Notes under the pieces: model-generated
Database searches by the model: none
Told to the model about the DNA's origin: nothing
Seen by the model: only the letters and a program-made list of their open reading frames with translations
Translations under genes and position numbers: made by a program
Part shown: in pieces, positions 1 to 64,000 of the stretch
Numbering within the stretch: position 1 is the stretch's first letter
Layout of the letters: each line of letters opens with the position of its first letter
NCBI RefSeq assembly: GCF_963457605.1
Contig: NZ_OY735139.1
Span: forward strand, 372,001 to 436,000
DNA: 64,000 nucleotides
Origin: an uncultured Gellertiella sp.
Lineage (GTDB): Bacteria > Pseudomonadota > Alphaproteobacteria > Rhizobiales > Rhizobiaceae
Direction: 5' to 3'

Positions 1-1081
1 TCAGCGCCAGTTGCAACCGTTCGGCGGACTGGTTGAAGTTCAGCCGCAGCCGGTCGTAATCCCCCTTGAAGGAGCGGGTGATGCGGGTGGCGAGATTGCC
101 CGAGGCCAGAAGGTCAAGCGCATTGCCAAGCTCGTCGACCACACCCCGGGTTTCGTCATATTCCGCGTTGCGCTGCGCTTCCGCCTCCATCCGCTGGGCG
201 CGGGCGGCATCGCGCAGTTCCGCTTCCTGCCGTTCGGCGGCGCGCTTGGCGAGCAGGTTTTCGCGGAAATTGAGGTAGGCACGGGCGAGATCACCGATCT
301 CGTCGCCACGTTCGTGCCCGGGAAGCTGGATCGAGGTATCGCCTTCCGCCAGCCTGTTCATCGCCGTGGTGGCCTCATCCAGCGGCCGCATCAGGCGGCG
401 GATGATGAAGAAGGCAAGGCCGATACCCGCCGCGATCAGTCCGGCACCCAGCGCAATCATCAGGGTAATGGTCTGTCCAACTTCCTGCTTCAGATCGTCA
501 ACCCTTTGCTGGCCCGCAGTTTGCTGGTCATCGACATATTTCGAGATGATGGCGCTGAAGGCCAATGCCCGCTTTTCCATATTGGAGGCAATTTCGTCAA
601 ACGGGCTCATCAGCTTGTTGCCCGCTTCCGGACCGCCGGAGATATAGGCATTGGCAAGATCGATGCCGAGCTTGTGGAATTCGTCGAACTGGGTTTCGAG
701 ATCCTCGATCACCGGCGGCAATGCGGCAAGGCCGACCTTGCCAGCAAGCTCCTTCAGCGCTGCGGCCTGCACATGCAGATCGTCTGCGGCCTTGGCAGCC
801 AGCCCGACACCGTCATTCAGCCCGTCGAGACCGCGCGTCGCGGCATTGTCCTCCAGCAGTTCCTGCGTGTTGAGGATGTCGTATTCGATCTTCTTCTGCA
901 GGACCGTGATCTGCAGGGCATCCCGGGCCGCGACCTGCGAGGCGGTGTAAACGCCGATGCTTTCCCGCAGCCGGTCATAGGAGACGTAATCGGTGACGGC
1001 GAGAATTGCGCCGCTCAGCGTGACCAGCCCGACAATAGCAAGGGGAACTGCCTTCCCCAAACGCACACGATCAAATGACAT
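1..1081 (-). CDS. Methyl-accepting chemotaxis protein, N-terminal part (cut by window edge)
   Basis: Reading the minus strand from an ATG at 1081 gives an open frame of 360 codons that runs off the left edge. It starts with a short cytoplasmic tail and a first membrane helix (about residues 8-35), then a helical periplasmic sensor region, a second membrane helix (about 203-230, rich in Ala/Gly/Ile), and a HAMP domain with the typical 'RLMRPLDEATTAM' start and 'GDEIGDLARAY' segment. A second HAMP-like stretch ('LASGNLATRI', 'FKGDYDRLRLNFN') follows. This order (TM, four-helix-like sensor, TM, tandem HAMP) is that of rhizobial chemoreceptors. The methylation and CheA-binding part lies outside the window. 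A CtrA-like site lies about 110 bp upstream. The ligand cannot be told from the sequence. Confidence 0.85.
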   Translation of the reverse strand, partial: MSFDRVRLGKAVPLAIVGLVTLSGAILAVTDYVSYDRLRESIGVYTASQVAARDALQITVLQKKIEYDILNTQELLEDNAATRGLDGLNDGVGLAAKAADDLHVQAAALKELAGKVGLAALPPVIEDLETQFDEFHKLGIDLANAYISGGPEAGNKLMSPFDEIASNMEKRALAFSAIISKYVDDQQTAGQQRVDDLKQEVGQTITLMIALGAGLIAAGIGLAFFIIRRLMRPLDEATTAMNRLAEGDTSIQLPGHERGDEIGDLARAYLNFRENLLAKRAAERQEAELRDAARAQRMEAEAQRNAEYDETRGVVDELGNALDLLASGNLATRITRSFKGDYDRLRLNFNQSAERLQLAL

Positions 1082-1190
1082 GAAGCCGAACTCCTGGAAT
1101 GATGGGGCGATTGACATGCCGGGAAAGGCTCTGAATCCGCATCATGCGCCGGGAAATCCCGTTCAGTATGGTAAAACTATAGTGCCAGAT

Positions 1191-1206
1191 TTAACGCCCG
1201 ATTAAT
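1191..1206. promoter_or_regulatory. CtrA-like binding site upstream of the chemoreceptor gene
   Basis: TTAA, seven bases, then TTAAT matches the alphaproteobacterial CtrA consensus TTAA-N7-TTAAC except for the last base. It sits 110 bp upstream of the chemoreceptor start in a 280-bp gene-free stretch. CtrA controls many motility and chemotaxis genes in this class, so the position makes sense; binding is inferred only. Confidence 0.4.
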
Positions 1207-1361
1207 TATCAACAGGCGCAGCCCAAAACCTTGAATTTTTGTTAAAATTGCACGCTAAGATTTGAGACACATCAACTCGCTCGCCAAATTGGGTGCAACG
1301 CAGGTTGTGCAGCCGATGGATTTGACGGATGTCAATTGGCGAATCGGCGTGGGCGGGTGGC

Positions 1362-2315
<954 letters not shown>

Positions 2316-2348
2316 ATGCGTCATCGGGGAAGACTTGGCAAGCCGCAA

Positions 2349-3854
2349 TCAGCCAAAGGCTGCTTCCTGCAGCACGCCGCTGCCGGACAGAACCGCCCGG
2401 TTGCGCCCGCCGTTCTTGGCGGCATAAAGGGCGATATCGGCGGCCTGCAAAATGCCGCGGGCATTTTCCCCGTGATCCGGGAAGATCGCAATGCCCGCGC
2501 TGCAACCGACGGCGAGCGGCATCCCGTCGAATTCGATGGGCTGCTGGGCATCCAGAACCAGGCCATTTGCCAGCAGCGTCACATCCGTGGTGAAGCGCGC
2601 ATCATAGACGAGGACCAGAAATTCGTCGCCCCCCAGCCGCGCCACCACGCCCTGATCGGCAATCCTGTCGCGGAAGCGTTCGGCAATTGCCATCAGCACC
2701 GCATCCCCGGCGGCATGGCCATGCCGGTCATTGACCGCCTTGAACTTGTCAAGATCGAGCGCCAGCACCGCGAAAGGTTCGCTCGGCGGACGCTGCATCA
2801 GCTGGCGCAGGTATTCGTCAAGCCCGATCCGGTTGGCGAGCCCCGTCAATCCGTCATGCTTGGCGAGGAACCGGTTGGCGCTTTCACTGCGCTGCAGGGC
2901 GCGCACCAGGGCCGCGAACCGGTAGCCGATGAAGGACATCGACAGCGCGGCAAACAATGTCAGAATGATGATGCGCGGCAGGGTCGCACTCAGGATCAGC
3001 GGGCCCGGTGCATTGGCATTCCAGGCCACCACGAAGGGACCATCGGTAAAGCCGTTGCCGACGGGCGAGAAGGAATCGAGCTTCAGGTCGCTGCCCTCGC
3101 CCTTCACCACATGCAGGCCGGAGATTGCCAGCCGCTCGTCCATCTGGGCAAGCATATGCCGGGAGACCGGCTTGACCGAGACCATGAAGGTCGGCTCGCG
3201 GTAGCGTTCCGCCACGAACAGCGACCGGGGCACGACGGCCTGCACCACGACGATACTCATCTTGCCATCCACCATCCGCATGTCTGCGGCATGAATGTCC
3301 GGCACGGGAGCGATCAGCAGATCCCGGTCACTCGGCGGCATGTAGATGCGATAGCCGTTCTCCGTCGGCACCAGCACCTTGTCATAGGCCTTGTTGGCCT
3401 GCTCGATCAGGTCATCGACCCAGAACAGCAGAGAATCCGCCGAAGTGGTGTTATCCTGCTGCACACCCTCCTTTACCACCAGCTTGGTCTGGTGGTTGAG
3501 CGTCGTGAACACGATCCAGGAAAAGCCGTAGTCGCTCCACAGCCCCTCCTCCAGATGCCGCTTCACGAAGAACTGGTTGAAAGCCCGGGCGCGGACCTGG
3601 GCCACCGTCGCATCCCAGAAGGAAACATCCGACTGATAGCGCACCATTTCATCTATTTCGCGCTGGAATTCCCGTTGCACCAGCTTGCGCTCGCCGGCAA
3701 CGCCGATGACATTTGCCTGCCAGACGGAAAAATTCAGCACGAGGATGATGCTGGCGACAAACAGCAGGAACAACACGGAACAGGCGGTATAGATGGCCCA
3801 AACCATCCAGTTCCGTGTGCGGCTGGTTCCCCTGTCCGGGCGTCTCCACAGCAT
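2349..3854 (-). CDS. CHASE4 sensor diguanylate cyclase (GGDEF)
   Basis: A membrane diguanylate cyclase of about 501 residues that should make cyclic di-GMP from two GTP. It has an N-terminal membrane helix (about 15-40), a periplasmic CHASE4-type sensor region (about 50-270), a second helix, and a C-terminal GGDEF domain with an intact 'RLGGDEF' signature and 'HDGLTGLANR' start. The usual RxxD inhibitory site five residues before GGDEF is not conserved: the position reads ADQG, with a RIAD two residues further away, so product inhibition may be weak or absent. The ATG at 3854 is preferred over an upstream GTG at 3896 because GAGGGG lies about ten bases before it. There is no EAL domain. The gene ends 34 bp before the bluB riboswitch. 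Confidence 0.88.
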   Translation of the reverse strand: MLWRRPDRGTSRTRNWMVWAIYTACSVLFLLFVASIILVLNFSVWQANVIGVAGERKLVQREFQREIDEMVRYQSDVSFWDATVAQVRARAFNQFFVKRHLEEGLWSDYGFSWIVFTTLNHQTKLVVKEGVQQDNTTSADSLLFWVDDLIEQANKAYDKVLVPTENGYRIYMPPSDRDLLIAPVPDIHAADMRMVDGKMSIVVVQAVVPRSLFVAERYREPTFMVSVKPVSRHMLAQMDERLAISGLHVVKGEGSDLKLDSFSPVGNGFTDGPFVVAWNANAPGPLILSATLPRIIILTLFAALSMSFIGYRFAALVRALQRSESANRFLAKHDGLTGLANRIGLDEYLRQLMQRPPSEPFAVLALDLDKFKAVNDRHGHAAGDAVLMAIAERFRDRIADQGVVARLGGDEFLVLVYDARFTTDVTLLANGLVLDAQQPIEFDGMPLAVGCSAGIAIFPDHGENARGILQAADIALYAAKNGGRNRAVLSGSGVLQEAAFG

Positions 3855-4088
3855 CTGTTCATCCCCTCGGACGGGTCCCCGACGCACCCCTCGCACGTCT
3901 TTGCACGCCTCACCAATGCATTCCCGGACGCGCAGACACGGGTCCGGCAGGTATCAGCCGGCGCTTCCTTTGGGGGAGACAGGCCACGGGTCCGCATTGC
4001 CAGAAATGCAGCCCGCAAGACCAACACTAGGAGTGGGGAGCTTAATAAACTGTATATTCAAATTATTGTTTTAAGCAATAAGCTGAAT

Positions 4089-5768
4089 TTACCGGTCGCG
4101 GAACCGGTTGGTGATGGGATAGCGCCGATCCCGCCCGAAGAACTTCCGCGTTATCTTGACGCCAGGCGCGGACTGGCGGCGCTTATACTCGGCAATATAA
4201 AGCAGGTGTTCGATCCGGTGCACGGTTGCCCGGTCATGGCCGCGCGCCACGATGTCCTCGACCGCCATTTCGCTTTCGACCAGACATTCCAGGATATCGT
4301 CGAGTTCGGCATAGGGCGGCAGGGAATCCTGGTCGGTCTGGTTCGGGCGCAACTCGGCAGACGGGGCCTTGTCGATGATATTGACCGGAATGACCTCGCC
4401 GCCCGGCCCCAGCGCGCCCGGGGGGACTTGCCCGTTGCGCCAGCGCGACAGCGCATAGACCTGCATCTTGTAGAGGTCCTTGACCGGATTGAAGCCACCA
4501 TTCATGTCGCCATAGAGCGTGCAATAGCCGACCGACATCTCGGACTTGTTGCCTGTCGTCACCACCATCGCGCCAAACTTGTTGGAGACAGCCATCAGGA
4601 TGGTGCCGCGTGCCCGGCTCTGCAGGTTTTCCTCGGTAATGCCCTCTTCCGTTCCCTCGAAGAGTTCCGACAGGGTCGAGAGAAAACCGGTGACGGGATC
4701 CTCGATCGACACAACCTCATAACGGCAGCCGAGCGCCCGGGCGCAGGCTTCGGCATCCTTCAGCGAGTCCATCGATGTGTAGTGGTACGGCATCATGATG
4801 CAGCGCACCCGCTCCTCGCCCAGCGCATCGACCGCGAGGGCGGCGCAAAGGGCCGAATCGATGCCGCCGGACAGGCCGAGGACGACATTGCGGAAGCCGT
4901 TCTTGTTGACATAGTCGCGAAAGCCCAGCATGCAGGCCCGGTAGTCGGCCTCATGAATATCCGGCAGCCGCGATTGTCCGCCGTCATCGCAGCTCCAGCC
5001 GTCGGTCGTACGCCGCCAGGTGAACACCGCAAGCGTTTCCTCGAACTGGCTCATCTGGAAGGCCAGGGACCTGTCGGGATTGAAGGCGAAACTTGCGCCA
5101 TCGAAGACAAGCTCGTCCTGACCGCCCAGCTGGTTAGCATAAAGGACCGGAAGCCCGGTCTCGATCACATGGCGAAGCGCGACCTGGTGGCGCAGATCCA
5201 TCTTGCCGCGATAATAGGGCGAGCCATTGGGCACCAGCAGCAGTTCGGCCCCGCTCTCGGCAAGGGTTTCGCAGACCCCGAGCTCTCCCCAGATGTCCTC
5301 GCAAACCGGAATGCCGAGGCGCACGCCGCGGAAATTGACAGGTCCCGGCATGGCTCCCGCCTGGAACACCCGCTTCTCGTCGAATTCGCTGTAGTTCGGC
5401 AGGTCGACCTTGTCGCGGATGGCCAGCACCCTGCCCTCGTCCAGCACCGCCACGGCGTTGAAGCGGTGCGTTTCCTCCTGGCGCGGAAAGCCGATGATGA
5501 CGCCCGGTCCGCCATCGGCGGTGTCGGCGGCAAGCGCGTCCACCGCAGCCCGGCAGGCCTTCATGAAGGCGGGTTTCAGAACCAGGTCTTCCGGCGGGTA
5601 GCCGGAGAGGAACAGTTCCGTCAGCAGCAGCAGATCGGCACCCTGACGGGCGGCATCCGCCCGCGCCTCGCGGGCCTTGGCCAGATTGCCCTTTATGTCG
5701 CCAACAGCAGGGTTCAACTGACCGATGGCGATGCGGAGAGTGTCGGTGCGTGCGCGCGTGTCTGTCAT
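4089..5768 (-). CDS. nadE: Glutamine-dependent NAD+ synthetase
   Basis: This 559-residue two-domain enzyme carries out the last step of NAD synthesis, amidating deamido-NAD with ammonia taken from glutamine. The N-terminal nitrilase-like glutaminase domain (about 10-260) shows the Glu ('LLLTELFLSGYPPEDL') and Cys ('GIPVCEDIWGE') motifs. The synthetase domain (about 285-540) has the PP-loop 'GLSGGIDSALC' near residue 300, 'TTGNKSEMSVGY', and a C-terminal 'KRRQSAPGVK'. The start at 5768 is supported by AGGGGG a few bases upstream; an in-frame start at 5804 has no such site. It is transcribed away from the LTA-synthase-like gene at 5945. Confidence 0.95.
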   Translation of the reverse strand: MTDTRARTDTLRIAIGQLNPAVGDIKGNLAKAREARADAARQGADLLLLTELFLSGYPPEDLVLKPAFMKACRAAVDALAADTADGGPGVIIGFPRQEETHRFNAVAVLDEGRVLAIRDKVDLPNYSEFDEKRVFQAGAMPGPVNFRGVRLGIPVCEDIWGELGVCETLAESGAELLLVPNGSPYYRGKMDLRHQVALRHVIETGLPVLYANQLGGQDELVFDGASFAFNPDRSLAFQMSQFEETLAVFTWRRTTDGWSCDDGGQSRLPDIHEADYRACMLGFRDYVNKNGFRNVVLGLSGGIDSALCAALAVDALGEERVRCIMMPYHYTSMDSLKDAEACARALGCRYEVVSIEDPVTGFLSTLSELFEGTEEGITEENLQSRARGTILMAVSNKFGAMVVTTGNKSEMSVGYCTLYGDMNGGFNPVKDLYKMQVYALSRWRNGQVPPGALGPGGEVIPVNIIDKAPSAELRPNQTDQDSLPPYAELDDILECLVESEMAVEDIVARGHDRATVHRIEHLLYIAEYKRRQSAPGVKITRKFFGRDRRYPITNRFRDR

Positions 5769-5899
5769 GCCCCCTGATGTAGCGCGACATTCCGTGCGCC
5801 GCAATGTGGCTCAACCCGATTTCAGAAGGGCATTTCGAACAATAAGCAGGGGAGATTTTAACCTGAATGCACGGTTCATCTCGCATTCATAACGGATAT

Positions 5900-5917
5900 G
5901 TGACAGTCAGGTGACAT
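5900..5917 (-). promoter_or_regulatory. Possible PhoB box between nadE and the LTA-synthase-like gene
   Basis: Two 7-base direct repeats, GTGACAG and GTGACAT, are separated by four bases, an 11-base period. On the minus strand they read ATGTCAC-CTGA-CTGTCAC, close to the PHO box (CTGTCAT-N4-CTGTCAT). Orientation points towards nadE, but the site lies only 28 bp before the divergent phosphoglycerol-transferase-like gene. Motif match only. Confidence 0.3.
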
Positions 5918-5944
5918 TAATTTTACAGGTTCCGGGAGAGCCCG

Positions 5945-7855
5945 TTGTATCAGTTCGACATGAAATCTGCTTCGCGGACATCCATCGCTTCTCCTGGAGC
6001 TGTCGTCAGGGTGCCTGCGCTGGTCTTGCGCCTTGCGGCGCATCTGGTGATCTCCTTTATGCTCGTGCTGTCGGTCGAGCTGGCCTCGCGGTCGGAATAT
6101 TCCGATATTCCGGCATTCTTTATGTCGAGTGACCGGCCGGGCTGGACGACGGTCGGTGTCGTCATGCTGGTGCTGCTGGCGCTCGATGCACTGTTTGGCC
6201 GCTGGTTTCTGTCGGTGATGATCGTCGCACCTGTGGTCTTGCTGCCCGCCTTCATTTCCGGCCAGAAGCGCCACTATCTCTCCGATCCGCTCTATCCGAC
6301 CGACCTGACCTTCGGGCGCCAGATATTTGAACTGCTGCCGGCCATGGTCGAGGATCGTCCGGTGATGGCGGCCTTTCTCGGCCTTGCCATCGTGGCGGGC
6401 TCCATTGGACTGGTCTTCGTCGCCCGCTACGCCTGGCGGCACTTTCCGCAGATGACCGGCCTGTCCCGGATCGCGCAAATCGCGGTGACCGCACCGCTGC
6501 TGATGTCCTTCGTCTCGCTGATGGACTATTCCACCTTCTCCTTCGTCCGCGACCGCCTGCAGGTCATCCCGATGATGTGGGACCAGAAGGAAAACTATCG
6601 CAACAACGGCTTCATCATGGCCTTCGCCTTCAACCTGCCGATGGCCAATATCACCGCGCCTTTCGGCTATTCCGCCGACACCGTGTCGCAGATCCAGCCG
6701 CCGCTGACCGCGGTGACCTCGACCAGGGACAGCCATCCCGACGTGATCATGCTGATGAGCGAATCCCTCTGGGATGCGACCCGGCTGACCAATGTGAAGC
6801 TGACGCCCGATCCGATGCCCTTCATGCGCCAGAACCTTGCCGGCCACGTCTTCTCGCCGGAATTCGGCGGCATGACTCCCAATGTGGAATTCGAGGCGCT
6901 GACCGGTTTTTCCAATGCCTTCCTGCCCTATGGCAGCATTCCCTACCAGCAATATATCCGCCACAAGATGCCGACGCTGGCGACCTTCTTCCGCTCGCAG
7001 GGCTATGCCGCGCGCGCCATCCATCCCTATCAGAGCTGGTTCTGGAACCGGGGCGAAGTCTACAAGGAATTCGGTTTTGAAGAATTCAAGTCGGAAGAGA
7101 ACCTGCCTGTCATGGACAAGCGCGGCATCTTTGCGACTGACAAGTCCCTGTTCAGGGAAATCATGAGTGAAGGCGACCAGATGGAGAAGCCCTTCTTCTT
7201 CTTCTCCGTCACCCTGCAGGGTCATGGCCCCTATGAACCGAACCGCTACCCGAACAACACCATCGCCATCGACGGCAACCTGCCGCAGGGCGACCGGGAT
7301 GCGCTCGCCACCTATGTGCAGGGCGTCAAGGAATCCGACGACAGCCTGAAAATGCTGATGGACTGGGCCAGGCACCGCAAGCGCGAGACGATCATCGTAC
7401 TCTGGGGCGACCATCTGCCGCCGCTGGGGCCTGTCTATACCGACAGCGGCTACATGCCCGAGCAGGTCGCCACCCGCAAGGCCTCGGTTGACGTGATGAA
7501 GCAGCAACACGAGACGCCGCTGATCGTCTGGTCGAGCAAGACCGGCCCGCGCACCGACATCGGCACCATCAGCCCCTCGCAGATCCCCTATCAGGTGGTC
7601 AAGATGGCCGGCTACGAGCATCCCTATTACACCGGCTTCCTGGGCAAGGTGCATGACAAATATGCCATCATCGACCGCTACCAGCTGGTGAGCACGGGCA
7701 ATGAAGCCAATCCCGACTGGTCGCTGGGCGGCAAGCCGGTCGATCCGCTGATCCGGGACTACCGCTATCTCCAGCACGACATGATGTTCGGCAAGCAATA
7801 TGGACTGAGCCGGTTCTTCCCCGGACAGCTGGCGGTATCCGGCCCCGCGACCTGA
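5945..7855 (+). CDS. LTA synthase family phosphoglycerol transferase-like membrane protein
   Basis: A 636-residue alkaline-phosphatase-superfamily membrane enzyme. About five N-terminal membrane helices (residues 25-195) lead into a large periplasmic catalytic domain (about 245-590). That domain has 'LMSESLWD' (metal-binding Glu), 'GGMTPNVEFEALTG' near residue 310 (the Thr is the expected nucleophile of the LtaS/OpgB group), 'QGHGPYEPN' and 'LWGDHLPP' (metal-binding Asp/His). In Gram-negative bacteria such enzymes move phosphoglycerol onto periplasmic glucans; in rhizobia a related enzyme decorates cyclic beta-glucans. The substrate here is not shown by context. The TTG start at 5945 has GGGAGAG at a proper distance; the ATG 15 bases further on does not. 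Confidence 0.82.
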   Translation: MYQFDMKSASRTSIASPGAVVRVPALVLRLAAHLVISFMLVLSVELASRSEYSDIPAFFMSSDRPGWTTVGVVMLVLLALDALFGRWFLSVMIVAPVVLLPAFISGQKRHYLSDPLYPTDLTFGRQIFELLPAMVEDRPVMAAFLGLAIVAGSIGLVFVARYAWRHFPQMTGLSRIAQIAVTAPLLMSFVSLMDYSTFSFVRDRLQVIPMMWDQKENYRNNGFIMAFAFNLPMANITAPFGYSADTVSQIQPPLTAVTSTRDSHPDVIMLMSESLWDATRLTNVKLTPDPMPFMRQNLAGHVFSPEFGGMTPNVEFEALTGFSNAFLPYGSIPYQQYIRHKMPTLATFFRSQGYAARAIHPYQSWFWNRGEVYKEFGFEEFKSEENLPVMDKRGIFATDKSLFREIMSEGDQMEKPFFFFSVTLQGHGPYEPNRYPNNTIAIDGNLPQGDRDALATYVQGVKESDDSLKMLMDWARHRKRETIIVLWGDHLPPLGPVYTDSGYMPEQVATRKASVDVMKQQHETPLIVWSSKTGPRTDIGTISPSQIPYQVVKMAGYEHPYYTGFLGKVHDKYAIIDRYQLVSTGNEANPDWSLGGKPVDPLIRDYRYLQHDMMFGKQYGLSRFFPGQLAVSGPAT

Positions 7856-8014
7856 TATCAGCCGATTGCGGGCATCGGCGCAGACGATTGCCAATCAGCA
7901 AGCCTGCGCGGGTTTCCCGTGGATGGGTTGCATCCCGTCCCGCGAATGCATTGACGTCAGGATGAATTTCCTTAACCTCCAATAAATGTCTGTTTCAATT
8001 GTTCATTCACTGTC

Positions 8015-8926
8015 ATGACCGATGCCCGGCCGCGATTTCTCCCTGTCTCTGGCCCGCTGACGACGCCTGCGCTCAGCGCGCATGCCATTGCGTCCCACCC
8101 CGATTTCATTGAGGCGGAGGCGATCGTTGCCCGTCGGCTGATCGGCATCCACGAATCGACACCCCGCATCAGCCGCCTGAAATCCTCGCATCGCAAATGG
8201 ATGATCACCCAGTCGCTGTTTGCGCTGTCGAGCGCCCGCGATCCGGCAGATCCGCTGTCCGGGCTGACCGCCTCGCGGCTGATCGACACTGTGGTCGAGA
8301 TCGGGGCCGCCAGCCGCAACACCGCAAGCGCCTTCCTGCAGGAAATGCTTGCCTACAAGTTCCTGCGCGAAGTGCCCGATATTCCCGACAAGCGGGTGCG
8401 GGTGCTGGAGCCGACCGAGGTCAGCGTCCGGGCGATGCAGGGCTGGTTTGACTGCCACATGCAGGGTCTGGACCGGCTGGATGGCGGCAACCGGCTGCAG
8501 GTGGTGACCGGACGCCCGGATCTGTTTCGACTGGCGCAACAACATGCCGCAGGACATCTGGTCGAAGACCCGGACTGGCATGATCCCCGCGACAGTATCG
8601 GCCACTTCCTGTGGTCGGAGGCGGGCGGCATGGTGCTGCATGATCTGATCGCCCGCGTGCCCGGCGGCAGGAGGGAGGGCACGCGCATCATCCTCGGCCC
8701 GCTGGCACTGGCCGATCTTGCAGAGAAATATGCGATCTCCGTCAGCAATGTGAAGCGGATGTTCAGCCCTGTCGAGAAAGACGGGCTTGCCGGCTGGGAG
8801 AGCCCCCGGCGCAAGGGATCCTTCTGGATGTCGGAGACCCTGCTCGGCGACTATTTCCATTGGCAGGCGGCAAAATTTGCCGCCCTGGACGAGGCCCTGC
8901 GATGGGCGCTTGCCCAGACCGCCTGA
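8015..8926 (+). CDS. Conserved hypothetical protein, probably helix-turn-helix
   Basis: A 303-residue soluble protein with no signal peptide or membrane helix. Two parts look like winged-helix DNA-binding segments: about 75-130 ('TASRLIDTVVEIGAASRNTASAFLQEM') and about 220-290 ('LALADLAEKYAISVSNVKRMF', followed by a wing-like 'GWESPRRKGSFWMSE'). A transcription regulator is therefore plausible, but no family was recognised and there is no adjacent target gene on the same strand. There is no clear ribosome site before the ATG. It converges on the GFA-family gene, with only six bases between the two. Confidence 0.7.
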   Translation: MTDARPRFLPVSGPLTTPALSAHAIASHPDFIEAEAIVARRLIGIHESTPRISRLKSSHRKWMITQSLFALSSARDPADPLSGLTASRLIDTVVEIGAASRNTASAFLQEMLAYKFLREVPDIPDKRVRVLEPTEVSVRAMQGWFDCHMQGLDRLDGGNRLQVVTGRPDLFRLAQQHAAGHLVEDPDWHDPRDSIGHFLWSEAGGMVLHDLIARVPGGRREGTRIILGPLALADLAEKYAISVSNVKRMFSPVEKDGLAGWESPRRKGSFWMSETLLGDYFHWQAAKFAALDEALRWALAQTA

Positions 8927-8932
8927 ACGCTC

Positions 8933-9358
8933 TCAGTCCTTGCCGTTGGCAACCACCAGGCCCGGACTGCCTGCCGCATATTGCGGCAGACCGTCGTCAA
9001 GTTCGTAATAGTCGCCCTTGTCGGCACAAAAGATATGACTGGCGAGTTTCAGCCCGGTCGGCTTTTCGAAGGCGCCGGCCATGATCGACACATGGCTCTC
9101 GCTGTCGGCTTTCCAGAACAATACCGAGCCGCAGGTGCCGCAAAAGCCGCGACGGGCGAAATCGCTGGCGCGGTACCAGCGCAGGTTCTCCTCCCCGGTG
9201 AGATCCAGCCTGTCATCGGCAACATTGGTCGCCGCCAGGAAATGTCCGGTCTGCTTGCGGCACTGGGTGCAATGGCATGCCACCACCTCGCGCAACGGAC
9301 CCGCCGCCCTGAAGTGCACCGCCCCGCGCAGGCAACCCCCATGATGAAAATCCGGCAA
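8933..9358 (-). CDS. GFA family protein (glutathione-dependent formaldehyde-activating/CENP-V fold)
   Basis: A 141-residue zinc protein. The family signature cysteines are visible: Cys9 in 'HGGCLRGAV', 'CHCTQCRKQTG' (about 29-34) and 'GFCGTCGS' (about 72-76), followed by the usual 'LFW' after the last pair. The family is named after a proposed glutathione-formaldehyde adduct-forming enzyme, but most members have no proven substrate, so the name describes the fold only. It is a single gene; the neighbours do not suggest formaldehyde metabolism. Confidence 0.88.
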   Translation of the reverse strand: MPDFHHGGCLRGAVHFRAAGPLREVVACHCTQCRKQTGHFLAATNVADDRLDLTGEENLRWYRASDFARRGFCGTCGSVLFWKADSESHVSIMAGAFEKPTGLKLASHIFCADKGDYYELDDGLPQYAAGSPGLVVANGKD

Positions 9359-9562
9359 GACATCCTCCTCCCGCAGGCGACGGCAAGCCTGATCTTCCGC
9401 TGCACCCGCTTTGCTTCAATTCAATATCCCGGAAAAACCACGCGGCATCACGTAATTTCACGATAAATCGATTCCGGCTTTCGGAATTATGCAGTAGATC
9501 GGTGCTGTTACAAGGTGTCCTGCAAGTGGCACCGTGATGCCTTTCTGCCTCGGGAACAGACC

Positions 9563-10054
9563 ATGACATTCACTCTCATCGCACTGGTGATTATTATAGC
9601 GCTCGGATTTGCCGGCTGGTCGATGATCAGCGAAGCGGCCCGTGGGCAGCGCTGGATCATTCTCAGCCGCAGAAGCAGCCGGAGCCCGGAAAGCATCTGG
9701 CACCAGATCGAGGAACGCTGGTCAACGACGGCGCTGACGTTTGAGCCGGTGCGCATCCTGCCCGACAGCACGGAACTGATGAAGAATTTCAGCCTTGTGG
9801 TCGATGACCGGGAATTTCGCACCAGCCTGATGCGCATGCCACCGCAAAAGCCGCGCAGCCTGACGATCACCTGCGTCAGCGCCAATGGCAGGCCCTTCCC
9901 TCTCGGCAAGCAGCATCGCAAGATCTGGCAGGTCGAGCCGGATGGCACCGGCGCCCTCATCCGCGTCGCCGTCACCTTTCAGGCTCCCCCCGCCGCCATC
10001 CTGCAGGCCATCTTCACCTTCCGCCACCAGTTGTCGCTGCTGGCGTCTGCCTGA
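9563..10054 (+). CDS. Small membrane-anchored hypothetical protein
   Basis: About 163 residues when started at the ATG at 9563. It opens with one hydrophobic helix ('TLIALVIIIALGFAGWSMI') followed by a basic stretch and a soluble domain of about 130 residues containing 'SPESIWHQIEERW' and a conserved-looking 'GTGALIRVAVTFQAPPAAIL' end. The soluble part could be an SRPBCC (START-like) domain, but this is a guess from pattern only. An in-frame start 48 bases upstream would add a charged, unlikely N-terminus. It is followed by repeat element A. Confidence 0.65.
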   Translation: MTFTLIALVIIIALGFAGWSMISEAARGQRWIILSRRSSRSPESIWHQIEERWSTTALTFEPVRILPDSTELMKNFSLVVDDREFRTSLMRMPPQKPRSLTITCVSANGRPFPLGKQHRKIWQVEPDGTGALIRVAVTFQAPPAAILQAIFTFRHQLSLLASA

Positions 10055-10096
10055 CCCCATCCAGCGGCGCGATCCCGATGCGGCCCTTTTTGGCCT

Positions 10097-10265
10097 CTAG
10101 AGTCTGTCAGGCTCATATTGAACCAGCCAGACTCTGGCTCCCCTTGTTGTCGTTTGTGTTTTCGGGAAAACCGGATTCCACTTTTCCCTGACAAACTCTA
10201 ATTCTCTTTGTTTTCGTTTGTCTTTTCGGGAAAACCGGATTCCACTTTTCCCTGACAAACTCTAG
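10097..10265. repeat. Palindromic mosaic repeat element A (modules m4-m3-m3)
   Basis: Starts and ends with CTAG. 10097-10137 is module m4, an imperfect hairpin. It is followed by two tandem copies of the 60-bp module m3 (about 10142-10200 and 10206-10265). The two m3 copies differ at only a few positions near their left ends. Each m3 holds inverted arms GTTTGTC...GGGAAAA / TTTTCCC...GACAAAC. The ends match the shared terminal sequence CTAGAGTYTGTCAGG seen in the other elements of this window. No coding capacity. This element is part of the 415-bp gene-free stretch 10055-10469. Confidence 0.9.
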
Positions 10266-10270
10266 TCCCG

Positions 10271-10339
10271 CTATTGACGTTTTCACCGCATCCCTATTGA
10301 TACTTTCCCCGCCCGTCTATTGACACTTTGCCCGCATCA
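10271..10339. repeat. Three tandem 23-bp repeats (iteron-like)
   Basis: Three directly adjacent copies with an exact 23-base period start at 10271, 10294 and 10317. Each begins CTATTGAC or CTATTGAT and contains a TTT core followed by CCGC. Copies differ at several positions. They lie five bases from the end of repeat element A and downstream of the DAHP synthase gene. The period is not a multiple of three and no gene covers them. A protein-binding array is possible; nothing proves it. Confidence 0.75.
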
Positions 10340-10405
10340 CCAAGCAAGGTTTAGCGACGGAACTCGGCAAAAGCCGGGCCTTCGTTGGAACCGTCTTCCA
10401 AACGA

Positions 10406-10441
10406 ACACGGCCCCGCAACTCTATCGTTACGGGGCCGTGT
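10406..10441 (-). terminator. Strong stem-loop after the DAHP synthase gene
   Basis: An 11-bp perfect stem (ACACGGCCCCG / CGGGGCCGTGT) with a 14-base loop lies 29 bp beyond the stop of the minus-strand DAHP synthase gene. The following bases on the minus strand are only mildly T-rich, as is common for terminators in this group. Confidence 0.6.
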
Positions 10442-10469
10442 TCAATCGGGGCAGTGTCCGGCGGATTGG

Positions 10470-11843
10470 TCAGCCGTTGGCTGCCAGCCGCTTTTCGTCG
10501 CGGCCACCCTTCATCCGTTCGGCAAGCAGGAAGGCCAGTTCCAGTGCCTGGTCGGCATTGAGGCGCGGGTCGCAATGGGTGTGGTAGCGGTCCTGCAGGT
10601 CTTCCGCCGACACCGCACGCGCACCACCGGTGCATTCGGTCACGTCCTTGCCGGTCATCTCGACATGGATGCCGCCCGGATGGGTGCCTTCGGAACGGTG
10701 GATCTGGAAGAAGCTTTCGACTTCCGACAGCACCCGCTCGAAGGGCCGGGTCTTGTAGTTGTTGAGCGTGATCGTGTTGCCATGCATGGGATCGCAGGAC
10801 CAGACGACCTTGCGGCCCTCGCGCTCGACTGCGCGGATCAGCCGCGGCAGATGCTCGGCGACCTTGTCATGGCCGAAGCGGCAGATCAGCGTCAGGCGGC
10901 CCGCCTCGTTGGCCGGGTTCAGGATATCGATCAGTTCGATGAGGCCATCGGCAGACAGCGACGGACCGCATTTGAGACCGATCGGGTTCTTGATCCCCCG
11001 GCAATATTCGACATGGGCATGGTCGGGCTGGCGGGTACGGTCGCCGATCCAGATCATGTGGCCGGAGGTGGCATACCAGTCACCCGAGGTCGAATCGACG
11101 CGGGTCAGCGCCTCCTCATAGCCCAGCAGCAGCGCTTCGTGGCTGGTGAAGAAATCGGTTTCGCGCAGCGCCGGATGATTGTCGGCGGTGATGCCGATGG
11201 CGCGCATGAAATCCATGGTCTCGCCGATACGGCTTGCCAGCGCCCGGTAGCGCTCGCCCTGCGGGCTGTCCTTGATGAAGCCCAGCATCCACTGATGGAC
11301 ATTTTCGAGATTGGCATAGCCACCCATCGCGAAGGCACGCAAGAGGTTCAGCGTCGCTGCCGACTGGCGATAGGCCATGACCTGGCGTTCCGGTGCCGGA
11401 ATGCGGCTTTCCTCGGTGAACTCGATGCCGTTGATGATGTCGCCGCGATAGCTCGGCAGCGACACGCCGTTGATGGTTTCCATCGGTGCCGAACGCGGCT
11501 TGGCGAACTGGCCTGCAATGCGGCCCACCTTGACCACCGGCAGCTGCGCGCCATAGGTCAGCACCACCGCCATCTGCAGGAAGGCGCGGAAGAAGTCGCG
11601 GATATTGTCGGCCCCGTGTTCAAGGAAGCTTTCGGCGCAATCGCCGCCCTGCAGCAGGAAGGCATTGCCTTCGGCGACATTGCCGAGCGACTTGGTCAGG
11701 CGGCGGGCTTCACCGGCAAAGACCAGCGGCGGAAACTTTGCCAGACGCTCTTCAGTTGCTGCAAGGGCAGCGGCATCCGGATAGTCCGGAACCTGCTGGA
11801 TCGGCTTTGCACGCCAGCTTGTCGGGGTCCAATTCTGTGCCAT
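10470..11843 (-). CDS. Class II 3-deoxy-7-phosphoheptulonate (DAHP) synthase
   Basis: A 457-residue enzyme of the plant-like (type II) family that joins phosphoenolpyruvate and erythrose-4-phosphate to start the shikimate pathway to aromatic amino acids. It begins with the family's '[19 protein letters not shown]' and contains '[11 protein letters not shown]' (metal and PEP-binding Cys), '[12 protein letters not shown]', '[10 protein letters not shown]' and '[15 protein letters not shown]'. The length is normal. It is a single gene, ended by a strong stem-loop. In rhizobial genomes the gene is often called aroF or aroG; the name is left open here. Confidence 0.95.
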
Positions 11844-12005
11844 GGTCTCACCTGTTCCTTACGCGCCGGACACCTTTCCAAGGGCCGGGATACACGTCCT
11901 TTGATCGGGCGCTTATAGACAGTTCGGCAGGCCTTGCAAAGCAGTCCTTTGCCAGCGAGCCGAAACGGTTCGGATTTTTTCACCCGAACCCGTTGCGCCG
12001 GCGTT

Positions 12006-13400
12006 TCAGCCGACCCTTACGCCATTCTTCACCCGGTAGCTCGGCTGGTACATCGTCACCAGCTCTTCCGCCGCCGTAGGATGCACCGCCATGGTGCGGT
12101 CGAAATCATCCTTGGTGCAGCCGGCCTTCAGCGTGATGCCGAGAAGCTGCGCCATTTCGCCCGCCTCATGGCCGAGAATATGGGCCCCCACCACCCTGCG
12201 GCTTGCGGCATCGACGACCAGCTTCATGATGGTCTTTTCCTGCCTGCCCGACAGGGTCGCCTTCATCGGCCGGAACTGGGCGCGATAGACCTCGAGTTCG
12301 GGGTAGCGCTCCGCCGCCGCCTCTTCGCTGAGGCCGACCGTGCCGATTTCCGGTTGGGAAAACACCGCAGTGGCGATCAGCTCGAGATCCGGCTTTGTCG
12401 GCTTGCCCCGGTATTCCGTATCGATGAAGCACATCGCCTCGTGAATGGCGACGGGCGTCAGCTGCACCCGGTCGGTGACATCGCCAAGCGCGAAAATGCC
12501 GGGCACATTGGTGCGCGAGTAATCGTCGACAAAGATGGCGCCCTTTGCGTCGGTCTTGACGCCGGCCGTCTCCAGCCCGAGGCCCGCCGTGTTCGGATCA
12601 CGGCCAAGCGCCAGCATCACCATCCCGAACGTCATCCGGCCATTGGCCATGGTATCGACATGCCGCTCGCCGGTTGCCGGGTCGAGGGTGACGGATTCGA
12701 TCATGTCATGGCAGAGGATGCGGATGCCCTTGGCCTCCATCGCCTCATGCAGGCCCCGGCGCATGTCCTGGTCGAAGCGCGACAGGATTTCCTTGCCCCG
12801 GTAGATCAGCGTCGTCTCGACGCCCAGCCCGTGGAAAATATTGGCGAATTCCACAGCGATATAGCCGCCGCCGGCAATCAGGATGGAGCGCGGCAGGGCT
12901 TCCAGGTGGAAGGCTTCGTTGGACGTGATGCAATGTTCATGCCCGGGCAGTGCCGGATGGTGGTTGGCAGAACCGCCGACGGCAATCACGATGCGTTCGG
13001 CCGTGACCACCTTGCCGCTCGCCAGGATGCGCACCGAATTCGGTCCGGCAAGCTCGGCCCGCGACTGGATGATTTCGGCACCGGCCATATCGAGCCCCTT
13101 GCGATAGAGGCCCTCCAGCCGGTCGATTTCCCTGTCCTTCGCCTCGATCAGCTTTTTCCAGTCGAACCTGTTTGCGCCGACTTCCCAACCGAAACCGCGC
13201 GCATCCTCGAAATGTTCGGGAAACTGCGAGGCATAGACGAACTGCTTTTTCGGCACGCAGCCGCGAATGACGCAGGTGCCGCCGAACCGGTATTCCTCGG
13301 CAATCGCCACCTTCTTGCCGAGCGAAGCGGCCACCCGCGCACTGCGCACCCCGCCGGACCCGCCGCCGATAACAAAGAGATCATAGTCAAAATTCGGCAT
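12006..13400 (-). CDS. gor: Glutathione-disulfide reductase
   Basis: A 464-residue FAD/NADPH enzyme that reduces oxidised glutathione. It has the N-terminal FAD-binding 'GGGSGGVRSARVAA', the redox-active pair in 'GGTCVIRGCVPKK' (about residues 42-47), an NADPH-binding 'IAGGGYIAVEFANIFHGLG', and the C-terminal dimerisation segment 'HPTAAEELV' carrying the catalytic His. The 'IRG' between the two cysteines is common in alphaproteobacterial Gor. It lies downstream of rpiA and the DUF2059 gene on the same strand, but a terminator at 13473-13504 separates them. Confidence 0.95.
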   Translation of the reverse strand: MPNFDYDLFVIGGGSGGVRSARVAASLGKKVAIAEEYRFGGTCVIRGCVPKKQFVYASQFPEHFEDARGFGWEVGANRFDWKKLIEAKDREIDRLEGLYRKGLDMAGAEIIQSRAELAGPNSVRILASGKVVTAERIVIAVGGSANHHPALPGHEHCITSNEAFHLEALPRSILIAGGGYIAVEFANIFHGLGVETTLIYRGKEILSRFDQDMRRGLHEAMEAKGIRILCHDMIESVTLDPATGERHVDTMANGRMTFGMVMLALGRDPNTAGLGLETAGVKTDAKGAIFVDDYSRTNVPGIFALGDVTDRVQLTPVAIHEAMCFIDTEYRGKPTKPDLELIATAVFSQPEIGTVGLSEEAAAERYPELEVYRAQFRPMKATLSGRQEKTIMKLVVDAASRRVVGAHILGHEAGEMAQLLGITLKAGCTKDDFDRTMAVHPTAAEELVTMYQPSYRVKNGVRVG

Positions 13401-13472
13401 GGCTGTTCCTCAATGGCGTCGTGTCAAGAATCCGGAATGGGCCGGGTTCCGCTGATATAGGTGCGGTCACCG

Positions 13473-13504
13473 CCAAAACAAAAGCCCGGAACGGGTCCGG
13501 GCTT
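13473..13504 (-). terminator. Intrinsic terminator of the rpiA-DUF2059 pair
   Basis: On the minus strand AAGCCCGG-ACCCGTT-CCGGGCTT forms an 8-bp stem followed by TTTGTTTTGG. It lies about 40 bp after the DUF2059 stop and before gor. Confidence 0.8.
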
Positions 13505-13542
13505 CAACTTCGTGCATATTTTTCGACCTGAACCGGCCGGGC

Positions 13543-14067
13543 CTACTTCTTCGGTGCCTTCCCGGACAGCTGCTTTTCCAGCGCCTTGTCGGCTTCCTTG
13601 GCGAGATCGCGGGAAATGCCAGCAGCCCAGATATCGGCAGCCTTGCCCATTTCGCGGGTGGCAATCGGGCCGTCGCTCAGCAGCTTCTTGCCCGCAGGCG
13701 AGGTGTAGAAGGCGGTGATGGCGTTGAGTTCGTCCACCGTAAAGGACTTCGCGTAGATCGACGCGGCTTCCTTTTCGAGATCCGCCCGGCGCGGTGCGAG
13801 TTCCAGTGCCTTCTGGTCGACCGTGGTGGTGATCTCGTTCTGGAAATTCGGCGTTGCCTGGATCATCTGGTTCTTCAGCTGCTCGGCCAGTGCCGGCAGA
13901 ATGCCGTCAAACTGCACGGTGGCGTTGATGGCGGTCAGGGCAGCACGGGCCGCCTTGATCTGCGCATCCGTCACGGCATCGTCCGCCCGCGCTGCCGCAC
14001 CCAATGCGATGCCCGAGACGAGAAGGGAAGCAGCGGCCCACCGGCCAAAACCCGCGAAATTGATCAT
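13543..14067 (-). CDS. Exported DUF2059 domain protein
   Basis: A 174-residue secreted protein. It has an N-terminal signal peptide ending near 'AAARA-DD' (about residue 27) and a helical DUF2059 domain with the typical 'YAKSFTVDELNAITAFYTSPAGKKLL' pattern near residues 110-135. The function of this family is unknown; members are periplasmic in alphaproteobacteria. The ATG at 14067 has AAGGAG upstream at a long spacing. It follows rpiA by 25 bp on the same strand, so the two are probably co-transcribed. Confidence 0.88.
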   Translation of the reverse strand: MINFAGFGRWAAASLLVSGIALGAAARADDAVTDAQIKAARAALTAINATVQFDGILPALAEQLKNQMIQATPNFQNEITTTVDQKALELAPRRADLEKEAASIYAKSFTVDELNAITAFYTSPAGKKLLSDGPIATREMGKAADIWAAGISRDLAKEADKALEKQLSGKAPKK

Positions 14068-14092
14068 GAGTATCCCATGCTCCTTTTTTATA

Positions 14093-14788
14093 TCAAAGTG
14101 CTTTGAGCGTACGCGCCCCAGCCGGACCGGCAATGATGGCAAGCGACGCGATGTTGATGAATAGTCCGTGTTCCACAACGCCGGGAATCGCGGCCAGTTC
14201 TCCTGACAGCGCCTCTGCATCAGGAATGCGGCCAAATGATGCATCGAGGATCAGGTGACCGCCATCCGTATGGAAGATTTCCTCACCCGACTTGCGGATG
14301 ACAAGGCTGCCGGAAAGGCCGAGCCGTGAAGCGGCGCGCTCGACGGCAAGCCGGGTCGCGACCTGGCCGAAGGGGTTGATTTCAATTGGCAGCGGGAAGG
14401 CTCCCAGCATGTCGACCTGCTTGGTCTCGTCGGCAATCACGATCATCCGCTTCGAGGCGCAGGCAACGATCTTTTCACGCAGCAGCGCCCCGCCGCCGCC
14501 CTTGATCAGGGTCAGCTGCGCATCGAGTTCGTCGGCACCATCGATGGTCAGATCCAGTTCCGGCAATTCGTCCAGCGAGCGCAGCGGAATGCCGAGTTCA
14601 ACGCAGAGCCGGGCGGTGCGCTCGGAAGTCGGCACCCCCTCCACCGAAAAACCGCCAGCAACCTTTTCCGCCAGCAGCCGGACAAATTCCTCGGCGGTCG
14701 AGCCGGTGCCGATGCCCAGCTTCATGCCGTCTTCCACATGCTCCAGGGCTGCGGCCGCAGCCTTGATCTTCATTTCGCGGGCGTCCAT
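14093..14788 (-). CDS. rpiA: Ribose-5-phosphate isomerase A
   Basis: A 231-residue enzyme of the pentose phosphate pathway that interconverts ribose-5-phosphate and ribulose-5-phosphate. The family motifs are present: '[13 protein letters not shown]' near the N-terminus, '[11 protein letters not shown]' (active-site Asp), '[13 protein letters not shown]' (Lys and Glu) and 'INPFGQVAT'. The start at 14788 ('[12 protein letters not shown]') is preferred: GGGAG lies about ten bases upstream and the length fits the family. The frame stays open upstream to 15001 but that part overlaps gph and has no ribosome site. Confidence 0.95.
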
Positions 14789-14991
14789 GCGCCATTCGCT
14801 CCCGACTGTTGACATTGATCGCTGTTTACACGCCTCGCCCGGCCAACGAAAGCTAAAAGAGAGCGGCAGGGCAGCGCTGCCCCGGTTTTTCCGAAATTTC
14901 GAAGTCATCGTCAGCCCGATGCCGCAATTGCCAAGGCAGCGGCTTTCCTCTAACCGGAACCGGCAAACTGCCACTCGAAAGGGATCTGCCC

Positions 14992-15678
14992 GTGACCGCA
15001 CCGCTTGCCGTTTTCGACCTCGACGGAACCCTGATCGACACGGCCCCCGACCTGATCGACAGTCTCAACCACACGATTGCGGCGGCAGGACTTCAGCCGG
15101 TCGGCTTCGGCGACCTCACCCATCTCGTCGGCCATGGCGCGCGCGCGATGATCGAGCGGTCCTTCGCGCTCAGGGGCAAACCGCTGTCGGAAGACATGTT
15201 TCCGGCGATGCTGGAGCGCTTCATCACCCACTACGAGGCGGGCATGCCCGGCAAGGGCCGCCCCTATCCCGGTGTTCTCCCGGCCATGCAGCGGCTGTCG
15301 GATGCCGGTTTTCGCCTGGCCGTCTGCACCAACAAGATGGAAGCCCTTGCCCGGTCGCTGATATCGGCCAACGGCCTTCTCGACCGCTTTGCCGCGATCA
15401 CCGGTGGCGACACCTTTCCGGTGCGCAAGCCCGACGCTACCCATCTTCTCGGCACCATCGAACGGGCGGGCGGTGACCCCGCGCGTACCGTGATGATCGG
15501 CGACAGCCTCAACGACATCCTTGTTGCCCGCAATGCCCGCATCGCCTCGATTGCCGTACCCTTCGGCTATTCCGACAGGCCGGTCATCGAGCTTCAGCCT
15601 TCCCACATCATCGGCCACTATGACGAACTGACCCCCGACCTCGTCGAACGCCTGACTTCAGCATATAGCGCGGCATGA
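14992..15678 (+). CDS. gph: Phosphoglycolate phosphatase (HAD family)
   Basis: A 228-residue HAD hydrolase that removes phosphate from 2-phosphoglycolate, a by-product of oxidative DNA damage and of Rubisco. Motif I '[15 protein letters not shown]' (nucleophile Asp), motif II 'AVCTNK', motif III around '[16 protein letters not shown]' and motif IV '[15 protein letters not shown]' are all intact. It starts with GTG, with GAAAGGG upstream. Its stop codon is fused to the T-run of the opposing gene's terminator. Close HAD relatives have other phosphoester substrates, but the pattern and length fit Gph. Confidence 0.88.
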
Positions 15679-15707
15679 AAAAAGCGGGCTCGATGGCCCG
15701 CTTTCCT
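15677..15707 (-). terminator. Intrinsic terminator between gph and the L,D-transpeptidase gene
   Basis: AAAGCGGGC-CATCGA-GCCCGCTTTTTTC on the minus strand is a strong stem followed by six T. It serves the L,D-transpeptidase gene ending at 15734 and may also stop gph transcription from the other side. Confidence 0.85.
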
Positions 15708-15733
15708 CAAAGGCATCGACAGCGCCGGACCGG

Positions 15734-17623
15734 TCAGATCCGGGCACTTGTCGTGGTGGCAAAGGCCTTGCGGGTGTAGTCGTCGCGGCCATAGACGTCG
15801 TCAAAATACTGGACCACGCCATTCTTGTCCGGCCAGGCGGTGAAATAGGAAACGTAGACCGGCACCTTGCCCGGCACCGGGATGGCCTTGTTGCCCGATA
15901 CGCTCAGCTGTTTTGCGATATCGTCGACCGTCGTTCCCAGCACGGCGGCGGCCATGGTGCGGGGTTCGGCAAGGCGGATGCATCCATGGCTGAGGGCCCG
16001 CATGTCGCGCTTGAAGAAGCTCTTCGACGGCGTGTCATGCATGTAGATCGAGTGGCTGTTCGGGAACAGGATCTTCAGCTCGCCCAGCGCATTGTCGCTG
16101 CCCGGCGGCTGGCGCACGCCGACCTTGTCGGTATTGCCCCAGTTGATTTCCGTCGAGGAGACCTTGTTGCCCGCATAGGTGACTTCATAGCCGAGCCGGT
16201 CGAGGTAGGACGGATCCTGGCGCAGCTTCGGCAGCATCTCGTTGACGATGATCGAGGCAGGCACGCCCCAGTAGGGATGCAGTTCGACGGTCTCGATCTG
16301 GTCGTTGAAGAAATAGGTCTGGGTGTGCGGCCCGCCAACGACAACCCGCATCGACAACTGCTCGCGATTGTCATTGTGGTAATAGGCCATGAAGGCGGGC
16401 TGGTTGACGAAGACATAGCGGGGGCCGAGTTCACCCGGCATCCAGCGCAACTGTTCCATCGCGACGATCAGCTTGTCGACCTTGCTGTCATTCGACATGC
16501 CCATCATCTTCAGCGCCGTTGCCTTGCCGATGACGCCATCCGGCTTCAGCCCGACTTCCTTCTGGTAATCCTCGACGAGCGACACCAGTTCCGGCGAATA
16601 TTCCGGCGTGTTGGCATAGGCCGCCAGCACCGGAGCATGAGCCGCCTTCAGCTTTTCGGAGCCAGCCTTGCGGATGGCGGCGACGACATGCGCCACCTCG
16701 GGGCTGGACTGGCCGGGCTTCAAGGCCGCCTGAAGATTGATGACAACAGGTTCACCCTCTTCGATGTCGGCGAATTTCAGCTTCTGCAATTCCGCCCTGA
16801 GCGCGGCAAATTCCGCGTTCGACGGGTTGCGGCTGGCAAGATAGGCACCGGCATCAGGAGAGAACGACACCAGTTTCAGGATGGTGTCGAGGTCCACGTC
16901 CTTGCGTTTGAAATCATGGTAGCCGGAAATCCGGTTCGGATCGACCCGGCCCCGGATCGCGTCCTGCGCATAGGTCAGGGCCTTGGCCGCCAGTGCCAGC
17001 TCGAACTGCATGAGGTCGCGGTTGCGCCCGGCAACGTCCTGGGCATCGAAATTCAGAGGCGGCACCGCGACGCTGTAATCGGCGGGATCAAGCCCGACGC
17101 TGTCGGCCTCGCCAAGGGTCTTCAGCACCGAACGGGCGCGGTCGTTGATCATGCTGCCGGAGACGAACATCAGCGGCTTGCCGGCACCATAATAGGCCTC
17201 GATGGCCTTTGCCACCGGATCGGTCGTCTTCACCCTGGCTTCAGCCAGCAACTGGCGCTGGGCCAGGACAGGATCGACCGGAGCGACCGCCGACTGGCTG
17301 ACGGCGCTGGTAACCTGAGGATCGGCGAAGCGCGCGGTCGCGATCAGCCGCATCGGATCGGCCTTGTAGGTGTAATAGCTGGGGGCCTTGACGCGCGGCA
17401 GCGGATCATCGCCCAGCGGCAGGCCGTTCAGCGGCTGACCGGCTGTTCCGGGAGCCAGCAGCACCGGAGCACCCGGCAAAGGCTGGGTCTGTTCCTGCGA
17501 ACGCTGCCTTTTCGGAAACAGCAGATCCAGCAAGGTACCGGCATGTGCGGCACGCGGTTCCGCCAGAGACACCCCACAGGAGAGCGCAAGGACAAGGGCT
17601 CCGGCTTTTCTCAACGACATCAT
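15734..17623 (-). CDS. L,D-transpeptidase of the YcbB/LdtD type with peptidoglycan-binding domain
   Basis: A 629-residue exported protein. The signal peptide ends near 'EPRAAHA' (about residue 28). A scaffold domain follows, then a peptidoglycan-binding segment around 'LVEDYQKEVGLKPDGVIGKATALKMMG' (about 365-390), and the YkuD catalytic domain with 'MHDTPSKSFFKRDMRALSHGCIRL' near 535-560, where the Cys is the nucleophile and the two His are conserved. Such enzymes make 3-3 crosslinks in peptidoglycan, which are abundant in rhizobia. It is a single gene. The start has no strong ribosome site; two adjacent ATG codons are present. Confidence 0.92.
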   Translation of the reverse strand: MMSLRKAGALVLALSCGVSLAEPRAAHAGTLLDLLFPKRQRSQEQTQPLPGAPVLLAPGTAGQPLNGLPLGDDPLPRVKAPSYYTYKADPMRLIATARFADPQVTSAVSQSAVAPVDPVLAQRQLLAEARVKTTDPVAKAIEAYYGAGKPLMFVSGSMINDRARSVLKTLGEADSVGLDPADYSVAVPPLNFDAQDVAGRNRDLMQFELALAAKALTYAQDAIRGRVDPNRISGYHDFKRKDVDLDTILKLVSFSPDAGAYLASRNPSNAEFAALRAELQKLKFADIEEGEPVVINLQAALKPGQSSPEVAHVVAAIRKAGSEKLKAAHAPVLAAYANTPEYSPELVSLVEDYQKEVGLKPDGVIGKATALKMMGMSNDSKVDKLIVAMEQLRWMPGELGPRYVFVNQPAFMAYYHNDNREQLSMRVVVGGPHTQTYFFNDQIETVELHPYWGVPASIIVNEMLPKLRQDPSYLDRLGYEVTYAGNKVSSTEINWGNTDKVGVRQPPGSDNALGELKILFPNSHSIYMHDTPSKSFFKRDMRALSHGCIRLAEPRTMAAAVLGTTVDDIAKQLSVSGNKAIPVPGKVPVYVSYFTAWPDKNGVVQYFDDVYGRDDYTRKAFATTTSARI

Positions 17624-18020
17624 GTTTTTAAATACCCCGCGGTCAGGCGAAATTGCTGGGCCTTTCGGATCCGCTTTATCTCATGCCTGTCTATCTGATT
17701 GCAGGTATGAAGAAAAGGAACGCTCGTTCCGGCACGTTGTTCGGCATAAAGTGTCAGCTGCGCCCAGCCACAGGCCAGGCGACAGAAACAGCCTTTACAA
17801 ACATATGAAATAACTGGTTAATTTTTCCCTGACAAACAAGGGCAGGTTCTGCATTAAAATCTGCGCCGCAGGAGCCCGACCAAATAATGTCGCTGCGTGC
17901 CTTTAAAGTCACGGCCATTTGCTGCCCTGCCCGGCGGATATGTCGTTGAGCGTGCCGGGAACCTACCTGGTTGGGTGATCATTTCGCTATAGTGAACAAA
18001 ACCATGAACTGGAGCGCGCC
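17624..18020. other. Intergenic region between the L,D-transpeptidase gene and fumC
   Basis: Divergent promoter region of 397 bp with no supportable gene. It has a short inverted repeat GGAACGCTCGTTCC near 17725 and a 15-base match (17823-17837) to one end of repeat module m3, probably a relic. The fumC promoter should lie in the AT-richer part before 18020. Confidence 0.6.
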
Positions 18021-19412
18021 ATGACCGATTCCCGTCGCCAGGAAACCGATACATTCGGGGCCATCGACGTGCCTGCCGACCGATATTGGGGGGCACAGAC
18101 CCAGCGGGCGCTCGGCAATTTCCGGATAGGCACCGAGAAACAGCCGGAAGAACTGATCGGGGCGCTCGCCATCGTCAAGCAGGCTGCCGCCCGCACCAAT
18201 GTCTGGCTCGGCAAGCTTGCGCCGGAGATCGCCGATGCCATCGTCGAGGCCGCGCAGGAGGTGATCGACGGCAAGCTTTCCGGGCATTTCCCCCTGCCCG
18301 TCTGGCAGACCGGCTCGGGCACCCAGACCAACATGAATGTCAACGAGGTGATCTCCAACCGCGCCATCGAGATCCTCGGCGGCACGATGGGGTCGAAGGT
18401 GCCGGTTCACCCGAACGACCATGTCAACATGAGCCAGTCGTCCAACGACAGCTTTCCGACCGCCATGCATATTGCCGCCGCACGGACCATCCGGGCGCAG
18501 GTGCTGCCCGGACTGGTCCATCTGCACGCCGCCCTTGAGCGCAAGGCCGAGGCCTTTGCGCAGATCATCAAGATTGGCCGCACCCATACCCAGGATGCGA
18601 CGCCGCTGACGCTGGGCCAGGAATTTTCCGGCTATGTCGCGCAACTGTCGCTGGTCATCCGCCAGATCGACATGGGACTGTCAGGGCTCTACCAGCTGGC
18701 GCAGGGCGGTACCGCTGTCGGCACCGGCCTCAACGCGCCAAAAGGCTTCGATTTCAGGATTGCCGCCGAAATCGCCGCCATCACCCGCCTGCCCTTCGTC
18801 ACCGCCCCCAACAAGTTCGCAGCCCTTGCCGGACACGAGGCCATGGTCTTTGCCCACGGGGCGCTGAACAGCGCCGCGACTGCACTGTTCAAGATTGCCA
18901 ACGACATCCGTTTTCTCGGCTCCGGCCCCCGCTCCGGCCTTGGCGAACTCGCCCTGCCGGAAAACGAGCCGGGCTCGTCGATCATGCCGGGCAAGGTCAA
19001 TCCGACCCAGTGCGAGGCGCTGACCCAGGTCTGCGTGCAGGTCTTCGGCAATCATGCCGCCATTACCTTTGCCGCCAGCCAGGGACATTTCGAGCTGAAT
19101 GTCTACAAGCCCGTCATCGCCCATAATTTCCTGCAATCGGCCCGGCTGATCGGCGATGCCGCGCTGTCCTTTGCCGATCATTGCATCGAGGGACTTGAGG
19201 CCCGCGAGGACAATATAAGGGCCGCCATGGAACGGTCGCTGATGCTGGTGACCGCCCTCCAGCCGGTCATCGGCTATGACAATGCGGCGAAAATCGCCAA
19301 GGCCGCCCATGCCAATGGCACGACACTGCGCGAGGAGGCGGTGAGATCCGGACTGGTCACGGCGGAACAATTCGACGCCGTCGTCCGCCCGGAAAACATG
19401 ATCGGAAACTGA
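18021..19412 (+). CDS. fumC: Class II fumarate hydratase
   Basis: A 463-residue, iron-free fumarase of the TCA cycle, interconverting fumarate and malate. It has '[14 protein letters not shown]', '[14 protein letters not shown]', '[20 protein letters not shown]' and the fumarase/aspartase signature '[11 protein letters not shown]' near residue 315. Length and N-terminus ('[24 protein letters not shown]') are typical. It is ended by a bidirectional terminator shared with the OmpA-family gene. Confidence 0.96.
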
Positions 19413-19437
19413 GCCAGGCAGATACGCCCCAGACGCA

Positions 19438-19470
19438 AAAAGGCCGCCCGGTATCCCGGACGGCCTTTCG
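19438..19470. terminator. Bidirectional terminator between fumC and the OmpA-family gene
   Basis: AAAGGCCGCCCGG / CCGGACGGCCTTT forms a GC-rich stem flanked by AAAAA on the left and TTT on the right, so it can end transcription from both converging genes. The T-run is better on the minus strand. Confidence 0.85.
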
Positions 19471-19488
19471 TCGTGTTCCTTCAAACCT

Positions 19489-21645
19489 TTACTTGGCTTT
19501 GCCGTGGGGCCGGATCAGGGCGGTGACGCGGCGGATGGTGACGCGGCGGTTCTGCTGTTCCGGACCGGCGGTGCGGATCTTCAGGTACCGCTCGCCATAG
19601 CCCTGGGTGGTCAGGTTTTCCGGCGGAATACCATAGACATCGGTGAGCAGTTGCGCGACCGAGGAAGCCCGCTTGTCCGACAGGACCAGGTTCGACTGGT
19701 CGGAGCCGACGGCATCCGTATGGCCTTCGATCAGGAAGGTTTCGCCCGGATCGCGCTTCAGCACCTTCAGCATCGCATCGGCCACCTTGCGCAGCGTCTT
19801 TGCCTGGGTCAGCGGCACTTCGGCACTGCCGGTCGCAAAGGTGATCGTATCGAGATCGATACGGCGCACCTTGTCGCGGATACGGGCGGAATACTTGACC
19901 TCGTCGATCGAATAGACCCGCTCGACCCGTTCCACCGGCGGCTTTTCGAGGAAGGTGTAATAGTCCTCGCGCGGTGCCTGCGAGCTGGAGATGATGTAAT
20001 CATCGACCGGCACCGTCAGGCGCATCGGCGGCAGGTCGTAGCCGGCGTCATAGATCTGGCGCTGTTTCTGCGTGTCGGCTTCCGGCGCATAGATCATCAC
20101 ATATTCGTCGCCATCGCTCGACACCCGGCTGCGCTGGATGATGTCGCCATAGGGATTGTAGATCGTGACGATCCGGGTGCCGTTGGGGCGCACGATGGTT
20201 TCCCTCGTCCGGCCCCGCGACAGGTTTTCGTAGAAGCTGTTGTCGCTGTCCTGGCGCAGGCGCGGACGGTCGTCGGAGCGCACCACGATCTGGTTGCCGA
20301 CATTCAGCACCGTGCTGTTGTCGATCTGCTTGACGACCGTGACCTGCTTGACCTCGGTGACATTGGTCACCACCGTGTTGTTGGTCACGGTATTGTTGGT
20401 GACGGTGTTGCTGACATTGTTGTTCACCGTGTTGTTGGTGACATTGTTCGTCACATTGGTGACGCCGGGAACCGCAAAGACCGGGGCCTCGGAGACCTTC
20501 TTGCCCTTTTCCTCGATGGCTGCGTTCAGCGTCTTCTGCTCGACCACAGGCAGGGCGGCCTGGGCGTCGGCATCGCTCTTCGGTGCGGGTGCGGGTCTTT
20601 CCTGCTCGCGGGCCTTGGTGCGGGTGTCGCGGGCAGCCTGACCACCTGTCGTATCGGCGTCCTTGTCACTGTCGAGAACGGCAGCGCCATTGTCGACCGG
20701 CAGAACCACCGTATCCGCCGTCTTGGCCGGATCCCTGGCGATTTCGGTCTTCTGTTCGGAGGTCTGGGTATCCTGGATGGCCGGGACCGGAGCCTCGGCA
20801 GCCGCAGGGGCGTCAGGCTGTGCCGGTGCTTCGGCCTTTGGCTGCGCCGCATCGGACGCTGCGGGCGTTTCGGCGGGTGCTTCGGCAGGGGCAGCCGGAG
20901 TTTCGGCAGGCGTTTCAGCAGGTGCCGCTGGCTGTTCATCTGGCGCAGCAGGCTGTTCAGCCGGAGCCGCCGGCTCTTCCGCAGGCGCTGCCGGTTCTTC
21001 GGCAGGGGCAGCAGGCTGTTCAGCCGGAGCCGCAGGCTCTTCCGCAGGTGCTGCCGGTTCTTCAGCAGGCGCTGCCGGTTCTTCAGCAGCCGGTTCTTCA
21101 GCAGGCGCAGCCGGTTCTTCAGCAGGCGCAGCCGGTTCTTCAGCAGGCGCTGCCGGTTCTTCAGCCGGAGCCGCTGGCTCTTCCCCAGGCGCAGCCGGTT
21201 CTTCAGCCGGAGCCGCTGGCTCTTCCGCCGGTGCTGCCGGTTCTTCGGCAGGTGGCGCAGGCTGTTCGGCTGGTGCTGCCGGTTCTTCCGCCGGTGCCGC
21301 AGGCTCTTCTGCCGGAGCAGAAGGCTCTTCTGCGGGCGGCGCGGGTTCTTCGGCGGGTGGCGCAGGCTGTTCGGCAGGGGCGGCGGGTTCTTCTGCCGGT
21401 GCGGGAGGCTGCTCGGCAGGTGCTGCGGGCTGTTCGGCAGCGGGCGCCTGGTCCTGCTGCTTGCCCTGCTGCAAGAGTTGCTGTTCTTCCGGGCTCAGCT
21501 GTCCATCGCCATCAAGGTCGCCCTCGAGCGCCTGGGCAACCAGCAAGCTGCCGCCATGGCTGGCAGCCAGCGCCGGTGTCACCACGAGTGACATGGAGAG
21601 CACCGGCAGCGCCGCCGTGGCGAATAATCTTGAACGAAGCGTCAT
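19489..21645 (-). CDS. OmpA family outer-membrane protein with long Pro/Ala/Glu repeat region
   Basis: A protein of 718 residues. After a signal peptide (ending near 'TPALA') comes an EF-hand-like loop 'DLDGDGQLSPEEQ' that could bind calcium. Then follows about 200 residues of degenerate 'PAAPAEE' heptads, a Val/Asn/Thr-rich stretch ('TNNTVTNNTVVTN', about 390-430), and a C-terminal OmpA domain (about 610-715, 'IEGHTDAVGSDQSNLVLSDKR') that binds peptidoglycan. The low-complexity part probably spans the periplasm as a stalk. The start 'MTLRSRLFATAALPV' at 21645 has GAGGA upstream; an in-frame ATG 27 bases earlier is less likely. An EcfG-like promoter lies about 150 bp upstream. Confidence 0.88.
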   Translation of the reverse strand: MTLRSRLFATAALPVLSMSLVVTPALAASHGGSLLVAQALEGDLDGDGQLSPEEQQLLQQGKQQDQAPAAEQPAAPAEQPPAPAEEPAAPAEQPAPPAEEPAPPAEEPSAPAEEPAAPAEEPAAPAEQPAPPAEEPAAPAEEPAAPAEEPAAPGEEPAAPAEEPAAPAEEPAAPAEEPAAPAEEPAAEEPAAPAEEPAAPAEEPAAPAEQPAAPAEEPAAPAEEPAAPAEQPAAPDEQPAAPAETPAETPAAPAEAPAETPAASDAAQPKAEAPAQPDAPAAAEAPVPAIQDTQTSEQKTEIARDPAKTADTVVLPVDNGAAVLDSDKDADTTGGQAARDTRTKAREQERPAPAPKSDADAQAALPVVEQKTLNAAIEEKGKKVSEAPVFAVPGVTNVTNNVTNNTVNNNVSNTVTNNTVTNNTVVTNVTEVKQVTVVKQIDNSTVLNVGNQIVVRSDDRPRLRQDSDNSFYENLSRGRTRETIVRPNGTRIVTIYNPYGDIIQRSRVSSDGDEYVMIYAPEADTQKQRQIYDAGYDLPPMRLTVPVDDYIISSSQAPREDYYTFLEKPPVERVERVYSIDEVKYSARIRDKVRRIDLDTITFATGSAEVPLTQAKTLRKVADAMLKVLKRDPGETFLIEGHTDAVGSDQSNLVLSDKRASSVAQLLTDVYGIPPENLTTQGYGERYLKIRTAGPEQQNRRVTIRRVTALIRPHGKAK
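20860..21450. repeat. In-frame 21-bp tandem repeats inside the OmpA-family gene
   Basis: Roughly 590 bp of degenerate repeats with a 21-base unit encode 'PAAPAEE' and variants such as 'PAPPAEE', 'PAAPAEQ' and 'PAETPAE'. The unit is a multiple of three, so copy number changes would keep the frame. Most variation is at synonymous sites, which suggests amplification followed by drift. Confidence 0.85.
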
Positions 21646-21796
21646 GTAATAGTCCTCTTGGGCGCGAAGCATCGCGATTGCGGGGGGCGGACAGGTCTAA
21701 CCAGACATTGTCGGCAAGATTGTGTTGCCGACACCACGTCTGACGCTAAGGGAGCCGCGATGAATAGCGCATGAATTGCACATTAATGCGCGGTTT

Positions 21797-21822
21797 AACG
21801 TCCGGACCGGCCAGCGTGTTCC
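21797..21822 (-). promoter_or_regulatory. EcfG-like general-stress promoter upstream of the OmpA-family gene
   Basis: On the minus strand GGAAC, 17 bases, CGTT matches the alphaproteobacterial EcfG (general stress sigma) consensus GGAAC-N16/17-CGTT. Expected transcription start near 21790, about 145 bases before the OmpA-family start codon. Confidence 0.5.
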
Positions 21823-22039
21823 GCCTGCCCTGCGCGAAACCCCGGTGTTTTGCGCAAGCAAAACCGGTTTCTTCCGCCAAAATCGCCGGAAAGGTCTTTG
21901 TCTGTGCAGATTGCAGGCCGGGACATTGATTTCCCGCCGCTGTTCATAGGATGATGGCGCGGACAAGACAGTGGTTTCACCCCAAAACCTGGAGTACCGG
22001 ATCAACCCGAAACCGGCACCCGATCAAGGAGAGGACTTC

Positions 22040-22822
22040 ATGAAAATTTCCGCCCGCCTTCTCGCCGCCGCATCCTTCGCAGCGCTTTCCTTCGTTGCCG
22101 GTGCCGCCCATGCCGATGGCGAAAAGCTCATCATCGGTACCGAAGGGGCTTACCCGCCCTTCAACAATCTGGAGGCCGACGGCTCGCTGACCGGCTTCGA
22201 CATCGACATTGCCAAGGCGCTCTGCGACCAGATGAAGGTCACCTGCGAATTCGTCACCCAGGACTGGGACGGCATCATTCCTGCCCTGCAGGCCAAGAAA
22301 TTCGATGCCATCGTCGCCTCGATGTCGATCACTGACGAGCGCAAGCAGAAGGTCTCCTTCTCGAAGAAATATTACAACACGCCGCCGGCCATTGCCGTGC
22401 CGAAGGATTCGCCGCTGACGGAGGCAACCGAGGCTGCCCTTTCCGGCAAGACGCTGGGCGCGCAGTCCTCCACCACCCATGCCAACTATGCCGAAGCCCA
22501 CATGAAGGGCGCGGAGCTGAAGCTCTACCCGACCTCCGACGAATACAAGCTCGACATTTCCAATGGCCGAATCGACGCCGTGATCGATGACGTCGTGGTG
22601 CTCTCGCAGTGGACGAAGTCGGATGCCGGCAGCTGCTGCAAGATCCTCGGCACCCTGCCGATCGATCCGGTCATCAACGGCGAAGGTGCGGGCATTGCGG
22701 TGCGCAAGGGTGAAGAGGCGCTCGCCGACCGCTTCTCCGCCGCTATCGACGCCATCCGCGCCAACGGCAAGTATCAGGAAATCAACAAGAAATATTTTGA
22801 TTTCGACGTCTACGGCAAGTAA
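22040..22822 (+). CDS. Polar amino acid ABC transporter substrate-binding protein
   Basis: A 260-residue periplasmic binding protein of the lysine/arginine/ornithine/octopine group (SBP_bac_3). The signal peptide ends at 'AGAAHA' (residue 25). The mature part starts 'LIIGTEGAYPPFNNLEADGSLTGFDIDI' with the typical 'LTGFDIDIAKALC' and later 'DAIVASMSITDERKQKVSFS' and 'GKTLGAQSSTT'. AAGGAG precedes the ATG at 22040. Two permease genes follow on the same strand after a 180-bp gap holding a stem-loop. The exact amino acid cannot be told, but the sequence is closest in style to basic amino acid or opine binders. Confidence 0.9.
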   Translation: MKISARLLAAASFAALSFVAGAAHADGEKLIIGTEGAYPPFNNLEADGSLTGFDIDIAKALCDQMKVTCEFVTQDWDGIIPALQAKKFDAIVASMSITDERKQKVSFSKKYYNTPPAIAVPKDSPLTEATEAALSGKTLGAQSSTTHANYAEAHMKGAELKLYPTSDEYKLDISNGRIDAVIDDVVVLSQWTKSDAGSCCKILGTLPIDPVINGEGAGIAVRKGEEALADRFSAAIDAIRANGKYQEINKKYFDFDVYGK

Positions 22823-22848
22823 GCCGGCATCGTCTTGATCCGGCAGGT

Positions 22849-22868
22849 CGGCGGGGCCTTTCCCGCCG
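22849..22868 (+). promoter_or_regulatory. Intercistronic stem-loop between binding protein and permease genes
   Basis: CGGCGGG-GCCTTT-CCCGCCG forms a 7-bp GC stem without a T-run, 27 bp after the binding-protein stop. Such hairpins often let the binding protein be made in excess over the permeases by protecting the 5' part of the mRNA or partly ending transcription. Confidence 0.5.
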
Positions 22869-23002
22869 GTCGGTCCACATGAAATTCGAGAAGGCGCGCT
22901 GCCAAATAATGGCGGCGCATGAAAAAGTCGAAAGTGCCGGCAAGGCACTCACAATGGAAGGGCACAAGACCGGATTCCGGTCTTCGCCCGGGGAATGGGG
23001 AC

Positions 23003-23806
23003 ATGAGCGGACTTCTCTCTGAGCTCGGCACCGCGACGGGCTGGCTGGGTCATGTGCTGGATCCGCTGTGCGGTCCCGTCGGCATGTTCAGCTTCCTGCC
23101 GCCGGGCTCGATTGTCGCCTGCGGCGATACCGGCTGGGGCGATGAAATCGCCAGCGGCCTGAAGACGACGCTGTCGCTGGCACTGGCCACCCTGCCCGTC
23201 GGCCTCCTGATCGGTTTTTTCATCGCGCTTGGAATGCAGTCGGAGGAACGGGCACTGCGCCGGGCCGCCGGTCTCTACACCACCATCTTTCGCGGCTTGC
23301 CGGAGCTTCTGACGCTGTTCATCGTCTATTACGGCGCGCAGATTTCGATCCAGTCGCTGCTGTCATCGATGGGCTATGAGGAGCGCATCGAGATCAACGC
23401 CTTTACCGCCGGGATGATCGCGCTGTCCGTGGTGTTTTCCTCCTATTGTTCGGAAGTGCTGCTGTCGGCCTTCCGCGCCATTCCGAAGGGGCAATATGAG
23501 GCCGGCGACGCGCTCGGCCTGCACCGCAGCCGCACCATGCTGCTGATCGTGCTGCCGCAACTGATCCGCATCGCCCTGCCGGGCCTCGTCAATCTGTGGA
23601 TGAACCTGCTGAAGGACACCGCACTTGTTTCGGTCATCGGCCTTGCCGACATCCTCAGGCAGACCGGGGTTGCCGCGAAAGTGTCGAAGCAGGCCTTCTT
23701 CTTCTATCTTCTCGCCTGCGGGCTGTTTCTCGCCCTGGCGCTGCTGTCTTCGGTGGTGCTGGGCTTTGTCGAACGCTGGACGCAGCGCGCGGGGACCAGC
23801 CGATGA
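23003..23806 (+). CDS. Polar amino acid ABC transporter permease (first)
   Basis: A 267-residue inner-membrane permease of the HisQ/OccQ type. It has several membrane helices, 'IFRGLPELLTLFIVYYG' (typical of the group) and the ATPase-contacting EAA loop 'AIPKGQYEAGDALGLHRSRTMLLIVLPQLIRIALPG' in the middle. The ATG at 23003 is preceded by GGGGA. Its stop overlaps the start of the second permease by four bases (ATGA), so the two are translationally coupled and should form a heterodimer. Confidence 0.92.
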   Translation: MSGLLSELGTATGWLGHVLDPLCGPVGMFSFLPPGSIVACGDTGWGDEIASGLKTTLSLALATLPVGLLIGFFIALGMQSEERALRRAAGLYTTIFRGLPELLTLFIVYYGAQISIQSLLSSMGYEERIEINAFTAGMIALSVVFSSYCSEVLLSAFRAIPKGQYEAGDALGLHRSRTMLLIVLPQLIRIALPGLVNLWMNLLKDTALVSVIGLADILRQTGVAAKVSKQAFFFYLLACGLFLALALLSSVVLGFVERWTQRAGTSR

Positions 23807-24633
23807 GCATTGCCGAAACCCTGATTGCCGCCCGCCCCGCGCCCCCGGCCCCGCGCCTGCGGCTGACGCTGCCCGCCGTGCTCGGCTATGCCGCGCTGGG
23901 GCTCTGGGCGCTTCTGGCCCTGTCGCTTGCGTATCAGATGGCCACCAACTGGGATCTCGAAAAATTCGCCAAATATGGCCCGCGCTATCTCTCCGGCATC
24001 TGGGTCACGGCGGTGCTGGTCGCGGTCTCGGTCTCGGTCGGCGGGTTGCTGTCGCTGCCGATTGCCTTTGCCCGGATGTCCGGGAACCGGCTGCTGAACG
24101 GCCTTGCCTATGGCTATGTCTATATCTTCCGGGGCACGCCGCTGCTCGCCCAGCTCTACCTGCTCTATTACGGCATCGGCAGTTTCAGGCCTGAGCTCGA
24201 AAGCGTCGGCCTCTGGTGGTTCTTTCGCGAAGCCTGGTATTGCGGTTTCCTGTCGCTGACCATGAACACCGCCGCCTATCAGGCGGAAATCCTGCGCGGG
24301 GCCATCGAAAGCGTGCCGCGCGGCCAGCGCGAAGGGGCTAAATCGCTGGGTATTCCCGCTTTCGTCGCCTTCCGCAAGGTCATCCTGCCGCAGGCGCTGA
24401 TCGTGGCGCTGCGACCCTATGGCAATGAAATCATCCTGATGATCAAGGGCTCTGCCGTGGTGTCTGTCGTCACCGTTCTCGATATCATGGGCCAGACCCG
24501 CTACACCTTTTCGCGCACCTTCGACTATCAGGCCTATCTCTGGGCGGCGATCTTCTATCTGCTGATCGTCGAGACGCTGCGCCATGTCTGGGCCTATCTC
24601 GAACGCCGCCTCACCCGCCATCTGAAGCGCTAG
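23803..24633 (+). CDS. Polar amino acid ABC transporter permease (second)
   Basis: A 276-residue permease of the HisM/OccM type, with the typical 'YIFRGTPLLAQLYLLYYG' and EAA loop 'SVPRGQREGAKSLGIPAFVAFRKVILPQAL'. The start overlaps the stop of the first permease. No ATP-binding subunit follows: the next gene is on the other strand. The complex must therefore use an ATPase encoded elsewhere, unless it was lost. Confidence 0.92.
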   Translation: MSIAETLIAARPAPPAPRLRLTLPAVLGYAALGLWALLALSLAYQMATNWDLEKFAKYGPRYLSGIWVTAVLVAVSVSVGGLLSLPIAFARMSGNRLLNGLAYGYVYIFRGTPLLAQLYLLYYGIGSFRPELESVGLWWFFREAWYCGFLSLTMNTAAYQAEILRGAIESVPRGQREGAKSLGIPAFVAFRKVILPQALIVALRPYGNEIILMIKGSAVVSVVTVLDIMGQTRYTFSRTFDYQAYLWAAIFYLLIVETLRHVWAYLERRLTRHLKR

Positions 24634-24714
24634 ATCATGCGCCGACATCGCCAGCCCTGAAACCGCCCTGCCCGACATCCCGTCAGGCGGGGCGATTGCT
24701 GTCTTTGGCCTTGC

Positions 24715-25074
24715 TTACTTCTGATAGGGCGGCAAGGTCTCGTAGATCGGATAGATGTGGTTGACCACGGCGGAATCCGGCTCATCCGCACATTTGGCGA
24801 TGACCTCGTCGATGATCGCATTGGCCTTTTCGTCCGTGCCAAGCTCGGACAGATCGTGCTGCGGCTTGTCGGTCGCGTCATTGACCGCATTCATGCCGCT
24901 GAAAAAGCCGAGGATCCACGACACCACCACCGTGTGGGTCGGTCCATCCGCCACCGCATCCTTGAAGTCGTGGCACATGGTGAACCCCGCACCCGCGATG
25001 TTCGACCCCGCCATTGCATAGCCCGGCACGGCAAGCCCGGCCATCAGTGTTGCCGCCAGCATCAATTTCTTCAT
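24715..25074 (-). CDS. Small exported hypothetical protein
   Basis: 119 residues with a clear signal peptide ('MKKLMLAATLMAGLAVPGYAMA') and a GGAGGGA ribosome site before the ATG at 25074. The mature part of about 97 residues has two cysteines ('TMCHDFKDAV', 'IAKCADEPDS') likely to form a disulfide, and a Trp-Gly-Phe-rich 'SWILGFFSGMNA' segment. The spacing of Cys and the 'W..GF..G' motif recall Rap1a/Tai- or HdeA-like small periplasmic proteins, but this is a weak resemblance and no effector gene is near. It converges on the amino acid transporter operon. Confidence 0.7.
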   Translation of the reverse strand: MKKLMLAATLMAGLAVPGYAMAGSNIAGAGFTMCHDFKDAVADGPTHTVVVSWILGFFSGMNAVNDATDKPQHDLSELGTDEKANAIIDEVIAKCADEPDSAVVNHIYPIYETLPPYQK

Positions 25075-25278
25075 TCTGTCCCTCCAACCACAAGGCCGCG
25101 CCCCGGTTCTTCCGACGCATCTGACCGGCGGCGGTGAGATTACGGTTTTTCCGTAGCGGCTCAAGTGCACGCAGCAATAATTTAGTACGGGAAAACATTC
25201 GTCATTTGTCAGCACTCTTTCGGTTTCGCTGCTAACAATCTGTATTTATTGCCTGAAATTGAGATGCAGAAACGACGG

Positions 25279-25294
25279 TTAAGCCTCGATTAAC
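25279..25294 (+). promoter_or_regulatory. CtrA-like binding site upstream of usg
   Basis: TTAA-GCCTCGA-TTAAC is an exact match to the CtrA consensus TTAA-N7-TTAAC. It lies in the 361-bp divergent region 25075-25435, 142 bp before usg and about 200 bp before the small exported gene on the other strand. The rest of this region shows no gene. Confidence 0.55.
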
Positions 25295-25435
25295 CTTCCG
25301 GTGCTTCCATTTCAGGGCGAAGATGAACCTTCGCTCCGACGTTGCTGGGCCAACACCCCTTGCCGCCGGATCAGACACGCCTGTCCGTGCCAGCCGCACA
25401 TTCAGACTGGAAACTGAAAGTTACGCGAGGTGACC

Positions 25436-25702
25436 ATGCACAAGGATATGGAACTGCTGCTGAAGGGCTATGGATTGACGACGGCCCACATCTTCTACCG
25501 GATGCCCGACCATCCGATGATCCTCCAGACCTATGTCTGGCAGGACTACGACCTGGCACCCGACTTTCCGGAGATGACTCATTTTCTGAAATTCTGGGAA
25601 GAAACCCTTGAAGGGCCTCTGCATTCCGTCCGCTACTGCCACCGCAAGCTGATCGGTGCCAGCGAGTGGCGGGCGCTCGAGGGTGAATTCATCCTGCATT
25701 AG
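25436..25702 (+). CDS. usg: Usg family protein
   Basis: An 88-residue protein of the alphaproteobacterial Usg family (function unknown; named from a gene next to a tryptophan operon). The conserved core is visible: 'LLLKGYGLTTAHIFYRMPDHP', 'LQTYVWQDYDLAPDFPEM', 'FWEETLEGPLHSVRYCHRKLI'. GAGGTG lies five bases before the ATG at 25436; a GTG six bases upstream is a less likely start. There is no signal peptide. A perfect CtrA-like site lies upstream. Confidence 0.88.
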   Translation: MHKDMELLLKGYGLTTAHIFYRMPDHPMILQTYVWQDYDLAPDFPEMTHFLKFWEETLEGPLHSVRYCHRKLIGASEWRALEGEFILH

Positions 25703-25766
25703 ACAAGGCTGCCGGTCGCTGCAAATGCCTATTGCAGCGCCGGGCTTTCCCGTCTTATGAAGCCTG

Positions 25767-26582
25767 ATGAGCAAGAAAATCGACGAGGAGGCCCTCGCAG
25801 AGGCCTATAACCGCGCTTTGGCGCTTGAGAAATCCGGCGAGATCGACGCCGCCGTCGCGGCCTATCGCGAGGTGCTGGCCATCGATCCCGAAGATCATGG
25901 CGGCGTCAGCGTCAGGCTTGCCGCACTTGGACGCGGCGAAACCCCGCCCAAGGCACCGGAAGCCTATGTGGAAACCCTGTTCGACCAGAATGCCGAGGCC
26001 TTCGAGGATATCCTTGTCGAACAGCTCGGCTATTGCGTGCCGATGCAGGTGCGCCAGCGGCTGCAGGCGCTGAAGCTCGGGCCGTTCAAACGCCTGCTCG
26101 ATCTCGGCTGCGGCACCGGCCTGACCGGGGCGGCGCTGCGCGACATGGTCGATGACATCACCGGCCTCGACATTTCCGAAAACATGGTCGAGATCACCCA
26201 TGAAAAGGACATTTACGAGACGCTCTATGTCGCGGAAGTCGAGGATTATCTCGAGGACAATGATGACGAGGCCTTCGACATCATTACCGCCACCGACGTC
26301 GTGCCCTATCTCGGCGGGCTGGAAGCGCTGTTCTTCGGCGCGGCGGAAAATCTCGAACGCGGCGGGCTGTTGATCTTTTCCGCCGAAACCCGCAGCGACG
26401 AGGAACTGACGGGCGAACCCTACAGGGTCTATCCTTTCCAGCGCTTCGTCCACTCCGAAACCTATATCCGCGCCCGGCTTGAATCCACCGGCTTTGCCAT
26501 TGCCGAAGTTTCCGACATCAATGTCCGCATGCAGGATGGCGAACCATCGCCCGGCTGCCTGGTGATTGCCCGTCTCGCCTGA
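25767..26582 (+). CDS. Class I SAM-dependent methyltransferase with N-terminal TPR motif
   Basis: 271 residues. One tetratricopeptide-like helix pair (residues 8-45: 'AYNRALALEKSGEIDAAVAAYREVLAIDPED') precedes a Rossmann methyltransferase domain with 'RLLDLGCGTGLTGAAL' (motif I, about 110), 'ITGLDISENMVEI' (motif II) and 'FDIITATDVVPYLG' (motif IV). The TPR suggests a protein partner or substrate; the substrate is unknown. It lies 65 bp after usg on the same strand. Confidence 0.88.
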   Translation: MSKKIDEEALAEAYNRALALEKSGEIDAAVAAYREVLAIDPEDHGGVSVRLAALGRGETPPKAPEAYVETLFDQNAEAFEDILVEQLGYCVPMQVRQRLQALKLGPFKRLLDLGCGTGLTGAALRDMVDDITGLDISENMVEITHEKDIYETLYVAEVEDYLEDNDDEAFDIITATDVVPYLGGLEALFFGAAENLERGGLLIFSAETRSDEELTGEPYRVYPFQRFVHSETYIRARLESTGFAIAEVSDINVRMQDGEPSPGCLVIARLA

Positions 26583-26656
26583 TTTTCCCTTTCGCAGGCG
26601 CAGCAATTCCGCTAATCCTCTCCTCGATTTTTTCGAGCTGACGAGGAGTGACCGCA

Positions 26657-27526
26657 ATGGCGAACGTGGCTTTCATTGGTCTTGGGGTGATGGGATACCC
26701 GATGGCCGCCCATCTGAAGAACAAGGGCGGCCACGACGTCACCGTCTATAACCGCACCACCGCCAAGGCCGAAGCCTGGGTGGCCGCACACGGCGGTCGC
26801 CATGCCCTTACCCCGGCGGAGGCGGCAAGGGGTGCCGATTTCGTCTTCACCATGGTCGGCAATGACGATGACCTGCGCTCCGTGACGCTCGGGCCGAACG
26901 GCGTGCTCGCAGGCATGGCAAAGGGCGCAATCCTGATCGACAACACCACCGCCAGCGCCGAGGTCGCCCGCGAACTCGAAGCGGCCGCTGCTGAAGAGGG
27001 CATCGGTTTCATCGATGCACCGGTTTCCGGCGGACAGGCCGGGGCCGAGAACGGCGTTCTCACCGTGATGTGCGGCGGCGCTGCGGCAACCTTCGAAAAA
27101 GCCCGCCCCGTCATCGACGCCTATGCCCGCATGGTCGGGTTGATGGGTCCGGCAGGGGCCGGACAGCTGACCAAGATGGTCAACCAGATCTGCATCGCCG
27201 GTCTCGTCCAGGGTCTTGCCGAAGGTATCCATTTCGGCAAGCGCGCCGGGCTCGACATCGAGAAGGTGATCGAGGTGATTTCCAAGGGCGCTGCCGGCTC
27301 CTGGCAGATGGAAAACCGCCACAAGACCATGAATGTCGGCAAATATGATTTCGGCTTTGCCATCGACTGGATGCGCAAGGATCTCGGCATCGTTCTCTCC
27401 GAGGCCCGCCAGAACGGCGCGAAACTGCCGGTGACCGCGCTTGTCGACCAGTTCTATGGCGATGTGCAGGCGATGGGCGGCAATCGCTGGGATACGTCCT
27501 CGCTGCTGGCGCGTCTGGAAAAATGA
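26657..27526 (+). CDS. NAD(P)-dependent oxidoreductase, 3-hydroxyisobutyrate dehydrogenase family
   Basis: 289 residues. The Rossmann start 'NVAFIGLGVMGYPMAAHLKNKG' is the beta-hydroxyacid dehydrogenase signature; 'IDAPVSGGQAGAENG' carries the substrate-binding Ser/Gly pair and 'GQLTKMVNQ' the catalytic Lys. The C-terminal helical domain ends 'GNRWDTSSLLARLEK'. Members oxidise 3-hydroxyisobutyrate or reduce tartronate semialdehyde or succinic semialdehyde; sequence alone does not decide. GAGGAG precedes the ATG at 26657. The stop overlaps the start of the DNA alkylation repair gene (ATGA), an odd functional pair that may only share transcription. Confidence 0.9.
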   Translation: MANVAFIGLGVMGYPMAAHLKNKGGHDVTVYNRTTAKAEAWVAAHGGRHALTPAEAARGADFVFTMVGNDDDLRSVTLGPNGVLAGMAKGAILIDNTTASAEVARELEAAAAEEGIGFIDAPVSGGQAGAENGVLTVMCGGAAATFEKARPVIDAYARMVGLMGPAGAGQLTKMVNQICIAGLVQGLAEGIHFGKRAGLDIEKVIEVISKGAAGSWQMENRHKTMNVGKYDFGFAIDWMRKDLGIVLSEARQNGAKLPVTALVDQFYGDVQAMGGNRWDTSSLLARLEK

Positions 27527-28209
27527 GCCTGACGCCGTCGTCCTGCGCCGAAGAGCTGGTCGCCCATCTCAAGGCCATCGGCACGGCGGAAAACATCGCG
27601 GGCATGGCCCGGTTCGGCATCGTCACCGACCGGGCGCTCGGCATTTCCAACACCGCATTGCGCGCCATCGCCCGGTCCGTCAGGCGCGACCATTCCCGCG
27701 CCCTCCTCCTCTGGCAGAGCGGCATCCGCGAGGCCCGGTTGCTGGCAGCCTTTACGGAAGAGCCCGGCCTGATCACCCCCGATCAGGCCCGCGCCTGTGC
27801 GGCGAGCTTCAACTCCTGGGAAATGGTCGACGGCTGGGCCGATCTGTTTGCAACGGCCGGACTTGGCCCGCTGCTGATCCCGGAATTTGCCGGCGATGAC
27901 CGCGAATTCGTCCGGCGTACCGCCTTTGCGATGATCGCCTGGTCCGCCGTGCATCTGAAAAAGGAACCCGACAGTACCCTCCTCGCCTTCCTGCCGCTGA
28001 TCGAGGCCCATGCAACAGACCCGCGCAATTTCGTCCGCAAGGCGGTCAACTGGGCGCTCCGCCAGATCGGCAAGCGCAGCCCCGCCTGCCACGGCCCGGC
28101 GCTGGCGCTCGCCCGAAAACTCGCCGAAAGCCCGGACAAAACCGCCCGCTGGAACGGCCGCGACGCCGTCAGGGAGCTGTCGAAGGTGCAGGACAAACGG
28201 GCAATCTAG
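27523..28209 (+). CDS. DNA alkylation repair protein (AlkD/HEAT-repeat family)
   Basis: A 228-residue all-helical protein of the AlkD-like family. AlkD glycosylases remove positively charged alkylated bases without flipping them. The conserved patterns are 'RFGIVTDRALGISNTALRAIAR' near the N-terminus, 'FNSWEMVDGWAD' and 'RNFVRKAVNWALRQIGKRS' near the C-terminus (DNA-contacting residues). It overlaps the preceding dehydrogenase by four bases. Its TAG stop lies in the CTAG that begins repeat element B, so the element sits immediately at the 3' end of the gene. Confidence 0.9.
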   Translation: MSLTPSSCAEELVAHLKAIGTAENIAGMARFGIVTDRALGISNTALRAIARSVRRDHSRALLLWQSGIREARLLAAFTEEPGLITPDQARACAASFNSWEMVDGWADLFATAGLGPLLIPEFAGDDREFVRRTAFAMIAWSAVHLKKEPDSTLLAFLPLIEAHATDPRNFVRKAVNWALRQIGKRSPACHGPALALARKLAESPDKTARWNGRDAVRELSKVQDKRAI

Positions 28210-28310
28210 AGTCTGTCAGGTTCATACTGAACCTGACAGACTCTATTACTCTTTGTTTTCGTTTGTCTTTTCGGGAAAACCGGATTCCACTTTTCCCTGA
28301 CAAACTCTAG
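28206..28310. repeat. Palindromic repeat element B (modules m4-m3), MITE-like
   Basis: A compact 105-bp member of the family. It begins CTAGAGTCTGTCAGG and ends CCTGACAAACTCTAG, terminal inverted repeats with two mismatches over 15 bases. The left half (m4) is a perfect 17-bp hairpin with a 3-base loop; the right half (28251-28310) is the 60-bp m3 module. It supplies or overlaps the stop codon of the AlkD-like gene and lies about 80 bp upstream of the nucleotidyltransferase pair. Confidence 0.92.
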
Positions 28311-28393
28311 CTCCGGACGGGTCTACTGATCCCGCAAGAGGACGGCATTTCCCCCGCATGGAAACCGTGTCGCCGGTCTGGTATGATCGCCCG

Positions 28394-28624
28394 ATGGAAA
28401 AGCCGCCCCTGCAACAGATCATTCCCGCCGATTTCCCCGAGCTCAGCAAGCTCGTCTGGAATCGCGATCCCCACAGTCCTGTTGACGCCGAAGACGTCTT
28501 TCACATCTACGAGCGCAACTGGCGCTTTGTCGACACGGACGCGCTCGGGGCCCGCGAGAGGCAGCTGATCGACGACCTCGGCCACCGGTTCGGCCACGGA
28601 TTCGGCCTTGTCCGGACGCGGTGA
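28394..28624 (+). CDS. Small partner protein of the AbiEii-type nucleotidyltransferase (candidate antitoxin)
   Basis: 76 residues from the ATG at 28394 (an in-frame ATG at 28358 would add 12). It is acidic, with no signal peptide or membrane helix. The sequence has 'FPELSKLVWNRDPHSP', 'IYERNWRFVD' and a C-terminal 'GARERQLIDDLGHRFGHGF'. It lacks the winged-helix domain of the usual AbiEi antitoxin. It ends about 100 bp before the best start of the toxin-like gene, and an earlier in-frame start of that gene (28608) would overlap it, as expected for a coupled pair. TATGAT at 28382-28387 is six bases before the ATG, which would fit a leaderless transcript. The antitoxin role is inferred from position and size. 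Confidence 0.65.
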   Translation: MEKPPLQQIIPADFPELSKLVWNRDPHSPVDAEDVFHIYERNWRFVDTDALGARERQLIDDLGHRFGHGFGLVRTR

Positions 28625-28727
28625 GCTTGACCGCAAGATCCCGAACGATTTTGTTCCGCGTTGCCAGGCCATGCATTTGCCGCTGGCATCTTCAGGCGGT
28701 ATTGTTCTTCCCGGCAAGAGGGTGACC

Positions 28728-29462
28728 ATGACATATCTGAGACCCGAACACGTCGTGATCGCAGATCTGCTGCGGCGGATGAATCACGCTCTTCTGCAAA
28801 GCACCCGATGCTTCTTTGGCGGCGGCACGGCAATTGTCCTGCTTTACGGGGAATATCGGCGCTCGCTGGACGTTGATTTTCTTTGCTTCGACCAGAATGG
28901 CTACAGGGAACTGCGAACTGCAGTCACCAAGAATGGCGTACAGGCGTTTTTTCCCGAAGATGTCGAGAGCGTGAGGGAGCCCCGCGCCGATGGCTATGGC
29001 ATCAGGATGTTCCTGAGATACCGGGGCCAGTCCATCAAGTTTGAGATCGTCAGGGAAGGCAATATCGAGGTATCCGGGGCCATCAATCCGGAACTGGGCG
29101 TACCTGTTCTCGACCCCGTCAGCATGTTTGCCACGAAACTTCTGGCCAATGCCGACCGCTGGACGGATCGTGCAACTGCCTATCGCGATGCAATCGACCT
29201 CGGCATGCTCGTCCTGCATCACAACACGATTCCCCAAGAGGCGCTGAATCGGGCGTTCAAGGCCTATGGTCAGCCGACGATTGCACGCGGTCTGGCCGGT
29301 GCCGTCAATATACTCCATGACCATGATACGATGCGATTTGCAGCGCAGGCCTTGGGCATGTCCATCACCGCGGTTGAAACCGCCGCCCGTGCATTGCGGC
29401 TTCAGGCCTTGCAAATCCTGCCCGACAGCGAGATCACCGGGCGCGCGTCTGAGGCAGGGTGA
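28728..29462 (+). CDS. Nucleotidyltransferase of the AbiEii/AbiGii toxin family
   Basis: 244 residues. The N-terminal part has the family's nucleotidyltransferase signature 'FFGGGTAIVLLYGEYRRSLDVDFL': the Gly-Gly pair and the Asp-x-Asp metal-binding pair are intact. Further on, 'VLDPVSMFATKLLANADRW' followed by 'RDAIDLGML' carries the conserved Lys and Arg/Asp residues of the family. AbiEii toxins act by nucleotide transfer, for example onto tRNA, and stop growth, giving phage abortive infection or plasmid maintenance. The ATG at 28728 has AGAGGG upstream; the frame is open back to a TTG at 28608 that overlaps the small partner gene. It is an accessory gene in otherwise core surroundings, next to repeat element B. 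Confidence 0.82.
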   Translation: MTYLRPEHVVIADLLRRMNHALLQSTRCFFGGGTAIVLLYGEYRRSLDVDFLCFDQNGYRELRTAVTKNGVQAFFPEDVESVREPRADGYGIRMFLRYRGQSIKFEIVREGNIEVSGAINPELGVPVLDPVSMFATKLLANADRWTDRATAYRDAIDLGMLVLHHNTIPQEALNRAFKAYGQPTIARGLAGAVNILHDHDTMRFAAQALGMSITAVETAARALRLQALQILPDSEITGRASEAG

Positions 29463-29490
29463 GATCAAATTCCCACCCCCTTTGAAAGCC

Positions 29491-29979
29491 TCAGTCCTCG
29501 CCGGACTTGACGTTCTCGATGCCCATGTAGTCGAGCGGCAGTTCGGTCGTGTACTTGATCTGCTCCATGGCGAAGGCAGAGGAGACGTCGCGGATTTCGA
29601 TGCGGGCGATCATCCGCTTGTAGAAGGCGTCATAGGCGGCAATGTCGGGCACCACCACGCGCAGGAGATAATCGACGTCGCCGCTCATCCGGTAGAATTC
29701 CACCACTTCGGGGAATTCCGACACCACTTCGGAAAAGCGCTTCAGCCACTCGATCGAATGGGAATTGGTGCGGATCGAGACGAAGACCGTCACCTTGGTA
29801 TTGACCTTGACCGGGTCGAGCAACGCCACGCGGCGGCGAATCACGCCGTCCTCTTCCATCTTCTGGATGCGGCGCCAGCAGGGTGTGGTCGACAGACCCA
29901 CCTTTTTTGCAAGATCGGCAACCGCAAGGGTTGAGTCTTCCTGCAGAAGACGGAGTATCTTTCGATCCAGACGATCCAT
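29491..29979 (-). CDS. Lrp/AsnC family transcriptional regulator
   Basis: 162 residues. An N-terminal helix-turn-helix ('MDRLDRKILRLLQEDSTLAVADLAKKVGLSTTPCWRRIQKMEEDGVI' in style) is followed by a RAM ligand-binding domain with 'VVSEFPEVVEFYRMSGDVDYLLRVVV'. AAGGA precedes the ATG at 29979. Such regulators sense amino acids and often act on the neighbouring divergent gene, but here the flanking genes are not divergent amino acid genes, so the target is open. An AT-rich promoter region lies at 29980-30140. Confidence 0.92.
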   Translation of the reverse strand: MDRLDRKILRLLQEDSTLAVADLAKKVGLSTTPCWRRIQKMEEDGVIRRRVALLDPVKVNTKVTVFVSIRTNSHSIEWLKRFSEVVSEFPEVVEFYRMSGDVDYLLRVVVPDIAAYDAFYKRMIARIEIRDVSSAFAMEQIKYTTELPLDYMGIENVKSGED

Positions 29980-30142
29980 GCCAGTTCCTTTCAAGTCGGG
30001 ATGCAACGCATCCCTATGCGCATAACGTGCAACCAAGAGGAGCAGATATTCTAAAAATCGGCAAAATAAACAATCATTTTGGGATCTTTTGAATTTTTTT
30101 GTCTGCGGCTCGGCACATGCTTAGAATATTCGTGTTTTGTTG

Positions 30143-30772
30143 TCACGTGATCAACGATTTAACCATTAATTTCAACTCTGGCAGCAGTTCGGCAGCAAAC
30201 CACGGGTTCCTCTTCAGCCAGCCGGTGTTGCGCCAGCTCGGATGCGGCAGCGGCAAAATCGCCGGGCCTGACGCCGGGGAGAGAAAATCCCGCCAGCCCT
30301 TGACAGTGTCGGACATGCGGCCTCCGGCAGTCCGGCCAAGATGCCAGGCCTGCGCATGGGTTCCGACGGCAAGAACCAGCCTGAGCTGCGGCATGGCGGA
30401 AAGCACGCGCGGACGCCAGTGCGGCGCACATTCCCGACGCGGCGGCAGGTCGCTGCCTTCAGCATCATAGCCCGGAAAACAGAAACCCATCGGCACGATG
30501 GCAAAGCTGGCGGGATCGTAGAAGACCTCCCTTGTCACGCCCAGCCAGTCGCGCAACCGGTCACCGGAGGCATCGGTAAAGGGCACGCCGCTCTCATGCA
30601 CCCGCAAACCGGGTGCCTGGCCCGCAATCAGGACCGGCGCACGCGACGAGATCACGGCCACCGGCCGCGGCTCATGCGGCAGGCGCCGTTCCGGCCCGCC
30701 CTGCGGGCAATCGCGGCACAGCCTGCAGGCTGCGATCCCGGCTCTGAGGGGATCGAGGCTGTCGGGGCTCAA
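30143..30772 (-). CDS. Uracil-DNA glycosylase family protein
   Basis: 209 residues, probably starting at TTG 30772. It has an N-terminal Cys pair 'CRLCRDC', the active-site-like 'LIAGQAPGLRVHESGVPFTDASGDRLRDWLG', 'FCFPGYDAEGSDLPPRREC' and the C-terminal 'LPHPSWRN', which is the family's DNA-intercalation/His loop. Members remove uracil from DNA or have related roles; the Cys pattern suggests an iron-sulfur or zinc site as in families 4 and 5. The TTG overlaps the TGA stop of the GST gene (TTGA), indicating coupling. The frame is open far upstream inside the GST gene but only the part after the overlap looks like the family. Confidence 0.8.
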   Translation of the reverse strand: MSPDSLDPLRAGIAACRLCRDCPQGGPERRLPHEPRPVAVISSRAPVLIAGQAPGLRVHESGVPFTDASGDRLRDWLGVTREVFYDPASFAIVPMGFCFPGYDAEGSDLPPRRECAPHWRPRVLSAMPQLRLVLAVGTHAQAWHLGRTAGGRMSDTVKGWRDFLSPASGPAILPLPHPSWRNTGWLKRNPWFAAELLPELKLMVKSLIT

Positions 30773-31389
30773 ACCGGATTGGCCCGGAACGCCGGACGTT
30801 CGCTGACCAGGTGAAACCAGCGCTTCACATGGACGAGATCCTCCGGAAGGGCGATCCGGGCAAGCTTCATGAAACCCATCGTGACATGGCAGGTGATGTC
30901 GGCAACGGAAAACTGGTCTCCCGCCACATAGGTCCGCCCGGCAAGCTCCTGGTCCAGCAAGGCCAGAAAGTCCAGTGCCTTCGGCCGGTTGGCCTCGCCC
31001 CATTCAGGCACCTGCGGCACCTCCCAATCCTTCATCGCCGGATGCAGATGGCGAAACACGGCGGCCACCGCCATGAAGAAATGCAGCTCCACCCGCCGCT
31101 GCCACATCTCGACCAGCGCACGCTGCCGCGCCCCGGTGCCGAACAGGGCGGGCTCGGGATGCAGTTCCTCGAAATAGCGGCAGATCGCAATGGTCTCGGT
31201 CAGCACGGTCCCGTCGTCCAGCACCAGCACCGGCAGCCGTTGCAGCGGGTTCAACTGGCTAAGACCGGCAGACCTGTGTTCCAGCCGCCCCATGTCGACC
31301 GGCACCTTCTCTACCTCAATGCCCTTTTCCGCCAGAAACAGGGTCACCCGTCGCGGATTGGGGGCGCGCCCGCCGTCATAAAGCTTCAT
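30769..31389 (-). CDS. Glutathione S-transferase family protein
   Basis: 206 residues. The N-terminal thioredoxin-like domain (1-80) has 'MKLYDGGRAPNPRRVTLFLAEKG' and the glutathione-binding 'QRLPVLVLDDGTVLTETIAICRYFEE' (cis-Pro and Glu/Thr pair). The all-helical C-terminal domain has 'GDQFSVADITCHV', the N-capping box. The substrate is unknown. It is coupled to the uracil-DNA glycosylase gene downstream by a four-base overlap. Confidence 0.92.
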   Translation of the reverse strand: MKLYDGGRAPNPRRVTLFLAEKGIEVEKVPVDMGRLEHRSAGLSQLNPLQRLPVLVLDDGTVLTETIAICRYFEELHPEPALFGTGARQRALVEMWQRRVELHFFMAVAAVFRHLHPAMKDWEVPQVPEWGEANRPKALDFLALLDQELAGRTYVAGDQFSVADITCHVTMGFMKLARIALPEDLVHVKRWFHLVSERPAFRANPV

Positions 31390-31419
31390 CTGCCGTTCTC
31401 CCGATTTGCCCGCATCCTA

Positions 31420-31986
31420 TCATTGCCACAGGCTCCCAAGCCAGCCCGCCCATGGCGGGTTCCCGCCACTGGTGTCGTGGTGCGCCTTGCGCCAGTCGTC
31501 TGGCCGTTCAAACGGGCCGGTCCAGATGCCGCGTCGTGCGAGACGCGCCTCCGCCTCCTCCGCCGCGTAATTGCCATAGGCAAGCGCATAGCCATTGCGG
31601 ACCAGCCAGGCCCCCACATCTCCCGACCCGGGACCGGAACCACAAACCACCAGACGGCGGCGATATTTGTCGCGGCCCCGCGCCGTGCAGGCCACATCCG
31701 GCGTCAGGCGACGGGAGAGCGCCCGTGTCGCCGATGTCCCGCAGGCCCATAAGGCAGTACCGCCCCCGCAGCGCTGGGCCCGCTCGGGCGCATCCAGCCC
31801 TGCAAGCCGCAGCCGCTCACCGCGAAACGTTAATGTATCGCCATCCACCACGCCAAACGGGCCCGGCAAAATTGCCGGTGCGTCGCCGTGCCGCCTTCCG
31901 GTCGCAAAGCCGAGAAGGGCCAGAAAGGCAAAGAAAATCAAACGGTATATGAGGCGGCGGAAACGGTGGGGCACGACTTCGATCAC
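31420..31986 (-). CDS. Thermonuclease (staphylococcal nuclease-like) family protein
   Basis: 188 residues, GTG start. A basic N-terminus and one membrane helix ('LIYRLIFFAFLALLGFATG') anchor or export a nuclease-like OB-fold domain: 'GVVDGDTLTFRGERLRLAGLDAPE' (Asp and Arg of the active site), 'GRDKYRRRLVVC' (second catalytic Arg region) and 'WLVRNGYALAY'. The catalytic residues look preserved. No adjacent partner. The start has no good ribosome site, so a later start cannot be excluded. Confidence 0.85.
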   Translation of the reverse strand: MIEVVPHRFRRLIYRLIFFAFLALLGFATGRRHGDAPAILPGPFGVVDGDTLTFRGERLRLAGLDAPERAQRCGGGTALWACGTSATRALSRRLTPDVACTARGRDKYRRRLVVCGSGPGSGDVGAWLVRNGYALAYGNYAAEEAEARLARRGIWTGPFERPDDWRKAHHDTSGGNPPWAGWLGSLWQ

Positions 31987-32107
31987 AAAACGGAGGACCT
32001 GGCGCAGCGCCTAAGAAAAATGGAAAACAAATGGTTTCAGGCAGCATCTTCTTAAGCTTTGCCGCCTAATCTGTAGCCTGTTCCGTTGCAGATCGCCATT
32101 CAGTTCC

Positions 32108-33643
32108 ATGTCAAAAAGCGTCAGTTCATCGACCGACAAGATTATCGTCGACCGCTCCCGCGGGCATCGCAACAGCGCGGTCAACCGTGCGGTGAAGGCG
32201 ACCCGTGAGCGGTTGCAGCATGGCGATCACGCCGGCCGGGCCTTTGACCGCGAACTGATGGTCATGCATCTCTCGACAACGCTGCAAAGCGCCTCGATCA
32301 CCCCCTATCTGATCGTCGTCATCACCATCATCGGCACCTATTTCAACAATGATCTCCGGCTGATCGGCTGGGCCTTTTCGGCACTGGTGCTGCATGCCGG
32401 CAATACGCTGCTGTCGCGTATCGGGATGCGCCACCAGATCACCGTCGAAAACGCCAAGAAGTGGCGCAACATCCTGCTGGCAGGCCAAGCCCTGGTCGGC
32501 ATCGGCTGGGCAATCTTCAGCGTACAGGAATGCGGGGCCTGCACGGACAACAATTTCGCCCTGTTCAAGGGGGCGATCCTGCTGGTGGTGCTTTCCTTTA
32601 CGGCGCTGTCGACATTCATGCTCCGGCGCTCGCTGCCGGTGACCTTCCTGCCGGTGATCCTGACCCTGTCGGCCAATGCCATTCTCGGCGGCTCGGTCTA
32701 TGATATCGGCCTGCTGGCGATGCTTTGCGTGGCCGTGACCTTCTTCGTCATCGTCACCGACCGGATGTTCGTTTCCAATATCAAGCTCCTGTCCTTCCAG
32801 TCGGAAAAGGACGATCTGATCGCCGAACTGGAAACCGCAAAATCCATGTCGGACGAAGCGCGGCGGCGGGCGGAAGAGGCAAACCTTGCCAAATCCCGCT
32901 TCCTCGCCTCGATGTCGCACGAGCTGCGCACCCCTCTCAACGCCATCCTCGGCTTTTCCGAGGTGATCGCGACGGAAGTGATGGGGCCGCTCAACAACCC
33001 CACATACAAGGAATATGTCGGCGACATCCACAGTTCCGGCCAGCATCTCCTGAACCTGATCAACGAAATCCTCGACCTCTCCCGCATCGAGGCCGGGCGC
33101 TACGAGCTGAACGAGGAAGCCATTTCCCTGCTCGATATCGCCGAAGACTGCATCGGCATGGTGCAATTGCGCGCCCGCGCCAAGAACATCACCATTGCCG
33201 AGACTTTCGAGACCTCGCTGCCGGATGTCTGGGCGGACGAGAAGTCGATGCGCCAGGTGATCCTCAACCTCTTGTCCAACGCGGTGAAATTCACCCCGCA
33301 GGGTGGCGAGATCCAGGTCAAGGCCGGCTGGACCTCCACCGGCGGCCAATATGTGGCGATCAAGGACAACGGGCCCGGCATTCCCGAAGACGAAATTCCG
33401 GTGGTCCTCTCCGCCTTCGGCCAGGGGTCGATAGCCATCAAGAGCGCCGAACAGGGCACCGGCCTCGGCCTGCCCATCGTCCAGGCGATTCTCGCCAAGC
33501 ATGACGGGCATTTCATCCTGAAGTCAAAACTGCGCGAGGGTACCGAAGCCATCGCCATCCTGCCCTCCCGCCGCGTGCTGCAGACCATTCCGCCGGTGGA
33601 AGACGCCCAGGCGGTGGAAAAAAAGAAGCGCAGCTTCGCCTGA
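32108..33643 (+). CDS. Membrane sensor histidine kinase (PleC/DivJ-like)
   Basis: 511 residues. Six membrane helices in two groups (about 55-90 and 120-215) with short periplasmic loops lead to a coiled coil ('AELETAKSMSDEARRRAEEANLAKSRFLASMSHELRTPLNAILGFSEVI' region), the HisKA dimerisation domain with the phospho-accepting His in 'SHELRTPLN' near residue 273, and an HATPase domain with 'NLLSNAVKFTP' (N box), 'DNGPGIP' (G1) and 'GTGLGLPI' (G2). This organisation and the exact H-box resemble the PleC/DivJ/PdhS group that controls DivK in alphaproteobacteria. It is an orphan: no response regulator gene is adjacent. No clear ribosome site before the ATG. Confidence 0.88.
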   Translation: MSKSVSSSTDKIIVDRSRGHRNSAVNRAVKATRERLQHGDHAGRAFDRELMVMHLSTTLQSASITPYLIVVITIIGTYFNNDLRLIGWAFSALVLHAGNTLLSRIGMRHQITVENAKKWRNILLAGQALVGIGWAIFSVQECGACTDNNFALFKGAILLVVLSFTALSTFMLRRSLPVTFLPVILTLSANAILGGSVYDIGLLAMLCVAVTFFVIVTDRMFVSNIKLLSFQSEKDDLIAELETAKSMSDEARRRAEEANLAKSRFLASMSHELRTPLNAILGFSEVIATEVMGPLNNPTYKEYVGDIHSSGQHLLNLINEILDLSRIEAGRYELNEEAISLLDIAEDCIGMVQLRARAKNITIAETFETSLPDVWADEKSMRQVILNLLSNAVKFTPQGGEIQVKAGWTSTGGQYVAIKDNGPGIPEDEIPVVLSAFGQGSIAIKSAEQGTGLGLPIVQAILAKHDGHFILKSKLREGTEAIAILPSRRVLQTIPPVEDAQAVEKKKRSFA

Positions 33644-33753
33644 CCTACCGGTCAATTCGCAGAAATTGCTTATAAAACAAACGAAAATATCTGTCTTTCC
33701 AATGTCAATTGCCGCTGATAGCCTCCCCTGAACCATGATGGCTGGAGGAACGG

Positions 33754-34728
33754 ATGCTGAAACAATTTGCCTGGATTGCCACCCTGTCGCTGTCGACCGC
33801 GCTGGCCACCCTTTCCGCCCACGCCGCCGGGACCCGGACCACGCTCACCGTGATGAGTTTCAACATCTGGGGCGGTGGGGTGAATGCGAAAAAGCCGGTG
33901 GATGAAACCGTGGCCGCGATCAAGGCGGTCAATCCCGATATCATCGGCATCGAGGAAACCAGGCCCGAACCCGATCCCTGCACCGCGGAATCCTGCGATG
34001 CCGTCGGACCGAGCGTCGCCCGGGCAATTGCCGAAAAGCTCGGCTATTACTATTACGACCAGACCCGGAAGAACCCGGCGCTGTGGGCCAATGCCATCCT
34101 CAGCCGCTATCCGATCGGCAAGGCAACGCCGCACGATCTCGGCGTGCCGATCAATGTCAACGGCCGCACCGTCTATGCCTTTGGCATCCACCTCACCGAC
34201 TATCCGTATCAGCCCTATCAGGTGCTGAACATTCCCTATGGCAGCGCGCCTTTTCTGAAGACCGCCGATGAAGCGGTTGCGGCGGCAAAGGCGGCACGAG
34301 GTCCGGCGCTGGATCTGGTGATGGAAGATCTGAAAGCGGCGGACAAGGCCGACGCCACCTTCCTGTTCGGCGATTTCAACGAACCGTCCTGGCATGACTG
34401 GACCGAGGCAACCGTCAAGGCCGGTTTGCAGCCGATGGTGCTCCCCTTCCCCTCCGCCCGGCGGCTCGAGACGGAGGCAGGCCTTACCGACCTGTTCCGC
34501 GCAGCCTGGCCCGATCCCGTCGCCAAGCCCGGCCTGACCTGGACGCCGACCACGGCAGCGGACGCCAAGGACGATCACCATGACCGGATCGACTATACAT
34601 TCGGCAGGGCGAAAGACCTCAAGGTGCTGAAAGCCGGGATCGTTGGTGAAAAGGCCCCGGAGGCCGACATCGTCGTCACCCCCTGGCCGTCGGATCACCG
34701 CGCCACGATGGCGACAGTCCGCTTCTGA
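33754..34728 (+). CDS. Exported endonuclease/exonuclease/phosphatase family protein
   Basis: 324 residues with a signal peptide ('MLKQFAWIATLSLSTALATLSAHA') and GGAGGAAC before the ATG. The EEP fold is shown by 'TVMSFNIWGGG', 'IIGIEETRPEP' (metal-binding Glu), 'ALWANAILSRYPIG', 'FLFGDFNEPSWHDW' (Asp/Asn pair) and the terminal 'WPSDHRATMATV' (catalytic His). Substrates of the superfamily include nucleic acids, sphingomyelin and inositol phosphates; being exported argues for an extracellular or periplasmic phosphodiester. It is transcribed towards dgkA; the two genes meet end to end. Confidence 0.88.
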   Translation: MLKQFAWIATLSLSTALATLSAHAAGTRTTLTVMSFNIWGGGVNAKKPVDETVAAIKAVNPDIIGIEETRPEPDPCTAESCDAVGPSVARAIAEKLGYYYYDQTRKNPALWANAILSRYPIGKATPHDLGVPINVNGRTVYAFGIHLTDYPYQPYQVLNIPYGSAPFLKTADEAVAAAKAARGPALDLVMEDLKAADKADATFLFGDFNEPSWHDWTEATVKAGLQPMVLPFPSARRLETEAGLTDLFRAAWPDPVAKPGLTWTPTTAADAKDDHHDRIDYTFGRAKDLKVLKAGIVGEKAPEADIVVTPWPSDHRATMATVRF

Positions 34729-35103
34729 TCAGAACCACAGGCCGAACAGCGTATAGGCCACATAGGCGCTGTTGACCGTGATCACGCACATGCAGGCAAA
34801 GGATCCGAGATCCTTGGCATGTTTGGCGGCCAGCGAATATTCCGGTGACACCCGGTCGACGATTTCCTCGATGGCGGTATTGATCGCCTCGAAGGCAAAC
34901 AGAAACAGCATCAGGCCGATGAACAGCATCACCTGCAGCGCAGTTGCCCGCGACACGAGGAAAGCGATGAGCCCGGCCACAAAGGCCAGCGCCTCGTGCC
35001 GGAATGCGGCCTCGCCCAGCAAGCGGCGAAATCCGCCCAGCGAATAGGTCGCTGCGGCCAGCAGGTGTTTCAGACCTGTGTGCTTTTCAAAGCCGTTGTC
35101 CAT
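34729..35103 (-). CDS. dgkA: Diacylglycerol kinase
   Basis: A 124-residue integral membrane enzyme with three helices. The DagK signature is present: 'EAAFRHEALAFV', 'FEAINTAIEEIVDRVSPEYSLAAKHAKDLGSFA' containing the catalytic Glu and metal-binding residues. It phosphorylates diacylglycerol to phosphatidic acid. It starts three bases after the stop of the phosphoethanolamine transferase gene, so the two form an operon. An in-frame GTG at 35124 would overlap that gene; the ATG at 35103 fits the family better. Confidence 0.93.
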   Translation of the reverse strand: MDNGFEKHTGLKHLLAAATYSLGGFRRLLGEAAFRHEALAFVAGLIAFLVSRATALQVMLFIGLMLFLFAFEAINTAIEEIVDRVSPEYSLAAKHAKDLGSFACMCVITVNSAYVAYTLFGLWF

Positions 35104-35105
35104 TC

Positions 35106-36725
35106 TCAACCTTTCGCGCGGCACGTCCTGTAGAGATCAAGGGCACCGTTATAGACCGACGTCTGGATATCCAGCATCCCGAGCGCGGTGTGGAACCAGT
35201 TGTCATGGGAATAGGCATTCCCGGCCTGTTTCGCAAGACAGGCGTGATCGATGCCCATCAGCGCACCATAACTGGGCGAGTACCAGGTGATCATCGGCAC
35301 ATGGGTCTGTTCCTTCGGCGCGAAGGCATAGGGCGCACCGTGCAGGAACAGGCCGTTTTCGCCGAGCGACTCCCCGTGGTCGGAGGCATAAAGCAGAGCG
35401 CTCGACAGGTGATCGTCATTCTTCTTCAGAATGCCGATCACGTCGGCCAGAAACCGGTCCGTGGCAACGATCGAATTATCATAGGCGTTGCGCACCTCCT
35501 CCAGACTGCATTTCGGCAGGTCCGGGGTCCGGCAGTCCGGGGTGAAGGCCCGGAGATCATCGGGATAACGCCGGTAATAGGCGGGTCCGTGACTGCCGAT
35601 CTGGTGCAGCACGAGCAGCGTGTCCTTCGTCGTCCCGGCGAGCTTTTCTGCCAGTCTTTCGAGAAACACGCTGTCGCGGCATTCGTCATTCGGGCAGAGG
35701 AGCGGATCCCTGGTGTCCATGAAGGGCACATAGGTGGAGCGGTCGGCAACCCCCTTGCTGCCGGTATTGTTGTCCCACCAGATCGCATCCATGCCGGCAT
35801 GGCGCACCACATCCAGCAGGTTTTCCGAGGCCTTGACCGCCGATTCCGAATAGTTGGCGCGGGTCAGGTTGGAAAACATGCAAGGCACCGAGGCGGCGGT
35901 ATCCGTGCCGCAGCTGGTGACATCAGGATAGTTGATGATGTCGAGCTTTTCGAGTTCCGGATTGGTCTTCCGGCCATAGCCGTTCAGCGAGAAATTCATC
36001 GCCCGGCCGGTTTCCCCGGTGACGAGAACCGTAATCACCGGCTTTTTCGCGCCCGAGATCACCGGGCCCTTTCGGGCATCCAGGCCGAGTGGCGCTGCGA
36101 CCAGCGTCGATTCCGTCAGCCGCGTATGCACCCAGTTCCAGGCACCGGCGATGGGTGCGACGGGGTTCAGCGTCTGCATCAGCAGATTGTCCTGGCGGAT
36201 GGTGATGATGAAGGCCCCGAGATGGAGATAGACCATCGCCCCGGTGGCCGCGAGCATCGGCACCAATAGCTTCAGATTGCCCGCGACCTTGCGCGGCATG
36301 TCTTCATGCCGGAGCCGCACGAACAGCAGCAGGGCGACGGGCAACAGGCCATAAAGCGCGAAATGGATCAGGAAACGGGTGCTGATCAGCGCGCCTGCCT
36401 CGCGGGCATTGGTGGTCATTGCATTGTCGATCATCGATTCATTGATGATCGTGCCGAAAGTGTCGGTGAAATACGAGGCGGCTGCCGCCGTCAGAAGCAA
36501 CAGGATGGCGAGCGGCTTGAACAGATATTTGACCGACAGGGTCAGAAGACCGCAGAGCAGCAGGAAGGAGATCGACAGGACGAAACTGATGAAGACACCG
36601 TTCCATCCGCCGAAATCCCTGTAGGCGAGCGGCCAGAAGCTGTTGTTGCACAGGACCAGCATCCAGAGACCGACCAGAAGGCTGGCGGGTCTGCTGCTGA
36701 ATTCGGGTCGCCACTGTCTGCGCAT
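35106..36725 (-). CDS. eptA: Phosphoethanolamine transferase (EptA/MCR family)
   Basis: 539 residues: five membrane helices (about 15-175) and a periplasmic alkaline-phosphatase-fold domain. It has 'VLVTGETGRAMNFSLNGYGRKTNP' (metal-binding Glu), 'VTSCGTDTAASVPCMFSN' (nucleophile Thr and disulfide Cys), 'LLVLHQIGSHGPAYYRRYP' and 'LLYASDHGESLGENGLFLHG' (Asp/His metal ligands). EptA moves phosphoethanolamine from phosphatidylethanolamine to lipid A, lowering its negative charge and increasing resistance to cationic peptides; OpgE/CptA-type relatives use other targets. The following dgkA supports a phosphatidylethanolamine donor. Regulation is not evident. Confidence 0.88.
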   Translation of the reverse strand: MRRQWRPEFSSRPASLLVGLWMLVLCNNSFWPLAYRDFGGWNGVFISFVLSISFLLLCGLLTLSVKYLFKPLAILLLLTAAAASYFTDTFGTIINESMIDNAMTTNAREAGALISTRFLIHFALYGLLPVALLLFVRLRHEDMPRKVAGNLKLLVPMLAATGAMVYLHLGAFIITIRQDNLLMQTLNPVAPIAGAWNWVHTRLTESTLVAAPLGLDARKGPVISGAKKPVITVLVTGETGRAMNFSLNGYGRKTNPELEKLDIINYPDVTSCGTDTAASVPCMFSNLTRANYSESAVKASENLLDVVRHAGMDAIWWDNNTGSKGVADRSTYVPFMDTRDPLLCPNDECRDSVFLERLAEKLAGTTKDTLLVLHQIGSHGPAYYRRYPDDLRAFTPDCRTPDLPKCSLEEVRNAYDNSIVATDRFLADVIGILKKNDDHLSSALLYASDHGESLGENGLFLHGAPYAFAPKEQTHVPMITWYSPSYGALMGIDHACLAKQAGNAYSHDNWFHTALGMLDIQTSVYNGALDLYRTCRAKG

Positions 36726-36826
36726 ATCGATCCCCTGTCCTTCCGGTCGCGGAAAATCCGGTCCTCAACAGGCTGGTGCTGTATCAGAACCATTGCGGCC
36801 TATGTATGACCTTCACCCCAAACGCA

Positions 36827-36855
36827 CCATGGCCCGTGACGCGCGCGGGCCATGG
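36827..36855 (-). terminator. Stem-loop after cobT
   Basis: A perfect 10-bp stem (CCATGGCCCG / CGGGCCATGG) with a nine-base loop, about 25 bp after the cobT stop. The T-run on the minus strand is weak (GTGCGTTTGG). Confidence 0.6.
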
Positions 36856-36878
36856 GGAACGCGCAAATGCGGCGCGCC

Positions 36879-37895
36879 TCAATCCTTGTTGCTGATCCCG
36901 GCGCTGGCAAAGGTCGCCATGCCGGAATGGCAGGCGGCGGCGGATTTGACGATGCCGGCGGCAAGCGCCGCCCCGGTGCCTTCGCCAAGCCGCATGCCGA
37001 GTGCCAGCAGCGGCGTCTTGCCGAGTTTTTCGATGGCCTTGAGATGACCGGGTTCGCCCGAGACATGGGCAATCAGGCAGTGGTCGAGCGCCGAGGGATT
37101 GGCCGCCTTCAGGATCGAGGCGGCAGCGGTGGCGACATAGCCGTCGATCAGCACCGGGATCTTCTGCATGCGCGCGGCAAGGATCGCCCCGGCCATCGCC
37201 GCAATTTCCCGGCCGCCGACGCGGCGCAGCACTTCCAGCGGATCACCCAGATGCTCCTTGTGGAAGGCAACCGCAGTCTTGACCGCATGGATCTTGCGCT
37301 CGAGGAATTCGCCCGCCGAGCCCGTGCCGGGACCGACCCATTCTTCCGCCGTGCCGCCGTAGAGCGCCAGGTTGATGGCGGCGGCGATGGTGGTGTTGCC
37401 GATGCCCATTTCGCCGATGCACAGCAGGTCCGTGCCACCGGCAATCGCTTCCATGCCGAAGGCCATGGTGGCGGCGCAATCGCGCTCGGAAAGAGCCGCC
37501 TCGCAGGTGATGTCGCCGGTCGGAATGTCGAGCGCGAGATCGAAAACCTTGAGGCCGAGATCATGGGTGACGCAGATCTGGTTGATCGCAGCACCCCCGG
37601 CGGAGAAATTCGCCACCATCTGCTTGGTGACATCGGACGGGTAAGGCGTGACGCCCTGCCGGGTGACACCGTGATTGCCGGCAAAGATTGCCACCAGCGG
37701 ACGGGTGACGGCAGGCGCGCGCCCGGTCCAGGCGGCAAGCCAGAAGGCAATCTCTTCCAGTCGGCCCAGTGCGCCGGGCGGCTTGGTCAGCTGGCTGTCG
37801 CGGTCGCGGGCCGCCGCCAGCGCCACCGGGTTCGGGCCCGGGAGATCATTGAGCAGCTTGCGAAAATCGTCAAAGGGCAGACCGGTCAGGCTCAT
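36879..37895 (-). CDS. cobT: Nicotinate-nucleotide:dimethylbenzimidazole phosphoribosyltransferase
   Basis: 338 residues. The enzyme links dimethylbenzimidazole to ribose phosphate, making alpha-ribazole phosphate for B12. Family patterns: 'LTKPPGALGRLEEIAFWLA', 'FAGNHGVTRQGVTPYPSDVT', 'MEAIAGGTDLLCIGEMGIGNTTIAAAI' and the C-terminal 'HLKAIEKLGKTPLLALGMRLGEGTGAALA', which contains the catalytic Glu. It is called cobU in Pseudomonas denitrificans naming. It is divergent from cobS with 134 bp between; no riboswitch was found there. It works with bluB at 1.4-2.0 kb. Confidence 0.96.
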   Translation of the reverse strand: MSLTGLPFDDFRKLLNDLPGPNPVALAAARDRDSQLTKPPGALGRLEEIAFWLAAWTGRAPAVTRPLVAIFAGNHGVTRQGVTPYPSDVTKQMVANFSAGGAAINQICVTHDLGLKVFDLALDIPTGDITCEAALSERDCAATMAFGMEAIAGGTDLLCIGEMGIGNTTIAAAINLALYGGTAEEWVGPGTGSAGEFLERKIHAVKTAVAFHKEHLGDPLEVLRRVGGREIAAMAGAILAARMQKIPVLIDGYVATAAASILKAANPSALDHCLIAHVSGEPGHLKAIEKLGKTPLLALGMRLGEGTGAALAAGIVKSAAACHSGMATFASAGISNKD

Positions 37896-38029
37896 GAAGG
37901 CGGCTTCCTTGTATTTTTATCCGGAATAAGGTTTCTCTTGGCTTCGTCTCATAAAGAGCCTCGCGACGGCAAACAACCGCAAAAGCGGCTTTCCCTGTCG
38001 CAAGCGCTCCCCGGAAAGGACCCCCGCCC

Positions 38030-38821
38030 ATGTGGCCCGAAAAAGCACCGATGGAATTCATCGTCGATGTCGCCCGTTCGCTCGGCTTCCTGAGCCGCAT
38101 CCCCGTCCCTTCCCGCTTCTTCGAGGGTGACGACGGACGGATGGAGCGGACCTCCGGCGGCTTCGCGCTGGCAGGCATCATCCTGTCGCTGCTGCCTGCG
38201 CTGCTGCTCTATGCGCTGGGCCACGGCCATGCGCCGCTGCTTGCCGCAACGCTTGCGACCGGCATCCTGGTGCTGGTGACCGGCGGCCTGCACGAGGACG
38301 GGCTCGGCGACACCATGGATGGCCTTGGCGGCGGACGCGACCGCGAACGGGCACTTGCCATCATGAAGGACAGCCGCATCGGCTCCTATGGGGCGCTGGC
38401 GCTGGTGCTGTCGATTCTCGCCCGCATCACCGCGCTCGCCACTCTCGTCACGGCGGGATCGCCGACGCTTGCGGCCCTTGCGATGGTCGCCACGGCAGGG
38501 GCCAGCCGGGCGGCGATGGTCTGGCACTGGCGGGCACTGCCTGCCGCAAAGCCGGATGGCGTCGCAGCCCGGGTCGGCGTGCCCTCGGGCAGGTCCCTGA
38601 GAACGGCGCTTGCGACGGCGCTGATCCTCGCCCTCCTGCTGCTCGCGCCTTTCCTGTCGCTGGCTGTTGTGGCGGTGGCGATTTTTGCGGGCCTTTTTTC
38701 CACCTGGCTGTTTACGGACATGATCAGGAGCAGGCTCGGCGGCCATACCGGCGACACGATTGGTGCAACGCAACAGGTTTTCGAAATCGTGATGCTGTCG
38801 ACCCTTGCGCTTCTCATCTGA
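38030..38821 (+). CDS. cobS: Adenosylcobinamide-GDP ribazoletransferase (cobalamin synthase)
   Basis: 263 residues, an integral membrane enzyme that joins adenosylcobinamide-GDP and alpha-ribazole (phosphate) in the last step of B12 nucleotide loop assembly. It has 'FLSRIPVPSRF', 'GGLHEDGLGDTMDGLGGGRDRERALAIMKDSRIGSYGALAL' (the acidic metal-binding region) and several membrane helices. It is called cobV in Pseudomonas denitrificans naming. AAAGGA lies ten bases before the ATG at 38030. The DUF1289 gene follows within 40 bp. Confidence 0.95.
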   Translation: MWPEKAPMEFIVDVARSLGFLSRIPVPSRFFEGDDGRMERTSGGFALAGIILSLLPALLLYALGHGHAPLLAATLATGILVLVTGGLHEDGLGDTMDGLGGGRDRERALAIMKDSRIGSYGALALVLSILARITALATLVTAGSPTLAALAMVATAGASRAAMVWHWRALPAAKPDGVAARVGVPSGRSLRTALATALILALLLLAPFLSLAVVAVAIFAGLFSTWLFTDMIRSRLGGHTGDTIGATQQVFEIVMLSTLALLI

Positions 38822-38857
38822 ACTTCGCATAGGTTGCGAAAGCAAAAGGTCATATCC

Positions 38858-39079
38858 ATGGAATCCCCCTGCATCCTCGTCTGCTCCATCGACATGGTGA
38901 CCGGCTATTGCTTCGGTTGCGGGCGCACGCGCGAGGAAATCGGAGCCTGGACGACCTATACCGACAGCGAGCGCCGCACGATCATGGCGAGCCTGCCCGC
39001 CCGGCTGGAAGGGGTGGAACGCAAGCCGCGCCGGGAGACCCGTCGCCAGCGCATGGCGCGTGAAAACGGCAGCGCATGA
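38858..39079 (+). CDS. DUF1289 domain protein
   Basis: 73 residues. The small DUF1289 domain has four cysteines in 'ESPCILVCSIDMVTGYCFGCGRTREEI', probably a metal site, followed by a basic tail. Function unknown; widespread in proteobacteria and in rhizobia commonly found after cobS. The start at 38858 ('MESPC') has AAAGGTC upstream. The stop overlaps the start of the aspartic protease gene by four bases. Confidence 0.9.
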   Translation: MESPCILVCSIDMVTGYCFGCGRTREEIGAWTTYTDSERRTIMASLPARLEGVERKPRRETRRQRMARENGSA

Positions 39080-39777
39080 GCAGGTACCGGATCGGCATCG
39101 CAATCATTGGCATCGGCCTCGCCGTCCTGCTGCTGAAGCCGGAGAATACGAAACTGCTCGGGCTCAACAGCGACCAGCTCGCCTCCGCCCTCTACCTTCT
39201 GCCGCTCACCGCCGTTCTCGGCGCGGGCATTCTCGCCAGCCGCAGGCGCTGGTCGCAGTCGGTGCGACAACTGATGATCTGGATGCTGATCATCCTCGCA
39301 CTCGCCACGATCTCGCTGTTTCGCGAAGACGCGGAGCGAACGGGGCTGCGGCTGCTCGCAGGCCTGCTGCCGGGCCATGCCGTCACCACCACCGATTCGA
39401 AAGGCCGCAAGGAGGTGCTGCTGTCACGCAGCCTCAACGGCCATTTCAGCGCCGTCGTCACCGTCAATGCCCAGGACATCCCGATGCTCATCGACACCGG
39501 TGCCAGCACCGTGACGCTCACCTACGAGGATGCGGTTCAGGTCGGCATCATCCCCGAAAACCTCACCTATTCCACCCGCGTGCTGACCGCCAACGGCGAA
39601 GCCATGGCCGCCCCCATCGACCTTACAATGATGCAACTCGGTCCGATCAAGCGCGAAAACGTCCCCGCCCTCGTCACCCGCAAGGGCGCGATGGATGAGA
39701 GCCTGCTCGGCATGAGCTTCCTCACCACCGTCTCGTCTTTCCAGATGCAGTCCGATGAATTGCGGCTGAAGGACTGA
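39076..39777 (+). CDS. TIGR02281-type clan AA retroviral-like aspartic protease, membrane-bound
   Basis: 233 residues. Two or three N-terminal membrane helices (about 5-80) anchor a pepsin-half-like domain with the catalytic 'MLIDTGASTVTLTYEDA' (about residues 138-155) and 'LLGMSFL' near the end, the usual second motif. One domain suggests a dimer is needed for activity. Substrate unknown. It is coupled to the DUF1289 gene by an ATGA overlap and is part of the cobS operon; this order is common in rhizobia. Confidence 0.9.
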   Translation: MSRYRIGIAIIGIGLAVLLLKPENTKLLGLNSDQLASALYLLPLTAVLGAGILASRRRWSQSVRQLMIWMLIILALATISLFREDAERTGLRLLAGLLPGHAVTTTDSKGRKEVLLSRSLNGHFSAVVTVNAQDIPMLIDTGASTVTLTYEDAVQVGIIPENLTYSTRVLTANGEAMAAPIDLTMMQLGPIKRENVPALVTRKGAMDESLLGMSFLTTVSSFQMQSDELRLKD

Positions 39778-39788
39778 TCCGCCGAACC

Positions 39789-40550
39789 TCAGCTCTTCAG
39801 CCTGTATCCCGTCCGGAACATCCAGTTGACCAGCATCAGGCAGATTGCGAGAAACAGGGCGACGGTGCCAAGGCTCAGCCAGGGATTGACGTCGGCGATG
39901 CCGTAGAAACTCCAGCGGAAGCCGCTCACCAGGTAGAGGACCGGGTTGAAATGGCTGACGGCCCGCCAGAAGGGGGTCAGCATGTTGACCGAGTAGAAGC
40001 AGCCGCCGAGAAAGGTCAGCGGCGGGATGACCAGCATCGGGATGAGGTTCAACTGCTCGAAATCCTTCGCCCAGATGCCGATGATGAAGCCGAACAGGCT
40101 GAAGGTCACCGCCGTCAGCACCAGGAACAGCACCATCAGGAAGGGGTGCTGGATCGAGACATCGACGAAGAAGGAAGCGGTGATCAGGATGATGGTTCCG
40201 ACCAGCAGCCCCTTGGTCGCTGCCGCCCCGACATAGCCGACGAGAATTTCCGGCATCGAGACGGGCGAGGACAGCAGCTCATAGATGGTACCGGTGAATT
40301 TCGGGAAATAGATGCCGAAGGAGCCATTGGCGATGCATTGCGTCAGCAGCGACAGCATGATCAGCCCCGGCGTGATGAAGGAGCCGTAGGAGACCCCCTC
40401 GATATTCTGGATGCGCGAGCCGATTGCCGTGCCGAACACGATGAAATACAGCGAGGTCGACAGAACAGGCGAGACGACGCTCTGCAGCAGCGTGCGCCGG
40501 GTGCGGGCCATCTCGAAGGCGTAGATGGACTTCATGGCTTCGAAATTCAT
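39789..40550 (-). CDS. ABC-2 type transporter permease
   Basis: 253 residues with six membrane helices. The N-terminal '[35 protein letters not shown]' and mid '[18 protein letters not shown]' are typical of ABC-2 exporters related to NodJ and DrrB. It overlaps its ATPase gene by four bases. Likely an efflux or lipid/polysaccharide-type exporter; the substrate is unknown. Confidence 0.92.
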
Positions 40551-41476
40551 GCCCGTTCTCCGATCAGCGATACGAAAATGTCTTCCAGCGAATTCTGCCG
40601 GGTGGAAAGGTCCCTGAAGCCGATGCCCGCCGCAGACAGCGCCTGCAGCAGCGGCGTGATGCGGTCGGTGACATCGTGGCCGTCATAATCATGGACGAGG
40701 GTGTTGCCCCCGTTCTCCAGCCGCAGGCCGAACGGCGCGAGCCCGGCGGGAACCTCGCTGAGCGGATGGGCAAGCTCGAGGATCAGCTGCTTGGAACCGA
40801 GCTTCTTCATCAGCACGTCCTTGCGCTCGACCAGCAGCAGCCTGCCGCCATCGATGATGCCGACCCGGTCGGCGATTTCCTCCGCCTCCTCGATATAGTG
40901 GGTCGTGAGGATGATCGTCACGCCGCTGTCGCGCAGCCGGCTGACCACCTGCCACATGTCCTTGCGCAGATTCACGTCGACGCCTGCCGTGGGTTCGTCG
41001 AGAAACAGCACCCGTGGCTCGTGCGACAGCGCCTTGGCAATCAGCACCCGGCGCTTCATGCCGCCGGAAAGCTGGCGCAGCATGAAATCCTTCTTGTCCC
41101 ACAGCGAGAGATCGCGCAGCACTCTTTCGATATGGGCGGGATCGGGTTTCCGGCCATGCAGGCCGCGGGAAAAGCTGACAGTGTTCCAGACGGTCTCGAA
41201 CTGGTCGGTGGTCAGTTCCTGCGGCACCAGGCCGATCAGCGAGCGGGTCTCGCGAAAATCCTTCACCACATCGAAGCCGCCTGCCAGCACCCGGCCCGAA
41301 CTCGGCACGACGATGCCGCAAATGATCGAGATCAGCGTGGTCTTGCCCGCGCCATTCGGCCCGAGAAGAGCAAGGATTTCACCCTGCGCAATGTCGAGGC
41401 TGACGCCTTTCAGCGCCTCGAAGCCATTGCCATAGGTCTTGGTGAGGTTCTGGACGGAAATGATCGGTTGCGGCAT
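40547..41476 (-). CDS. ABC transporter ATP-binding protein (ABC-2 exporter)
   Basis: 309 residues. Walker A '[16 protein letters not shown]', Q-loop '[12 protein letters not shown]', signature '[18 protein letters not shown]', Walker B '[13 protein letters not shown]' and H-loop '[11 protein letters not shown]' are all intact, followed by a DUF4162-like C-terminal part. GGAAGAA precedes the ATG at 41476. It works with the permease that overlaps its 3' end. A set of short direct repeats lies about 100 bp upstream. Confidence 0.94.
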
Positions 41477-41567
41477 GGTTCTTCCGGAATGGGAGCGATG
41501 TGGGCAAAGGCAAGGCGGCCTGTGCATCGACTATATAGGAAGAAAAGCCGGCAGGGCGACAACCCTT

Positions 41568-41609
41568 TGAAATTTGCCCTTTCAATTTTGCCCGTTCAAA
41601 ATTTGCCTG
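41568..41609. repeat. Three short direct repeats upstream of the ABC-2 exporter genes
   Basis: Three adjacent 14-15-base units of the form TTGAAATTTGCCC, TTCAATTTTGCCC, TTCAAAATTTGCC, in the 155-bp gap between the ECF sigma gene and the exporter operon. Possible operator; also AT-rich enough to be part of the promoter. Confidence 0.5.
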
Positions 41610-41631
41610 TTGAAGAACATGCCAGCCGGCA

Positions 41632-42321
41632 TCAGGAACCGAGCACCGCGATCACCCGGTCCGCCATGCGCACGCAGCGCATGCCGTCGAACGGAAACAG
41701 GCCGGAAAACGCTCCGGTCACCCGCGCTTCCAGCCCGGTGCGCAGCAATTTTCGCGCCCGGTGCAGGCGCGTCTTCACCGTTTCCGGCTTGATCCCGAGA
41801 AGCCCGGAGGTTTCCTCGATGCTCATGCCCTCGATATCGCGCAGGACGAAGACGCTGCGGAAATCCGCAGGCAGGTCATCGACGAGATCTTCAAGCAGCA
41901 CCCGCACCTCGCGCCGCGCGGCCCCGCTTTCGGGGTCTTCCGGCATCAGGGCGGAGGGAAAGGCGATGACGCTGCCGCCGGGACGGTTGTTCTGCAAATC
42001 CACCTCCTCGAGGTCGACGGTGTGACGCCGGCTCCGCATCCGGCCAAAGGCTTCATTGAGGGCGATGCGGGTGAGCCAGGTCTTGAGCTTCGCTTCGCCG
42101 CGAAAAGTACCCATCGCGCGGAACGCCTGCACCCAGGCGGCCTGCACGGCATCCTCCGCCTCGCCGTCATCGCGAAGCACCGAGCGGGTGACGCGAAACA
42201 GCAGCCGGTTGTGGCGCTGCATGATTTCGCGCATCGCCGTCTCGCTGCCGTCAGCCGATTGCGCGGCCAGAGCCGCATCATCCTCGGTGGAGACATGCCT
42301 GCGCTGGAGGGACTCTGCCAT
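41632..42321 (-). CDS. ECF-type RNA polymerase sigma factor
   Basis: 229 residues. Sigma region 2 ('LLFRVTRSVLRDDGEAEDAVQAAWVQAFRAMGTFRGEAKLKTWLTRIALNEAFGRMR' in style, about 40-100) and region 4 ('LPADFRSVFVLRDIEGMSIEETSGLLGIKPETVKTRLHRARKLLR', about 150-200) are complete, with an extra C-terminal tail of about 30 residues ('GLFPFDGMRCVRMADRVI') that contains one Cys and might act as a sensor. No anti-sigma gene is adjacent. It is the third gene of an operon with the DUF4142 and cupredoxin genes. AAGGA precedes the ATG. Confidence 0.9.
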   Translation of the reverse strand: MAESLQRRHVSTEDDAALAAQSADGSETAMREIMQRHNRLLFRVTRSVLRDDGEAEDAVQAAWVQAFRAMGTFRGEAKLKTWLTRIALNEAFGRMRSRRHTVDLEEVDLQNNRPGGSVIAFPSALMPEDPESGAARREVRVLLEDLVDDLPADFRSVFVLRDIEGMSIEETSGLLGIKPETVKTRLHRARKLLRTGLEARVTGAFSGLFPFDGMRCVRMADRVIAVLGS

Positions 42322-42380
42322 GAATTTTCCTTTCCGCCCGGTCTTGGCAGCCGGACAGGAGGCCTGCCCGGCTGCCGGTT

Positions 42381-42707
42381 TCAGTTTGCCACCTTCAGCA
42401 CGGCCTTCATGCCGGGATGGAAGCGGCAGAAGAAGGCATGGTCACCGGGCCCAAGATCCTTCACCACCATCCGCACATCCTGTTTCGGCGGCAGGTCGAT
42501 GTCGAAGGCGTGATCGCCTGCCGTGGCCGTGTGGCGAAAGATATCAAGATTGCGCCACACAATCACGTCGCCCGGATGCACCTCCTGCGGCACCGTCCCG
42601 AATTTCAGGTGATCGATGGCGATCACATGTTCGGCGGCGGCGAGCGGCGCGGCAGCAAGGACCGCAAGCAGCCCGATGAGGCCGGAAATGCGTGCCCCGC
42701 AGACCAT
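42381..42707 (-). CDS. Periplasmic cupredoxin (plastocyanin-like blue copper protein)
   Basis: 108 residues with a signal peptide (ending 'APLAAA'). The cupredoxin core 'GDVIVWRNLDIFRHTATAGD' supplies the first copper His, and 'FFCRFHPGMKA' supplies Cys, His and Met, so the type 1 copper site is complete. Probably an electron carrier or copper-handling protein. The start ATG overlaps the DUF4142 stop (TGATG), so they are coupled; a GTG three bases upstream is also possible. Confidence 0.9.
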   Translation of the reverse strand: MVCGARISGLIGLLAVLAAAPLAAAEHVIAIDHLKFGTVPQEVHPGDVIVWRNLDIFRHTATAGDHAFDIDLPPKQDVRMVVKDLGPGDHAFFCRFHPGMKAVLKVAN

Positions 42708-43225
42708 CACTTCACCGAGGCAGCCGCATGTTCGGCGTGCATTTCATGTTCCTGGAACAGCGTCAGGCCGGTTTGCAGCAGCGCCTTCAGTTCGGCATTC
42801 TGTGCAGAGGGGATCAGCGTGTCCTTCAGGGCCGCATTGACCGCCTTGTGATAGGCGACTTCGTTTTCGAGATAGGCCTTGTCAAAGGCTGCGCCATCGA
42901 GGCCCTTCAGCTTTTCCAGCGTTGCGGCGGCATCCTTCGACAGCGACTTCGAGATGTCATTGTCCTCGGGCGTCACCTTCAACTTGGTCACCAGCGCCAG
43001 CGCCTGATCGTTGACCGCCTTGTGGTCACTGGCCATTTCACTGGCAAACTGCAGGACGGTGTCGTTCTTGCTCTTGGCCTTCGCCTGTTCGGCGGCAGCG
43101 ATGTCGATCTGGCCGGCGGTATAGGCGATATGGGCGATCTGCGCATCGGTCGGCGGGGCGGCATGAGCCAGTGTAACGCTGCCGAAAAGCAGGGCTGCGG
43201 CGGCAAATACTGTTTTCCTAAACAT
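42707..43225 (-). CDS. Exported DUF4142 protein (ferritin-like helical)
   Basis: 172 residues with a signal peptide ('MFRKTVFAAAALLFGSVTLAHA'). The DUF4142 domain is a predicted four-helix bundle with patterns 'YTAGQIDIAAAEQAKAKSKNDTVLQFASEMASDHKAVNDQAL' and 'YLENEVAYHKAVNAAL'; the family is periplasmic and of unknown function. AAAGGAG precedes the ATG. It is the first gene of the operon; an EcfG-like promoter sits 50-75 bp upstream. Confidence 0.9.
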   Translation of the reverse strand: MFRKTVFAAAALLFGSVTLAHAAPPTDAQIAHIAYTAGQIDIAAAEQAKAKSKNDTVLQFASEMASDHKAVNDQALALVTKLKVTPEDNDISKSLSKDAAATLEKLKGLDGAAFDKAYLENEVAYHKAVNAALKDTLIPSAQNAELKALLQTGLTLFQEHEMHAEHAAASVK

Positions 43226-43275
43226 CTCGAACTCCTTTGGAATGATCAGTGCTTTGAGGTTCGCACTGGTCATTG

Positions 43276-43300
43276 GACGGAATTCACCGAAAAAAGTTCC
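43276..43300 (-). promoter_or_regulatory. ECF/EcfG-like promoter of the DUF4142-cupredoxin-sigma operon
   Basis: On the minus strand GGAAC (43300-43296), 16 bases, then CGTC (43279-43276). EcfG consensus is GGAAC-N16/17-CGTT, so one mismatch. The expected start of transcription is about 40 bases before the first codon. It may be read by the general stress sigma or by the operon's own sigma factor. Confidence 0.5.
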
Positions 43301-43340
43301 CGGAAAAATCGACAATCGACCCGATGTGGGGATTCCATGC

Positions 43341-44645
43341 TCAATCGCAGTGGCGGTAGCCGGATTTCCGGGTCCTGAGGTCGAAATGAAAATGATCCTT
43401 GTGATGCGGGTCGCTGCCGGGTCCGAGCACGGTGTGGAAATATTTGCAGCTGTCGGAGCGCACCGCATTGAGCAGGCCCCTCTCCCGGAAGGAGAAGAAA
43501 CCGGGTTTGCGCACGTCGATTTCCTTGCCGCTGTTCAGCACGAACTTGCCGACGTCGATGGCATTGCCGCGGGCGTGCTCGGACCAGGGGTTGCGGGCAC
43601 TGGAATTCATCCGGCGGCAGGAATAGCCGCCGAGCGGAATGATGGTGCGCACCCCTGACCAGTAGCGGTAGCGGGCCGACGGGTTCAGCTCGTTCTTCAC
43701 CCATTGCGAAAAGGCCAGGGTCACCTGGCAATTCAGCGTCACCGCCGGTTTCATCGCGATATTGCTGGCAAAGCCATAGACCTTGACCGGATAGGGAATG
43801 CCGCAGGTCGGCCCGTTGTAGATCGGCGTGACATCCTGGAACTTGACGCCCATCCGCTGCAGGGCAACGCGGCAGGCCCGTTCGGAAGCGGGCATTTCGG
43901 TCGGTTGCGGCGGCAGGGCGGGATTGGCCATTGGGTCGATGGGCCGGGTCAGCATCGCCACCTCCTGCGTCTGCGGACGATTGCTGCGCGCGACCGGCTG
44001 CCGGGCGGGCGCAGGCGGCTGCGCGACAGGCTCCGGCTGGGCGGCGGGATATTGCACCAGATTGTCGGTGCCGATGCCGCCGACCACAGGCTCGCTGGCA
44101 TTGGTTTCGGCAATCTGGTCGGCTTCTTCCCGGGCAAGGCTGGTGCCGCCAGCCGGGGCACCATAGTCCGCCCCGTTTCCGGCACTGGCAACGCCAAGGC
44201 CCGCATCGATATTGACGCCGTCGCTGGTGACCGTCATCGGCTGGGCCGAGGCGATCTGCACGGATTGAGCCCCCGCGCTTGCCGAACCGTCCGGCCCGGA
44301 CGACAACTGGCCGAGGATCTGCGGCGGCTGGCCATCGGCCCCGCTGCCCTGCGCCAGCGCCTCGTCGCTGTCGATCATCGGCAGGGGCTTTGGTGCTGCC
44401 ACCGGCCCCGGCACATGGCCGATTCCCGCCATGTTGGCCCGGGAGAGATCGGCGATATTCTCGCCCTGCACGCCGCCACTGGTATAGACCGGGACAGGAC
44501 GGCGGTGATGGCGGATGGAGGAGACATGGGTGCTGCGGTCGATATCGAGCGCATCCGACGAGCAGCCGCTCAACAGCGCAAGAAGCGACAGCGACAGCAG
44601 GGACCGCCGCAGGGGGACCGCAAAGCCGTGCGAAAAATACGCCAT
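43341..44645 (-). CDS. Extensin-like C-terminal domain lipoprotein
   Basis: 434 residues. 'LLALLSGCSS' near residue 27 is a lipobox, so the protein is probably a lipoprotein. A long low-complexity middle (about 50-220, rich in Pro, Ala, Gln) leads to an extensin-like C domain (about 225-430): 'YSCRRMN', 'WSEHARGNAIDVGKF' (metal-binding His/Asp) and 'HHKDHFHFDL' (His pair). This fold is related to zinc D,D-peptidases of the VanY/LAS type, so a peptidoglycan or polysaccharide role is likely. It is a single gene, with repeat element C upstream. Confidence 0.88.
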   Translation of the reverse strand: MAYFSHGFAVPLRRSLLSLSLLALLSGCSSDALDIDRSTHVSSIRHHRRPVPVYTSGGVQGENIADLSRANMAGIGHVPGPVAAPKPLPMIDSDEALAQGSGADGQPPQILGQLSSGPDGSASAGAQSVQIASAQPMTVTSDGVNIDAGLGVASAGNGADYGAPAGGTSLAREEADQIAETNASEPVVGGIGTDNLVQYPAAQPEPVAQPPAPARQPVARSNRPQTQEVAMLTRPIDPMANPALPPQPTEMPASERACRVALQRMGVKFQDVTPIYNGPTCGIPYPVKVYGFASNIAMKPAVTLNCQVTLAFSQWVKNELNPSARYRYWSGVRTIIPLGGYSCRRMNSSARNPWSEHARGNAIDVGKFVLNSGKEIDVRKPGFFSFRERGLLNAVRSDSCKYFHTVLGPGSDPHHKDHFHFDLRTRKSGYRHCD

Positions 44646-44732
44646 ACACTCGCCACTTCATCTGCCGCATACGGGGGACACAGAGACCCGATCCTAGACC
44701 CGGATGGTTAAGGGAGTCTTTCCATGCGCAAG

Positions 44733-45038
44733 CTAGTGGTTTGATTCCGACATTTGCTACCGTCCGCTTTACCCTCGAGAGCAAAAGTCGGAATCATCAA
44801 AATCATTAGTAACACTATGATTCTAGTGGAATTTACGAATTTGACATTCGACCCTCGAGATCGCTGCGAACGGGCTTCGAATGTCAAATTCATTCCACTA
44901 GAGTTTGTCAGGGAAAAGTGGAATCCGGTTTTCCCGCTCAAACTCGTTTGAGCGCTCAAACTCGTTTGAGCGAAAAGACAAACGAAAACAAATTTGCTTG
45001 GAGTCTGTCAGGTTCTATCTGAACCTGACAGACTCTAG
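44733..45038. repeat. Palindromic mosaic repeat element C (modules m1-m2-m3-m4)
   Basis: A 306-bp composite in the 517-bp gap 44646-45162. m1 (44733 to about 44798) is a long imperfect hairpin starting CTAGTGGTTTGATTCCGAC; a TAACACTATGATT spacer follows; m2 (44823-44901) is 79 bp with CTAG at both ends; m3 (44898-44993, inverted relative to elements A and B) carries a 36-bp insert; m4 (about 45000-45038) is a near-perfect hairpin ending CTAG. All modules recur in element D at 55.7-55.9 kb in another order. No gene can be supported in the gap. Confidence 0.92.
44936..44971. repeat. Two tandem 18-bp palindromes inside element C
   Basis: GCTCAAACTCGTTTGAGC occurs twice in direct tandem. Each unit is a palindrome with 8-bp arms around TC. 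It splits module m3 between CCC and GAAAAGAC, which are adjacent in the other m3 copies. Confidence 0.9.
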
Positions 45039-45162
45039 GCGATGCCGGCCTTGCGGACGGGGACTATAAAGCCGGCACAGAATCGTGGAAGAACATCCAG
45101 AGGCATGCGGCGCACCTTTGCCGCACGGGATGCAGGCCGGAGCCGACAGCAGGGAGAGCCAC

Positions 45163-45549
45163 ATGGACAGGATCGCAACACCGCAGGGCGAACTGACGCT
45201 GCGCACCCTTGCCATGCCGGCCGATGCCAATGCCGCCGGCGATATTTTCGGCGGCTGGGTGATGGCACAGATGGACCTTGCCTGCGGCATCCGCGCCGCC
45301 GAGCGTGCCCATGGCAGGGTGGTCACCGCCGCAGTCCGGGAGATGGCCTTCGCCCTGCCGGTCAAGATCGGCGACACGCTGTGCATCTATACCCATGTCG
45401 ACAAGGTCGGCCGCACTTCGATGACGCTGAAGGTCGAGGCCTGGGCGCAACGCTACCTGACGCCGCTGATGGAAAAGGTGACCGATGCGATTTTCATCAT
45501 GGTGGCACTGGACAGGGATGGCGCACCGACCCCCGTGCCCGCCGAATAG
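45163..45549 (+). CDS. Acyl-CoA thioesterase, YciA-like hotdog fold
   Basis: 128 residues. 'PADANAAGDIFGGWVMAQMDLACGIRAA' carries the family's catalytic Asn/Asp and the helix of the hotdog fold; 'ALPVKIGDTLCIYTHVDKVGRTSMTLKVEAW' is the central strand region. Such enzymes split a wide range of acyl-CoAs. GGGAG lies before the ATG at 45163; the frame is open upstream to 45085 but that part is not family-like. A single gene after repeat element C. Confidence 0.9.
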   Translation: MDRIATPQGELTLRTLAMPADANAAGDIFGGWVMAQMDLACGIRAAERAHGRVVTAAVREMAFALPVKIGDTLCIYTHVDKVGRTSMTLKVEAWAQRYLTPLMEKVTDAIFIMVALDRDGAPTPVPAE

Positions 45550-45569
45550 GGTTTGCGCAGCGAAGGGAG

Positions 45570-47537
45570 CTACAGGGTCACCAGAAAGGGCGCCTTGGCC
45601 GGACGTGACACGTCACCCCCGGCGTCACCCGGGTCCTTCGGCGTCTCGCGGCCCTCGCCCGAGAGCACGACGCGGTTGCGGCCGCGCTGCTTGGCGAGGT
45701 AGAGCGCATCATCCGCCGCCTTCAGCACCTCATGCAGGGTTTCCCCATGGGCAGCAAGGGCCGCGACGCCCGCTGAGAGGGTAATGGTCGGCAGCGGCGC
45801 GTCGAGATAGCGGACGACCCGCGCTTCCACCATGCGGCGCAATTCGTCGACCCTTGCCAGCGCGACCTCTGCCGGGATGCCGGGAAGGGCGACGACGAAT
45901 TCCTCGCCGCCAAACCGGCAGACGATCTCGCCCTTGCTGAAATGCGCGTCCAGGCATTCGGCAACAGCCCGCAGCACCATGTCGCCGGCATCATGGCCGT
46001 GATTGTCGTTGAAGCGCTTGAAATGGTCGACATCGATCGACACCATGCTGACCGGCGTGCCGGAACGCCCGGCGCGGGAAAACTCGCGCGAGGCGGCCTC
46101 CAGCAGATAGCGGCGATTGTAGAGACCGGTCAGCACATCGCGGATCGACTGGTCGCGCAATTGCTCGCGCAGCTTGGCATTGGCAATCGACAGGCTGATC
46201 TGTTCGGCACAGACCATGGCCAGCTTCTTCTGGCGCTGCCACAGCGCACCCGCGCCGCCGCGCGTCTCGCCATAGGCGATATGCAGCATGCCGATTGTTT
46301 CGCCATGCGCGAGGATGGGCATGCAGCTGTAGCAATGGTCGGCTGTGCCATCGATATGGTTGCAGACAAATTGCAGCCGGTCGGTGCCGAAATCATAGGC
46401 CCTGCCCCGCCGCAGGCTCCAGCAATCCTCGGGATGAATTTCGCCGCGCACCTGCGCCCCGTTCCAGTCGGCCACACCTTCCAGCACATCGCGGGAATGG
46501 GAAAAGATATAGAGACCGCCGCCGCAATCCGGCAGCAGGCGCGACACGCAATCGGCAATCATCCGGTAGAGTTCGGTGACCGACTCCGCCGATTGCAGCC
46601 ATTCGATGAATTCGCCGATCAGCCGGGATTCCTGCTCCTGCTTGCGGCGCTCGACCAGGCCGAGGCGCAGGAATTCCAGTGTCTCAGCCATCTCGCCGAT
46701 TTCGTCGCCGCGACCCTGTGGCGGAAAGGGGTCATCAATCTCGCCATCGCGCAGCCGCGCCATGCGCGCCTTCAGCGCCCGCACCGGTTCGACGATCCAG
46801 CGGCGCACCAGCGCAAAACCGGCAAGGCAGGACAGAATCGTCACCACGCCGAGGCCGATGATGTTGAGCCGGGCATTGCTGCGCAAGGCCTCGAGTTCCG
46901 CATGGGAAACGGCATCCGCCTCGGCCCGCCGCGTCTTGGCCAGGTCAAGGGCGGCCTGCGCCCTGTCGACCTGCTCCAGAAGATCGTCACTGGCCTTGTC
47001 GAAAGTCGGCATCAGCACATTGCCGGCATCCGTGCCACCGGATGCATAGGCCCGTGCCATGGCCAGCCCCTTCTTGTGCAGCGTATCGAAGGCGGCGGGC
47101 AACTGGTCGAGGTAACTCACCAGTTCGTGGCTGCCGAAATCCTGTGCCGCCTTTTCAGCTGCCATCAGATCGGCGTGAAAACGGTCGGCATAGACCTCGG
47201 CGGCGGCAATGCCATCGTCCAGCCCATCGCGCCCGCGCGTCGCGGAGAAATCGGTGAGGAATTGCTGGACTTCGACAATGTCGATCTGGATCTTGCGCTG
47301 CAGGTCGCCGATCCGCGACAGAATTTCGGCGTCGCGATGCTCGCCGTCCATGCGCTGGTTGACGACCGATTCCTCCCGTTCAAGGATCACCAGTTCCAGC
47401 CCGACGCAAAACACCGCGCCGATGGCCAGCAGGCTGAACAGGCTGCCCGCAGACCGGCCGATCGACCTGGTCAAGATCCGCAGGGGTGCCAGCATTGAGG
47501 GGGAGGATCGATCGGCAGACTCAGCACTATCAGGCAT
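45570..47537 (-). CDS. Membrane diguanylate cyclase with HAMP and GAF-like domains
   Basis: 655 residues: membrane helix (about 28-50), helical periplasmic sensor (about 55-235), second helix (about 235-258), HAMP ('[40 protein letters not shown]'), a GAF-like domain (about 320-470, with 'CVSRLLPDCGGGLYIF' and 'ILAHGETIGMLHIAYGE'), and a GGDEF domain with intact 'RFGGEEFVVAL' near 575. The inhibitory RxxD motif is missing: the position before 'IVCRFGGEEF' reads SKGE. It should make c-di-GMP in response to periplasmic and cytoplasmic signals. The sensor resembles that of chemoreceptors. Confidence 0.9.
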   Translation of the reverse strand: MPDSAESADRSSPSMLAPLRILTRSIGRSAGSLFSLLAIGAVFCVGLELVILEREESVVNQRMDGEHRDAEILSRIGDLQRKIQIDIVEVQQFLTDFSATRGRDGLDDGIAAAEVYADRFHADLMAAEKAAQDFGSHELVSYLDQLPAAFDTLHKKGLAMARAYASGGTDAGNVLMPTFDKASDDLLEQVDRAQAALDLAKTRRAEADAVSHAELEALRSNARLNIIGLGVVTILSCLAGFALVRRWIVEPVRALKARMARLRDGEIDDPFPPQGRGDEIGEMAETLEFLRLGLVERRKQEQESRLIGEFIEWLQSAESVTELYRMIADCVSRLLPDCGGGLYIFSHSRDVLEGVADWNGAQVRGEIHPEDCWSLRRGRAYDFGTDRLQFVCNHIDGTADHCYSCMPILAHGETIGMLHIAYGETRGGAGALWQRQKKLAMVCAEQISLSIANAKLREQLRDQSIRDVLTGLYNRRYLLEAASREFSRAGRSGTPVSMVSIDVDHFKRFNDNHGHDAGDMVLRAVAECLDAHFSKGEIVCRFGGEEFVVALPGIPAEVALARVDELRRMVEARVVRYLDAPLPTITLSAGVAALAAHGETLHEVLKAADDALYLAKQRGRNRVVLSGEGRETPKDPGDAGGDVSRPAKAPFLVTL

Positions 47538-47909
47538 GGTGGCCCCTCATAAGGAGATGCTGCCACGGCCATTCGACGGACCATGACACCGGTTTGCACT
47601 TGCGCCGGACAGTCGGCTTCACATGCGAATCCCGCCCGGACAACATGCTGTTTTACTATATTTCGCGACAATAATTAAACAAAGTATAAAGGGTCTCGAA
47701 TCTGGGGAATATCTTCCCCCAGAGCGACAAATTCGTTACATGCAGGAAATTGCTCAACTTTATAGTGCGAAAAATTTGCAAAAAATCAATTCCAGCGTGC
47801 TGCATCGCGGGTCCATGCATCACCCGAGGCGGACGGAGACCGCATTTTCGTTTCCCTTTTGTACGCATGCGGTCTTTTCTTTCGCCGGGACTCTCGCCAT
47901 ATTCGGGTG
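47538..47909. other. Intergenic region upstream of uvrB
   Basis: 372 bp, clearly AT-richer than its surroundings in the middle. It holds an inverted repeat CTGGGGAA-TATC-TTCCCCCAG near 47703-47723 and a GACCGCA...TGCGGTC pair near 47842-47873. An open frame of 95 codons across it has no ribosome site or family-like pattern, so it is not called as a gene. No alphaproteobacterial SOS box (GTTC-N7-GTTC) was seen. Confidence 0.6.
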
Positions 47910-50861
47910 ATGGCCCGTTTACCGAAAAATTCCCCCGCATCCCATGGTTTTGAAGAAGCGCCGCAAGCCCCGTTCGAGGGCGAGCCGCTCACCGGCTCCG
48001 TCGCCGACTGGGTGCGGCAGCTCGAACAGGAGGCGGAGGCGAAATCCGTCGAGACCCAGCGCGAGATCGCTTCCAAGGCCGGCAAGCACCGCAAGAAGGT
48101 GGAAATCGCCGCCCGCAACATGACGGCCCGCCCCGCTGCGGCGGAGGAAGCAGCACCCGGCAGGAAGGCGAAAAATGCCGGCATTGCCAGCTCCAAATCG
48201 GCACGCGGCACCTCGATGGGCGGCAGCAATGATCCGAAGACCCGGGCTGCCGCCGGGCTGAACCCGGTCGCCGGGATGGACACGACGCTGGAAGATGCGG
48301 GCGCGATGGCGACAGGGGCCGTCACCGCCACCGTGGAAGCGCTGTCGGCGCTGATCGAATCCGGCAATCCGCTGTTCAAGGATGGCAAGCTCTGGGTGCC
48401 CCACCGTCCGCAGCGCCCGGACAAGTCCGAAGGCGGCATTCCGTTGCGGATGGTGACGGATTACCAGCCCGCAGGCGACCAGCCGACCGCCATCCGCGAC
48501 CTGACCGAGGGGCTGGAGAACGGCGAGCGCAGCCAGGTGCTGCTCGGGGTGACCGGCTCCGGCAAGACCTTCACCATGGCCAAGGTGATCGAGGCGACGC
48601 AGCGCCCGGCCGTCATCCTCGCGCCGAACAAGACGCTGGCCGCGCAGCTCTATTCGGAATTCAAGAATTTCTTCCCCGACAATGCGGTGGAATATTTCGT
48701 CTCCTATTACGATTATTACCAGCCGGAAGCCTATGTGCCGCGCTCCGATACGTTCATCGAGAAGGAAAGCTCGATCAACGAGCAGATTGACCGGATGCGC
48801 CACGCCGCCACCCGCGCCATTCTGGAGCGCGACGACTGCATCATCGTTGCCTCGGTCTCCTGCATCTATGGTATCGGCTCGGTCGAGACCTATACGGCGA
48901 TGACCTTCCAGATGACGGTGGGCGACCGCATCGACCAGCGGCAACTGCTCGCCGACCTCGTCGCCCAGCAATACAAGCGCCGGGAAATGGATTTCCAGCG
49001 CGGCTCGTTCCGGGTGCGGGGCGACACGATCGAACTGTTCCCCGCCCACCTGGAAGACGCCGCCTGGCGGATTTCACTGTTCGGCGACGAGATCGATGCC
49101 ATCACCGAATTCGACCCCCTGACCGGCCAGAAGACCGGCGACCTGAAATCGGTCAAGATCTACGCCAATTCCCACTATGTCACGCCCCGCCCGACGCTGA
49201 ACGGCGCGATAAAGGCGATCAAGGAAGAGCTGAAGCTGCGGCTTGCCGAGCTGGAAAAGGCCGGACGCCTGCTCGAGGCGCAGCGGCTGGAGCAGCGCAC
49301 CCGCTATGACGTCGAGATGATGGAAGCCACCGGTGCCTGCGCCGGGATCGAGAATTATTCCCGCTACCTCACCGGACGCAAGCCTGGCGAGCCGCCACCG
49401 ACGCTGTTCGAATATATTCCCGATAACGCCCTGATTTTCATCGATGAAAGCCATGTCACCATCCCGCAGATCGGCGGCATGTATCGCGGCGACTTCCGCC
49501 GCAAGGCGACGCTGGCCGAATATGGATTCCGGCTGCCCTCCTGCATGGACAACCGTCCGCTGCGCTTCGAGGAATGGGACGCGATGCGGCCGCAGACCGT
49601 CGCCGTCTCCGCCACCCCCAGCAACTGGGAAATGGAACAGGCGGGCGGCGTCTTCGCCGAACAGGTGATCCGCCCGACCGGCCTGATCGATCCGCCGGTC
49701 GAGGTCCGTTCGGCCCGCAGCCAGGTGGACGATGTACTCGGCGAAATCCGCGAGACCGCCCAGAAGGGGTATCGCACGCTGGTGACGGTGCTGACCAAGC
49801 GGATGGCCGAGGACCTGACCGAATATCTGCACGAACAGGGTGTCCGGGTGCGCTACATGCATTCCGACATCGACACGCTGGAGCGGATCGAGATCATCCG
49901 CGATCTCCGGCTGGGGGCCTTCGACGTGCTCGTCGGCATCAACCTGCTGCGCGAAGGTCTCGACATCCCGGAATGCGGCTTCGTCGCCATTCTCGATGCC
50001 GACAAGGAAGGTTTCCTGCGCTCGGAGACCTCGCTGGTGCAGACCATCGGCCGCGCCGCCCGCAATGTCGACGGCAAGGTCATTCTCTATGCGGACAACA
50101 TCACCGGCTCGATGAAGCGGGCGATGGAGGAAACCACCCGCCGTCGCCAGAAGCAGGTGGAATACAACACGGCGCATGGCATCACGCCGGAATCGGTAAA
50201 GGCACGGATTTCCGACATTCTCGACAGCGTCTACGAGCGCGACCATGTGCGCGCCGATATCTCAGGCGTCTCCGGCAAGGGTTTTGCGGATGGCGGCCAT
50301 CTGGTCGGCAACAACCTGCAATCCCATCTCAACGCGCTGGAAAAGCAGATGCGCGATGCCGCCGCCGATCTCGACTTCGAGACCGCCGCCCGTTTGCGCG
50401 ACGAAATCAAGCGCCTCAAGGCCGCCGAACTCGCGGCCATGGACGACCCCATCGCCAAACAGGAGGCGTCGAGCGCCGAAGGCGCGAGGGGGAAGCGAAA
50501 CCAGGAGGCGTCGAGTGCCGAAGGCACGAGAGGGAGCAGGAATGCAGCGGGCTCGAAGAGAAAATCTTCCACTAGCTCTGAACCCGAAGCCAGCTACTTC
50601 GCCAAACCCTCGCTGGACGACATGGGTCCCGGCACCGATACCGCGCGTCCGCTGTTTCGCAAGAACACGCTGGATGAAATGACTGTGGGCCGCACCGAAA
50701 AACCGGTGACCGGCCCCCTGCCCCCGAAGCCCGCGCTCCCGGACCGGGACGATCCCCGCCCGCTGGTGCGCGGCAAGACCGGTGTCGGCAGCTACGAGGA
50801 TCCGGCAGAGGTGAAGCGCAAGAGCCGCACCAAGGGCAAGACCGGGCGACCCGGGCAGTAG
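47910..50861 (+). CDS. uvrB: Excinuclease ABC subunit UvrB
   Basis: 983 residues, about 300 longer than E. coli UvrB. The extra parts are an N-terminal extension of about 165 residues (basic, Ala-rich, '[34 protein letters not shown]'), known from rhizobial UvrB, and a C-terminal tail of about 130 residues. The core has 'PAGDQPTAI', Walker A '[14 protein letters not shown]', the beta-hairpin '[22 protein letters not shown]', '[21 protein letters not shown]', '[15 protein letters not shown]', 'QTIGRAARN' and the UVR motif '[22 protein letters not shown]'. UvrB verifies DNA damage in nucleotide excision repair. A 42-bp tandem duplication lies in the tail (50461-50544). The start at 47910 fits rhizobial homologues. 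Confidence 0.94.
50461..50544. repeat. 42-bp tandem duplication within the uvrB tail
   Basis: AGGAGGCGTCGAG starts at 50461 and again at 50503, giving two 42-base units that encode '[14 protein letters not shown]' and a variant. Each unit holds a small palindrome around GCGCCGAAGGCGC. The frame is kept. Confidence 0.85.
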
Positions 50862-51059
50862 GCCCTCACCCGCAAGCCGGATAGGCGGCTCATTGCCTGC
50901 TGACTGTTTTTCGCGACGACGGGACATCCGGCGGCGGCGCAAAACGGCGTTCTGCAAAGGGCGCAGGCCGATTTACAAACTTTATATTAGCTGTCATTAA
51001 TTTATCCCGTTTCCGCGCCAGTCCGGCCGCGGTCCCGACAGATGACCGAAGGAGCCCCC

Positions 51060-53045
51060 ATGTCGTTCAAGCTCACCTCAACCATCACCCGGCGTTCGCT
51101 GCTGGGCGGGATCGCCACCGGATCGGCTCTGGTCCTGCTGCATCCTTTCGCAGCCCGCGCCGCTGCCAATCAGGCGCATCTGCGCATCATGGAAACAACC
51201 GACATCCATGTGAACATCATGCCCTACGACTATTACGCCGACAAGCCGAATGACACGATGGGGCTCGCCCGCACCGCGAGCATCATCGATTCCGTGCGCG
51301 CCGAGGCGGGCAATTCCGTGCTGATCGACAATGGTGACCTGCTGCAGGGCAACCCGATGGGCGACTACATGGCCTATGAGAAGGGCATGAAGGCGGGCGA
51401 CCTGCATCCGGTGATGAAGGCCATGAACACGCTCGGTTATGATTGCGGAACGCTCGGCAACCATGAGTTCAACTACGGGCTGGAGTTCCTGTTCAACACG
51501 CTCAACGGTGCGAATTTCCCCATTGTCTGCGCCAACCTGACCAAGGGACAGCTGGCATCGGACCCCACGAAGGACGAGCTGTTCTTCAAGCCCTACATCA
51601 TCCTCGAAAGGCAGATCAGGGACGGTGCGGGCAATGTCTCGCCGCTCAAGCTCGGCTTCATCGGTTTCGTTCCGCCGCCGATCATGCTGTGGGACGCCAA
51701 GAACCTCGAAGGCAAGGCGCAGACCCGCGACATCGTGCAGGCGGCCAAGGCCTGGGTGCCGGCGATGAAGGAGGCGGGTGCCGACATCATTGTCGCCCTC
51801 TCCCACTCCGGCATCGACGGCAACGGCCAGACCGAGCGGATGGAAAATGCATCGCTCTATCTCGCCGGAGTGGACGGCATCGATGCGATCTTCACCGGCC
51901 ATCAGCACCTGGTATTTCCCGGCCCGAAGGATTTCGCCGGCGTTGCGGGTGCGGATGCAGAGAAAGGCACCCTGCAGGGCAAGCCCGCCGTGATGGCGGG
52001 TTTCTGGGGATCGCATATGGGGCTGATCGACCTGCTGCTGGAACGGGACGGCAAGTCCTGGAAAGTCGTGGACTTCACCACCGAGGCCCGGCCGATCTAT
52101 CATCGCGACGAAAACAAGAAGGTCATCAGCGACGTCAAGGACAAGCAGCAGATCATCGATGCGGTAAAGACCGAACACGACGCCACGCTGGCCTATGTCC
52201 GCCGTCCCGTCGGCAAGACGTCCGCCCCGCTCTATTCCTATTTCGCCCTGGTTGCGGACGATCCCTCCGTGCAGATCGTTGCCAATGCGCAGATCTGGTA
52301 TGTGAAGAACCTGCTCAAGGACGGCAAGTACAAGGATTATCCAGTGCTGTCGGCTGCCGCCCCCTTCAAGGCGGGCGGCCGCAACGGTGCCGACTATTTC
52401 ACCGATGTGCCGACCGGCGACATCGCCATCAAGAATGTCGCGGACCTCTATCTCTACCCGAACACCATGCAGGCGGTGCTGATTACCGGCGCGCAGGTGC
52501 AGAACTGGCTCGAGATGTCGGCGGGCATCTTCAACCAGATCGAGCCCGGCTCGAAGGACGCGCCGCTGCTGAACGGCAAGTTCCCCTCCTACAATTTCGA
52601 TGTCATTGATGGCGTCACCTACCGGATAGACCTGTCGCAGCCGCGCCGCTTCGATGATGACGGCATGCTCGTCAACCCCGGCGCACACCGCATCACGGAC
52701 CTGCAGTTTGACGGCAAGCCCATCGATCCCGGCCAGAAATTCGTGGTGGCCACCAACAATTACCGCGCGGGCGGCGGCGGCAAATTCCCCGATATCGCCG
52801 CCGACAAGGTCATCCTCATCGCCCCCGACACCAACCGCGACATCATCGTGCGCTACATCATCGACCAGGGCACCATCAATCCCTCGGCGGACGCGAACTG
52901 GTCGTTCAAGCCGCTGGCAGGCACCACGGCCACTTTCGACAGCGGCCCCAAAGGCCGCCAATATGCCGCAGTTGTCAAAGGCGCAAAAATCGAAGATGCC
53001 GGCGACGGCGCAGACGGCTTCGCCAGGTTCCGCCTGGTGCTGTGA
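51060..53045 (+). CDS. cpdB: 2',3'-cyclic-nucleotide 2'-phosphodiesterase/3'-nucleotidase, periplasmic
   Basis: 661 residues with a twin-arginine signal ('TRRSLLGGIATGSALVLLHPFAARA'). The metallophosphatase domain (about 40-340) shows 'METTDIHVNIMPYDYYADKP', 'LIDNGDLLQGNPMGDYMAY', 'LGNHEFNYGLEFL', 'LSHSGIDG' and 'FTGHQHLVFPG', all metal-binding; the C-terminal 5'-nucleotidase domain (about 380-640) has 'TDVPTGDIAIKNVADLYLYPNT' and 'YNFDVIDGVTYRIDLSQPRR'. It lets cells use nucleotides as a phosphate source. AAGGAGCC precedes the ATG at 51060. One CTGTCAT (a PhoB half site) lies at 50991-50997. Confidence 0.94.
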   Translation: MSFKLTSTITRRSLLGGIATGSALVLLHPFAARAAANQAHLRIMETTDIHVNIMPYDYYADKPNDTMGLARTASIIDSVRAEAGNSVLIDNGDLLQGNPMGDYMAYEKGMKAGDLHPVMKAMNTLGYDCGTLGNHEFNYGLEFLFNTLNGANFPIVCANLTKGQLASDPTKDELFFKPYIILERQIRDGAGNVSPLKLGFIGFVPPPIMLWDAKNLEGKAQTRDIVQAAKAWVPAMKEAGADIIVALSHSGIDGNGQTERMENASLYLAGVDGIDAIFTGHQHLVFPGPKDFAGVAGADAEKGTLQGKPAVMAGFWGSHMGLIDLLLERDGKSWKVVDFTTEARPIYHRDENKKVISDVKDKQQIIDAVKTEHDATLAYVRRPVGKTSAPLYSYFALVADDPSVQIVANAQIWYVKNLLKDGKYKDYPVLSAAAPFKAGGRNGADYFTDVPTGDIAIKNVADLYLYPNTMQAVLITGAQVQNWLEMSAGIFNQIEPGSKDAPLLNGKFPSYNFDVIDGVTYRIDLSQPRRFDDDGMLVNPGAHRITDLQFDGKPIDPGQKFVVATNNYRAGGGGKFPDIAADKVILIAPDTNRDIIVRYIIDQGTINPSADANWSFKPLAGTTATFDSGPKGRQYAAVVKGAKIEDAGDGADGFARFRLVL

Positions 53046-53071
53046 ACCGGTGCAGCCGCCGCGCAACTGTG

Positions 53072-53087
53072 CCGGCGGCTCCGCCGG
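53072..53087. terminator. GC-rich hairpin after cpdB
   Basis: CCGGCGG-CT-CCGCCGG, 26 bp after the cpdB stop, in the gap between two converging genes. No T-run. Confidence 0.4.
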
Positions 53088-53180
53088 TTCGGGGCGGGGG
53101 GTGAGGCCGGATGGTCCGGCCCTGCCCTCGCTGCAAGACCGCAGGAGGGCAGGTGCGAGGCTGGATGCGTGCGTTGTGCT

Positions 53181-55415
53181 TCAGGACGCGCGGGCGCGAC
53201 TGGCCTGTTGCGGGTAGGACGGCGCGGCGCGGCTGCCGGAGGTGGTGAAGCGGGCGGCGGTGGCCTTCAGGTGGTTTGCCTCTTCGTTGAGGATCATCGA
53301 GGCGGCGGTTGTCTCCTCTACCATCGCGGCATTCTGCTGGGTGACCTGGTCCATCTGGTTCATGGCATTGTTGATTTCGCGCAGGCCCGTCGCCTGTTCG
53401 CTTGCGGAAGAGGAGATTTCCGCAACCAGTCCGTTGACCTTCATCACCTGCCCGGCGATGCGCGCCAGCGCTTCCCCGGCGGAGCCGACCAGCGCCACGC
53501 CTTCCTTAACCTGCATGCCGGAAGCGCCGATCAGGGTCTTGATCTCCTTGGCGGCCTTGGCGGAACGCTGGGCGAGTTCGCGCACTTCCTGGGCCACCAC
53601 CGCAAAACCCTTGCCGGCCTCGCCTGCCCGCGCCGCCTCGACACCGGCATTCAGCGCCAGAAGGTTGGTCTGGAAGGCGATCTCGTCGATGACACCGATG
53701 ATCGAGGACACCTCCTGTGACGAGGATTCGATGCCGTTCATCGCGGTGATGGCCTTGCGGACGATGTCGCCGGACGCCTCGGCATCGCTGCAGGCAGTGC
53801 GCACCGTCGTCGCGGCAACCCTTGCATTGTCCGCCGAATGATTGACCTGTTCTGTAATCTCGTTGAGGGCGGCCGCGGTTTCCTCAAGGCTCGCCGCCTG
53901 CTGTTCGGTGCGCTGGGCGAGGTCTTCCGCCGAACGGCTGATCTCGTTGGTGCCGGAATTGATGTTGTGGATCGTGGCGTTGAGGCCGATGATCGCGTCT
54001 TCCAGACTGGTCAGCGCCGTGTTGAAATGCTGCTTCAGCGCCGCATATTCACCGGGGAAATCATCGGTGATGCGGTGCGAGAGGTCGCCATCCGACAGCG
54101 AGGCAAGCCCGCGCCCGACCGAGGCCACCACGTGGCGCAGGAGGTCGGCGGCGGCGAGCCGGTCGGCTTCGGTCCGGTTGCGTTCCGCCTGCGTCTCCGC
54201 GCGTTCGCGGGCGCTGACCGCCTCCAGCGTGCGGGCATCGGACAGGGCGTGGCGGAAGCTTTCCAGCGCCGTTGCCACCGAGCCGATTTCATCGCCGCGG
54301 CCCTGGCCCGAGACCGGAATTTCATAATCGCCGTGGGAGAGATGGCCGACATCCCTGACCAGGGCGTTCAGCGGCTGCCTGACGAAGAAGCGGACAGCCA
54401 CCAGCAGCGCCCCCAGCACGGCGCACAGCATCAGCAGGCCACCCGCAGCCATCATCCAGGTCTGGCTGTTGACGACGGAGGAAATTTCGCTGGCGGGGAC
54501 ATCGACAACCACCATCCAGCGGGCATTGAGGCCGGTAATGTCGAAAGGATAGGCAACCCGGTAAACGGCAGCCCCCGAGGGATCGGTAATGCCGCTGATG
54601 ACGTCCGCCTTGCCGCTGTCCATCGCAGCAGCGATCTCCGCCGCACCGGTCCCGGCATAGGCCTTCATCAGCAGCTTGTCATCGGGCGCGCTCAGCCAGC
54701 TCTGCGACTGCGACAGCAGATAGACATGGCCGGTTTCAAAAGGATGCAGGGCGGCGGTGGTTTTGGCAATGCTGGCAAGGTCGATATCGACACCGACAAC
54801 GCCGAGCTGCTTGCCGCCGACCAGAACCGGCGTCGCAATGCTGGTCATCAGCAGATTGCCGGCATCCGGTTCAATATAGGGATTGGTGATCGCCGGCTTG
54901 CCGGTGGTGGTCGGCAATTGATACCATTCGTCGGCAACAAGCTGATCAGCCATGGTGGTGGCGGCCGTCAGCTTCAGCTTGCCGTTTTCGCGGATCCAGT
55001 AGGGCTGGAACTGGCCCGCGGCATTGCTGCCCGATGCGAGATCACCGCGAAATTTATCCGCCTGCCCGTCAAACTGGTTCGGCGTTTCGGCAAACCAGCT
55101 GCCAAACACCGTCGGATTGCGGTTGCCAAGCGACTGAAGCTGGCCGGTGATCAGCTTGCGGTCCAGCGTGCCATTCATGCGCCCGTTTTCGATCAGGTCG
55201 CCAAAGGCGACGACCGAACCGGACAGGTTGGCGAGATCCGCATTCAACCCTGCCGCAATCGCCCGCGCCTCGGTTTCAGCCCGGTTGAAGGTCAGTTTTT
55301 CGATACGGTCCCGGCTCTGGAAGATCAGCACACCATTGGTGAGCAGCAGAACCAGGGCTATGGCCAGGCCACTGCCCAGCATCAATTTGACGGCAATCGT
55401 CCGGTTTTCGAACAT
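53181..55415 (-). CDS. Methyl-accepting chemotaxis protein with dCache-like sensor
   Basis: 744 residues. Membrane helix (about 8-30), a periplasmic double-Cache-type sensor of about 260 residues ('[18 protein letters not shown]', '[38 protein letters not shown]', '[14 protein letters not shown]'), second helix (about 300-325), two HAMP-like stretches, and the signalling domain (about 470-735) with the hairpin tip '[46 protein letters not shown]'. dCache domains bind amino acids or other small ligands; the ligand is unknown. There is no CheR-tethering pentapeptide. Start: ATG at 55415 or 55433, neither with a good ribosome site. Confidence 0.92.
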
Positions 55416-55487
55416 ACGCAAGGGGCAATCCATTCAGTGAGGTCGAGGTTCAGGTTCTGGTTCCCGGCCCATCATGGACGTCGGCGA

Positions 55488-55513
55488 CGTTTTCGTTTGT
55501 CTTGCCTGACAAA
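55488..55513. repeat. Internally deleted copy of module m3
   Basis: GTTTTCGTTTGTCTT joined directly to GCCTGACAAAC: both outer arms of m3 are present, the 30-odd central bases are missing. Confidence 0.65.
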
Positions 55514-55677
55514 CACCAAAGCATGTCCCGCAAAACCGCCGCACACCATTGCGTGGCACGCTTTGCGCACGGAACAGACCGGACATGTCTATTTAATATA
55601 TAAAAAATACTATTAAAAAAAACTAAAACGGCGACAGATCACCGGCACCCATCGGCCCTTCTCCGGGGCGCTTCCAG

Positions 55678-55947
55678 CTAGTGGAATGAATTTGACATTC
55701 GATACCCATTCGCCGCGATCTCGAGGATCGAATGTCAAATTCGCAAATTCCACCAGAGTCTGTCAGGTTCTAATTGAACCAGACAGACTCTGGTGCCCTT
55801 TGTTTTCGTTTGTCTTTTCGGGAAAACCGGATTCCACTTTTCCCTGACAAACTCTAGAATCATAGTGTTACTAGTGGTTTTCATGATTCCGACATTTGCT
55901 CTCGAGGGTAAAGCGGACGGTAGCAAATGTCGGAATCAAACCACTAG
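55678..55947. repeat. Palindromic mosaic repeat element D (modules m2-m4-m3-m1)
   Basis: A 270-bp composite from CTAG to CTAG. m2 is 55678-55756 (79 bp), m4 55753-55793, m3 55798-55857, an AATCATAGTGTTA spacer, then m1 55871-55947, a full palindrome (CTAGTGG...CCACTAG). Read on the minus strand the order is m1-spacer-m3-m4-m2; element C on its plus strand is m1-spacer-m2-m3-m4. So D is an inverted, rearranged relative of C. Confidence 0.92.
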
Positions 55948-55970
55948 AATCTGCGGAAAGGCCTGGCTGA

Positions 55971-56180
55971 TCAGCGAGGCCGACGGGGCGGCGTCAGCGC
56001 CGTTGGTGGTCGTCTGTCGCTCCGCAGTTCCACCCACTCCGCCTCCCGCGCCCTGATCTCCGGCGGCACCTCCACGCGCCCCCTGCCCCAGATCCACGCC
56101 ACGCCACAGATCGTCGCGCAGGGCAGCACGATCCAGGCGAGTTTCAGCCAGTCGGGGGATGCAATATACATGTCGCTCAT
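55971..56180 (-). CDS. Small single-helix membrane protein
   Basis: 69 residues. It has one hydrophobic helix ('WLKLAWIVLPCATICGVAWIW', about residues 9-29) and then a basic/acidic cytoplasmic tail 'IRAREAEWVELRSDRR'. GGAG lies a few bases before the ATG at 56180. Similar tiny proteins are common and uncharacterised in rhizobia. A longer open frame in another phase over the same bases looks non-coding by its composition. Confidence 0.6.
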   Translation of the reverse strand: MSDMYIASPDWLKLAWIVLPCATICGVAWIWGRGRVEVPPEIRAREAEWVELRSDRRPPTALTPPRRPR

Positions 56181-56518
56181 GCGCTCCGGTCTCCCTTTCA
56201 ACGACAAAGGAAGTCACCGGGGCAAGGTGTGAGAATGCCCCGGCGACCGGGAGTAGAAAAGCCGCACACTGACGACCGCCCCGGCTTTTAAACCGAAGTT
56301 CTGGACATGACCGGGGCCTCCCGGCCATAGGACAGGAAGGCTATAGGGGATCGGGACGTATCAGGGAAGATACGACCGTCAAGTGTGTCGGGGTTTTCTA
56401 AGCCCCGGAAAGATGATTTTGCCACCCTTCCGACATGGACCCTACCACGAAGGGAATTTCAGGTATATGGAATATATGGGGATTGCAGGGATCGCAGAAA
56501 CTCTCACGCGGCGGCCTG
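56181..56518. other. Intergenic region with several hairpins
   Basis: 338 bp without a supportable gene. It contains a perfect 8-bp stem CCGGGGCA / TGCCCCGG (56217-56243), a short CGTATC...GATACG hairpin near 56357, and a CGGGG...CCCCG hairpin near 56390-56405, which could end transcription of the oxidoreductase gene. Confidence 0.5.
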
Positions 56519-57508
56519 TCAGACCGCCGCCTCCCAGCCGGTCAGGAAGGCCATGATGTCGAGGCTTTCGGCAAGGGTCGGGCTCGGGGCCCTCGCCTCG
56601 CCTGCACCGGCGGCGAGCGCCTGTTCCACCCGCTGCACCTGGTGGAAGAAGGCGTCGTTGGTGTCGTGGATGGTGACCGTCTCCTGCACCGCGCCGGTCT
56701 CGTGGCTGATGATCTCGATGATATTGTCTCCGGCAACAGGCAGCCAGGGATTGGTGCGGAAGCGCAGCGAGGCGTGATCGCCGGTAACGGTGAATTCATG
56801 CACCATGCCATGGGTTTCCGAGGTGGAGATGGTGGCGAGCACCCCGCACTCGAAGCGGATGGCCGCGACCGTATCGGCGATATTGCCGCTCGCCTTGTCG
56901 CGCGCGCCAAAAGCGCTGATCCGGTGGCGGGAAAACTGGCCGGCCCCCATCATCCGGTCGATAACCAGTTGCGTCAGCGAGGCCGGGTAGCAGCCGAGAT
57001 CATAGAGCACGCCCTTGCCCGCCGGATTGACGAAGCGGGCGATATCGGCGGCGTAAAGCGCATTGATCCCCCGGAGATGGCCAATCCGCCCGCCGGTCAG
57101 AAGCTCCAGCGCCGTCTCGATGACGGGATGGGCGCGATACATCAGCCCCTCGACGAAGAATGTGCCGCAGGACCGCACCGCCCCGGCCAGCAGGCGGGCA
57201 TCCTCCATGGTGGTGGTCAGCGATTTCTCGCAGAGCACCGCCTTGCCCGCCCGCGCGGCGGCAATCGTGGCTTCGGCATGCAGATGGTTGGGCAGGCCGA
57301 CATAGACGACATCGACGGCGGGATCGCTGACCAGCGCCCCGATTCCGGCATGGGTCGCGGCAATCGCATGGCGGGCAGCGAAATCCTCGAGCCGTCCGGC
57401 ATCCCTGCCCTGCACCGCCGCCAGCCGTGAGCCCGGCGACAGCGCGATGGCCTCGGCCATGGTGTCGGAAATGAAACTGGTCCCGAGTAGTCCCCAGCCA
57501 AGCGCCAT
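56519..57508 (-). CDS. Gfo/Idh/MocA family oxidoreductase
   Basis: 329 residues. The N-terminal NAD(P)-binding Rossmann domain starts 'GWGLLGTSFISDTMAEAIA' and includes 'VYVGLPNHLHAEATIAAARAGKAVLCEKSLTTT', where the 'CEK' carries the conserved Lys. The C-terminal domain has 'EGLMYRAHPVIETALELLTGGRIGHLRG' and 'GVLYDLGCYPASLTQLV' (substrate-binding Asp/Cys-Tyr). Members act on sugars and sugar derivatives; no sugar gene is near. The ATG at 57508 has AAGGA eight to ten bases upstream. Confidence 0.92.
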   Translation of the reverse strand: MALGWGLLGTSFISDTMAEAIALSPGSRLAAVQGRDAGRLEDFAARHAIAATHAGIGALVSDPAVDVVYVGLPNHLHAEATIAAARAGKAVLCEKSLTTTMEDARLLAGAVRSCGTFFVEGLMYRAHPVIETALELLTGGRIGHLRGINALYAADIARFVNPAGKGVLYDLGCYPASLTQLVIDRMMGAGQFSRHRISAFGARDKASGNIADTVAAIRFECGVLATISTSETHGMVHEFTVTGDHASLRFRTNPWLPVAGDNIIEIISHETGAVQETVTIHDTNDAFFHQVQRVEQALAAGAGEARAPSPTLAESLDIMAFLTGWEAAV

Positions 57509-57914
57509 CCTGCATTCCTTCCTGCGCAAGTCCGCACACCTGCCGTAACGGGAGGTGCCAGCCTGTCATCTGTCAATTTTAACATGTGCCAGCATAGAGC
57601 CCCTGAAGCCTGCCAGCCAGCCCTGTCAAATCTTGTCAGTGCAAAGTTTGCGACTTGCCTTTTTCGACAAATACTGGCACTGATTGCGTCGTTCGGGCAA
57701 TACGATCCCGGAGACTGGACTTCTAAGACAAGCCCCAGCGCCCTTGTCGCGCCATGGGCAACCGGCATGACCGCCGGCGGATCGATGTTCTTTCCCCGCA
57801 ATCTTGACACTCGACCGGCCCGACTGCGTCTTCTCGCAGGAAGGCCACACTCCGTCCGCACGCAGGTCTTTGTGTCCGGGCACTATCGCAGACCAAGGGA
57901 AAAGGACTGATCCC
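57509..57914. other. Divergent promoter region before cspA
   Basis: 406 bp without a supportable gene. A TTGACA lies near 57806, but no good -10 follows it. A long 5' UTR before cspA, as known for cold-shock genes, would fit here but is not proved. Confidence 0.5.
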
Positions 57915-58121
57915 ATGAAAGGCACCGTAAAATTCTTTAACCAGGACAAGGGCTTTGGCTTCATCACGCCGGATGGCGGCGCCAAGGACGTGTTCGTTCA
58001 CATCTCCGCTCTGCAGGCTTCCGGCATGCAGACCCTGCGCGACGGCCAGCAGGTCACCTTCGACACCGAGCCGGACCGCATGGGCAAGGGCCCGAAGGCC
58101 GTGAACATCCAGGCTGCCTGA
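57915..58121 (+). CDS. cspA: Cold shock protein, CspA family
   Basis: A 68-residue single-domain OB-fold RNA chaperone that melts mRNA structure. RNP1 'KGFGFITPD' and RNP2 'VFVHISAL' are intact. AAAGGA precedes the ATG at 57915. It has its own strong terminator and a long upstream gene-free region. Rhizobial genomes carry several csp copies; which one this is cannot be told. Confidence 0.95.
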
Positions 58122-58144
58122 GCTTCTCAAGCGCCCAGCTTTGG

Positions 58145-58174
58145 AACGGCACCTTCGGGTGCCGTTTTCATTTT
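58145..58174 (+). terminator. Intrinsic terminator of cspA
   Basis: AACGGCACC-TTCG-GGTGCCGTT followed by TTCATTTT: a 9-bp stem closed by a stable UUCG tetraloop plus a T-rich tail, 24 bp after the stop. Confidence 0.92.
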
Positions 58175-58188
58175 ATGCTCTTCGCATT

Positions 58189-59247
58189 TTAGAGTGCAGT
58201 GATTCTCGGCGGGAGCGTCTGTTCCGCCGCGCTCTCCGCCCGGACGGGGTTCAAATCCACCGCCGCGAAGGCCTCGGCAATCACCTCCGGCCCGGCCCCC
58301 GGCTTCGTTGCCGCCGTCGAGAGGATCTGCCGGAATTTTCGCGCCCCCGGCACCGCCTGGAACAGCCCCACCATATGGCGCGTGACATTGCCGAGCCGCC
58401 CGCCGCGCCCGATATGGGCCGCCGCATAGTCCATCATCCGGTCGCGGATATCGTCCCAGTCGGGCGCCTTCGCAGGCGCACCATAGATCGCCGCATCCAC
58501 CCCCGTCAGCAGGGCCGCATGGTGATAGGCGGCCCTGCCGATCATCACCCCGTCGACATCGCGGAGATGGCGGACGGCCTCGTCCAGCGTTGCGATACCG
58601 CCATTGATGCCGATGAAGACATCGGGATTTTCCGCCTTCATCCGGTAGACCAGGGGATAGTCCAGCGGTGGAATATCGCGGTTTTCCTTCGGGCTCAGCC
58701 CCTGCAGCCAGGCCTTGCGGGCATGAATCCAGACCGCATCGGCCCCGGCCCCGACCATCCTCGCCAGAAAATCCGGCAGTACCTCTTCCGGCACCTGCTC
58801 ATCGACCCCGATCCGGCACTTGACGGTAACAGGCACCGGCGACACCCGCTTCATCGCCTCCACCGCCGCCTGAACCGTCTCCGGCTCGCGCATCAGGCAG
58901 GCCCCGAAGGTGCCAGATTGCACCCGGTCGGAGGGGCAGCCGACATTGAGATTGATCTCGTCATAGCCGAAATCCAGCGCAATCCGCACCGCCTCCGACA
59001 GCTTGGCCGAATCCGATCCGCCGAGCTGCAAGGCGACCGGATGCTCCGCCGCATCATGCCCCAGCAACCGCTCGCGCGGCCCGTGAATGATCGCATCCGC
59101 AACCACCATCTCCGTATAAAGCAGCGCCCGCCCGGTGAGCAGCCGGTGCAGGAACCGGCAATGCCGGTCCGTCCAGTCGAGCATCGGGGCGATAGCGAGG
59201 ACGGGGCCCTGGTAGAGCGCCGGTCTGCCTGGCGATTTCTGTGTCAT
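58189..59247 (-). CDS. dusA: tRNA-dihydrouridine synthase A
   Basis: 352 residues. A flavoenzyme that reduces uridine in the D-loop of tRNA (U20/U20a in DusA). It has 'APMLDWTDRHCRFLHRLL' (FMN site, and the DusA form of this motif), 'LLYTEMVVADAI', 'ALQLGGSDSAKL', 'INLNVGCPSDRVQSGTFGACLM' (catalytic Cys), 'VKCRIGVDE' and 'VWIHARKAWLQGLSPKENR'. The start at 59247 has AAAGGATT upstream; an ATG at 59274 is also in frame. Confidence 0.95.
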   Translation of the reverse strand: MTQKSPGRPALYQGPVLAIAPMLDWTDRHCRFLHRLLTGRALLYTEMVVADAIIHGPRERLLGHDAAEHPVALQLGGSDSAKLSEAVRIALDFGYDEINLNVGCPSDRVQSGTFGACLMREPETVQAAVEAMKRVSPVPVTVKCRIGVDEQVPEEVLPDFLARMVGAGADAVWIHARKAWLQGLSPKENRDIPPLDYPLVYRMKAENPDVFIGINGGIATLDEAVRHLRDVDGVMIGRAAYHHAALLTGVDAAIYGAPAKAPDWDDIRDRMMDYAAAHIGRGGRLGNVTRHMVGLFQAVPGARKFRQILSTAATKPGAGPEVIAEAFAAVDLNPVRAESAAEQTLPPRITAL

Positions 59248-59365
59248 TTCAATCCTTTTGAGGTGCCTGTTCATGCAGGGCGAGAAGACCCGGCGGCGGC
59301 GGATTTTTTTGGGGGTGAGTTACACCAAAGCGCGGCTGAAGCCAAGCTTTGCCGGGGGCAGCCTG

Positions 59366-60244
59366 TCAGTCCGCGCCCCTGCCTTCCCCGTCGAGCGCCG
59401 GATCGATCAGCCGCGACACCGTCTTTTCGCCATGGCCTGCCTCTACCGCCGCCTCGAAAAACCGGGCGATTTCGGAATAGAGCGGGGTTCTGGTGCCGAG
59501 CTCTTCGGCGAGGTTGCCGTAATAGCGGAGATCCTTGGCGGCATTGGCGATGGCGAAGCGGTAACCGTCGAAATTGCCGTCCAGGGCGGGTTCGACGATC
59601 CGGCGCAGCGCTTCGGAACTGTTGGAGCCGCGCTGCATCACCGCATAGAGCTTGCCCCAGTCGATCCCGGCCTTGCGGGCCGCGACATAGGTCTCGCTGA
59701 TCGTCGCGATCATGCCCATCACCAGGTAATTGCTGATCAGCTTGGCGGTGCTGGCCGCACCCGGTGGCCCGATGTGGACGATGCTGGCGCAGAAGCTTGC
59801 AAGCAGCGGCTGGATCGTCGCGAACACCGCATCCCCGGCCCCGACCATGGCGCCGAGCACTCCCTCCGCCGCCTGCGCGGGCCCGCCGGTCAAAGGCGCT
59901 TCGGCAAAATGGGCCCCGATGGTGGCCAGCCGCTCGGCCAGCGCCCGGTTGGCCTCGGGTGCCGATGTCCCGACATCGAGAACCACGGTTCCCGGCCGGA
60001 TCGCCCCCCACATCGCCGCCAGCACGCTCTCCACCACCTCAGAATTGGGCAGGCAGAGGAGAAGGACATCGGCGGAGCGGGCGAGATCACCGGCATCCGC
60101 CGCCTCGCCTGCCCCCCGCAGGACCAGATCGTCAATCGTCTGGCGCTGGCGATGGGCGAGAACCCGCAGCGAGAAGCCCGCGTCCAGCAGACGCCGCCCC
60201 ATGCCATGCCCCATCATCCCTGCACCCGCCAGAGCGACCCGCAT
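59366..60244 (-). CDS. NAD(P)-dependent oxidoreductase, beta-hydroxyacid dehydrogenase family
   Basis: 292 residues. 'VALAGAGMMGHGMGRRLLDAG' (Rossmann), 'FAEAPLTGGPAQAAEGVLGAMVG' (substrate loop; the usual 'DAPVSGG' is 'EAPLTGG' here) and 'STAKLISNYLVMG' with the catalytic Lys. It is a distant paralogue of the dehydrogenase at 26.7-27.5 kb. GGCGGAGA precedes the ATG at 60244. Substrate unknown. Confidence 0.88.
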   Translation of the reverse strand: MRVALAGAGMMGHGMGRRLLDAGFSLRVLAHRQRQTIDDLVLRGAGEAADAGDLARSADVLLLCLPNSEVVESVLAAMWGAIRPGTVVLDVGTSAPEANRALAERLATIGAHFAEAPLTGGPAQAAEGVLGAMVGAGDAVFATIQPLLASFCASIVHIGPPGAASTAKLISNYLVMGMIATISETYVAARKAGIDWGKLYAVMQRGSNSSEALRRIVEPALDGNFDGYRFAIANAAKDLRYYGNLAEELGTRTPLYSEIARFFEAAVEAGHGEKTVSRLIDPALDGEGRGAD

Positions 60245-60301
60245 TCTCCGCCCTCCCGCCAAATCCCTGTTTCCGGCACGCACGGTAGAGGTGTCGCAAG
60301 C

Positions 60302-60850
60302 TCAAGGCAAACCGGCTGGCGCCAGGACGGCGCAGGCCTCCTCGTCCCCGGGCGTGAAGATTTCCGGGCAGACAATCTCCTCCGGCAGAGGCACAAGCCC
60401 GGTGCGCATGCTTTCTCCATGCCACCACAGGGCATCGCGCGGCATCCTCGCCCGCCGCAAGGGTTCCATCTCGGTAAAAATGAACCGGCGCCTGTAGGCG
60501 CTCGGGCTTTCGGCAAGGTGAAAAGGCTTCATTCGTTCCGACCCGAGAAACCATGGCGCTTTCAGGAATCGCTCCGGTTCCTCGGTCCATGCCGGAACCG
60601 GTCCAAGCCGCCACCGGCGGCACAGATGTTCGCCAATCGCTCCGATCAGGGCATCAAACCGGCTGTTTCCGGTGAGCGGCGGCGCATCGGCAAGCCTCTC
60701 CCGCCTGCTTCTGCTGGAAGGATCGAGATAGAAGCCATCCAGAAAACTGGCGAGGTGGTAGCGAAACTCCGTGCCCGCTTCAAGGTGCGAGCGTACGGCC
60801 TCTGCCAGCGACCCAGGTCGGACGTGCCGGGTCTGCACTATTGTATCCAT
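60302..60850 (-). CDS. Conserved hypothetical protein (possible partner of a nucleotidyltransferase-type toxin)
   Basis: 182 residues, soluble. Patterns: 'PGSLAEAVRSHLEAGTEF', 'ASFLDGFYLDP', 'LGPVPAWTEEPERFLKAPWF' and 'ESPSAYRRRFIFTEMEPLRRARMP'. I recall this 'PAW..DP..FL...WF ... SPAAFRRR.IF' pattern from uncharacterised proteins that often sit beside a nucleotidyltransferase-like gene, which would make it an antitoxin-like partner, but this is memory and no such gene is adjacent here. AAGGAT lies eight bases before the ATG, inside the small upstream frame 60780-60929. Confidence 0.6.
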   Translation of the reverse strand: MDTIVQTRHVRPGSLAEAVRSHLEAGTEFRYHLASFLDGFYLDPSSRSRRERLADAPPLTGNSRFDALIGAIGEHLCRRWRLGPVPAWTEEPERFLKAPWFLGSERMKPFHLAESPSAYRRRFIFTEMEPLRRARMPRDALWWHGESMRTGLVPLPEEIVCPEIFTPGDEEACAVLAPAGLP

Positions 60851-60929
60851 CGACCAGATCCTTGATCTTGGCGCTCATGCGCGAAGAAACGCCCGGAACA
60901 ACAATGTCCGGAATGGCAGCTGCCGCCAT
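60780..60929 (-). CDS. Possible small upstream frame (49 codons) overlapping the hypothetical gene
   Basis: Begins with ATG at 60929 after a very good ribosome site (GGAGGATCAG) and reads 'MAAAAIPDIVVPGVSSRMSAKIKDLVDGYNS...'. It overlaps the start of the 182-residue gene in another frame, whose own ribosome site lies within it. It may be a leader for translational coupling, a truncated gene, or the first part of a gene broken by a frameshift. The strong ribosome site is the main support. Confidence 0.4.
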   Translation of the reverse strand: MAAAAIPDIVVPGVSSRMSAKIKDLVDGYNSADPARPTWVAGRGRTLAP

Positions 60930-61033
60930 CTGATCCTCCGCGCTCAGTCGACATTAAAGTTCACCGGTGGAGGAAGGTCAAAGCATTGATGCGTGAACTG
61001 CCACATCAGCCATGGAGACGGTCGTCATTTTCG

Positions 61034-61071
61034 GTTGCGGGCGCGCCATCCGGTGCCGGCGCGCCCGCAAC
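61034..61071 (-). terminator. Strong inverted repeat after the serine hydrolase gene
   Basis: GTTGCGGGCGCGCC / GGCGCGCCCGCAAC is a perfect 14-bp stem with a 10-base loop, 36 bp beyond the stop of the serine hydrolase gene. No T-run on either side. Confidence 0.55.
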
Positions 61072-61106
61072 AAGCGGTTTCCCTTTGGTCGATGCGGCCC
61101 CGCCAA

Positions 61107-62327
61107 TTACCCTGCGAAAGCGGCTTCCACTGCCTTCAGCGCTTCATGGGTGCGCTCCTGCAGGGCATCGTCGACGAAATCGGGCCAGGTCGAGAATTTC
61201 ACGACCATCATGTTGGTATCGGGCGCGACCAGCACCATCTGGCCGAAAACACCGAAGCAGAAGAAGCGGCCGAGCTTGCTGTCTTCCACCCAGAACTGGT
61301 TGCGATAGGCACCGTTCGGCCAGTAGGCGGCGGTCTCCGCATCATAGAGGCCGTGGGCGCCGTGGCGGATATCCTGCGACCAGGATTTCGGCATCGCCTG
61401 AAGATCGCCGACCCTGCCGTCGTTGAGCAGCATCAGGCCAAAGCGGGCCATGTCGCGCAGGGTGGCGCTGACACCGCCGCAGGCAAGCCCGTAGCCGGAG
61501 CGGTCGACAGTGATCTCGGCATCCTCTTCGGCCCCGATCTTCTGCCAGAGCCGCTCGGAAATCAGCTGCGGCAGGCGCTTGCCCGTCACCCTTTCCATGG
61601 CATGGGCGAGAATGTCGGTTTCAATCGAGCGATAGTTGAAGCGGGCACCATGTTCGGCTTCATTCACCTTCAGGCCGATTATCTGTTCCCACATGCAGGT
61701 CGGCCAGGCAGAGACATCCTCGCCTTCCGGCGCGGGCTTCCAGCCGGACGCATAGTCCATCTTGCCGACATCGCTGTCGCGCACTTCGTAATCCTCGACG
61801 AAACGCACGCCCGAGGTCATGTCGAGCACCTGCTGCAAAGTGGCCCCCTTCCAGGCGGTGGCCTCGAGCTCCGGCAGATAGGTGGTGACGAGAGCCGCCG
61901 GATCCAGAAGTCCCTCTTCGATGATGCTGCCTGCGGTCGCCGCCGTCACCGATTTCGATACCGACTGCAGGAGATGGCGGCTGCGCTCGTCCATGCCGTT
62001 ATGGTAGCTTTCGTGCAGCACCTTGCCATTCTTCCAGACATAGATCGCATCCGTATAGGTCTCGTCCAGCAACTGGCCGAAGGTCTGCGTGGTTCCATCC
62101 GCTGCCTGATAGGCGAAATCGAGAAGATCCGGCGAGCCGGTCGCAATCGGTGACGCCACCGGCGCACGGCGGATTGTGGCGGTCGGAATGATCTCGCGCA
62201 CGCGCTGGAACGACCAGCGATTCCACGGCGGACGGTCCCAGTCGATGAGCGGCACCCGCATCTCCGGCGGAGGGGGGCTTCCCACCATGATCGGGGGCTG
62301 CTGATCTGAATTCTTGTAACTACGCAT
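61107..62327 (-). CDS. Serine hydrolase, beta-lactamase (class C)/esterase family
   Basis: 406 residues, no signal peptide visible, so probably cytoplasmic. The Ser-x-x-Lys motif is in 'HLLQSVSKSVTAATAG' (about residue 140). Further conserved pieces are 'LQQVLDMTSGVRFVEDYE', 'FNYRSIETDILAHAMERVTGK' (Tyr of the second motif) and 'HGLYDAETAAYWPNGAYRNQFWV' (third motif region). This pattern resembles 6-aminohexanoate-dimer hydrolase-type and related esterases more than true beta-lactamases. Substrate unknown. Confidence 0.88.
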   Translation of the reverse strand: MRSYKNSDQQPPIMVGSPPPPEMRVPLIDWDRPPWNRWSFQRVREIIPTATIRRAPVASPIATGSPDLLDFAYQAADGTTQTFGQLLDETYTDAIYVWKNGKVLHESYHNGMDERSRHLLQSVSKSVTAATAGSIIEEGLLDPAALVTTYLPELEATAWKGATLQQVLDMTSGVRFVEDYEVRDSDVGKMDYASGWKPAPEGEDVSAWPTCMWEQIIGLKVNEAEHGARFNYRSIETDILAHAMERVTGKRLPQLISERLWQKIGAEEDAEITVDRSGYGLACGGVSATLRDMARFGLMLLNDGRVGDLQAMPKSWSQDIRHGAHGLYDAETAAYWPNGAYRNQFWVEDSKLGRFFCFGVFGQMVLVAPDTNMMVVKFSTWPDFVDDALQERTHEALKAVEAAFAG

Positions 62328-62646
62328 GCGTGGTCTCCACCCTTCCCGCGCTCACCGCGCGCAATTGCCTGTGGAGGCCCCATAGCAGAGATCGGCCATT
62401 TTTTGAATAGCCAGTCAAAATGAACGGGTGCGATTCCGGTGGACGACGGGCGCAGGGTCTGGCACAAGCCCTCCCGGACGCGACTGCCGGTATTCTAGAC
62501 CGGGGTCGGGCGGGCGATTGACGTCTCCCCCGCTGCCACGGGTTTACGTTGGCCGTCCTTTGTCCTCTTCCCGATTGAAACCGCCGAAAGAGGCCGCACG
62601 GGGCCTCCCTGCGTGCTGACTCGACGCCTTAGATATCGTGGCGTGA
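62328..62646. other. Intergenic region between serine hydrolase and KGG genes
   Basis: 319 bp. Nothing gene-like was seen. A short GAGGCC...GGCCTC hairpin at about 62590-62606 may end the KGG gene's transcript. Confidence 0.5.
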
Positions 62647-62910
62647 TCAGACCTCGCGACCGGCATGGGTGGCTTCGCCGCCCTTGCGCCCGGCCTGTGC
62701 GGCGCGCTCCCGGTCATTCTTGAAATTGCCGCCGGAAGCCTCGCCGCCCTTGCGGCCCGCTGCTGCCGCCCGTGCCGGATCATTCTTGAAATTGCCGCCG
62801 GACGCCCCGCCACCCTTGGCGGCAATCGCCCGCTGGCGTTCGGGATCCATTGATGCAAAGCCGCGTGTCGACCGGGTGCCGGACTGGCTTCCACTGTGGT
62901 TTTTCGCCAT
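62647..62910 (-). CDS. KGG-repeat stress-induced protein (con-10/GsiB-like)
   Basis: 87 residues, very hydrophilic, Gly/Ala/Lys-rich. Three copies of the 'KGG' motif lie in repeats of about 20 residues ('AAKGGGASGGNFKNDPARA', 'AGRKGGEASGGNFKNDRERA', 'AGRKGGEATHAG'). The family is induced by general stress or desiccation and thought to protect other molecules. GGAGGAT precedes the ATG at 62910. A perfect EcfG-type promoter lies 68-92 bp upstream, which fits the role. Confidence 0.93.
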   Translation of the reverse strand: MAKNHSGSQSGTRSTRGFASMDPERQRAIAAKGGGASGGNFKNDPARAAAAGRKGGEASGGNFKNDRERAAQAGRKGGEATHAGREV

Positions 62911-62977
62911 GGGTTCATCCTCCGTTGTTGACTTGAAACAATCCTGTCGGGCCAAAGCCTGGTCCCAAGACTTTCAA

Positions 62978-63002
62978 AACGCGTCGAATCCGGTATCGTT
63001 CC
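62978..63002 (-). promoter_or_regulatory. EcfG general-stress promoter of the KGG gene
   Basis: On the minus strand GGAAC (63002-62998), exactly 16 bases, CGTT (62981-62978). This is a perfect match to the alphaproteobacterial EcfG consensus, correctly oriented and spaced before a known class of general-stress gene. Confidence 0.8.
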
Positions 63003-63109
63003 GGCAGAAGGTGACGGCTTGACGAGAAACCTGTGGCAACCCCGGCATGCGCTGGCGTTGCCGCCAAAGGGCCTCCGGTGCTGTCGCCAAGTGAGGGATC
63101 GAGACTGTT

Positions 63110-63799
63110 ATGACCCGATTTGTCTTTCCGCCCGCTGCCGTGGTGACCCTGCCGATTGAGGGCGAAGACGCTGTTTTCCCCGTCCGCCGGGTCTATTGCG
63201 TCGGGCGCAACTATGCCGAACATGCCCGTGAAATGGGCCATGAGCCCGGCCGCGAGCCGCCCTTCTTCTTCCAGAAGAACCCGGACAATCTGGTGCCGCC
63301 GCCCGGCGACTTCCCCTATCCCGCCCTTTCCAGGGATGTGCAGCACGAAGTCGAACTGCTGGTGGCGCTGAAAGCTGGTGGTCGGGACATTCCGGCAGAC
63401 CAGGCGCTTGCCTGCGTCTATGGCTATGGCGTCGCCGTCGACTTCACCCGGCGTGACCTGCAGGCGGCAGCGAAGAAAGCCGGACGGCCGTGGGAAGTGG
63501 CGAAGGCCTTCGAACACTCGGCCCCTGTCTCGGCCCTGGTTTCATCCAGCCGCATCGGCCATCCGGAGAAGGCGACAATCTGGCTCGACATCAATGGCGA
63601 CAGGCGCCAGACCGGCGACATCGGGGACATGATCTCAGGCGTTGCCGAGATCATTGCCGCCCTGTCCAGCAGTTTCGAGCTTGCCGCCGGTGACGTGATC
63701 CTGACCGGCACGCCCGCAGGCGTCGGCCCTGTCTCGCGCGGCGACCGGCTCGACTGCGGCATCGATGGCATTGCCACCCGATCGCTCGCCATCATCTGA
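63110..63799 (+). CDS. Fumarylacetoacetate hydrolase family protein
   Basis: 229 residues. The family motifs are 'VYCVGRNYAEHAREMG', 'PPFFFQKNPDNLVPPPGDFPYP' and 'DVQHEVELLVALK' (metal-binding Glu pair), 'YGVAVDFTRRDLQ' (metal-binding Asp), and 'ELAAGDVILTGTPAGVGPVSRGDRL' (C-terminal signature). Members split carbon-carbon bonds in 2-oxo acids such as acylpyruvates or decarboxylate oxaloacetate. It is followed after 23 bp by the gamma-carbonic-anhydrase-like gene. Confidence 0.93.
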   Translation: MTRFVFPPAAVVTLPIEGEDAVFPVRRVYCVGRNYAEHAREMGHEPGREPPFFFQKNPDNLVPPPGDFPYPALSRDVQHEVELLVALKAGGRDIPADQALACVYGYGVAVDFTRRDLQAAAKKAGRPWEVAKAFEHSAPVSALVSSSRIGHPEKATIWLDINGDRRQTGDIGDMISGVAEIIAALSSSFELAAGDVILTGTPAGVGPVSRGDRLDCGIDGIATRSLAII

Positions 63800-63822
63800 C
63801 TTTACGAAGGGAAACTGACCCG

Positions 63823-64000
63823 ATGCCGCTCTACGCGCTTGCCGACCACACGCCCGAAACGCCCGAGGACGGCCACTACTGGATCGCCCCGGATGCGCAT
63901 GTCATCGGCAGGGTCCATCTCGGCGAGGATGTCGGGATCTGGTTCGGCGCGGTGCTGCGCGGCGACAATGAGCCGATTGTGGTGGGCCGCCGCAGCAATA
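63823..64000 (+). CDS. Gamma carbonic anhydrase-like hexapeptide-repeat protein (cut by window edge)
   Basis: The first 59 codons are visible. 'YWIAPDAHVIGRVHLGEDVGIWFGAVLRGDNEPIVVG' shows left-handed beta-helix hexapeptide repeats and the 'GIWFGAVLRGD' signature of the gamma carbonic anhydrase/YrdA family. The metal-binding His residues lie beyond the edge. It lies close behind the FAH-family gene and is probably co-transcribed with it. Confidence 0.85.
   Translation, partial: MPLYALADHTPETPEDGHYWIAPDAHVIGRVHLGEDVGIWFGAVLRGDNEPIVVGRRSN

Follow-up and report, generated by a model that had tools for sequence, protein, structure and literature searches.

The window analysed here, the whole stretch of 64,000 nucleotides at C2:372001-436000 of a genome of 4,165,720 bases in two contigs, holds four intergenic spacers rich in hairpins, which raises the question of what these spacers are made of and what has moved them. 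The original prediction described a mosaic family in which the same four palindromic modules (m1 to m4) are freely combined. The coordinates, the hairpins, the shared ends and the near-identical copies of m3 are all present where it had placed them. The free combination is not, because m1 with m2 and m3 with m4 are fixed pairs, and shuffling of four independent modules was rejected. Judged by their sequence, two non-coding mini-transposons make up all four spacers: A, of 163 bp, with m1 and m2, and B, of about 99 bp, with m3 and m4. The order of the modules differs between spacers because B has been inserted into CTAG sites of A, and it is this insertion that gives the mosaic look. The insertion point lies between m1 and m2 in the spacer at 55678-55947 and at the edge of m2 in that at 44733-45038 (e3 below), while 10097-10265 (e1) consists of one B and a partial second B, and 28206-28310 (e2) of one B. 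The features are, in window coordinates:

10100-10198, minus strand: B in the order m4-m3, with TA at either end (CTA / TAA)
10201-10262, minus strand: incomplete second B in tandem, of which m3 alone is present, followed by TAG
28209-28307, minus strand: single complete B in a CTAG target
44736-44898, plus strand: complete A (m1, spacer, m2), flanks CTA / TAG
44901-45035, plus strand: B abutting A through a shared CTAG, with two 18-bp palindromes within
44921-44925, plus strand: GAATC (GANTC) box, bases 21-25 of the left end of B, the same position as in the left ends of the insertion sequence (IS)
44936-44971, plus strand: 18-bp palindrome GCTCAAACTCGTTTGAGC, twice in tandem within m3
55681-55944, minus strand: A interrupted by B (264 bp)
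55756-55854, minus strand: B inserted into A at its inner CTAG, separating m1 from m2; one flank is TA, the other CA (degenerate TA)

Composition of elements A and B

Element A is made of m1, a spacer near AACACTATGATTC and m2. The table of its copies has 20 rows, from which one inner duplicate match and one match without a partner end were set aside; the remaining 18 copies have both ends, and 15 of them measure 162-164 bp, two 264 bp and one 82 bp. The longer form corresponds to 163 + 99 + 2, that is, to an A carrying a B, and the 82-bp copy is an internal deletion. At 8 of the 10 loci L270-L279, which come from this genome and nine others, the spacer of A holds a GANTC site, so that A too has a site of the CcrM type.

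Element B is made of m3 and m4 and covers about 99 bp between its TAs, with the terminal repeats GAGTYTGTCAGG. The m3 core CTTTGTTTTCGTTTGTCTTTTC has 116 matches in the genome at up to two mismatches, the places of about 100 being known from the matches listed, and the reversed control gave 0. It is clear that m3 is repeated far beyond chance. The orientation of the cores across the genome is unequal, with 41 forward and 75 reverse. With a looser m3 pattern, 113 m3-bearing copies of B were delimited in 405,725 bases of the genome. Being short, non-coding, multicopy (116 cores) and bounded by terminal inverted repeats (TIRs), B has the properties of a MITE. Both elements fold into two hairpins and a linker, with raw folding energies of about -74 kcal/mol for A and -45 kcal/mol for B, and no match to either was obtained in Rfam at the gathering threshold.

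The length of B varies with an optional insert, the 18-bp palindrome, which reads GCTCAAAC..GTTTGAGC or GCGCAAAC..GTTTGCGC and is present 0-2 times per B according to the counting pattern, and three times by eye at C2:655210. A longer m3 arm is found in 14 of the 113 copies. Paired changes from GCTC/GAGC to GCGC/GCGC were seen in the palindrome within B, and at locus L016 partial palindromes akin to it flank a B. Perhaps the palindrome forms another unit of its own, mobile or structural. Its two copies at 44936-44971 are absent from the original prediction.

The open reading frame at 27523-28209, upstream of the B at 28209, has its TAG stop supplied by the CTAG of the inserted B; by eye, its product is DNA-alkylation-repair-like. 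Elsewhere in the window, a cobalamin riboswitch lies at 2095-2319 on the minus strand, and 20830-21465 contains repeats with a period of 21 bases, possibly within a coding stretch.

The resident IS630-family element

A search with PF13358 (DDE_3) found 11 places in the genome. At five of these stand almost identical copies of one IS, 1049 bp long and with the ends GAGTCTGTCAGT...ACTGACAGACTC. This IS has the characters of the IS630 family, namely a DDE_3 domain scoring over the curated cut-off, TIRs and a duplicated TA, which lies in YTAR in all five copies (C-TA-G four times and T-TA-A once). A programmed frameshift between two overlapping open reading frames is common in this family; in the IS two frames overlap, and the run of A where they meet would be no more than a candidate site for such a shift. 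Three of the five copies lie within A or B repeats or directly beside them.

The flanks of B were scored at both ends in 88 full-length copies, and 73 have TA on both sides. Among these clean copies, 66 of the 73 stand in YTAR context (Y-TA..TA-R), against 74 of the 923 TA sites counted over the whole window, coding parts included. At C2:1367236, where A carries B, intact A reads GTGTTACTAGTGG and the filled copy reads GTGTCACTA-[B]-TAGTGG, with TA duplicated. The TA duplication of an IS630-type MITE is therefore found for B both in its flanks and between filled and empty A sites.

B also has its ends in common with this IS of the same genome. The first 11 bp are the same, except that the left end of B has GAGTT where the IS has GAGTC. 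Further inwards the likeness rests on 16 bases (12-27) and several comparisons were made: the left end of B agrees with the left end of the IS at 11/16 (permutation 0.00025) and with its right end at 6/16, and the right end of B of the TTTGCTT type agrees with the right end of the IS at 11/16 (permutation 0.00056) and with its left end at 10/16. For the right ends of B, the left end of the resident IS (10/16) is almost as close as its right end (10-11/16). Right ends of the GGGAATT type, compared with seven relatives of the IS, agree with the right ends at 10-13/16 and with the left ends at 5-7/16. The box at bases 21-25 reads GAATC in the left ends of both B and the IS, GAACC in 87 of the 91 scored right ends of B, and GAAGC, GAACC or GAAAC in the right ends of close ISs.

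Given that a resident IS has the ends and the target of B, B can be placed among the IS630-type MITEs, and it is likely, from these sequence matches, that it is moved in trans by the 1049-bp IS. B as a simple internal deletion of the IS was rejected, since only about 25 bp at each end are alike. The expectation of a mover encoded elsewhere thus holds for B, through an IS630-family IS with matching ends in five copies, but not for A and its CTAGTGG ends: no resident IS bounded by the end pattern of A was found, the 41 genome places of this pattern being 40 whole or partial copies of A and one stray match with two mismatches.

The nearest named relatives of the IS, at 82-84% identity, are from Agrobacterium vitis, Pararhizobium, Rhizobium, Neorhizobium and Xaviernesmea. 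In 398 Pseudomonadota genomes (E<=1e-25), 30 have a match to the transposase, including the genome itself; 29 of these are the genome itself or belong to the same family, order or class, and one shares only the phylum (35% identity). In the family sample, B shows no association with a close IS, defined by a match to the transposase at E<=1e-60: such an IS is present in 3 of the 17 other genomes with B (G103, G171 and G178), with about 3.4 expected by chance.

A second resident type of IS630, with the ends TAAAGCATGTC, is found at L126, L127, L133, L134 and L135 (C2:1558709, 1768429, 589810, 1163788 and 3381232), and L134 has GATTC at bases 21-25 of its left end. A TAAAGCATGTC sequence also abuts a B at C2:2722157, and perhaps represents a third family of MITEs.

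GANTC sites in the ends and their possible control by CcrM

The box at bases 21-25 was followed through the relatives of the IS. Regions with a transposase were gathered from named genomes, plasmids and further genomes (171 loci), and the ends were placed from the similarity of the TIRs, the flanking TA and the distance from the transposase, no base beyond 14 being used. Both ends were found at 117 of the loci, which form 69 clusters by shared 12-mers, with 47-100% protein identity to the resident IS. GANTC occupies bases 21-25 of the left, transposase-side, end in 67 of the 69 clusters and of the right end in 0 of 69, counts that overstate independence because the clusters share ancestry (L189 and L190, for example, have the same left 45 bp). 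The variable base is A in 54 clusters, G in 7, T in 4 and C in 2. A putative methylation site is conserved in the end and presumed promoter region. The information content of the left end is 1.89-2.0 bits in columns 21, 22, 24 and 25, 0.98 in column 23 and at most 0.75 in columns 5-20. The misses are both at base 21, in L313 (Acetobacter) and in the cluster representative L235, whose sister copies L237 and L245 keep GANTC and L238 lacks it. On the protein tree, the states of the box, loss included, need 9 changes.

The 69 ISs contain 219 GANTC sites, with 252 expected from composition, and 192 of these are found in bases 1-100, 11 in bases 101-1000 and 16 beyond. A site between bases 46 and 75 is present in 60 of the 69 clusters, and the resident IS has GANTC at 1, 21, 32, 55 and 1045, with a likely start codon near base 91. 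Of the loci where the ends were not located, 39 were testable; two or more GANTC sites precede the transposase in 26 of them but not in the other 13. The first 100 bp in five distant relatives (31-44% protein identity) from outside the Alphaproteobacteria, namely from a cyanobacterium, a bacteroidete, a betaproteobacterium, a gammaproteobacterium and Deinococcus, contained no GANTC, these being best-guess elements of which some ends are uncertain. L233, on a contig binned as Acidobacteriaceae, groups with the alphaproteobacterial ISs and has GANTC at 21; its placement is either a binning error or a transfer.

In B, the left-end GANTC is present in 105 of 108 copies of this genome. The B-like elements of other genera have GANTC at this end in 10 of 37 and GNNNC in 35 of 37, which means that B can spread without GANTC, and the retention in this genome may reflect just one recent burst. 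The window as a whole is poor in GANTC (89 found and 221 expected), as would fit a host with CcrM.

We consider it rather probable that these observations are joined by a single explanation, in which A and B are mini-transposons, B nested in A, and B would be moved by an IS630-family IS timed by CcrM-methylated GANTC. The transposase would bind the ends of B through the common terminal bases and the box at 21-25 (GNNNC in B and in the right ends of the IS). From the left end to the start codon of the transposase gene, CcrM would hold the GANTC sites in the methylated state, and replication would leave them hemimethylated for a short time. During that time the transposase could be expressed or the left end used, in the way that Dam controls IS10. 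Given that B would need only the binding box, it may keep or lose the methylation site.

The alternative that survives best, although we find it doubtful, is that GANTC at 21-25 is only a transposase-binding box or a promoter motif, and that it resembles the CcrM site by coincidence. A GNNNC box does occur at both ends, given that G21 is found in 66 and C25 in 63 of the 69 right ends and that the left ends of B in other genera mostly have it. Such a box, however, requires only G and C, whereas the left end, and it alone, has a near-invariant A22 and T24 around a position 23 that takes all four letters. The left end adds A and T with any N between them, which points to a methylase site rather than a fixed binding word. 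A binding box would also leave aside the additional GANTC sites in the first 100 bp, including those between bases 46 and 75, in elements whose bodies are almost without them. As to a promoter motif, a -35 box TTGACA was rejected because bases 19-20 are variable, so that it is not the conserved feature. GANTC is for these sequences more likely a control carried by the own end of the transposase gene, and by analogy with the Dam control of IS10 we infer a cell-cycle gating of the jumps of the IS by CcrM. A hairpin between the first and the second GANTC was also considered and rejected, since complementary changes in the second site were seen in 0 of 8 cases, which argues against it.

Such control is documented for IS10/Tn10, and also for IS50 and IS903, in which adenine-methylation sites for Dam in the end and in the transposase promoter couple jumping to replication, according to the available parts of PMC5371812, PMC9296519 and PMC5390034. 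In IS10, hemimethylation after the fork permits both transposase binding and transposase transcription, and maize Ac/Ds has a methylation control at one end (both in the available part of PMC5371812). The resident IS differs from IS10 in having GANTC and CcrM instead of GATC and Dam and in belonging to the IS630 family, and it is known here from sequence alone. GcrA is described as binding methylated GANTC in promoters (PMC7987155, in part). Known counterparts of the resident IS within the IS630 family are ISRm2011-2 and ISRel6. Their transposases share 57% and 60% identity with that of the resident IS in the part compared, and they have lengths of 1053 and 1047 bp, a TA target and GAATC at bases 21-25 of the left end; the termini of this group are GAGCGG, against GAGTCTGTCAG in the resident IS.

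A MITE with an IS630 partner is of a known kind, that of RUP, and GANTC in alphaproteobacterial repeats is known from CIR. RUP of Streptococcus pneumoniae was proposed as a MITE of the IS630 type, with IS630-Spn1, and resembles B in being a non-coding element of about 107 bp with about 110 copies, TIRs like those of a resident IS630, a TA target and clusters or nests with other repeats; B differs in that its hairpin arms are two distinct ones and in the palindromic inserts that some copies carry, and a methylation motif is not mentioned for RUP in the available parts of PMC2229807 and PMC3049150. CIR (CcrM-associated intergenic repeats), found in Caulobacter and other Alphaproteobacteria, are about 110 bp long with two arms and a linker, TA termini and GANTC in or at the terminal loop, in the excerpts of the review PMC2229807, which leave their mobility and the functional role of GANTC undetermined. 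B agrees with this partial description in GANTC, two arms, about 110 bp and TA termini, and its predicted fold likewise puts GANTC in or at a terminal loop. B differs in that an IS carrying GANTC in the corresponding position is proposed as its partner, CIR1-4 being compared by description only. Among rhizobial repeats, RIME1 is about 108 bp long with two palindromes. RIME, the Rhizobium-specific intergenic mosaic elements, which are mentioned in the available part of PMC2573895, are like B rhizobial intergenic repeats, likened by description only. In Brucella, the palindromic Bru-RS repeats (103-105 bp) are landing sites of an IS, as A and B are, and IS711 has a YTAR target and TA duplication like the resident IS, again compared by description only (PMC2266754 and PMC2267715, in part).

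In the limited collection of literature searched, no earlier description of a fixed GANTC in IS630 ends was found. In PMC9296519, where both GANTC and IS630 are present, the available text discusses Dam and IS4/IS5 elements and not GANTC in IS630 ends. What is new is a candidate reason for GANTC in alphaproteobacterial intergenic repeats, which may have inherited it from the methylation-controlled end of a parent IS630. If this is true, CcrM, the cell-cycle methylase, would control transposition in an alphaproteobacterial group of ISs as Dam does for IS10, and the gating can be tested with single-base changes. A wider reading, for and against which we see equal weight, is that a whole alphaproteobacterial branch of IS630 is gated by CcrM, through methylation of GANTC at base 21 of one end and of additional sites ahead of the transposase gene, and switched on only after the fork, in one daughter, and that B, and perhaps CIR and RIME, would be its MITEs, some without the switch.

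Empty sites and distribution

The original prediction would have been contradicted by modules confined to the four spacers or always kept in one order at orthologous sites of relatives. The elements are found genome-wide, and e1, e2 and e3 are absent from three congeners. In the 3 of 3 congeners with a syntenic stretch (59-69 kb), the flanks align and the sites of all three are empty, and the intergenic region of e3 is without the element in 4 of 4 congeners. BLAST of the elements against the three syntenic stretches gave no match, and the few short motif matches in these stretches lie away from the element sites. Old vertical inheritance was rejected for e1-e3 on account of these empty orthologous sites.

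In a sample of 199 genomes of the family, this genome included, A-like elements (E<=1e-6), many over the full 167 bases, are present in 33 and B (E<=1e-10) in 18; the best four or fewer B or A candidates were scored per genome, so copy counts in the family are not usable. It could be argued from this spread, and from the strong two-arm folds, that A and B are old intergenic regulatory hairpins of RNA or DNA, vertically inherited and not currently mobile. We consider this very improbable, given that the orthologous sites of congeners are empty, that TA is duplicated, that B is inserted into A and the IS into or beside A and B, and that neither of the two congeners in the family sample has a match to B or A under the thresholds applied, among the four or fewer candidates scored in each. 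The elements are better explained as mini-transposons.

The copies of B are placed mostly between genes. According to a home-made gene finder, 50 of the 113 lie between convergent genes, 45 between tandem and 5 between divergent genes, with 5 inside predicted open reading frames and 8 at the edge of a stretch. The 45 gene junctions of the window are 9 convergent, 26 tandem and 10 divergent, and Fisher tests, which leave out the 13 copies in open reading frames or at edges, give p = 0.0009 for the convergent excess and 0.003 for the divergent deficit. The scarcity of B between divergent genes is the one hint of a possible effect of the hairpins on transcripts, as expected in the original prediction. 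Palindromic, mostly intergenic units in many copies, chiefly between convergent or tandem genes, would also be expected if a REP-associated tyrosine transposase (RAYT) had moved units of the REP/BIME type, but this has a negligible probability, because TIRs and TA duplications bound the units, which match an IS with a DDE transposase (PF13358), and RAYT units, to our knowledge, leave no target duplication. Of the earlier description as MITE- or REP-like units, the MITE part is retained, by TIRs and TA duplications, and the REP/RAYT ancestry is not supported, the matching enzyme being a DDE transposase.

B is also found in 26 plasmid records, mostly of Agrobacterium, Shinella, Rhizobium and Martelella. 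Two records of Roseateles sp. XES5, NZ_CP084753.1 and NZ_CP084754.1, which carry a betaproteobacterial label and the mark UNVERIFIED_ORG, have 19 and 17 matches to B, and this strain is perhaps a mislabelled member of the Rhizobiaceae.
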